A stretch of DNA of 23,133 nt from a virus. Below the pieces are notes generated by a model that saw only the letters and a program-made list of their open reading frames with translations, was not told the origin of the DNA and did not search any database. The position numbers were made by a program, and so were the translations under genes. The stretch spans positions 1-23,133 of IMG/VR virus record IMGVR_UViG_3300030107_004106; one strand, written 5' to 3'. Shown here piece after piece: positions 1-23,133 of this stretch (its first letter is position 1; every line of letters starts with the position of its first letter).

Positions 1-52
1 TTTCTTTTTCTTCAATCTTTTCTTCTTTTTTACCGAGCCATTTTTTGAACAT
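1..52 (-). CDS. Start of a lysine/glutamate-rich protein, cut by the window edge
   Basis: An ATG at 52 opens a frame reading MFKKWLGKKEEKIEEKE that runs off the window without a stop. It overlaps the end of the upstream gene by 23 bases, an arrangement common here. The visible part is strongly charged. No convincing ribosome binding site is seen, so the start is tentative and no function can be given. Confidence 0.4.
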   Translation of the reverse strand, partial: MFKKWLGKKEEKIEEKE

Positions 53-269
53 TTTCTGGATACCTTGACTTGAGTAGCTGTATTCTGTCTTCAGCATCTA
101 CCAAACTGTCGAGAGCTTCTCTTAAATTCTGGTGGAAGTCGCCAGTAGAGTGATCTCCAATGCCAACAGCTTTATTAAGTAAAAGGTCAAGGGAAAGCTC
201 TGCTTTTGATTTATCCGTCAGAGCCTCTTGATAGAGATACTGTATCGCGTGAGTTTTGTGGTCAGGCAT
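30..269 (-). CDS. Small hypothetical protein, 79 aa
   Basis: The gene has a very good ribosome binding site, AAGGAGAGG, just before its ATG, which fixes the start. The product is soluble and probably helical, with many Leu, Asp, Glu and Lys residues and no Cys, signal peptide or membrane segment. It lies 10 bases downstream of the glycosyltransferase gene at 280-1119 and is probably in the same transcript. I do not recognise the family. Confidence 0.75.
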   Translation of the reverse strand: MPDHKTHAIQYLYQEALTDKSKAELSLDLLLNKAVGIGDHSTGDFHQNLREALDSLVDAEDRIQLLKSRYPENVQKMAR

Positions 270-279
270 TTTCCTCTCC

Positions 280-1119
280 TTACAGTTTCTTAAAATAAAA
301 CTTAACTTCGTTATGTGTGCAATTTACATTTTGGAAAGCATATTGCATACCCCAAAAAGATATTACTTCATTATTTAAATATCTCTTGTTTAATTCTTCT
401 TCTGTGTAAGAATGTACTTCTCCAGAAACCATAGTTTCGTCATATTGGACACAATTACATGGAATACTGAAAAGTATACTTTGTTTAAAAGAAGCCATAT
501 GCTTTTTAGCAGATTGGTCTGTACCACAAGAATAGACAGTGTTTGCCTCCCAGCTCCTCAAGCTATCAAATTCCCTCTTTGTTGAAAACTTTAACAGCTC
601 TTTAGGTCTATATATATGACCGTCTAATGAAATAGGATAGCCATAATTACAACGACGTTCGTAATCAGAGTAATTCCATTTTATTCCTATTTCGTTTTCT
701 CGATACTTACTCAGTTTAATTTTCCAACTCTCAAGATAGTTTTGCAATTTAGTGTTCAAGCCTAATCTCAAAGAAAAACAAAGGACTTCGTCGTCTATGA
801 GTTCTTCTACTATATTGCTTGACACTGAAACTCTTTTGTAAACTACGCAGTCATCAACCATTCCACATATGTAATCTGATTTGCAGGACTCAATACATTG
901 CAAAAAATCTTGTAGAAAGTCTTCTTCTTTTTGCCAGACTATGTTGGGTAGAATTTTTTCGTTTATTAATTTTTCATAGCCTTCTTTGAAATTATCGTCT
1001 GTGTAGGTATAGAGTATTTTAATTTCATTAAAGAATGAAGGCATGTTCTCAGCCACGCTTTCTAAAAGAAATCTAAGCTGCATGGCTCTATTTTTAGAAG
1101 GTATAAAAAGATCAATCAT
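280..1119 (-). CDS. Glycosyltransferase-like protein (GT-A fold, GT2-like)
   Basis: The 279-residue product begins MIDLFIPSKNRAMQLRFLLE, the usual opening strand and helix of GT2-type enzymes, which bind a nucleotide sugar. Residues 82-92 read DYICGMVDDCV, where the Asp pair at 89-90 sits in the place of the metal-binding DXD motif. No membrane segment is seen, so the enzyme is probably cytoplasmic. The ATG overlaps the stop of the PAP2 gene as ATGA, so the two are translationally coupled. Two further glycosyltransferase genes lie upstream in the same run. The fold call rests on the N-terminus and the DD motif. The acceptor and the sugar are unknown, and the C-terminal half has no motif I recognise. 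Confidence 0.72.
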   Translation of the reverse strand: MIDLFIPSKNRAMQLRFLLESVAENMPSFFNEIKILYTYTDDNFKEGYEKLINEKILPNIVWQKEEDFLQDFLQCIESCKSDYICGMVDDCVVYKRVSVSSNIVEELIDDEVLCFSLRLGLNTKLQNYLESWKIKLSKYRENEIGIKWNYSDYERRCNYGYPISLDGHIYRPKELLKFSTKREFDSLRSWEANTVYSCGTDQSAKKHMASFKQSILFSIPCNCVQYDETMVSGEVHSYTEEELNKRYLNNEVISFWGMQYAFQNVNCTHNEVKFYFKKL

Positions 1120-1799
1120 TGTTGTTCATACTTTGTTCCCTTTAGGTTCTCCTTAATGTTTTGCCACAATAATCTAGTCATAATCATCGAAGCGTCATTG
1201 TCAGACTGATAATGTACCCCTTGAAGAACTCTACCTCTTCCAACCATAGCGCCAATTTCATAGAGCTTAGTTTTGTGTTCAGGGTAAATACTAGATAACA
1301 CTTCGGCTATAACTGAGCCTTCTGCTTGATGACCGCTAGGATAAGCTGGGGTTTGATGGGTACTGGTTTGTATTACAGATATTGTAAAACCAAGATGAGG
1401 AGCTATCTGAAAAGGTCTAGCTCTTCTATAGTGATACTTTAGTTTCAACCATATTGGATAAACATTTTCCAAGACTAGATCAATTAATTCTTTAGGATAG
1501 GTTAATCCATTCCTCTTCAGGTAAGGCATAAACAGGTCAGAAGGTTCTTTATCAACAGTCATGACCAAATCAAAGTCTTCTTTTGACAAGTTTCTGGTGA
1601 CTCTCTCAAGTTCCTGTAGGTCTAGCTTTGTAGAGTCGCTAGTGTTTTCAGGAGGAGCAGGAATTAAGTCAATCCAATCAACAGTTACAAGAGGAGTGTC
1701 TTTTTGCATCTCCTTTTTGTCTTTTTCTCTTGGTTGACCCTCGTATTTAATCTGATTTATTTCTTCAGAACCACCGGTCGCATTAAGTATGTGAATCAT
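1116..1799 (-). CDS. PAP2-superfamily phosphatase, soluble
   Basis: This 227-residue protein has the three-part PAP2 phosphatase signature in order: K121-x6-R128-P129, then PSGH at 154-157, then R190-x5-H196-x3-D200. H196 would be the nucleophile and H157 the general acid. The Ser that normally precedes the third-motif Arg is Gly here. No signal peptide or membrane helices are visible. That separates it from integral-membrane lipid phosphatases and suggests a cytosolic enzyme nearer to the soluble acid phosphatase or haloperoxidase branch. I chose the ATG at 1799, because the frame extends upstream only to a TTG. The start lies inside the end of the GT4 gene and the stop overlaps the next gene as ATGA. 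Its place between glycosyltransferases suggests it dephosphorylates a sugar or lipid-linked intermediate, which is inference. Confidence 0.85.
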   Translation of the reverse strand: MIHILNATGGSEEINQIKYEGQPREKDKKEMQKDTPLVTVDWIDLIPAPPENTSDSTKLDLQELERVTRNLSKEDFDLVMTVDKEPSDLFMPYLKRNGLTYPKELIDLVLENVYPIWLKLKYHYRRARPFQIAPHLGFTISVIQTSTHQTPAYPSGHQAEGSVIAEVLSSIYPEHKTKLYEIGAMVGRGRVLQGVHYQSDNDASMIMTRLLWQNIKENLKGTKYEQQ

Positions 1800-2907
1800 C
1801 TTTTTCAATAGCCTCTATAATTTTTTGAGCTGAGTTTTCCCAGCTAAATTTTTTGGCGGTGTCTATACCAGCTTGGTTTATGTTTAACTCATCCTTTTTC
1901 TTTTTCTCATGAACACTTCTCATATGTTCAGCCAAAGAAGTGATTTGCTCATCTTTAATAGAAGCCCATTGTCCTTGACCTCTAAACCAAAAATTGTCTT
2001 TGGCATCTTCTTTTTCATTAGTGTCTACAAGAAGACAGTTTTCTTCATTGCAAAACTCTGTATGCGCTGAATAGTTTGTAGCAATTACTTGCTTGCCACA
2101 ACTCATCATTTCAAGAAGTTCCAAATTCCAACCTTCAGCCCTAGCAGGAAACACACCGCAATCAGTCTGTGTCATAATATTATACACATCTTGCTGCGTT
2201 TTCTGTCTTGGTATGATACGTATCTTTTCTCCTAATTTAGAACTTCTATAAAGACGTTCCCATCTAAAATTTTCTTCTTCAGGATAGAAAGGGTTATCTG
2301 CCATCATCCAAAGTTCAACATCATCATCTTCATTAAAAGCTTCATTAAATGCTTTTACTAATATGTCATGACCTTTTCTTACTTCCCATTTTCCGCAATT
2401 AAAGAATATAGTTTCTTTTCTGTGAGAAACCGCTTCTCTAAAAATTGACCTGTCTACTCCTAATGGAACCACATGAGTATGCTCTTTGACGTAATCTTCT
2501 CCTCTTATATTTGATAAGCTTTCTACAATTATACCCTTTGCCCACTCAGAAGCGACCATCCAGTTGTCCAAATAATGAAGATGGTGTAATTCTAAATCGG
2601 TAAAACGGTCTAACTCAAAAATGGGAAAGCCATATTTTGTTCCATTCCCCACAAATTGTGACATATCATGCTGATGCCACATTTTGATTGAAGGAGCCTG
2701 CCAGTTTGGAGTTCTGGCTGCTCCAATAGACATCTTTAGCATTTGAGTATATTCTTCTGGAGCTTCTATTGGACCGATTGGAAATAGAGCTACATCATGT
2801 TTTAGTTCAATTAATGCCTTAGATATATTAAGTCCAGAAACCCCATATCCAAGCTGGTTAATAGGACAGGCTAAATTGATTGAGTGTGTTGTATCTAAAA
2901 AAGACAT
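1783..2907 (-). CDS. Family 4 (GT-B fold) glycosyltransferase
   Basis: The 374-residue product has a two-domain GT-B layout. The N-terminal domain has a glycine-rich loop, NQLGYGVSGLN, near residues 18-27. The C-terminal domain begins around FFNCGKWEVRKGHDILVKAF (168-187), the usual strand and helix that open the donor-binding half. The diagnostic E-x7-E motif is E258-E266 in AEGWNLELLEMMSCGKQVIA, followed by the Gly/Ala-rich turn typical of GT4 retaining enzymes. No membrane segment is seen. The ATG directly abuts the stop of the small membrane protein upstream (TAAATG), so translation is probably coupled. The sugar donor cannot be read from the sequence. Confidence 0.9.
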   Translation of the reverse strand: MSFLDTTHSINLACPINQLGYGVSGLNISKALIELKHDVALFPIGPIEAPEEYTQMLKMSIGAARTPNWQAPSIKMWHQHDMSQFVGNGTKYGFPIFELDRFTDLELHHLHYLDNWMVASEWAKGIIVESLSNIRGEDYVKEHTHVVPLGVDRSIFREAVSHRKETIFFNCGKWEVRKGHDILVKAFNEAFNEDDDVELWMMADNPFYPEEENFRWERLYRSSKLGEKIRIIPRQKTQQDVYNIMTQTDCGVFPARAEGWNLELLEMMSCGKQVIATNYSAHTEFCNEENCLLVDTNEKEDAKDNFWFRGQGQWASIKDEQITSLAEHMRSVHEKKKKDELNINQAGIDTAKKFSWENSAQKIIEAIEKDDSHT

Positions 2908-3027
2908 TTATTTTTTCTTCCTTCTTTTTAATACTTTTTTTTCTTCGTGTCTTAGAGTCATGAACATGATAGCTGCGACACCTAATTCTATTGCCCAAGC
3001 TAGTAATCCAGCCATTAATCCAGTCAT
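2908..3027 (-). CDS. Small single-pass membrane protein, 39 aa
   Basis: The product reads MTGLMAGLLAWAIELGVAAI and then a short basic tail rich in Lys and Arg, which predicts one membrane helix with the tail in the cytoplasm. The ATG overlaps the stop of the upstream glycosyltransferase gene as ATGA, and the stop abuts the next start as TAAATG. Both junctions are the kind seen between real genes throughout the window, which is the main support. It may act as a membrane partner for the adjacent glycosyltransferases, but that is only position-based inference. Confidence 0.6.
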   Translation of the reverse strand: MTGLMAGLLAWAIELGVAAIMFMTLRHEEKKVLKRRKKK

Positions 3028-3989
3028 ACTTTGTCTCTTAGTAAAGTTTTTAGTTGTTCGATCTGGTTTTTCCAATAACTCAATTTTATTTTACTCATAT
3101 CAAACTGTGACATGCTTAATCTTTTTAGTTGGTTTTTCAGAAACTCTGGATTTATTTCTCTCCATTCGTTGACTTTTACATGAGGCATATCATTCATGTA
3201 AGAATACGCACTATGATTTCTTACTATAGGAACACATCCCGAGTAAAGACATTCAAGCATCCTATAACAATCTAAACCATTCCCTTCAGGACAAAGCGCA
3301 AATGAATGTTGTGACAAATCTTTTATATATTCTTTGTACGGTTTAGGGTCATTGACTATTGTAACCCAATCTGGATCGAGTTGCATATAGGCATTTTTCA
3401 TCTTAAACCTATCTATTGTGTTGTCTTGCCAATTCAAATACATCCAATTCACTCGGTCAGAGCGATTAACTAGAAGCGGGTTTGTTAGGCTGTAACAAGG
3501 CTCATCTTCTCGTTTATGAACCCCTAAAGGTATGTTTACTATTCTATCATCTTTTACCTGAGCATTAGAAGTAAACCATTTAACTATATTGTTTGGTATT
3601 TCAGGGAATGTAGAATAAGTATAGGCATAGCATTTTACAGAATACTTATCTTCTATGTTGCATTTATCTAGCTCACATCTTGGTGGTATTTGTAGAGCTT
3701 TATAACCAAGATTTGCAATGTCTGATTCCAAGAATGGAATGAACTTTAGCATGTCTATAGAAACGGGATGTTCCTCTTGCAAGGACACCCCGAAATCACT
3801 GAAAGCACTTATTACTATGTATTTATTGTCGGTAAGTTTGCACTTTTCAAAGAACTTGTGAATGTGTTCTATATTACAGTACACAACTCCAGATTCAGGT
3901 ATTGATCCGTCATCTGAATTTGAATCATAGCTTGTTTCCGCTAGATCCATCCAAGACTTTGTATATATTATATCCGTTTTGTCTATCAT
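3024..3989 (-). CDS. Exostosin-like (GT47-type) glycosyltransferase
   Basis: The best signature is near residues 229-256: SFALCPEGNGLDCYRMLECL followed by YSGCVPIV. This matches the nucleotide-sugar-binding region of exostosin-like GT-B enzymes, where a CPxGxG-D-x-R-x-x-E pattern is usual. The 321-residue protein has no signal peptide or membrane segment and contains several Cys residues. The start is an ATG preceded by AAAAAAGGCAA, and it overlaps the end of the small membrane protein gene upstream by 65 bases. The downstream 39-residue membrane protein starts on its stop codon. With the GT4, GT-A-like and PAP2 genes it forms a four-enzyme cassette. The substrate is unknown. Confidence 0.75.
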   Translation of the reverse strand: MIDKTDIIYTKSWMDLAETSYDSNSDDGSIPESGVVYCNIEHIHKFFEKCKLTDNKYIVISAFSDFGVSLQEEHPVSIDMLKFIPFLESDIANLGYKALQIPPRCELDKCNIEDKYSVKCYAYTYSTFPEIPNNIVKWFTSNAQVKDDRIVNIPLGVHKREDEPCYSLTNPLLVNRSDRVNWMYLNWQDNTIDRFKMKNAYMQLDPDWVTIVNDPKPYKEYIKDLSQHSFALCPEGNGLDCYRMLECLYSGCVPIVRNHSAYSYMNDMPHVKVNEWREINPEFLKNQLKRLSMSQFDMSKIKLSYWKNQIEQLKTLLRDKV

Positions 3990-4125
3990 TTGCCTTTTTT
4001 GTCCCTCTAGCTTTATTTTCTAATTCTATCAAGAAGGCAAGGATAATGAATACACAAGTAAATAATAATCCGGCTAAAACCAAAACGGTAATCAATTCCC
4101 TGTTAAGTCTATCTAATAACTTCAT
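3925..4125 (-). CDS. Small single-pass membrane protein, 66 aa
   Basis: The start at 4125 is chosen because GTGAGGTTTGAT precedes it, with GTGAGG as ribosome binding site. The product has a short basic N-terminus, then one long hydrophobic helix around residues 14-34 (VLVLAGLLFTCVFIILAFLI), then a charged tail. The last 65 bases overlap the next gene in another frame, so the C-terminus is less certain than the membrane part. I do not recognise a family. Confidence 0.6.
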   Translation of the reverse strand: MKLLDRLNRELITVLVLAGLLFTCVFIILAFLIELENKARGTKKANDRQNGYNIYKVLDGSSGNKL

Positions 4126-4133
4126 ATCAAACC

Positions 4134-4289
4134 TCACTTAACACTCAAATATATGTCTATCAAAAGACCCAAAGAGGCTCCCGCAAATAATATAGGAGCT
4201 ACAAACAAGGCTAATAAAAAAATATAACTTCTTAAAAGTAAGCAATCCTCTTTAGTTATCCCTTTTAGATTTCTCATTAGGGATTTCAT
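4134..4289 (-). CDS. Small membrane protein, 51 aa
   Basis: Residues about 20-46 are strongly hydrophobic (SYIFLLALFVAPILFAGASL), predicting one long or two short membrane segments. I use the ATG at 4289, which has AAAGG about 9 bases upstream. A second in-frame ATG at 4277 is possible and the frame is open further upstream. The N-terminal part overlaps the end of the preceding gene. The gene belongs to a run of five small envelope-associated genes. Confidence 0.55.
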   Translation of the reverse strand: MKSLMRNLKGITKEDCLLLRSYIFLLALFVAPILFAGASLGLLIDIYLSVK

Positions 4290-4587
4290 TAGAAGAACCT
4301 TTCTGAACTCCTGCATTGCGGAAGTTCTTAGCAAATTCTTGGAAGCCCTTTATAACCTCTTCTCTTGCTATCGGTCTTGATATTCTTCTAATTGATGAGT
4401 GCATCTCCTCTTCTATCATGCTCAAAAACATTTCAAGTTTCATAGCAGTATCATTAATAAACATATTACTATGAATCGCATTAGATTCGAGCTGGCTTAT
4501 TCTTTTTTCCAATCTGTAATTGTTCAATCCTAAACATCCTATCGTAATTGCCATTATTACTAGGCAGAGTATGTTTAGTTTCTTCAT
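4252..4587 (-). CDS. Membrane-anchored coiled-coil protein, 111 aa
   Basis: The product starts MKKLNILCLVIMAITIGCLG, which is a signal anchor or possibly a lipoprotein signal with Cys at residue 18. A short coiled-coil stretch follows (RLEKRISQLESN), then a helical acidic/basic region and a hydrophilic tail. TTAGG about 7 bases upstream of the ATG serves as ribosome binding site, inside the end of the preceding gene. The layout resembles small phage inner-membrane proteins such as spanin-like or Rz-like proteins, but no lysis gene is visible nearby, so I do not assign that role. Confidence 0.7.
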   Translation of the reverse strand: MKKLNILCLVIMAITIGCLGLNNYRLEKRISQLESNAIHSNMFINDTAMKLEMFLSMIEEEMHSSIRRISRPIAREEVIKGFQEFAKNFRNAGVQKGSSNEIPNEKSKRDN

Positions 4588-4589
4588 TG

Positions 4590-4991
4590 TTAAAACCTAA
4601 ATTGAAAGTAAAACCCGCCAAATGGCATTGGGTATACGGGAACAGGCTGCGGTTGGATTATAATAGGAGGACAACACATACCGCATCCACACCAATGGGG
4701 GTGAAAGTTATGGTTGTTCCTAACCCAACTGTAATTCCTGTAGTAAGGATAATACATTGGTTGTCCAATTATGATTCTTCCTTGAGTATGGTTTTTTTGA
4801 ACAGGAGGCTGAGCCTGTCTAGGCTGTTGCCATTGTTGTTTTCCAAAACCCTGTGGTCTTTGAATAGGAACTCCAAATCCTTTTGGTAATTCTTTAGCTT
4901 GAGGTTTAGGAACCGTTATTACTCTTTTTTCTTGAGCTTTCAGTGTTCCAGTAACCATCAAAATCGCCAATATTATCAATACCTTTTTCAT
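4590..4991 (-). CDS. Secreted Pro/Gln/Tyr-rich protein with a Cys cluster
   Basis: The 133-residue product has a clear Sec signal peptide, MKKVLIILAILMVTGTLKAQ, with cleavage likely after LKA. The mature part is low in complexity: a Lys/Pro stretch, a Gln/Pro-rich stretch near residues 45-70, a Tyr-rich stretch (QPMYYPYYRNYSW), the Cys cluster HWCGCGMCCPP and a Pro/Phe-rich end. GAGG upstream of the ATG supports the start. The five clustered Cys residues could form disulfides or bind metal. The composition resembles secreted structural or adhesive proteins, and a second Tyr-rich secreted protein is encoded at 17993-18397. No family is recognised. Confidence 0.75.
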   Translation of the reverse strand: MKKVLIILAILMVTGTLKAQEKRVITVPKPQAKELPKGFGVPIQRPQGFGKQQWQQPRQAQPPVQKNHTQGRIIIGQPMYYPYYRNYSWVRNNHNFHPHWCGCGMCCPPIIIQPQPVPVYPMPFGGFYFQFRF

Positions 4992-5127
4992 AATAGAGCC
5001 TCTTTATCTTTCTTAAATGCCTTCTTTCTATTCTTTGCATGAACCTATCTAGTCGCTTAAAACCAGTCTTTGATCCATCATCCGAATAGCCACAAGCGAC
5101 AGATAGTAATAGGAATAAAATATTCAT
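4906..5127 (-). CDS. Putative short lipoprotein, 73 aa
   Basis: The N-terminus MNILFLLLSVACGYSDDGS looks like a lipoprotein signal with a lipobox-like LSVAC, followed by a strongly basic region (RIERRHLRKIKRLYY). The sequence GGTGGTGAT just before the ATG can serve as ribosome binding site. The last 86 bases overlap the next gene in a different frame, which is long for this genome. The gene may be real with a variable tail or may end earlier in related phages. Confidence 0.5.
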   Translation of the reverse strand: MNILFLLLSVACGYSDDGSKTGFKRLDRFMQRIERRHLRKIKRLYYEKGIDNIGDFDGYWNTESSRKKSNNGS

Positions 5128-5128
5128 A

Positions 5129-5245
5129 TCACCACCACATATTAAACTTGCTTAAAACGTAAATTAAAAATATGAAGAACGCTGTACCACTAGCGTAATA
5201 CGCATTTTCAAAAACAAACTTTATAGTTGAACAAATTTTTTTCAT
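5129..5245 (-). CDS. Small membrane protein, 38 aa, start site in a hairpin
   Basis: The peptide begins MKKICSTIKFVFENAYYASG and continues with a hydrophobic helix (TAFFIFLIYVL), so it is a single-pass membrane protein. GAGGTGA, 4 bases before the ATG, is a strong ribosome binding site. Both that site and the start codon lie in the 3' arm of a 9-bp inverted repeat. The stop is immediately followed by the next gene's start region. Confidence 0.6.
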   Translation of the reverse strand: MKKICSTIKFVFENAYYASGTAFFIFLIYVLSKFNMWW

Positions 5246-5280
5246 TTGTCACCTCAAATGTTAGGTTCCTAGTGACAAAT
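5244..5280 (-). promoter_or_regulatory. Hairpin covering a ribosome binding site
   Basis: On the minus strand ATTTGTCAC and GTGACAAAT form a perfect 9-bp inverted repeat with a 19-base loop. The 3' arm contains GTGA of the GAGGTGA ribosome binding site and the first two bases of the ATG at 5245. Pairing would therefore hide the start of the 38-residue membrane protein. A smaller TAGG/CCTA pairing lies in the loop. This is a likely translational control element or a polarity signal after the DUF1501 gene. Confidence 0.55.
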
Positions 5281-5295
5281 CCTCCTCAATGCCTA

Positions 5296-6531
5296 TTAAA
5301 GAATAGACTCTGTGCCAACATCCAAGAAATAACGTGGCCTTCCAGCCATGTCTAATCTCTGCGTGTGTTGGTCAATACCAAAGTGTTTAAGTAATGTTGC
5401 TGTTAAATTCTGTGGGTTGTGCGGGTCTGTCTTTGGTTCTTCTGCTTTAGAAGTAGATTCACCAAGAGCATGCCCCATAAAGAAATCTCCACCAGAAATC
5501 ATTAATGGTGATAATTTAGGCCAATGATCTCTACCAGAGTTGGCATTAATTTTATACGTTCGGCCAAACTCTCCGGTAACAACAACCATAATATCTTTAT
5601 TAAGACCTCTATCGTGTATATCTTTGATTAGAGCAGTAAGAGCTTTATCGACTGGAGGAACTCTACCCTTTAATGACTTAGAGATATTAGAGTGCATGTC
5701 CCAGCCACCATATTGGACTGTAACGAATTTAGTGCCTCTTTCGGCAAGTCTTCTGGCTAGAAGTAGCTGTTCTCCAATGCCACTTCCATACTTTTCTAAA
5801 TTCTTTGAGTCTTCTTTTTTAACATCAAAAGCATCTGCAATATTACCAAGAAGCATATTGTAGGATTGATCGCGCAGGCCAGTATTGTCTCGCAATCTAT
5901 CAAGACCCGTAAGCAAATCCTGACGACCGAGAAAATGCTCTCTATCAATTTTAAGCTGTAGGTTTTTAACACCTTCGCCAGTGGCTTCATAAGGTTTGTA
6001 ATCAGTACCTAACCAAGCTCCACCATCGTAAGTAATGTTATTGACTCTTACATAAGCTGGCATACCAGTAATTGGATTATTCGATCCATACGAACTAGCG
6101 ACCATAGAACCGTATGAAGGGTTATAAGCTGGTGATAATGGCGTATTGTCTGTGCTGTTATAACCAGTCATTACCCAATGAGTACCAGTTCTATGACTAG
6201 CATTACCATGAGCAAACGATCTTACAACAGTCATCTTGTCACCAACTGTTGCTAAGTTTTCCCAGTCAGCGCCAATTCTATAGCCAGCATTTGTTTTAAC
6301 CCAGCCATTGACTGCTCTGACATTATCAGGAGCATCTGGTTTTGGGTCGAATGTTTCTACTTGTGTTGCTCCACCGCCAAGCCAAATCCATATAACGGAT
6401 TTATCATTTGGCGATAAACATAAAGGAGCGTCTTCTGCTTTTATATCTGATAGTCCAATAGCGCTTAGTCCAGCACTAATACCACCAACTCTTATAAAAT
6501 CTCTACGGTTGAATTGTAAATCTATCATCAT
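5296..6531 (-). CDS. DUF1501 family protein with Tat signal peptide
   Basis: This is a complete 411-residue DUF1501 protein. It begins with a twin-arginine signal, NRRDFIRVGG (RR at 9-10), a hydrophobic stretch and a likely cleavage site near IKA-ED, so it should be exported folded. Hallmarks follow in order: GGGATQVETFDPKP near 51-64, a HGNASHRTGTHWVMTG block near 108-123, YGGWDMHSN near 274-282, TGEFGRT near 319-325, GRDHWP near 333-338, and a GID/GRP block at the end. DUF1501 belongs to the alkaline phosphatase/sulfatase-like superfamily, its activity is not established, and it is abundant in Planctomycetota. The ATG at 6531, preceded by AAGG, lies inside the end of the upstream phage gene, so this is not a separate insertion. 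A phage copy is unusual. Confidence 0.92.
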   Translation of the reverse strand: MMIDLQFNRRDFIRVGGISAGLSAIGLSDIKAEDAPLCLSPNDKSVIWIWLGGGATQVETFDPKPDAPDNVRAVNGWVKTNAGYRIGADWENLATVGDKMTVVRSFAHGNASHRTGTHWVMTGYNSTDNTPLSPAYNPSYGSMVASSYGSNNPITGMPAYVRVNNITYDGGAWLGTDYKPYEATGEGVKNLQLKIDREHFLGRQDLLTGLDRLRDNTGLRDQSYNMLLGNIADAFDVKKEDSKNLEKYGSGIGEQLLLARRLAERGTKFVTVQYGGWDMHSNISKSLKGRVPPVDKALTALIKDIHDRGLNKDIMVVVTGEFGRTYKINANSGRDHWPKLSPLMISGGDFFMGHALGESTSKAEEPKTDPHNPQNLTATLLKHFGIDQHTQRLDMAGRPRYFLDVGTESIL

Positions 6532-7072
6532 TGTAAACCTTATCGAAGTCAAAGAACCGCCAGCGGTTCATATGTTTTGCATCGTCATCTTCGTCAACGT
6601 GACGTAAATACTCCAATAGTTCACTCCAATTTGAAAATACCATTTCATGGGGAACCACGCCAAACATCCAATTTGGCAAATTTTCCTTCCCCTGTTTGCA
6701 CATTATGACAACAGGCTTCTTCTGAGCTATGGCAACTGAGGCTTCGTGATAAGAGCCACACAGGTGTGTATCGACATCTAAGCTCATCACAATGAAGTGA
6801 GCGATGTCAACCATCCTCAAATCTATAGCACAAATTGGTTTCATTATTTCAGATACTTCATCATACTTACTGCGTTTCTTTAAGCTGTTTATATGATCTC
6901 TTGTATCAATGTCTTCAGTGCCATAATCACTTGGCTTATCACATGGGTCTAATACCCCAACACCAAGTTGTTGAAGTTTAGGAGTAATGTAATTTCTCCA
7001 CTTTACTCCACCATCTTCAACTCTATCCATAGCTCCGCACAAATATGCGGTCATACCTTTTAACCTACTCAT
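6503..7072 (-). CDS. Nucleoside 2-deoxyribosyltransferase-like protein
   Basis: The 189-residue protein begins with MTAYLCGAMD, the opening strand and loop of the nucleoside 2-deoxyribosyltransferase-like fold. Near residues 110-135 it has DTHLCGSYHEASVAIAQKKP, matching the family's conserved region in which a Glu after a Gly-rich turn acts as nucleophile (here E in YHEAS) before a helix and KPVV strand. Such proteins are common in phages and act on nucleosides or nucleotides, for salvage or NAD-like metabolism. AAGGTGAG before the ATG supports the start. The end overlaps the DUF1501 start by 29 bases. The exact substrate is unknown. Confidence 0.72.
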   Translation of the reverse strand: MSRLKGMTAYLCGAMDRVEDGGVKWRNYITPKLQQLGVGVLDPCDKPSDYGTEDIDTRDHINSLKKRSKYDEVSEIMKPICAIDLRMVDIAHFIVMSLDVDTHLCGSYHEASVAIAQKKPVVIMCKQGKENLPNWMFGVVPHEMVFSNWSELLEYLRHVDEDDDAKHMNRWRFFDFDKVYNDDRFTIQP

Positions 7073-7094
7073 AGTCTCACCTTATTATACACAA

Positions 7095-7487
7095 TTAAGT
7101 ATTACTTCTATCCAATGTCGCTATTAGTAGATCTTCTGCACTACTAAAGTTCTCATTGTAAGCCACTCTTTTTACCGCCTTTTCAGCATCCTTCTTCTTA
7201 AAGCCTGTTGAAACTAAAGCTGCGATAGTATCAGTTATCACCGAATCGGCTGTCAGCTCTTCGACTAACTCCTCTTCAGTAGAGACTACATTCTCTTCAA
7301 GAGTATTTAGACGAGATAGCTCTAGCTGATAAGCAATACGTTTTCTTTCTTCTTCCATTATTGATTCCAAAGGTGACTCTTTTATAAACCTAAGAAACGT
7401 AAACAATTTAGGAAATACAAAAGCAAGTATCGGCAAAAAAACAGTAAACAACAAACCATTAACAACTATCAATGTGCCTTTATCCAT
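7095..7487 (-). CDS. Membrane-anchored protein with a RuvA-C/UBA-like domain
   Basis: The 130-residue protein has one N-terminal membrane helix (about residues 8-30), a charged helical linker rich in Glu (38-80), and a C-terminal three-helix domain (about 84-127). That domain reads DTIAALVSTGFKKKDAEKAV and continues to EDLLIATL. It closely follows the pattern of RuvA domain III and related UBA-like bundles (AL..LGY....A..AV), which bind partner proteins. A RuvA-III-like domain on a membrane anchor, without the DNA-binding domains, is odd. GGAG upstream supports the start, which abuts the stop of the nuclease-like gene as TAAATG. Confidence 0.65.
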   Translation of the reverse strand: MDKGTLIVVNGLLFTVFLPILAFVFPKLFTFLRFIKESPLESIMEEERKRIAYQLELSRLNTLEENVVSTEEELVEELTADSVITDTIAALVSTGFKKKDAEKAVKRVAYNENFSSAEDLLIATLDRSNT

Positions 7488-8000
7488 TTAATATAACTCC
7501 TCTGGAAAGTAGAGTTCATGCTGTTCTGCTTGATAGACCTTATTCGCCCCGCGTGGTAAAGTTTTAAGACGGTCTTCTACTATCAAGTCTTTAGAACTCA
7601 TAAGACCTTTGACTTCGTATTCTGGAAACTCTCCAACTACAAGAGCGTAGTAATCAATAGAGTCATGGTCTTTCCATTCCGCTGCAATCAATCTGCCTCT
7701 GGCATACTTGGTAGCTTTGACATCAATCACAAGACCGTTGATAGAGATGTCTCCATCTTTGTCTTCTCCGTTCTTTGATGATCTAGCTCCAAGATCGAAT
7801 ACCCCTGATGGATACTTGCCATAGAACTTAGCAAAAGCTAACTCAGCCGCAACTCCTTCTAAGTCCGTTTCTACATCGGACTGGTTTCCAACTCTACTGT
7901 TTTTGACACCAGCTTTTCTGGCAGTCTTGTATCTAGCTGAAGCTATACCTTTACAAAGTAGTCGCTCACCCAAATTAAGTTTGATCTTTGTTTTCAACAT
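7488..8000 (-). CDS. PD-(D/E)XK nuclease-like protein
   Basis: I place the start at 8000 (MLKTKIKLN), because GAGAGG lies 7-8 bases before it; the longer open frame would run into a terminator hairpin. The 170-residue product has the usual order of a PD-(D/E)XK core: a helix with Glu (E53 in GVAAELAFAKFYG), an acidic strand DKDGDI (D84), and IDVKAT with D93-x-K95. These could form the metal-dependent active site of an endonuclease or Holliday-junction-type enzyme. The family is very diverse, so the call rests on the motif and its spacing. No specific family is recognised. Confidence 0.6.
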   Translation of the reverse strand: MLKTKIKLNLGERLLCKGIASARYKTARKAGVKNSRVGNQSDVETDLEGVAAELAFAKFYGKYPSGVFDLGARSSKNGEDKDGDISINGLVIDVKATKYARGRLIAAEWKDHDSIDYYALVVGEFPEYEVKGLMSSKDLIVEDRLKTLPRGANKVYQAEQHELYFPEELY

Positions 8001-8016
8001 TTGATAACCTCTCAAT

Positions 8017-8065
8017 AAAAAAGGCCAGCCAACCAAAGCCGCATAACGGCTCTGGATGACCAGCC
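8017..8065 (-). terminator. Intrinsic terminator downstream of the 56-aa gene
   Basis: On the minus strand GGCTGGTC (8065-8058) pairs with GGCTGGCC (8030-8023), using G-U pairs. Inside it CCAGAGCCG pairs with CGGCTTTGG around a TTATG loop. The whole stem is followed directly by six T residues (8022-8017). This is a strong rho-independent terminator. It ends only 16 bases before the next start codon, leaving no room for a promoter, so it may act as an attenuator. Confidence 0.85.
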
Positions 8066-8070
8066 AATCG

Positions 8071-8241
8071 TTAGTCGTCCCTTACCTCATCCCAGTAGTC
8101 AGCGACAGACGACAGAGCGTCTGAGAGCTTCTCAGCCGCGCGTTGTAACTGCGGCATGTAACTCGGATCGGTTGGGTCAAGTTCATTAACTTCGTGATAA
8201 TTGTCGAGTGCTTTACGCACTCCAAATACATCGTCAGACAT
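8071..8241 (-). CDS. Small acidic hypothetical protein, 56 aa
   Basis: The start at 8241 is two bases after the stop of the upstream gene and has GGAGAAG as ribosome binding site inside that gene's end. The product is acidic and soluble, with a helical C-terminal half (LQRAAEKLSDALSSVADYWD). A strong terminator follows 6 bases after the stop, so this is the last gene of its transcript. No family is recognised. Confidence 0.75.
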   Translation of the reverse strand: MSDDVFGVRKALDNYHEVNELDPTDPSYMPQLQRAAEKLSDALSSVADYWDEVRDD

Positions 8242-8243
8242 TT

Positions 8244-8657
8244 CTACTTCTCCTGTAATAGTGCTGATGAACATAAAATAAGTTGAAGAGGAGTTAGTTC
8301 AACTCCAAAACTGCGATAGCCCCTCATCAATCTCTGAATACAAGACTTACCATCTTGAATCCACATGAGAACAAATTCTTCAAAACTATCGCTTTGTTCA
8401 TTCCAATAAACTTCGTTTATATCAATGTGTTCTGGAAGTTTACTAATGTCTGCAATAAGAAAACTTGATGAATCTTCAGACTTCGCAAGCATTTTGTAGG
8501 CTTTGTAGGTAACTTCATCTAAGCAATATGGATAACCATATAGCAATTCATCAAGGTCTTTTCTACTGTTACCAACTTCAGCCTGCGCATCAGCATAACC
8601 AGTCAATTCGTCAATCTTTTCTTCCACGAAACGGAAGAATACTTGTTCTGAAAGCAT
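8244..8657 (-). CDS. Hypothetical protein, 137 aa
   Basis: AAGGGG a few bases before the ATG at 8657 fixes the start. The product is acidic and soluble, probably mostly helical, with no Cys cluster, signal peptide or membrane segment. It is the first gene after the rIIB terminator and a candidate promoter at 8728-8756, and is followed two bases later by the 56-residue gene, so the two probably form a short transcription unit of their own. No family is recognised. Confidence 0.75.
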   Translation of the reverse strand: MLSEQVFFRFVEEKIDELTGYADAQAEVGNSRKDLDELLYGYPYCLDEVTYKAYKMLAKSEDSSSFLIADISKLPEHIDINEVYWNEQSDSFEEFVLMWIQDGKSCIQRLMRGYRSFGVELTPLQLILCSSALLQEK

Positions 8658-8700
8658 AATGCTTCCCCTTAAAAAAACCAAATTGTTAAAGAACGAGTCG

Positions 8701-8735
8701 GCAGTCTACACTAGCAACTCCAGCAGGTCTATACT
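8701..8735. repeat. Imperfect direct repeat, possible operator
   Basis: On the plus strand GCAGTCTACACT (8701-8712) is repeated as GCAGGTCTATACT (8723-8735). The starts are 22 bases apart, close to two turns of the helix. The second copy overlaps the -10 element of the candidate promoter at 8728-8756, so the pair could be a regulator binding site. Confidence 0.35.
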
Positions 8736-8756
8736 GATTTGGCAATTTTCAGTAAA
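8728..8756 (-). promoter_or_regulatory. Candidate promoter for the 8657-8071 genes
   Basis: On the minus strand TTTACT (8756-8751) and TATAGA (8733-8728) are separated by 17 bases, each matching a sigma-70 element at four of six positions. The -35 element overlaps the T-run of the rIIB terminator. It lies 71 bases before the start at 8657 and is the only promoter-like pair seen in this gap. Confidence 0.35.
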
Positions 8757-8799
8757 AAGATTCGGGACGACAGGTCGTATGGGCAACCTGTCATCCCGA
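8752..8799 (-). terminator. Intrinsic terminator after rIIB
   Basis: On the minus strand TCGGGATGACAGGT pairs with ACCTGTCGTCCCGA as a 14-bp stem with one G-U pair and a 10-base loop, followed by ATCTTTTT. It lies 19 bases after the rIIB stop and is a textbook rho-independent terminator closing the rIIA-rIIB unit. Confidence 0.9.
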
Positions 8800-8818
8800 T
8801 GGTGCAACGCACACCAAG

Positions 8819-9646
8819 CTATGCAGTCATGAGGGCTGTCAGTGACTCGATACGCTCACGAACATTGTCACGCCATGCCTCATCGTAGTGAGTCACTTCG
8901 ACCTCTACAGGCGGCTTGTCGCTCATCTCAACGGAATCCTTGAGTGGGTCAGTGAACAGAGCCACGACCTCGTACTTGCAACAACGCAACTTCTGGTATC
9001 GTGCATCATGAGGCACGCTTACTACATCCATAGGATTGACTTTGACCACTAAGAACTGATCGCCACCATCTTCACTTCCATAGTCTTTGACGTAATCCAA
9101 AGAACCTACATGAAGTCCCTTGCTACAACCGTTGTTACGATTGTTATCAACACTATCTCGATCAACTTCAACTACATTACCAACTGAGTTGTCAAAGGTT
9201 CCACTCCACTTATCTTTGAAGTCTTTGTTCACAGCCTTGTATGCAAGGAAGTGACCATCATCAGTGATAGGTAAGTGTTCATGTTGCATGAAGTCAAACA
9301 ACTCCACAATAGCATGGTCAGAAGGATTCTCGTTCATGTTGTTCAAGAACTCCAACATTGGTTGGAAGTTAAACCCTTCAGTCTTCATCTTCATGATACG
9401 GTCAGTGAATAGTTCTGGCATCTCAATACCATCCCACTGAAGTGTACCATTTTTAACGTCAATGTATCCTTCACAGAAGTTGTCTATTGCCGTAGCAACA
9501 TCATAGTCAGCTTCAAAGTATTCAACATTACTGTCAATCAAGTGACCTACTAACTTGGTATAGTTCGGATGGTTTTTGTCGAAGGTGTAGGTCTTACCAG
9601 CGACAACACAATTTACAACGCCTTTGTTACTTACAATGTAACTCAT
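8819..9646 (-). CDS. rIIB: rIIB-like protein
   Basis: The 275-residue protein resembles T4 rIIB-like phage proteins, which act with the membrane-associated rIIA protein and affect lysis timing and exclusion of other phages. The recognised parts are the early KGVVNCVVAGKTYTFDKNHP region, the middle block with FLNNMNENPSDHAIVELFDF and then GHFLAYKAVN, and the NGCSKGLHVGSLDYVKDYG stretch with its KVNPMDVVSVP continuation. AGGAG 7 bases before the ATG fixes the start. It lies 24 bases downstream of rIIA and is followed by a strong terminator, the same gene order as in T4. No membrane segment is seen. Confidence 0.85.
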   Translation of the reverse strand: MSYIVSNKGVVNCVVAGKTYTFDKNHPNYTKLVGHLIDSNVEYFEADYDVATAIDNFCEGYIDVKNGTLQWDGIEMPELFTDRIMKMKTEGFNFQPMLEFLNNMNENPSDHAIVELFDFMQHEHLPITDDGHFLAYKAVNKDFKDKWSGTFDNSVGNVVEVDRDSVDNNRNNGCSKGLHVGSLDYVKDYGSEDGGDQFLVVKVNPMDVVSVPHDARYQKLRCCKYEVVALFTDPLKDSVEMSDKPPVEVEVTHYDEAWRDNVRERIESLTALMTA

Positions 9647-9670
9647 ATCAATACTCCTAAAATTAAAAAA

Positions 9671-11833
9671 CTATTTACTGGAAAGGACTAATTTGATGTA
9701 GTCCAGAATGTGTGTTTTACGAATGTCTCGTTCTGCTTCATTGTCGTAGTATGAGTGAAGACTGGTGTAGTTCAGTACAGGGAAAGTCTCAGTGATTTTA
9801 CTCTCTCTGTTATTCCACTCAATAGGGTCTACATCGACATCATCCTGAAGACCACGACCTAAGCCAAGATGCCTCTTGAGCGAACTCATGGCAACCCACA
9901 GCTTTTCGTTTGAACGATACCACTTGTAGTCATCAACATACTCTCGTATCTCTTCAGGTAGATTGTCTACTTCAGACAACCAGTTAGCAACAAGTTCACG
10001 TTCAGAAGTTTCATGTTGTCTCCAAGCAATATGTTCAACATTCCACTCAAGGACTTCAGTAATACGATCATTGTATGCCGACTGCATGTACTCGAAGTAA
10101 CTAGTCCACTGACCATTAGCATTGAACTTCTTCTTCTTTAGCTCTTGGCTCTTGATGCCGTAGATAGGAACTTCCTCATCAATCTCACAGCCAATATCTA
10201 CAAGTAGCTCATTGAACTTTCTGATGTTATTCCAATCACCCATGCGATTGCCATCACGACCAACAATTTCATAGCGATTGATCTCGAAGTATAGACCACC
10301 TTCTTCCATGTCTACTTCAATATCTTTCCATTGACCACGACTGTAATCCCAGACACATACTTTACTTCTGTAACTAGCACCAGAGTTATTGCTCTTACTT
10401 CTAGTAACTGATTCAAGACTTGAAGCAAGAATCAAATGTTCTTCAGCACAGCCCAACCATTTCATGATAGCTTCTTTATCGCCACCACTAATTAGGTAAT
10501 ACTCAAACTTGTTCTTCTCTCGGTCATGCTTGTCGCCAAGTTGTTCCTTAGCATACTTTCGAGTACGAGCAACAGCACCACGTTTCAGGTCATCGAGGAT
10601 TAGCACTATGTTCTTAGTACCATTATCAAATCTAATGAACTCCGTATCGTCACAAGCAATAGCAGTCTTCCAGAAATCTCGGTACATCTTACGCATCTTG
10701 TACTTGGGAACTTCCATATCTCCGCCATTGTAGTCTGGAACAGTCTTCTTTGGTACATATACTCTATCGTAAGCATCATCAAACAAGTCTTTGCCATTCC
10801 ACTTAATGTCATCACTGAATGATCTGATTATCTCATTCAAGTGACCACCTTCTCTGCGAAAGTTCTTGTATTTGATTCGTGCATCCCAATGTGTAGGACA
10901 GTCATCAAAGCTCTCGCCAAGAGTCTCTTTCAACTCTTCAATAATAAACTCGCAAGCCTCAACGATAGCTTTCTTAGTATACTCGTTGTAACTAAGAGAT
11001 TCACGACTTGGTGTAATGTCTACATCGCCAATAGCAAAGTGGATATGCACATTGCTTTTCAATACAGCGGTAACAGTATCATTGTCTGAAAACTGTTCTC
11101 TATCAAGATCATATGCAACCTGACCCATGATAGCTTTAGCTTTAATATCCCATCGTCGCTGGGCATCTTTATTGACTAAGCCCCAAGTGCTACCAGTAAA
11201 GACATAATCGAACTTTTCTATTTCAATATCGCTATTGAAGTTAGGCTTAACCTTGAAGTGTTTGTATACTTCTTTAGCTTCCTGCTCGAACTCCTGTACA
11301 TCATCAGCATCTACACTGAACAATACATGCAATCCATTAGGCTGAGTAGTATCATTTTCTGACATCAAAGCAAACACAGGCTTATTGTGTTCATCTTTGA
11401 AAGAATTATAAATACGCACTTTGCCATTGTGATAAGAAGTAACAATGAAACTATCTGTATAAGCAAATGGCGACTTGCTACCAAGACCAAGACATCCAAC
11501 TGCATCATTAGTATCAGTCTTCGTACTACCAAAGTATGTAGTGTAAAGATTCATGCAGTCTTCGTGAGATAGGCCAGTGCCGAAGTCACGAATCGCAAAT
11601 TGAGGATTGAATCTATCTGGCATGGTGACATTGAATGGAACGTCAGCTTTGCCAGCATCAACATGAGCATCGTAAGCATTTGTAGATAGCTCACGAATCA
11701 CAGCCCTGATCTTGTTTGAGTACAGGCCGTCTGAGAGGATTGAGAAGGCTTTAGCCGATGCCTCAATCGTGTAATTGGATTGCTCAAAGTCATCTGAGCG
11801 TACAACATTGTTTACTTCGTTCTGCAATTTCAT
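9671..11833 (-). CDS. rIIA: rIIA-like protein with GHKL ATPase domain
   Basis: The 720-residue protein has an N-terminal GHKL (Hsp90/gyrase/MutL-type) ATP-binding domain. The N-box is RELSTNAYDAH (E48, N52, D55), the next motif is RDFGTGLS (D83, G85, G87), and the third is GCLGLGSKSPFAYTDSF (113-129). This matches the T4 rIIA family in domain and length. rIIA with rIIB controls lysis inhibition and membrane energetics in T4; its role in other hosts is unclear. I use the ATG at 11833, which TGAGGAA precedes by 7 bases, not the GTG-type extension upstream. The region 11834-11939 before it holds an inverted repeat. Confidence 0.88.
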   Translation of the reverse strand: MKLQNEVNNVVRSDDFEQSNYTIEASAKAFSILSDGLYSNKIRAVIRELSTNAYDAHVDAGKADVPFNVTMPDRFNPQFAIRDFGTGLSHEDCMNLYTTYFGSTKTDTNDAVGCLGLGSKSPFAYTDSFIVTSYHNGKVRIYNSFKDEHNKPVFALMSENDTTQPNGLHVLFSVDADDVQEFEQEAKEVYKHFKVKPNFNSDIEIEKFDYVFTGSTWGLVNKDAQRRWDIKAKAIMGQVAYDLDREQFSDNDTVTAVLKSNVHIHFAIGDVDITPSRESLSYNEYTKKAIVEACEFIIEELKETLGESFDDCPTHWDARIKYKNFRREGGHLNEIIRSFSDDIKWNGKDLFDDAYDRVYVPKKTVPDYNGGDMEVPKYKMRKMYRDFWKTAIACDDTEFIRFDNGTKNIVLILDDLKRGAVARTRKYAKEQLGDKHDREKNKFEYYLISGGDKEAIMKWLGCAEEHLILASSLESVTRSKSNNSGASYRSKVCVWDYSRGQWKDIEVDMEEGGLYFEINRYEIVGRDGNRMGDWNNIRKFNELLVDIGCEIDEEVPIYGIKSQELKKKKFNANGQWTSYFEYMQSAYNDRITEVLEWNVEHIAWRQHETSERELVANWLSEVDNLPEEIREYVDDYKWYRSNEKLWVAMSSLKRHLGLGRGLQDDVDVDPIEWNNRESKITETFPVLNYTSLHSYYDNEAERDIRKTHILDYIKLVLSSK

Positions 11834-11869
11834 AATTCGATTCCTCAATGTGAAAGAGAATGTTTATCA

Positions 11870-11890
11870 ACGATATACATAGTCTATCGT
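11870..11890. promoter_or_regulatory. Inverted repeat upstream of rIIA
   Basis: ACGATA and TATCGT form a 6-bp inverted repeat with a 9-base spacer in the 106-base gap before rIIA, about 37 bases from the start codon. It could be an operator or a small hairpin. I see no good -35/-10 pair around it. A weak hairpin (AAAAGGG/CCTCTTTT) lies further upstream near 11900-11925. Confidence 0.3.
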
Positions 11891-11939
11891 ACAGAATCGA
11901 AAAGAGGAAGTACCCTTTTTCAAAAATTAGGGAAAACTT

Positions 11940-12236
11940 TTAGAAATCTTTTTCGTCCTTCAGGCTTGGAAGGTACTCAAGAGTAATCATCTTCATTGTA
12001 GTAGCCATTAATACAAAGCTAGGTTCTTTAGTCCATGCACCATTAAACTGAACTTCGTCGTATGGAATCCTGTCTTTTATTCTGTCAGCAACCTCTTCCA
12101 TCTTATAGATGTATTCATCATCTTCTGTTTTATCAAATCTTTTTAAGTAGCCAACAAACTCAATAGCGGCTTGTTGTAAGTTAGGATCATCATACGCAGC
12201 TAATATTTTATCTAAGTCTGCGTCTGTTATTTTCAT
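11940..12236 (-). CDS. Hypothetical acidic protein, 98 aa
   Basis: The product is acidic, soluble and helical, with short blocks such as DADLDKILAAYDD and EEVADRIKDRIP. No signal peptide, membrane segment or Cys cluster is visible. The ATG overlaps the stop of the upstream small membrane protein gene as ATGA, which suggests coupled translation, since no good ribosome binding site is present. A 106-base gap to rIIA follows. No family is recognised. Confidence 0.7.
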   Translation of the reverse strand: MKITDADLDKILAAYDDPNLQQAAIEFVGYLKRFDKTEDDEYIYKMEEVADRIKDRIPYDEVQFNGAWTKEPSFVLMATTMKMITLEYLPSLKDEKDF

Positions 12237-12382
12237 TTTTTTACTAACTCATATATGAAACCAGCATTGGCTATTGCGTATGCAATAAAAGCAACACATG
12301 TTCCGTAGTTACCTTTCCTGTAGAATTCATAGGCGGCTATTATGTAGCAAACAACAGTTATCGCTAATCCAATCCAGCCCAT
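12233..12382 (-). CDS. Small two-helix membrane protein, 49 aa
   Basis: The product, starting MGWIGLAITVVCYIIAAYEF, has a first membrane helix, a short polar turn (YRKGNYG) and a second helix (TCVAFIAYAIANAGFIYEL), so it is probably a helical hairpin in the membrane. GAAAGGACAAAC before the ATG gives a good ribosome binding site. That site lies just after the 3' end of tRNA-Arg. The stop overlaps the next gene as ATGA. Confidence 0.7.
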   Translation of the reverse strand: MGWIGLAITVVCYIIAAYEFYRKGNYGTCVAFIAYAIANAGFIYELVKK

Positions 12383-12396
12383 GTTTGTCCTTTCAG

Positions 12397-12468
12397 TAGC
12401 CCCACAGGGAATCGAACCCCGAACTAAGGTTTAGAAGACCTTTGTTATATCCATTTAACTATGAGGCC
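12397..12468 (-). tRNA. tRNA-Arg(TCT)
   Basis: A complete cloverleaf is visible. The acceptor is GGCCTCA with TGGGGCT, the D-arm contains AGTTAAATGGAT, the anticodon stem AAGGT/ACCTT holds loop CTTCTAA with anticodon TCT, and the T-arm is CGGGG-TTCGATT-CCCTG. The first acceptor pair is G1-U72. The discriminator A is followed by CTG, so no CCA is encoded. TCT reads AGA/AGG, useful for an AT-rich phage. Confidence 0.92.
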
Positions 12469-12469
12469 A

Positions 12470-12652
12470 TTAGTCCTCTTGTTTTTTAATTGGAGTTACC
12501 CTAGCTCTATTCTGCCACTGTATTTTTTCAATGGCTTTCTTTTCCCTGTTTTCCGCTTTTAATGCTCGGCTTCTTCTAGCTTGCTTTTTCTTCCTAGCTT
12601 CTTCCTTAGCTTTCTTTTTGCGGTACTTCTTTTTATTAGTATAATTAGTCAT
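12470..12652 (-). CDS. Very basic small protein, 60 aa, between tRNA and tmRNA
   Basis: The product is packed with Lys and Arg (KKKYRKKKAKEEARKKKQAR) and is probably helical and nucleic-acid-binding. The frame is open from just after the tmRNA 3' end to two bases before tRNA-Arg. No ribosome binding site is seen before the ATG, which is the main reason for doubt, and a basic, low-complexity frame can arise by chance in AT-rich sequence. It could be an RNA-binding protein or no gene. Confidence 0.5.
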   Translation of the reverse strand: MTNYTNKKKYRKKKAKEEARKKKQARRSRALKAENREKKAIEKIQWQNRARVTPIKKQED

Positions 12653-12661
12653 GGTTTTTAG

Positions 12662-13000
12662 TGGAGGTGGGCGGAATCGAACCGCCGTCCTGTATTGCCT
12701 CTGTAATAGTTTCTACATTGTTAGTTTATTGTAATCACACAACAAACAAAGTTATCCGATTATCGGAGTCAAGTAAATTATTACTATCATGTGCAGGGTG
12801 TTAAAGCGCACAATCTCTATCAGATTTATCTGCGTCATCACTATTTGGTTTACAGGGCTGTGATACCCCTACCGCATTAAGCGGCTAGTGCGAAATTCTC
12901 TTCTACACTTAAAAAGTTTGAACGATTTTTTAAGTAGCCCTTCGTTCAACTACTCAATGCAACTATTATTTTAACAACCAGTCGAACCCTATTCACCCCC
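12662..13000 (-). ncRNA. ssrA: tmRNA (ribosome rescue RNA)
   Basis: The 339-base RNA has both tRNA-like ends of tmRNA. The 5' end is GGGGGTG followed by the hallmark GGGTTCGACTGG, and the 3' end has a T-arm (CGGCGGTTCGATTCCGCC) and CACCTCC, which closes a 7-bp acceptor stem with the 5' end. The third pair is G-U, the alanine identity pair. Internally a tag frame ends with codons for ENFALAA and TAA (12877-12921), the usual degradation signal for ClpXP-type proteases. No CCA is encoded: the end reads ACTA. tmRNA with SmpB frees stalled ribosomes. No SmpB gene is seen here, so the host protein is presumably used. Confidence 0.93.
12877..12921 (-). other. tmRNA tag-peptide reading frame
   Basis: Reading back from the TAA at 12879-12877, the frame encodes SNFLSVEENFALAA. 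The last seven residues are canonical. The first codon is set by aligning AATCGT-TCA-AAC with the bacterial TAGTC-GCA-AAC region, which gives a Ser (TCA) resume codon instead of the usual Ala. The exact resume point is inferred. Confidence 0.7.
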
Positions 13001-13125
13001 TAGTTTTTACATAGAAAACTCATGAGTATAAAAGATATGCCTGTAGCTAACAAATGAGAACCAGTAACTATTGCTAATGAATCTCTGTGTTCCATAATTA
13101 TTATTAATTTTTCTGTAGATGTCAT
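13000..13125 (-). CDS. Possible small membrane protein, 41 aa
   Basis: An ATG at 13125 opens a frame, MTSTEKLIIIMEHRDSLAIV, that continues with a hydrophobic helix (TGSHLLATGISFILMSFLC) and ends in CKN. Its stop overlaps the first base of the tmRNA. It resembles the other tiny membrane proteins of this genome, but no ribosome binding site is visible and it would have to be translated from a transcript also processed for tmRNA. Two TATAAT boxes (13143-13148 and 13131-13136) lie just before it, without clear -35 elements. Confidence 0.4.
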   Translation of the reverse strand: MTSTEKLIIIMEHRDSLAIVTGSHLLATGISFILMSFLCKN

Positions 13126-13147
13126 ACCATATTATACACTGTATTAT

Positions 13148-13203
13148 AACCATCGCCCACCCTGCGCAGGTATAGCCGTTAGGTCTATAAATAGGCGATG
13201 GTT
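13148..13203 (-). ncRNA. Structured element after tRNA-Met, possible three-way junction
   Basis: On the minus strand AACCATCGCC and GGCGATGGTT form a perfect 10-bp outer stem. Within the 36-base interior TATAG and CTATA form a 5-bp hairpin with a 9-base loop, and CCTGCGCAGG can fold as a short second hairpin. The layout is a three-way junction starting 3 bases after the 3' end of the tRNA. There is no T-run, so it is not a terminator. It could be a processing element, a riboswitch-like element or a separate RNA. I match it to no known class. Confidence 0.45.
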
Positions 13204-13206
13204 AAG

Positions 13207-13280
13207 TAGACTTGGTAGGACTCGAACCTACGACAAAGGGATTATGAGTCCCCTGCTCTAACCAACTGAGCTACAAGTCC
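13207..13280 (-). tRNA. tRNA-Met(CAT) or tRNA-Ile2(CAT)
   Basis: The cloverleaf is complete: acceptor GGACTTG/CAAGTCT, D-arm AGCTCAGTTGGTTAGAGC, anticodon arm GGGGA-CTCATAA-TCCCT, variable loop TTGTCG, T-arm TAGG-TTCGAGT-CCTA. The anticodon is CAT. The GGGGACTCATAATCCC arm and the TTGTCG variable region look more like the isoleucine tRNA whose C34 is changed to lysidine than like elongator Met, so both are possible. The first pair is G1-U72, and the discriminator A is followed by CTT, not CCA. Confidence 0.9.
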
Positions 13281-13318
13281 AAAAAAATAGCGATGGAAGT
13301 GTAACCTCCACCGCTATT
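13281..13318 (-). terminator. Intrinsic terminator directly before tRNA-Met
   Basis: AATAGCGGTGGAG pairs with TTCCATCGCTATT as a 13-bp stem with two G-U pairs and a GTTACAC loop, followed by seven T residues. It ends the SSB-side transcript after the gene at 13336. The T-run touches the first base of the tRNA, so the tRNA block must be reached by read-through or by processing of longer transcripts. Confidence 0.88.
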
Positions 13319-13335
13319 CTAGCAACAACCATAAG

Positions 13336-13887
13336 TTATTGCTCGCCTTTGATCTGCTTAATTTTTTCATTAAGCTGGTCAACGACTTCGGTATTGTCTT
13401 TAAGACCTTCGAGCTTGTTGTCAAACTCTGGAGTCTTAATTGCATTACCTTTGACTTCTCTTGGTGGATAATTCACATATTGTGGATAATCTCCATTGGG
13501 AAAAGCCTTTTCGAGAGCCTCTTTATAACCTCTGTTGTAGTTGGATTCTGACAGTACGTCATGTTCCCACTCAACTTGACCAAGACCTCTCATATACCCT
13601 TCGTGCCAAAGGTTGTCGATTTGAGTTCGAGTACCTTCGTCTTGGGCATAATACTCAATCATCCCTTCCAGTTTACCTTGAGCAATCAGATTGTCCTTAG
13701 TCAACTGTTCAACATCATTAAGTTGTAACCACAGAAGCTCATCAGCGAATTCTGTGTTTACTTTTGCACGCATATCAGAAATATCTAACTGATTAGAAAG
13801 ATTTGATATTTGCCATTGTTGTAGAATTCCAAGATTTAACATCGTTAGGAAAACTAGAGCGATCATAAATTTTTGTTTAGAGTTCAT
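13336..13887 (-). CDS. Membrane-anchored hypothetical protein, 183 aa
   Basis: The product begins MNSKQKFMIALVFLTMLNLG, giving one N-terminal membrane anchor or uncleaved signal, followed by a long hydrophilic, helical region with many Glu, Asp, Gln and Asn residues. I use the ATG at 13887, with AGG about 9 bases upstream; a GTG lies three codons earlier. The soluble part probably faces the periplasm or the cytoplasm next to the membrane. It is 13 bases downstream of the SSB gene and is the last gene before a strong terminator. No family is recognised. Confidence 0.75.
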   Translation of the reverse strand: MNSKQKFMIALVFLTMLNLGILQQWQISNLSNQLDISDMRAKVNTEFADELLWLQLNDVEQLTKDNLIAQGKLEGMIEYYAQDEGTRTQIDNLWHEGYMRGLGQVEWEHDVLSESNYNRGYKEALEKAFPNGDYPQYVNYPPREVKGNAIKTPEFDNKLEGLKDNTEVVDQLNEKIKQIKGEQ

Positions 13888-13900
13888 CTTCAGCACCTAA

Positions 13901-14266
13901 TTAAAAAGCTAAATCTTCTTCAATATCTTCCGAAGCAATTACATTTGCTTCTTCCGCTGTTTTTGTCTTACCCAAAAATTGTACTGTATCAGCGACAACT
14001 TCAGTCCAGTATGAACCATTCTCCAGTTTCGCTTGTCGAATACGTCCTTCGACTAATACAGAACTACCCTTTTGCAGATACTTGTGACAAGACTCTGCTG
14101 ATTTACCCCAAACAGCAATGTTCATATATAGAACTTCCTCTTTGTTTCGTGGGTTGTTTACAGCAATACGAAAGCTACACTTTGTAGTTTTCTTCTCGCC
14201 AACTTGAGCGCAATCTGGATCATTGGTAAGATTACCAACTAAAACGGATTTGTTAAAAGCAGCCAT
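13901..14266 (-). CDS. ssb: Single-stranded DNA-binding protein (SSB)
   Basis: The 121-residue protein has the bacterial SSB OB-fold pattern: FNKSVLVGNLTNDPD at the start, FRIAVNN near 32-38, YMNIAVWGKSAESCHKYLQK near 47-66, VEGRIRQAKLENGSYWTEV near 72-90. The short tail ends in acidic residues and Phe (EDIEEDLAF), like the C-terminal tip that binds partner proteins. It protects single-stranded DNA in replication and repair. The length is short for a bacterial SSB but normal for a phage one. AGAAAGGAAATG upstream of the ATG is a good ribosome binding site. Confidence 0.93.
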   Translation of the reverse strand: MAAFNKSVLVGNLTNDPDCAQVGEKKTTKCSFRIAVNNPRNKEEVLYMNIAVWGKSAESCHKYLQKGSSVLVEGRIRQAKLENGSYWTEVVADTVQFLGKTKTAEEANVIASEDIEEDLAF

Positions 14267-14306
14267 ATTACATTTCCTTTCTCTAAGAATAAGTTACTAA
14301 ACTTGG

Positions 14307-14627
14307 CTATTTTAATTCTAAAACTTGTTTGATTCTTCCACGAAGAACCTGACTACCACCACGATTGTTCTTAGCGTCAGCCGCATCAATAACCGTGTTA
14401 GTTAGGGTGGTACTAAGTCCGGCTGATCTTCCAGCACGTTTACGACCACGTTGAGTTACTTCATATGTTCCATTTCCAGTGTATCGTGATACTGCTGTAA
14501 TTGGATCAAATAGTTCACCTTTGTCTCTACCATTTCGCGCTACGCCACGAATCTTATTTCCGGCAACATGCCACTTATAAGACTTCTTTGTTTTTTGTAG
14601 TTCGAGTAAAAATTGAATTTCATTCAT
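14307..14627 (-). CDS. Basic hypothetical protein, 106 aa
   Basis: The product is basic, with a Gly/Arg-rich centre (RGRKRAGRSAGLSTTL) that suggests nucleic-acid binding. No Cys, signal peptide or membrane segment is visible. GGAG precedes the ATG, which overlaps the stop of the upstream gene as ATGA. SSB follows after a 40-base gap, so a role near DNA is possible but not shown. No family is recognised. Confidence 0.72.
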   Translation of the reverse strand: MNEIQFLLELQKTKKSYKWHVAGNKIRGVARNGRDKGELFDPITAVSRYTGNGTYEVTQRGRKRAGRSAGLSTTLTNTVIDAADAKNNRGGSQVLRGRIKQVLELK

Positions 14628-14935
14628 TGCTTAACTCCAAGCTCTGGGTCACTGTTTAAGATATTACCTTCTTTATCGGTTCGGATAAAGTAACTATACG
14701 CTATTCTTGTTCTTTTTAGAACGGACAATTCGGTTTCCGAGTCATATTCGCACCAAATGTTTACTCTCCAATTATAATCCCAAAGTCTCTTTGCGCGAAA
14801 CATAGAAACGTCTGGAACCGAGCCAATTATATCGAATACTTGTTTTTTAATTATCGGTTCGAGAGAGACTTGTATCTCATCAGTCTTAACAGTAGTTGAG
14901 TCTGGAGTTATACTAGGCTTTCTTCTTTTATTCAT
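14624..14935 (-). CDS. Hypothetical protein, 103 aa
   Basis: I place the start at the ATG at 14935 (MNKRRKPSI), which overlaps the stop of the 54-residue gene as ATGAATAA. In-frame ATG and TTG codons a few residues upstream (14950, 14953) are alternatives. The product is soluble with a basic N-terminus and aromatic residues in the middle (AKRLWDYNWRVNIWCEYD). It is probably coupled to the genes on either side. No family is recognised. Confidence 0.68.
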   Translation of the reverse strand: MNKRRKPSITPDSTTVKTDEIQVSLEPIIKKQVFDIIGSVPDVSMFRAKRLWDYNWRVNIWCEYDSETELSVLKRTRIAYSYFIRTDKEGNILNSDPELGVKQ

Positions 14936-15092
14936 TATCAATTCTTTCATCAAAATTCAAATAGGCTTCAATCCAAGACTCAGCCTGTTCACGATTAACA
15001 AACCTCATCATTGGAATCCGACTAGACTCTTCAACTTTATAAACGATCCAATGTAGATCAAGTTCTTCAAATTCTACTTCGTATGTTGTCAT
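14928..15092 (-). CDS. Small acidic hypothetical protein, 54 aa
   Basis: The frame MTTYEVEFEELDLHWIVYKV continues to EESSRIPMMRFVNREQAESW and ends after IDNE. Its ATG overlaps the upstream stop as ATGA, and its stop overlaps the next start. Together with the protein-like composition this supports a real gene. It resembles the 52-residue product at 18614-18772 in general form: short, acidic, with an aromatic-rich strand part and a helical AE/QAE segment. That likeness may mean a shared fold but is not proof. Confidence 0.65.
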   Translation of the reverse strand: MTTYEVEFEELDLHWIVYKVEESSRIPMMRFVNREQAESWIEAYLNFDERIDNE

Positions 15093-15442
15093 TCTGAGTA
15101 TTTGTCCAAATAATCTTCTTTTTTTGGCATTAGCTCTTCAAAGTTTGGAAGGTCAAAAGGGCTTATGTCTTCTCCAATTATCTTTTCCATTCTGACAGAT
15201 TTTCTACCATCTGTTTCGCCTTCAGGAAGCTCATAGTAGTATTCGTATTCAGGCTCGCATTGTTCATAAAGCTCTCTTAGCTTATTAACCCTTGCTTCCA
15301 TATACTCTGGATGTCCAGAATCTTTAAGAGTTCTGTTCGAGCCGAGTAACACTATCCCTTTGTTTACTTTGTTAGACTGGTAATCTCTTCTGTTTCTAAC
15401 AGAAAGATGAACAGCTATCTCTTCTTGGAAATTATGAGACAT
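15089..15442 (-). CDS. Hypothetical protein, 117 aa
   Basis: The start at 15442 has AAGGATTGAGT before it; a TTG two codons upstream is less likely. The product is acidic in its second half, with a Tyr/Glu-rich run (YEQCEPEYEYYYELPEGE) near the middle. The N-terminal part is basic (RNRRDYQSNKVNKG). No signal peptide or membrane segment is seen. It lies between the winged-helix-like gene and the 54-residue gene with end-to-start overlaps. No family is recognised. Confidence 0.72.
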   Translation of the reverse strand: MSHNFQEEIAVHLSVRNRRDYQSNKVNKGIVLLGSNRTLKDSGHPEYMEARVNKLRELYEQCEPEYEYYYELPEGETDGRKSVRMEKIIGEDISPFDLPNFEELMPKKEDYLDKYSE

Positions 15443-15444
15443 AC

Positions 15445-15693
15445 TCAATCCTTTTCGTATTTCTCGTTATCATCATCAAGTAGCATTTCAGGATTCTTTT
15501 CAAGAAACTCAGCCACTTGTTCACCTTCATCCGTTAAGGCAAATCTAAAGTTTCCATCTTGGTCAACGTATTGTTCTAATAATCCTTGCTTTACTAGATT
15601 GGCAACAGCGGCATTAGCCACTTCAGAACCGAATCTATCTTTAGTCTTACTGATTATATAGTTTATATCAAATGCTGGTTGTTCAGGATTCAT
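15445..15693 (-). CDS. Winged-helix-like small protein, 82 aa
   Basis: I start at the ATG at 15693 (MNPEQPAFD), inside the end of the nuclease gene. The middle of the product reads VANLVKQGLLEQYVDQDGNF and then RFALTDEGEQVAEFL, which matches the third helix and beta-wing of winged-helix domains, where LTDEG after a wing is common. This suggests DNA or protein binding. A charged tail follows. The domain call rests on pattern only; the protein could be a small transcription factor. Confidence 0.55.
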   Translation of the reverse strand: MNPEQPAFDINYIISKTKDRFGSEVANAAVANLVKQGLLEQYVDQDGNFRFALTDEGEQVAEFLEKNPEMLLDDDNEKYEKD

Positions 15694-15991
15694 AAGGCCA
15701 TCTCTCGGCAAGAACCTTGTTTACTTCGTTGATAGTTACTAACCATCTCCCAAACTTTCCCGTCTTATTGGTATGAACTAAAACATACCCTTCTTTATCT
15801 TCTTGAAATTTTATTAGGTTGTGTAGCATTTGAGTTGCTATGTCAAAGTCAGGCTGTCCTCTTTCTGGAGTATCTACTCCTGATAGACGAGCATATATAC
15901 GATGAGATATATGAAAACCACAGTCAATGTCAAACACTGCCGTGTCTCCATCAACACATCGAACTAACTTTGCTCTGTATGTATAATCCAT
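15683..15991 (-). CDS. Staphylococcal-nuclease-like (SNase) nuclease
   Basis: The 102-residue protein has the SNase catalytic set: DGDT at 14-17, D21, R35, D40 and E43 in RLSGVDTPER, and R82 in GKFGRW, which would match the second catalytic Arg. These enzymes need calcium and cleave DNA or RNA. It is shorter than usual SNase domains (about 130-150 residues), losing part of the C-terminal helix. There is no signal peptide, so it would work inside the cell, perhaps on host nucleic acid. The ATG is one base after the stop of the upstream gene, and the end overlaps the winged-helix-like gene. Confidence 0.87.
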   Translation of the reverse strand: MDYTYRAKLVRCVDGDTAVFDIDCGFHISHRIYARLSGVDTPERGQPDFDIATQMLHNLIKFQEDKEGYVLVHTNKTGKFGRWLVTINEVNKVLAERWPYES

Positions 15992-15992
15992 A

Positions 15993-16106
15993 TTAGCCTG
16001 TTGAAAGACTTCTGTATAAAACTACCGATAATGATATGATTGCCGCGCCAGTACCAAACCAACCAATAGTAATTAGCATTTTTGTGAAGTGTTCTTTGAT
16101 TGCCAT
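15993..16106 (-). CDS. Small membrane protein, 37 aa
   Basis: MAIKEHFTKMLITIGWFGTG is followed by AAIISLSVVLYRS, giving one membrane helix. GAGG lies about 10 bases before the ATG. The first 34 bases overlap the upstream gene and the stop is one base before the next start. The coding evidence is modest because the gene is so short. Confidence 0.55.
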   Translation of the reverse strand: MAIKEHFTKMLITIGWFGTGAAIISLSVVLYRSLSTG

Positions 16107-16264
16107 TTTTTTAATTCCTCTTTAATATTAAAACCTAAGTCTTTGGCAATCCTTTGCACTCTATTTTTTTTACCTATACTTAATAGCACGAGATTCGATT
16201 CAAAATCAAATACGGCAAACGAATAAGTATCTTCCATTACTCTGTTTAGCCTGTATCTATACAT
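16073..16264 (-). CDS. Small basic hypothetical protein, 63 aa
   Basis: The product (MYRYRLNRVMEDTYSFAVFD) looks like a short beta-strand pair followed by a helix (KNRVQRIAKDLGFNIKEELK). It is basic with no membrane segment. The ATG overlaps the stop of the upstream gene (ATGTATAG). No family is recognised. Confidence 0.62.
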   Translation of the reverse strand: MYRYRLNRVMEDTYSFAVFDFESNLVLLSIGKKNRVQRIAKDLGFNIKEELKKWQSKNTSQKC

Positions 16265-16553
16265 CTAAACTTGTGCTGACAAATATTGGAGTGTTTTCAC
16301 CTACATAAGCATTAAAGGTGTTAAACTCCAAATATTCCCATGCTTCTTCTTCTGTTATACCTTCTGAAACTACTAGTGTTCTTGCCATTTCTTTTGCATC
16401 ATACACAACTTTAGTTCCACAACTAATGCCCATAGAAACGCCAATGATAGCATTATCAAAATTATCGGCAAACAAAAGATCATTCCCAAAGTGTTCAGCA
16501 AGTTCATTGCGTTTTGCTTCATCGTCCTGTTTCCCGCCCAGTCTTTCTTCCAT
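16257..16553 (-). CDS. Conserved phage-type hypothetical protein, 98 aa
   Basis: The C-terminal two thirds reads DNAIIGVSMGISCGTKVVYD, then GITEEEAWEYLEFNTFNAYV, then GENTPIF. This is a small conserved module I know from many phage genomes, with a strand, a helix starting EEA, and a closing GE.TP.F block. Its function is unknown. AAGGACTTTCAAAC before the ATG is a good ribosome binding site. The overlapping frame at 16373-16660 has no such pattern and is a shadow. Confidence 0.78.
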   Translation of the reverse strand: MEERLGGKQDDEAKRNELAEHFGNDLLFADNFDNAIIGVSMGISCGTKVVYDAKEMARTLVVSEGITEEEAWEYLEFNTFNAYVGENTPIFVSTSLDV

Positions 16554-16568
16554 GTTTGAAAGTCCTTA

Positions 16569-16898
16569 TTATCCGTTGACTGTTGCAAGTTCAGGCTCTT
16601 CTTGTTTTTCTTCTTCTTCTTCAAGCATATTGAATACTTGTTCCTGAAGCTCTCCTGCATAACTGTTCCAGTATTCAGCTTGGTGTTTAGCTATCTCTAG
16701 CTCTCTTTCTAATCTAAGCTGATAAACAGGTACGCCACCTATAAGCTGTAACCTTTCAGGTAGTTGCCAAATCATTCTGTCATGCGCCCATATGCTAAAC
16801 TTGACCAAAAAATTTATATTGGTTTTTGTTGCAAGATCGTGGAAAAAGAAGACTGAACTGTTCCATTTCCTGTTTATAAAGTTTATTGTTTTATACAT
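16569..16898 (-). CDS. Hypothetical protein with acidic coiled tail, 109 aa
   Basis: The N-terminal half is aromatic and basic, and the C-terminal half is a predicted long helix (LERELEIAKHQAEYWNSYAG) that ends in a run of Glu (MLEEEEEKQEEPELATVNG). AAAGG before the ATG supports the start. The C-terminal EEPEL motif also occurs at the end of the neighbouring upstream gene's product. No family is recognised. Confidence 0.7.
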   Translation of the reverse strand: MYKTINFINRKWNSSVFFFHDLATKTNINFLVKFSIWAHDRMIWQLPERLQLIGGVPVYQLRLERELEIAKHQAEYWNSYAGELQEQVFNMLEEEEEKQEEPELATVNG

Positions 16899-16900
16899 GT

Positions 16901-17272
16901 TTATACCTTTGAGTAAGAAGATAATTCAGGCTCTTCTTTGATTTCAAATACTTCAACATCTAAATCATATTCTGGATGTCCGGTAACGATTCTTCTTGGA
17001 TACTTCATTGGCATAACTTTCCACCCTCTAGATGTAAACTCTTCTACATCTTCGTCTGTGAGGATTGTCATGCCGCAAGCATGTTCGTCCGTATTAAAGT
17101 TTCTCTTCATGAAGTTATGAGCAGTATTAGAGTTGTTGAAGACAGGCACATAGGTATCGCCAGTAGCCTTTTCTCTTAATACAGTTAAAGGGAGCCACTT
17201 TTCTTTTTGGCACTCTTTCTTAAAATCTTCAACTGTTAAATTGCCATCATTAAAAATGATACCGAATTTCAT
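16901..17272 (-). CDS. Hypothetical protein, 123 aa
   Basis: The product is soluble with mixed strand and helix composition; blocks include NSNTAHNFMKRNF, CGMTILTDEDVEEFTSRGW and PRRIVTGHPEYDLDVEVFEI. The tail has KEEPEL, as in the next gene. AGGTGAC, seven bases before the ATG, is a good ribosome binding site, and the start overlaps the upstream gene by 23 bases. No signal peptide or family is recognised. Confidence 0.75.
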   Translation of the reverse strand: MKFGIIFNDGNLTVEDFKKECQKEKWLPLTVLREKATGDTYVPVFNNSNTAHNFMKRNFNTDEHACGMTILTDEDVEEFTSRGWKVMPMKYPRRIVTGHPEYDLDVEVFEIKEEPELSSYSKV

Positions 17273-17474
17273 TTATGTCACCTGCAATATCTGGATTCTT
17301 TGTACAAAATTCAACATGGTCTGCAATATTCTTAAACATGAAATACAAAACATCTTCTCCGTTTTGTCTTCCCGTATACTTAGCAAATTCTTCTAATGCT
17401 TTTCCACCATTCTTGGTGTTGTTCGTCATTTCGATAGCAACAGCTAATGCTTTGCTTTTAAGCCACTTGTCCAT
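17250..17474 (-). CDS. Small helical hypothetical protein, 74 aa
   Basis: MDKWLKSKALAVAIEMTNNT and the following GGKALEEFAKYTG suggest a compact helical protein. TTTGGAGTAAC before the ATG gives a good GGAG ribosome binding site. It is the first gene after the AT-rich gap at 17475-17546 and after a candidate promoter, so it may head a transcription unit running towards the SSB gene. No family is recognised. Confidence 0.72.
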   Translation of the reverse strand: MDKWLKSKALAVAIEMTNNTKNGGKALEEFAKYTGRQNGEDVLYFMFKNIADHVEFCTKNPDIAGDINEIRYHF

Positions 17475-17507
17475 CAGTTACTCCAAATTAAAAAGTTACT
17501 AATGAAA

Positions 17508-17538
17508 ATATTAGCATATTATTACACTACTCAGTAAA
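17508..17538 (-). promoter_or_regulatory. Candidate promoter before the 17474 gene
   Basis: On the minus strand TTTACT (17538-17533) and TAATAT (17513-17508) are 19 bases apart, with TGC directly before the -10 as an extended -10 element. The region is very AT-rich, so chance matches are likely. The -35 is the same as in the candidate at 8728-8756. Confidence 0.35.
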
Positions 17539-17546
17539 AAATTTTT

Positions 17547-17996
17547 TTATTTTTTAGAAAAAACTTCTGCTTTTTTTATTAGATTACTGGATGATTGAAC
17601 CTTATCGCCGCCAGCGTTGTAAATCATTCTCACTCCAAGCTCTTCTTCAAGTACATCTTCTGGAACGCCACCTTCTTTTCGATCTCCACCATTTGCGAAT
17701 ATCATATCTTCAAAGAAAGGATCATTCTGAAGTCTTCTGAATTCTTCTCTTATCGTTTGACAAACTGATCCGTCTTTGTCGATAGCAATTACAGATCTGT
17801 CTACACCTTTTATATTTCTGATTATTCTTAGTCTGTCATCTTGGTTCATAAAGGGAACTGAACCTTTTATCTTAACTTGCTCATCGCTATTAACGATTAC
17901 AATCAAAAAGTCTCCAAGATTTCTAGCTGAAGATATATAGTCTATATGACCAATATGCAAAGGATTAAAGAAGCCAGATATTACTACTACTCTCAT
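17547..17996 (-). CDS. HldE/TagD-like cytidylyltransferase-fold protein
   Basis: The 149-residue protein has the nucleotidyltransferase signature: GFFNPLHIGHIDYISSARNL with the HxGH motif at 14-17, then GDFLIVIVNSDEQVKIKG, a DDRLRIIRNIKGVD helix, and a C-terminal GGDK-QSSSNLIKKA that carries the S-x-x-x-I-K region of the family. This is the pattern of the adenylyl- or cytidylyltransferase half of HldE and related sugar-nucleotide enzymes. It activates a sugar phosphate or polyol phosphate with NTP, giving a donor for glycosyltransferases like those at 280-3989. The start overlaps the upstream stop as ATGA. The substrate is unknown. Confidence 0.87.
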   Translation of the reverse strand: MRVVVISGFFNPLHIGHIDYISSARNLGDFLIVIVNSDEQVKIKGSVPFMNQDDRLRIIRNIKGVDRSVIAIDKDGSVCQTIREEFRRLQNDPFFEDMIFANGGDRKEGGVPEDVLEEELGVRMIYNAGGDKVQSSSNLIKKAEVFSKK

Positions 17997-18397
17997 CGGC
18001 TACTCCAGATGCTTCCTGAGCTATACATCGGCCAATGATAATAAGAAGGTTGGTAATAATAAAAATATCTGTAAACAAAAACAGGTCTTTGGTTGTATGT
18101 TGTTGATCGGTACTTTGCTTTTTGAGCTATCAACTGCTTCTTGAGTTGTGCTTTTTCAATTTGTTTCTGATTATGAGCAATCCAATTTGGATCATCAAAG
18201 TGATGGTCTATCCCAGCGGCTCTAAACCTTTGGTATTGAGACATTCCTTGATACTCAGGTTTTATAACTACCTTTTGTAGTTTCTTATTGTAATGCCACA
18301 TTCTGGAATCATAGCGATCTCCCTGTGGAGAAACTTTCGTAAACTCATTAGCAATACAGTTGCTACAAAATAGCAACATCAACAATAAAATTCTCAT
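17993..18397 (-). CDS. Secreted Tyr-rich protein, 134 aa
   Basis: The N-terminus MRILLLMLLFCSNCIANEFT is a Sec signal peptide, with cleavage likely after CIA-NE. The mature part has a polar middle with His and Gln/Lys-rich helix, and ends in a Tyr/Trp/Ser-rich tail (YRYFYYYQPSYYHWPMYSSG). The end resembles the tyrosine-rich stretch of the secreted protein at 4590-4991. The gene overlaps its neighbours on both sides as ATGA. It may be exported to the cell surface or periplasm. No family is recognised. Confidence 0.75.
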   Translation of the reverse strand: MRILLLMLLFCSNCIANEFTKVSPQGDRYDSRMWHYNKKLQKVVIKPEYQGMSQYQRFRAAGIDHHFDDPNWIAHNQKQIEKAQLKKQLIAQKAKYRSTTYNQRPVFVYRYFYYYQPSYYHWPMYSSGSIWSSR

Positions 18398-18621
18398 TTG
18401 TAGAATCCTTTTTTATCCTTGCTTTCCAACTTGGGTTTTAACGTGTGTTTGTAATAAAACTTAAACTGTTTATAGATAGCTTTTACTTGAGCCATTGCTT
18501 CTTTTTCTGTGATCTTACCGCCTTCTTCTAAATCACAAACAATAGACATGTGTATATTGAAAGCCTTAAATGGATCACGATGATCTTCAAAGTTTACATC
18601 TGTAAAGTTTATATCACTCAT
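18394..18621 (-). CDS. Hypothetical protein, 75 aa
   Basis: I choose the ATG at 18621 (MSDINFTDVNFEDHRDPFKA) because GAGG lies upstream and because a coherent 52-residue gene occupies the region before it. The product has an acidic N-terminus and a basic helical end (YYKHTLKPKLESKDKKGFYK). It contains a short HMSIVCDLEEGGKITEKEAM stretch. No family is recognised; the type is common in phages. Confidence 0.7.
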   Translation of the reverse strand: MSDINFTDVNFEDHRDPFKAFNIHMSIVCDLEEGGKITEKEAMAQVKAIYKQFKFYYKHTLKPKLESKDKKGFYK

Positions 18622-18772
18622 CTGGAAAAACCTCATTACAATATTCAACAAATGCGTCTTCAGCTTCTTGTCTTGTGTCGTAATAACCAAGAAGCATATC
18701 TGCTTCATCCCATACGGCAAACATTTCTTTACCGTCTATCCATTGGACATGTATGCTATTATTTTCTTCCAT
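18614..18772 (-). CDS. Small acidic hypothetical protein, 52 aa
   Basis: The product MEENNSIHVQWIDGKEMFAV continues WDEADMLLGYYDTRQEAEDA and ends FPDE. It is very acidic, with a strand pair and then a helix. It starts inside the end of the zinc protein gene (14-base overlap) and its stop overlaps the next gene's start. The form (strand-strand-helix with an EAE segment) is like the 54-residue gene at 14928-15092. Confidence 0.68.
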   Translation of the reverse strand: MEENNSIHVQWIDGKEMFAVWDEADMLLGYYDTRQEAEDAFVEYCNEVFPDE

Positions 18773-19025
18773 TCCATTTCTTTCTAGCTTCTACCCAATC
18801 ATCAGCGGAACCACTAGCTCCACCACAATCATCGCACTCATACCAATAAAGACCTATTGTCTCCATAGCTTCTGCTTGTGGATGACCACCACAAAACGGA
18901 CATGGCAAAATAGTCTCATCAGTAAATTCAGTTACCTTTATTCTGTGTTCACCACACCTAATACACCATACAGGCATATTATCTGTTTCTACTATTCTGC
19001 CGCAACAGCCAAGTAAGTATTTCAT
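18759..19025 (-). CDS. Zinc-ribbon protein, Lar-like
   Basis: The ATG at 19025 is chosen because it lies just after the stop of the upstream gene. The 88-residue product has CIRCG, then CPFCGGHPQAEAM, then YECDDCGGASGSADDWVEAR and a closing KKWNGR. The CPFCGG...CxxCG...A...W(N)R layout is that of Lar-type restriction alleviation proteins, small phage or prophage zinc proteins that weaken host type I restriction. An extra Cys pair at the N-terminus (GCCG) suggests a second metal site. The likeness is by motif, so an unrelated zinc-ribbon is possible. Confidence 0.72.
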   Translation of the reverse strand: MKYLLGCCGRIVETDNMPVWCIRCGEHRIKVTEFTDETILPCPFCGGHPQAEAMETIGLYWYECDDCGGASGSADDWVEARKKWNGRK

Positions 19026-19027
19026 AT

Positions 19028-19198
19028 TTAAGTAAGAGAGAACCAAATGACAAAAAAACAAATTGTTAATACAAAGATAACAACAGCAATCTTGATTATC
19101 TTTTTGTTTAGGTTCTTTCTCTTAACCTCCAGTTTCTCTTCCATGTAGTCGGAATAACTTTTCCATCTACCCTCTTTAGTTGTATTGTGTCTTTTCAT
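19028..19198 (-). CDS. Small membrane protein, 56 aa
   Basis: The product has a basic N-terminal half (MKRHNTTKEGRWKSYSDYME and then KRKNLNKKI) and a C-terminal membrane helix (IKIAVVIFVLTICFFVIWFSL), a tail-anchored layout with the head in the cytoplasm. The ATG overlaps the stop of the upstream four-helix protein as ATGA. No family is recognised. Confidence 0.7.
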   Translation of the reverse strand: MKRHNTTKEGRWKSYSDYMEEKLEVKRKNLNKKIIKIAVVIFVLTICFFVIWFSLT

Positions 19199-19716
19199 AC
19201 AGGAACTATCTGCATACCAAACAATGGTATAGTAAAATCGCCACCAGTATAAGTGTAAACTGCCGCTGCCGCCAATGACTTAGCAAATAAAGCCCCGAAG
19301 CTACCTAATATTGCAACTAAAGAGCTACAGTTCACAAACGAATAATATATATAGTATAGGTAACAAGTTATTCCACAAAGAAATAAGAAGACAAGACCTC
19401 CGCTAATTCCTTCATCTTGAAACACAGCCGCAATCACCCAGTAGTAACAAACAATATGTGCTATTGCCGCAGCCACACCAAGTAAAGCAAACAAACTTCC
19501 AAAGATCAACTTGGCTAGTGCAGGTGATCCAATGACTGCCGCAAATAAAGAGATTAAAATAATAGAAGCAACAGCAATCAAAAGGTATTTGATGTTCCTC
19601 TTGGTGTTCTCTTTCTTCAAAGATTCTCTTAGTTTTTGTTCTTCAAAGTATGCTTTCCAATTATTCATCTGTACATTTTCTTTGTAAGTGCTTGATATAT
19701 AAGGACTTACGTTCAT
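19195..19716 (-). CDS. Polytopic membrane protein, about 4 helices
   Basis: The 173-residue product has a charged N-terminus (about residues 1-40, KLRESLKKENTKRN) and then four hydrophobic stretches: LLIAVASIILISLFAAVIG, LIFGSLFALLGVAAAIAHIV, GLVFLFLCGITCYLYYIYY and a more Ala-rich last one. It is an inner-membrane protein. I use the ATG at 19716; a TTG lies two codons earlier and an ATG at 19668 (MNNWKAYF) is possible. No strong ribosome binding site is seen at any. It resembles small phage and bacterial membrane proteins of unknown function. Confidence 0.72.
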   Translation of the reverse strand: MNVSPYISSTYKENVQMNNWKAYFEEQKLRESLKKENTKRNIKYLLIAVASIILISLFAAVIGSPALAKLIFGSLFALLGVAAAIAHIVCYYWVIAAVFQDEGISGGLVFLFLCGITCYLYYIYYSFVNCSSLVAILGSFGALFAKSLAAAAVYTYTGGDFTIPLFGMQIVPV

Positions 19717-19765
19717 GAGCAAAACTTAATAACTCTAAGTCCTTTATTTGCAACGGTTTACGCAA

Positions 19766-19912
19766 TTATTTGTCAACTTCGTGTGTTTTAGTCACTGATT
19801 CTAGTTTTTTGCGTAGGTATATTAACGATCTGTGCGTCTTGTATCCCAAATAACACATCCATAAACCTGATGTTATTGCCGCAGTCCATAGTATAGTAGA
19901 AAGAGTATCCAT
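19766..19912 (-). CDS. Small membrane protein, 48 aa
   Basis: MDTLSTILWTAAITSGLWMC continues with YLGYKTHRSLIYLRKKLES, giving one membrane helix and a basic cytoplasmic tail. TTAGGAGC, 7 bases before the ATG, is a strong ribosome binding site, just after the 3' end of tRNA-Glu. The gene is the first one after the tRNA. Confidence 0.68.
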   Translation of the reverse strand: MDTLSTILWTAAITSGLWMCYLGYKTHRSLIYLRKKLESVTKTHEVDK

Positions 19913-19937
19913 ATTAAGCTCCTAATAAAAGTAATAG

Positions 19938-20010
19938 TACCCCGTAGGAGAATCGAACTCCTGTTTTCGGCGTGAAAAGCCGATGTCCTAGTCCACTAGA
20001 CGAACGGGGC
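19938..20010 (-). tRNA. tRNA-Glu(TTC)
   Basis: The cloverleaf is complete: acceptor GCCCCGT/ACGGGGT, D-arm with TCGTCTAGTGGACTAGGACA, anticodon stem TCGGC/GCCGA with loop TTTTCAC and anticodon TTC, T-arm CAGGAG-TTCGATT-CTCCT. It reads GAA/GAG. The first acceptor pair is G1-U72, and the discriminator A is followed by CTA, so CCA is not encoded. A long hairpin lies 3 bases before its 5' end. Confidence 0.93.
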
Positions 20011-20013
20011 ATT

Positions 20014-20076
20014 GCTAGATAGTTCGCCTTTGGTTCATCTTCAAACAGAAGGATCACCAGCGGCTTGCTATCTAGC
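20014..20076 (-). ncRNA. Long hairpin next to tRNA-Glu
   Basis: On the minus strand GCTAGATAG (20076-20068) pairs with CTATCTAGC (20022-20014) as a perfect 9-bp stem. Inside it GCC/GGC, GGT/ACC and ATCCTTC/GAAGAT continue as an interrupted helix closed by a TGTTT loop. The 63-base structure ends 3 bases before tRNA-Glu. No T-run follows it, so it is probably not a terminator. It may guide processing of the tRNA or be a separate RNA. Upstream, 20077-20132 holds a CGTTA/TAACG pairing and no gene. Confidence 0.5.
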
Positions 20077-20132
20077 TTAGACCGGCGTTAGTATCAGGAT
20101 GTTTGCACGCATTAACGTAAAACAAAACCAGT

Positions 20133-20627
20133 CTATTCTCTTCCATAATCATCTTCTAATCTGATGATGTCATCTTCCTGACAATCACCAGTTTGTATTT
20201 CTATAAAAACTAGATCAATCAATCCAGAGTTTCTAACTCTATGAACTTCGTATTTATTTATAGTAATTTTATCTCCACGCTCTATGCTGAATTCTTCATC
20301 AGCAATCTGCATAGTGCCAAATCCATCTATTACATACCAAAGCTCTTTTCTCTTTTTATGTAATTGTAAACTTAATCTTTGACCAGACTTAACTACTATC
20401 TTCTTTATCTTGACCCCTTCCTCATCTAATAAAATATCAAATGAACCCCAATTTCTATTTTCATACTTTTTATCGCCTGAAAAACCAGAGGTTGTAGGGA
20501 ATACCATGTCTTCTTTGTCAATTTCTTCACAAATAGGATTATCTTTACCACAAAAATTGCATGGTGTATTAGAACATTGCTTGTGTGTGGCTAATTGACC
20601 ACAGCATTGAAATCTATATTGAGTCAT
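20133..20627 (-). CDS. Mannose-6-phosphate isomerase type II-like cupin with zinc-binding N-terminus
   Basis: The 164-residue protein has two parts. Residues 1-35 hold a Cys-rich knuckle (CCGQLATHKQCSNTPCNFCG). Residues about 58-164 match the cupin of type II phosphomannose isomerase: WGSFDILLDEEG, LSLQLHKKRKELWYVIDG, GDKITINKYEVHRV, and the very conserved IEIQTGDCQEDDIIRLEDDY. Metal ligands Q, H, E and the later H appear kept, although the second His of the first cupin motif is Lys. The enzyme would interconvert fructose-6-phosphate and mannose-6-phosphate or bind a sugar phosphate. The start overlaps the upstream stop as ATGA. Confidence 0.85.
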   Translation of the reverse strand: MTQYRFQCCGQLATHKQCSNTPCNFCGKDNPICEEIDKEDMVFPTTSGFSGDKKYENRNWGSFDILLDEEGVKIKKIVVKSGQRLSLQLHKKRKELWYVIDGFGTMQIADEEFSIERGDKITINKYEVHRVRNSGLIDLVFIEIQTGDCQEDDIIRLEDDYGRE

Positions 20628-20815
20628 CGTCGTCCCACTATGTTGAATTTGTCTTTAGGAAAGTTTATATTATCTAGGGAATGAAGATATTCGTCTTTTG
20701 CTAAAGACTTACTAATGTCTTTTTCAGCATCAGAATGACAACTAGCAAGTAGTTTAACTTTTCTTGAATTAACACCCTTGATGTTACTTTTAATTACTGC
20801 TTGATATTCAGGCAT
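20624..20815 (-). CDS. Small basic hypothetical protein, 63 aa
   Basis: The product MPEYQAVIKSNIKGVNSRKV continues with KLLASCHSDAEKDISKSLAK. A short strand-helix form is likely, with a single Cys. It overlaps both neighbours by a few bases and so sits in a tight operon with the cupin gene. No family is recognised. Confidence 0.7.
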   Translation of the reverse strand: MPEYQAVIKSNIKGVNSRKVKLLASCHSDAEKDISKSLAKDEYLHSLDNINFPKDKFNIVGRR

Positions 20816-20993
20816 TTTCTAACCTCTTACCTCTATGATCTACTTCTATGATCCCACAGCCTTCACAAAGAACCTTAGCTGTTATACCATGTTTTTCATA
20901 TTCTTCTCTTGAAACAAGGTCGGCCATGTCATTCTTTGGTGCATACCGTTGACCAAAAAGCTCATCTGTACAATCATAACAAAAATCAGCCAT
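20808..20993 (-). CDS. Small zinc-binding phage protein, 61 aa
   Basis: The product starts MADFCYDCTDELFGQRYAPK and has a second Cys pair, CEGCG, near residues 47-51, giving a four-Cys zinc site. The MADFC..C...LFG opening followed by ND..... and CEGCG is a pattern I associate with small proteins of T4-like cyanophages and other marine phages, of unknown function. It overlaps its neighbours by 8 bases on each side. Confidence 0.75.
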   Translation of the reverse strand: MADFCYDCTDELFGQRYAPKNDMADLVSREEYEKHGITAKVLCEGCGIIEVDHRGKRLENA

Positions 20994-21195
20994 TGTTACT
21001 TGAAACCTTATGCTTTTCTTTTTGATAGTTCGATAGATGTTTTCCTATTTTAGACTTGGCAACACTAGTATACCAATCTTCCAAGTCTTGATCCATTAAA
21101 GGGTCGCCAGTATAAATGTCTTGCTTCTTACTATATCTTTCTGCGTAAAGTTCGACACGTTCCCATTGACCATCTACGGGTAAACCTTTTTTCAT
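20986..21195 (-). CDS. Hypothetical protein, 69 aa
   Basis: The ATG at 21195 (MKKGLPVDGQWERVELYAER) lies one base after the stop of the upstream gene and is a better start than the TTG at 21255, which would overlap that gene by 59 bases. The product is soluble and charged, with an acidic centre (GDPLMDQDLEDWYTSVAKS) and a basic end. No family is recognised. Confidence 0.7.
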   Translation of the reverse strand: MKKGLPVDGQWERVELYAERYSKKQDIYTGDPLMDQDLEDWYTSVAKSKIGKHLSNYQKEKHKVSSNNG

Positions 21196-21196
21196 A

Positions 21197-21676
21197 TTAT
21201 CCAATCCAGTATGGTACTGGCCTTTTCTTCCATGAGTGTAAGTGAGCTTTTCCAATGTTGTAGTAATTCCTGTATCCGATTACAGGGTCACTCATTTTGA
21301 ATTCATCATCCATAGCTTGTGGAAATGGAGTGAGTTCAAGATATTCAAACACATTGTGTACAGGAGTATTTTTTATGCAGTCTTCTATTATGGCTTCGCA
21401 TTTATGCACCTTGCCATATCTATGTGTATATTCCTTACACAACGCAATGCCCATATCACATAGCCATTTGTAATTGGCAAGGCTTTTCCTCGCCCATACG
21501 CTGCACGGATGGTTTGTATGCGTCTTGCGGTAAGGAATAGACTCAGGAGTACAGCCGAGTTCATGCCGTGCGGTACAGAGCATCTGAGCAGTCTCCAAAG
21601 GCATCTTTACAACATGTCTATCGACATGCCATTGAGCCGCAACACCAACATCTTGATCCAAAACAAAAATATTCAA
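21197..21676 (-). CDS. Conserved marine-phage protein (MNIFxLDxD family)
   Basis: This 159-residue protein matches a family I know from T4-like cyanophages and other marine phages: MNIFVLDQDVGVAAQWHVDR, then HVVKMPLETAQMLCTA, YRKTHTNHPCSVWARKS, NYKWLCDMGIALCKEYTHRY, GKVHK, TPFPQAM and YRNYYNIGKAH. Conserved His, Lys and Asp residues suggest an enzyme. I do not know its function. The start is TTG, not ATG: TTG at 21676 gives exactly the family N-terminus, GAGGTCAAAG precedes it, and it overlaps the upstream stop as TTGA. Confidence 0.85.
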   Translation of the reverse strand: MNIFVLDQDVGVAAQWHVDRHVVKMPLETAQMLCTARHELGCTPESIPYRKTHTNHPCSVWARKSLANYKWLCDMGIALCKEYTHRYGKVHKCEAIIEDCIKNTPVHNVFEYLELTPFPQAMDDEFKMSDPVIGYRNYYNIGKAHLHSWKKRPVPYWIG

Positions 21677-21933
21677 CTTTGACCTCGCATCTTTTCTAAT
21701 CTTTTGTATTTACGGTCTAAAGCAATTCGAGTCTCTTCGTGACTGTCGTCGCCTCTAAGTCCCGCCATCAAACAATCTCCAACTCTATGAACGTCATAGA
21801 GCCAACTGGCTTCGTTTGTAACATGGCCTGTGTGAACAAGGAAGTGGGTTTTAAGAGAATTCGTAAACAAATCTCTAACTTTCTTCGTCCGTTGTGCGGA
21901 CGCTTCTTTAACAGTTAATCGTTTCTTAGCCAT
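21673..21933 (-). CDS. Hypothetical basic protein, 86 aa
   Basis: The product MAKKRLTVKEASAQRTKKVR has a basic N-terminal helix and a middle part with His, Thr and Asp (LKTHFLVHTGHVTNEASWLY). No Cys pair, membrane segment or signal is seen. The start overlaps the upstream gene by 8 bases and the stop overlaps the TTG start of the next gene. No family is recognised. Confidence 0.72.
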   Translation of the reverse strand: MAKKRLTVKEASAQRTKKVRDLFTNSLKTHFLVHTGHVTNEASWLYDVHRVGDCLMAGLRGDDSHEETRIALDRKYKRLEKMRGQS

Positions 21934-22141
21934 TTTCCATCATCCTGTCTTCCGCTGACCTGCGTGGGTCGGCTAATCCATTGTCCAGTCTGTTTGCATA
22001 AGTGATATACTTACCGTTATCATCTTCGCATACAACCTTTCCATCTTCTAGTTCTTCCACTACCATCTCTGAGTGTGAACCAAACCAACTCTTAGTTGTT
22101 ATTTCGCTACCAGTTACATGTCTACGTCCAGCTCTTGCCAT
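21926..22141 (-). CDS. Hypothetical protein, 71 aa, beta-rich
   Basis: AAAGGAAAATACTA before the ATG is a good ribosome binding site. The product begins MARAGRRHVTGSEITTKSWF; the middle (MVVEELEDGKVVCEDDNGKY and ITYANRL) suggests a small beta barrel or SH3-like fold. No signal or membrane segment is visible. No family is recognised. Confidence 0.72.
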   Translation of the reverse strand: MARAGRRHVTGSEITTKSWFGSHSEMVVEELEDGKVVCEDDNGKYITYANRLDNGLADPRRSAEDRMMENG

Positions 22142-22153
22142 TAGTATTTTCCT

Positions 22154-22285
22154 TTACATGAAATAATTCAGGATATAAAATATTGCTGAAGATACTGCTA
22201 CTATCGCCATGATTTTCACCATTTTTTCTAGCTTAGATATTAAACTCAACAATTCCGGTATACTCATATCTTGTAGCTTTATCAT
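22154..22285 (-). CDS. Small membrane protein, 43 aa
   Basis: MIKLQDMSIPELLSLISKLE gives a short amphipathic N-terminal helix, then KIMAIVAVSSAIFYILNYFM is a C-terminal membrane helix. The ATG overlaps the upstream stop as ATGA. It is a tail-anchored small protein with no recognised family. Confidence 0.65.
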   Translation of the reverse strand: MIKLQDMSIPELLSLISKLEKMVKIMAIVAVSSAIFYILNYFM

Positions 22286-22755
22286 TTTAGCTCGTCCTTA
22301 GTATGAATTGCTTTCATGTTGCAAGCTCTTGAGCAGTACCACTTCTTCTTTGAAGGGTCTTTACCCCTACTTCTATAACTATGATTAGCAATTCCGATCA
22401 ACTTCTTAGACCGAGTAAACTTTTTGCCACAAGTCGGGCAATCAAACTCAACTAAGTCATTAGTCCACTTACCATTCTTGTAGTTGTTATACTTTTGTAT
22501 TGCGGCAAAACATTCTTTACTGCAAGTCTTGTTTCTTTTCTTATCGCCGGAAACAATAAACTCTTTACCACAATTCACACATTTCTTTTTATGGTAGGTC
22601 TTTAAGTCAGGTTTAGGTATGCCTTTACAGACTAACCTAATAGCTTCTCTTGTTACACCAAACTTTTCACCAATCTCTCTTAGTGTAAGTCCAGATCTTC
22701 TTAATTCCCTAATCTCTCTATTACGAGCTTCTAAGTATTCCCTACGCTTCGTCAT
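22282..22755 (-). CDS. Helix-turn-helix protein with two zinc-finger units
   Basis: I place the start at 22755 (MTKRREYLE), with GGGAGG just upstream; an earlier in-frame start has no such site. The 157-residue protein has an HTH at about 23-43 (GLTLREIGEKFGVTREAIRL) that closely matches the DNA-recognition helix pair of sigma-70 region 4 and related regulators. Two four-Cys zinc sites follow: C59, C62, C78, C82 (CVNCGKEF...CSKEC) and C106, C109, C141, C145 (CPTCGKKF...CSRAC). The zinc units resemble those of phage HNH-type or DNA-binding proteins, but no HNH triad is visible. It probably binds DNA and may redirect transcription. Confidence 0.78.
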   Translation of the reverse strand: MTKRREYLEARNREIRELRRSGLTLREIGEKFGVTREAIRLVCKGIPKPDLKTYHKKKCVNCGKEFIVSGDKKRNKTCSKECFAAIQKYNNYKNGKWTNDLVEFDCPTCGKKFTRSKKLIGIANHSYRSRGKDPSKKKWYCSRACNMKAIHTKDELK

Positions 22756-22861
22756 CTTCGTCCTCCCAGACTTTATCATATCCGCATTGCGAACATTTGT
22801 CTTCGTACTCGTCCACTACTGCTCCACATATGGGGCAATAAATCCATTTAACTCTAGCCAT
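22742..22861 (-). CDS. Small zinc-ribbon protein, 39 aa
   Basis: The product MARVKWIYCPICGAVVDEYE has CPICG and, at residues 23-27, CSQCG, giving a rubredoxin-like four-Cys zinc ribbon, then an acidic end (VWEDEDDEA). It starts on the last base of the upstream stop and overlaps the next gene by 14 bases, including that gene's ribosome binding site. Confidence 0.72.
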   Translation of the reverse strand: MARVKWIYCPICGAVVDEYEDKCSQCGYDKVWEDEDDEA

Positions 22862-22986
22862 TAAAACAAACCTATCTTATTTAATAAAATGATTAGGGTG
22901 TATCCGAAGATATACCCGCCCATATACCACAGGAATACTATTCCTGCCAATTTAGCGAGCGCATCTATATCTTCTTTGTTCATCAT
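22861..22986 (-). CDS. Small membrane protein, 41 aa
   Basis: MMNKEDIDALAKLAGIVFLW continues YMGGYIFGYTLIILLNKIGL, giving one long or two short membrane helices. Its start overlaps the upstream stop as TAATG (a second ATG follows at 22983), and its stop overlaps the next start in the same way. Confidence 0.65.
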   Translation of the reverse strand: MMNKEDIDALAKLAGIVFLWYMGGYIFGYTLIILLNKIGLF

Positions 22987-23133
22987 TACCACCAGCTACT
23001 ATAGACTACTTTGTAGCCCTGTTTGATCGCTGCTCTAGCCTGTACAATAAACTCACGGTCTGCTTCTGCATAATGATCGTCAGCATTTCCACCAAAGAAG
23101 AAACCAGCAGTTTCTGGTAGTGCCTCTTCATCA
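22986..23133 (-). CDS. C-terminal end of a protein cut by the window edge
   Basis: An open frame enters from the right edge and stops at 22988-22986. The visible 48 residues begin DEEALPETAGFFFGGNADDH and end with an aromatic-rich strand (GYKVVYSSWW). The FFFGGNAD and YSSWW elements look like a conserved phage protein of unknown role; the 5' part is missing. Confidence 0.75.
   Translation of the reverse strand, partial: DEEALPETAGFFFGGNADDHYAEADREFIVQARAAIKQGYKVVYSSWW

Follow-up and report, generated by a model that had tools for sequence, protein, structure and literature searches.

A putatively exported DUF1501 protein encoded among phage genes: a captured accessory gene with a possible role at the host envelope

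Introduction

What does a DUF1501 protein do in a phage? Few protein families are as expanded in Planctomycetota and Verrucomicrobiota as this one, and to our knowledge no activity, substrate or localisation has been established for any of its members. It has been discussed as a family of PVC bacteria with a link to intracellular membranes (Kamneva et al. 2012, as cited in PMC4452313 and PMC4960237) and as a Tat-exported protein found beside DUF1800 and chitin synthase (PMC5122149), while the PSCyt genes that can accompany it are abundant in Verrucomicrobia and have no assigned function (PMC5615132). Here we analyze a DUF1501 gene found in a 23,133-bp virus contig from IMG/VR, the whole of which is referred to below as the window, and ask whether it belongs to the phage, where it came from and what its product might do.

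Results and Discussion

The DUF1501 gene (5296..6531, minus strand, like the other window genes described here) encodes a protein of 411 aa with a predicted Tat-type signal and a predicted alkaline phosphatase/sulfatase-like fold. Its reading frame is free of internal stops, and the product matches PF07394 with an E-value of 5.6e-71 and 240 bits (curated cut-off, 27 bits) over profile positions 2-377 of 390. The open reading frame as a whole, 5296-6552 (-), begins with TTG; the start codon is likely the ATG at 6531 (ATGATGATA), with AAGG immediately 5' of it. The resulting N-terminus, MMIDLQFNRRDFIRVGGISAGLSAIGLSDIKAED, carries an RRxF motif, then a hydrophobic stretch and an A-x-A-like end, and a twin-arginine signal peptide is predicted for residues 1-33 (6433..6531, minus strand; NRRDFIR motif), which by sequence makes the protein a candidate for Tat export. 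The RR pair is present in 34 of 34 aligned viral copies, and a simple count in the enlarged set found the twin-arginine motif in 133 of 145, the 12 others being mostly over-extended ORF starts. The complete copy with a twin-arginine signal that the first-pass annotation had described is thus borne out by the near-full-length PF07394 match and by the NRRDFIR motif with its hydrophobic stretch, as is the overlap of 29 bases with a phage gene, which spans exactly 6503..6531 on the minus strand.

This arrangement recurs in related viral contigs, and the overlap likely reflects translational coupling with the upstream gene, which encodes a nucleoside 2-deoxyribosyltransferase-like (NDRT) protein (6503..7072, minus strand; PF15891 4.6e-05 and PF05014 8.4e-05, both sub-threshold). 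Further upstream, all on the minus strand, are a conserved neighbour (cluster c7) encoding a small RuvA_C-like domain protein (7095..7487; PF07499 2e-05) and homologues of rIIB (8819..9646; phrog_609 1.2e-67) and rIIA (9671..11848; phrog_612 2.9e-132), the latter with at most 40.5% identity to isolate phages among the matches listed; an SSB gene, three tRNAs and one tmRNA are more distant. On the downstream side, also on the minus strand, DUF1501 is directly followed by an inverted repeat, TTTGTCAC/GTGACAAA (5245..5279), a small ORF of 38 aa with a hydrophobic stretch (5129..5245), two small proteins that recur in relatives, one with an apparent Sec-type signal (c36, 4590..4991) and one membrane-anchored at its N-terminus (c19, 4252..4587), an Exostosin/RXYLT1-like (GT47-like) glycosyltransferase (c3, 3024..3989; PF24785 3.3e-07), a GT4 glycosyltransferase (1783..2907; PF13692 6.8e-17, phrog_2170 3.6e-27) and a PAP2-superfamily phosphatase (1116..1808; PF01569 2e-11). 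PAP2-superfamily genes lie close to DUF1501 in other viral lineages as well. Elsewhere in the window, again on the minus strand, sugar metabolism is represented by a cytidylyltransferase of the heptose/nucleotide type (17547-17996) and a mannose-6-phosphate-isomerase-type cupin (20133-20627); a match to the Lar restriction-alleviation family (18759-19061; PF14354, 38.9 bits) and a phrog_624 protein (21197-21676; 8.8e-63) that resembles pyrimidine dimer DNA glycosylase below the threshold were also seen.

With the window protein as query, 36 viral loci were obtained, and a scan of IMG/VR with an alignment profile gave 468 viral stretches encoding DUF1501, from which 79 loci were kept. In lineage A, to which the window belongs, the order rIIA-rIIB-RuvA_C-like-NDRT-DUF1501-(small exported proteins)-GT47-GT4(-PAP2) was seen again in independent contigs, and its retention in many of them upholds the proposal that the gene belongs to the phage. 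Besides this rIIAB-NDRT-DUF1501 context (type A), three others were found: primase-dNMP kinase-RecB-like nuclease-DUF1501, often with two or three DUF1501 genes in tandem and followed by DNA polymerase III (type B); PSCyt2-PSD1 (DUF1549/DUF1553) adjoining DUF1501, seen in nine contigs (L124-L132), the longest of 205 kb (type C); and NrdA-NrdB-DUF1501-c1-DUF1501 (type D). In the PSCyt2-PSD1 genes of lineage C, CxxCH is intact wherever it was checked, and PSCyt2 was not found in contigs of the window's own lineage. Some phages carry two to four different DUF1501 subfamilies, and in several contigs the DUF1501 genes number three or four.

Other genes were noted in these contigs. A matrixin (M10) metallopeptidase whose N-terminus is of the RR type lies directly 3' of DUF1501 in one relative (L012:9319-9933) and has homologues in several related phages, a secreted trypsin-like protease stands beside DUF1501 in another (L021:2368-3351), and a related 125-kb phage carries nucleotide-sugar and polysaccharide genes. 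DNA polymerase III alpha is split into two genes in a related phage of 125 kb, G010 (L096:10826-12439 and L096:13272-15197), and similarly in L031, and in some of the lineage C contigs a gene close by encodes a VWA-like DGSGS motif.

The viral DUF1501 genes are under strong purifying selection, with dN/dS values mostly between 0.04 and 0.08 and two exceptions, 0.11 and 0.28, both at short distances. No DUF1501 gene was found anywhere in the 136-kb contig of a sister phage, L120, whose NDRT is 90% identical: its empty site lies after NDRT and ahead of the small ORF and small exported-protein genes, with the right border falling near the inverted repeat described above. The lack of the gene at the matching site of this phage makes DUF1501 accessory cargo; together with its surroundings of phage genes and its cellular homologues, it shows the traits of a phage auxiliary or moron gene. 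Among the INPHARED isolate phages neither the window protein nor a lineage C copy had a match, a single weak fragment match of 111 aa was obtained for another DUF1501 subfamily, and a search of the same set for PSCyt2-PSD1 also gave none. The DUF1501 reported for Pseudomonas phage ZC03 proved to be a weak CDD match of a 61-aa protein and no true copy.

The closest cellular relatives of the window protein are from Planctomycetota, followed by Verrucomicrobiota. Genomes of this host type have 68-198 DUF1501 matches each, of which only one or two belong to the window's subfamily; this subfamily is not universal, since a search across Planctomycetota at E<=1e-80 matched only 1 of 199 genomes. The first tree joined the principal viral copies from lineages A and B in one clade (SH-aLRT 99) next to this cellular subfamily. 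A single viral origin for all copies was rejected (AU p 0.0002), so several captures must have taken place. On the enlarged set, five changes of the viral label are required, four or more of them forced by starred branches, and the second and third copies found in viruses are placed next to differing cellular subfamilies; since the trees were built quickly and contain some long branches, they give the number of captures only approximately. The phylogeny proposed as a check has thus placed the viral copies in well-supported clades of their own, beside Planctomycetota and Verrucomicrobiota subfamilies, and judging from these trees the window gene was taken long ago from bacteria of this type.

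The family distribution and the nesting of the captured copies make a PVC-type host likely, and on these grounds the host is probably a member of Planctomycetota or Verrucomicrobiota; among 14 control genomes DUF1501 was found in two and PSCyt2 scored above the cut-off in none. The idea that the gene points to the host therefore stands for these two phyla taken together but not for one single phylum. A complete tmRNA in the window (12659-13000, minus strand; 118 bits with Rfam, missed by ARAGORN) is equally distant from those of Planctomycetota and Verrucomicrobiota. Its likely tag, VEENFALAA, is shared by the tmRNAs of two further DUF1501 phages (G252, G255), and lineage A and lineage B/D viral tmRNAs match each other best. 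The tmRNA of L214 (G245, a 204,906-bp contig) has an unusually long tag, AKNIVSFEDFVHSEELALAA, resembling the long Verrucomicrobiota tag AKNTMSFEGNAVALAA (L261). This lineage C tag and tmRNA are closest to a Verrucomicrobiota tmRNA among those compared, a weak hint as to the host.

No significant relatives were found in the PDB by sequence alone. The AlphaFold2 model of the window protein (pLDDT 81, pTM 0.82, core above 90) gave 225 PDB matches at E<=0.001 with Foldseek, led by sulfatases (E around 3e-7, with TM-scores of only about 0.3-0.45) and including the envelope proteins LtaP and YejM and alkaline phosphatase. At the level of this predicted model, the alkaline phosphatase/sulfatase-like fold named in the first-pass annotation was confirmed. 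However, neither the canonical nucleophile, be it Cys/fGly, Ser or Thr, nor the DD/DH metal ligands are kept anywhere in the family: when the profile was aligned with planctomycete sulfatases (E 7.5e-6, probability 84), the catalytic Cys corresponds to an invariant His113, the 'SDHG' motif to G-E321-F322-G and the first 'DD' to GG. This replacement of canonical residues rules out a typical sulfatase. As to the metal-site residues that were to be checked in the model, the canonical sulfatase ligands are replaced, while an invariant set proper to DUF1501 is kept. H113, D278, H280, D295, R324 and R334-D335-H336 are invariant in the 58 cellular and about 180 viral sequences with letters at these positions, the viral rows including near-duplicates (28 representatives at 75% identity); position 321 is E or D, with D in four viral rows. 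The window protein has the full family set (GG, H113, D278xH280, E321-F-G-R324 and GRDH). The strict retention of these residues over several captures suggests that they may form an active site, and we infer that they could make a putative metal site.

Taken together, these data led us to favor a reading of the gene as a captured accessory gene for an exported enzyme that would modify the host envelope, with receptor alteration or superinfection exclusion as plausible outcomes; we give it a probability of about 0.4. DUF1501 would be expressed together with the takeover genes neighbouring rIIAB and, already folded, would pass through the host's Tat machinery to the periplasm or the cell surface, where it might hydrolyse or transfer a phospho- or sulfo-type substituent carried by a glycan or glycolipid of the envelope, jointly with the glycosyltransferases and the PAP2 phosphatase of the operon. 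The most likely benefit would be an altered surface of the infected cell, which would either remove the receptors that the same phage or its competitors use or spare released virions re-adsorption onto debris. The role at the envelope is suggested by the presence of LtaP and YejM among the fold matches, by the glycosyltransferases and PAP2 in the operon along with the polysaccharide genes of the related 125-kb phage, and by the exported proteases adjoining DUF1501 in relatives, while the empty L120 site argues for a moron-type trait. Phospho/sulfo chemistry is not assured, because the canonical sulfatase and alkaline phosphatase residues are replaced. Against this reading, in other lineages DUF1501 lies among replication or ribonucleotide reductase genes and not among surface genes, and the operon PAP2 has no obvious export signal.

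The phage copy could instead replace an envelope protein that is continually needed once host expression has been shut down. The wealth of DUF1501 genes in host-type genomes, the host-type PSCyt2-PSD1 and DUF1501 pair in one phage lineage and the correspondence of the two to four subfamilies of some phages to differing host subfamilies would fit such maintenance, but a close sister phage does without the gene and several tandem subfamilies seem beyond maintenance needs, which leaves this explanation improbable though worth keeping in mind. Scavenging of nutrients by an exported hydrolase, an auxiliary metabolic gene that would release phosphate, sulfate or sugars from polymers, would agree with the predicted fold and with the location of Verrucomicrobia PSCyt genes near sulfatase and carbohydrate-binding genes (PMC5615132); with the canonical catalytic residues missing and no transporter or nutrient genes visible in the operon, we regard it as unlikely. 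An aid to lysis or egress, weakening the envelope or a surface layer late in infection together with the small membrane or secreted proteins and exported proteases, could be argued from the adjoining rIIA/rIIB and small-protein genes and from the Tat-type matrixin next to DUF1501 in several relatives; it appears quite unlikely, given the replication and nucleotide gene clusters that surround DUF1501 in other lineages and the fact that no endolysin or holin was identified adjoining it. That the protein is a virion-associated depolymerase or receptor-binding component is very improbable: in L010 the gene follows one for a 316-aa protein that looks structural by eye, but the usual neighbours are non-structural and the Tat motif is kept in all lineages. 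A contig misjoin or bacterial contamination, in favor of which nothing was found, is scarcely credible when the same gene order is found in many independent contigs, the viral copies form their own clade and the GC content of lineage A copies, about 0.40, is near that of their own contigs and well apart from the 0.54-0.69 of cellular relatives.

Envelope modification by a captured enzyme, the reading we prefer, can be extended to a broader and rather doubtful conjecture, namely that phages of Planctomycetota and Verrucomicrobiota carry kits of several DUF1501 subfamilies, sometimes with PSCyt2-PSD1, which were repeatedly captured for remodelling of the host surface, and that the 60-200-fold expansion in these bacteria would in part be the outcome of an arms race with phages.

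Among uncultured phages there is thus a large group in which DUF1501 is common, often as several different copies, and this opens a long-standing mystery family to tests on viral genes. That phages have captured the gene repeatedly, carry it widely and conserve it strictly is independent evidence for an active exported protein, and the phage copies offer compact material for biochemistry, besides supplying host markers for many uncultured phages. These data also suggest that the expansion of the family in bacteria may be tied to phage pressure.

Comparison with known systems

The nearest counterparts are the cellular DUF1501 orthologs of the same subfamily (L038-L061, L043/L046/L049), with 42-49% identity over the full length, a Tat-type motif and the same invariant residues; the viral copies differ from them in forming a separate clade (SH-aLRT 99-100), in being AT-richer and in their location in phage gene clusters. 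Formylglycine sulfatases and the alkaline phosphatase superfamily resemble DUF1501 in the predicted fold and in the profile alignment given above, but DUF1501 has His113 in place of the nucleophile Cys, E-F-G instead of 'DHG' and GG instead of the first 'DD'. The PSCyt2-PSD1 (DUF1549-DUF1553) and DUF1501 pair of PVC bacteria is intact in phage lineage C, while it was not found in contigs of the window's own lineage.

The statement that no phage role has been described for the family agrees with the largely open-access literature searched, in which no paper on phage DUF1501 was found, but a phage protein in UniProt, A0A6J5M742, is already named 'DUF1501 domain-containing protein [uncultured Caudovirales phage]'. 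It is viral and DUF1501 by name and predicted fold, but it belongs to another subfamily, with 12% identity over the structural alignment, and the entry is an annotation only.

We know of no moron that uses DUF1501. The gene resembles phage morons with exported products that modify the surface or exclude superinfection in being host-derived, accessory, predicted to be exported and under purifying selection, and it differs from them in that DUF1501 phages hold up to four divergent copies.
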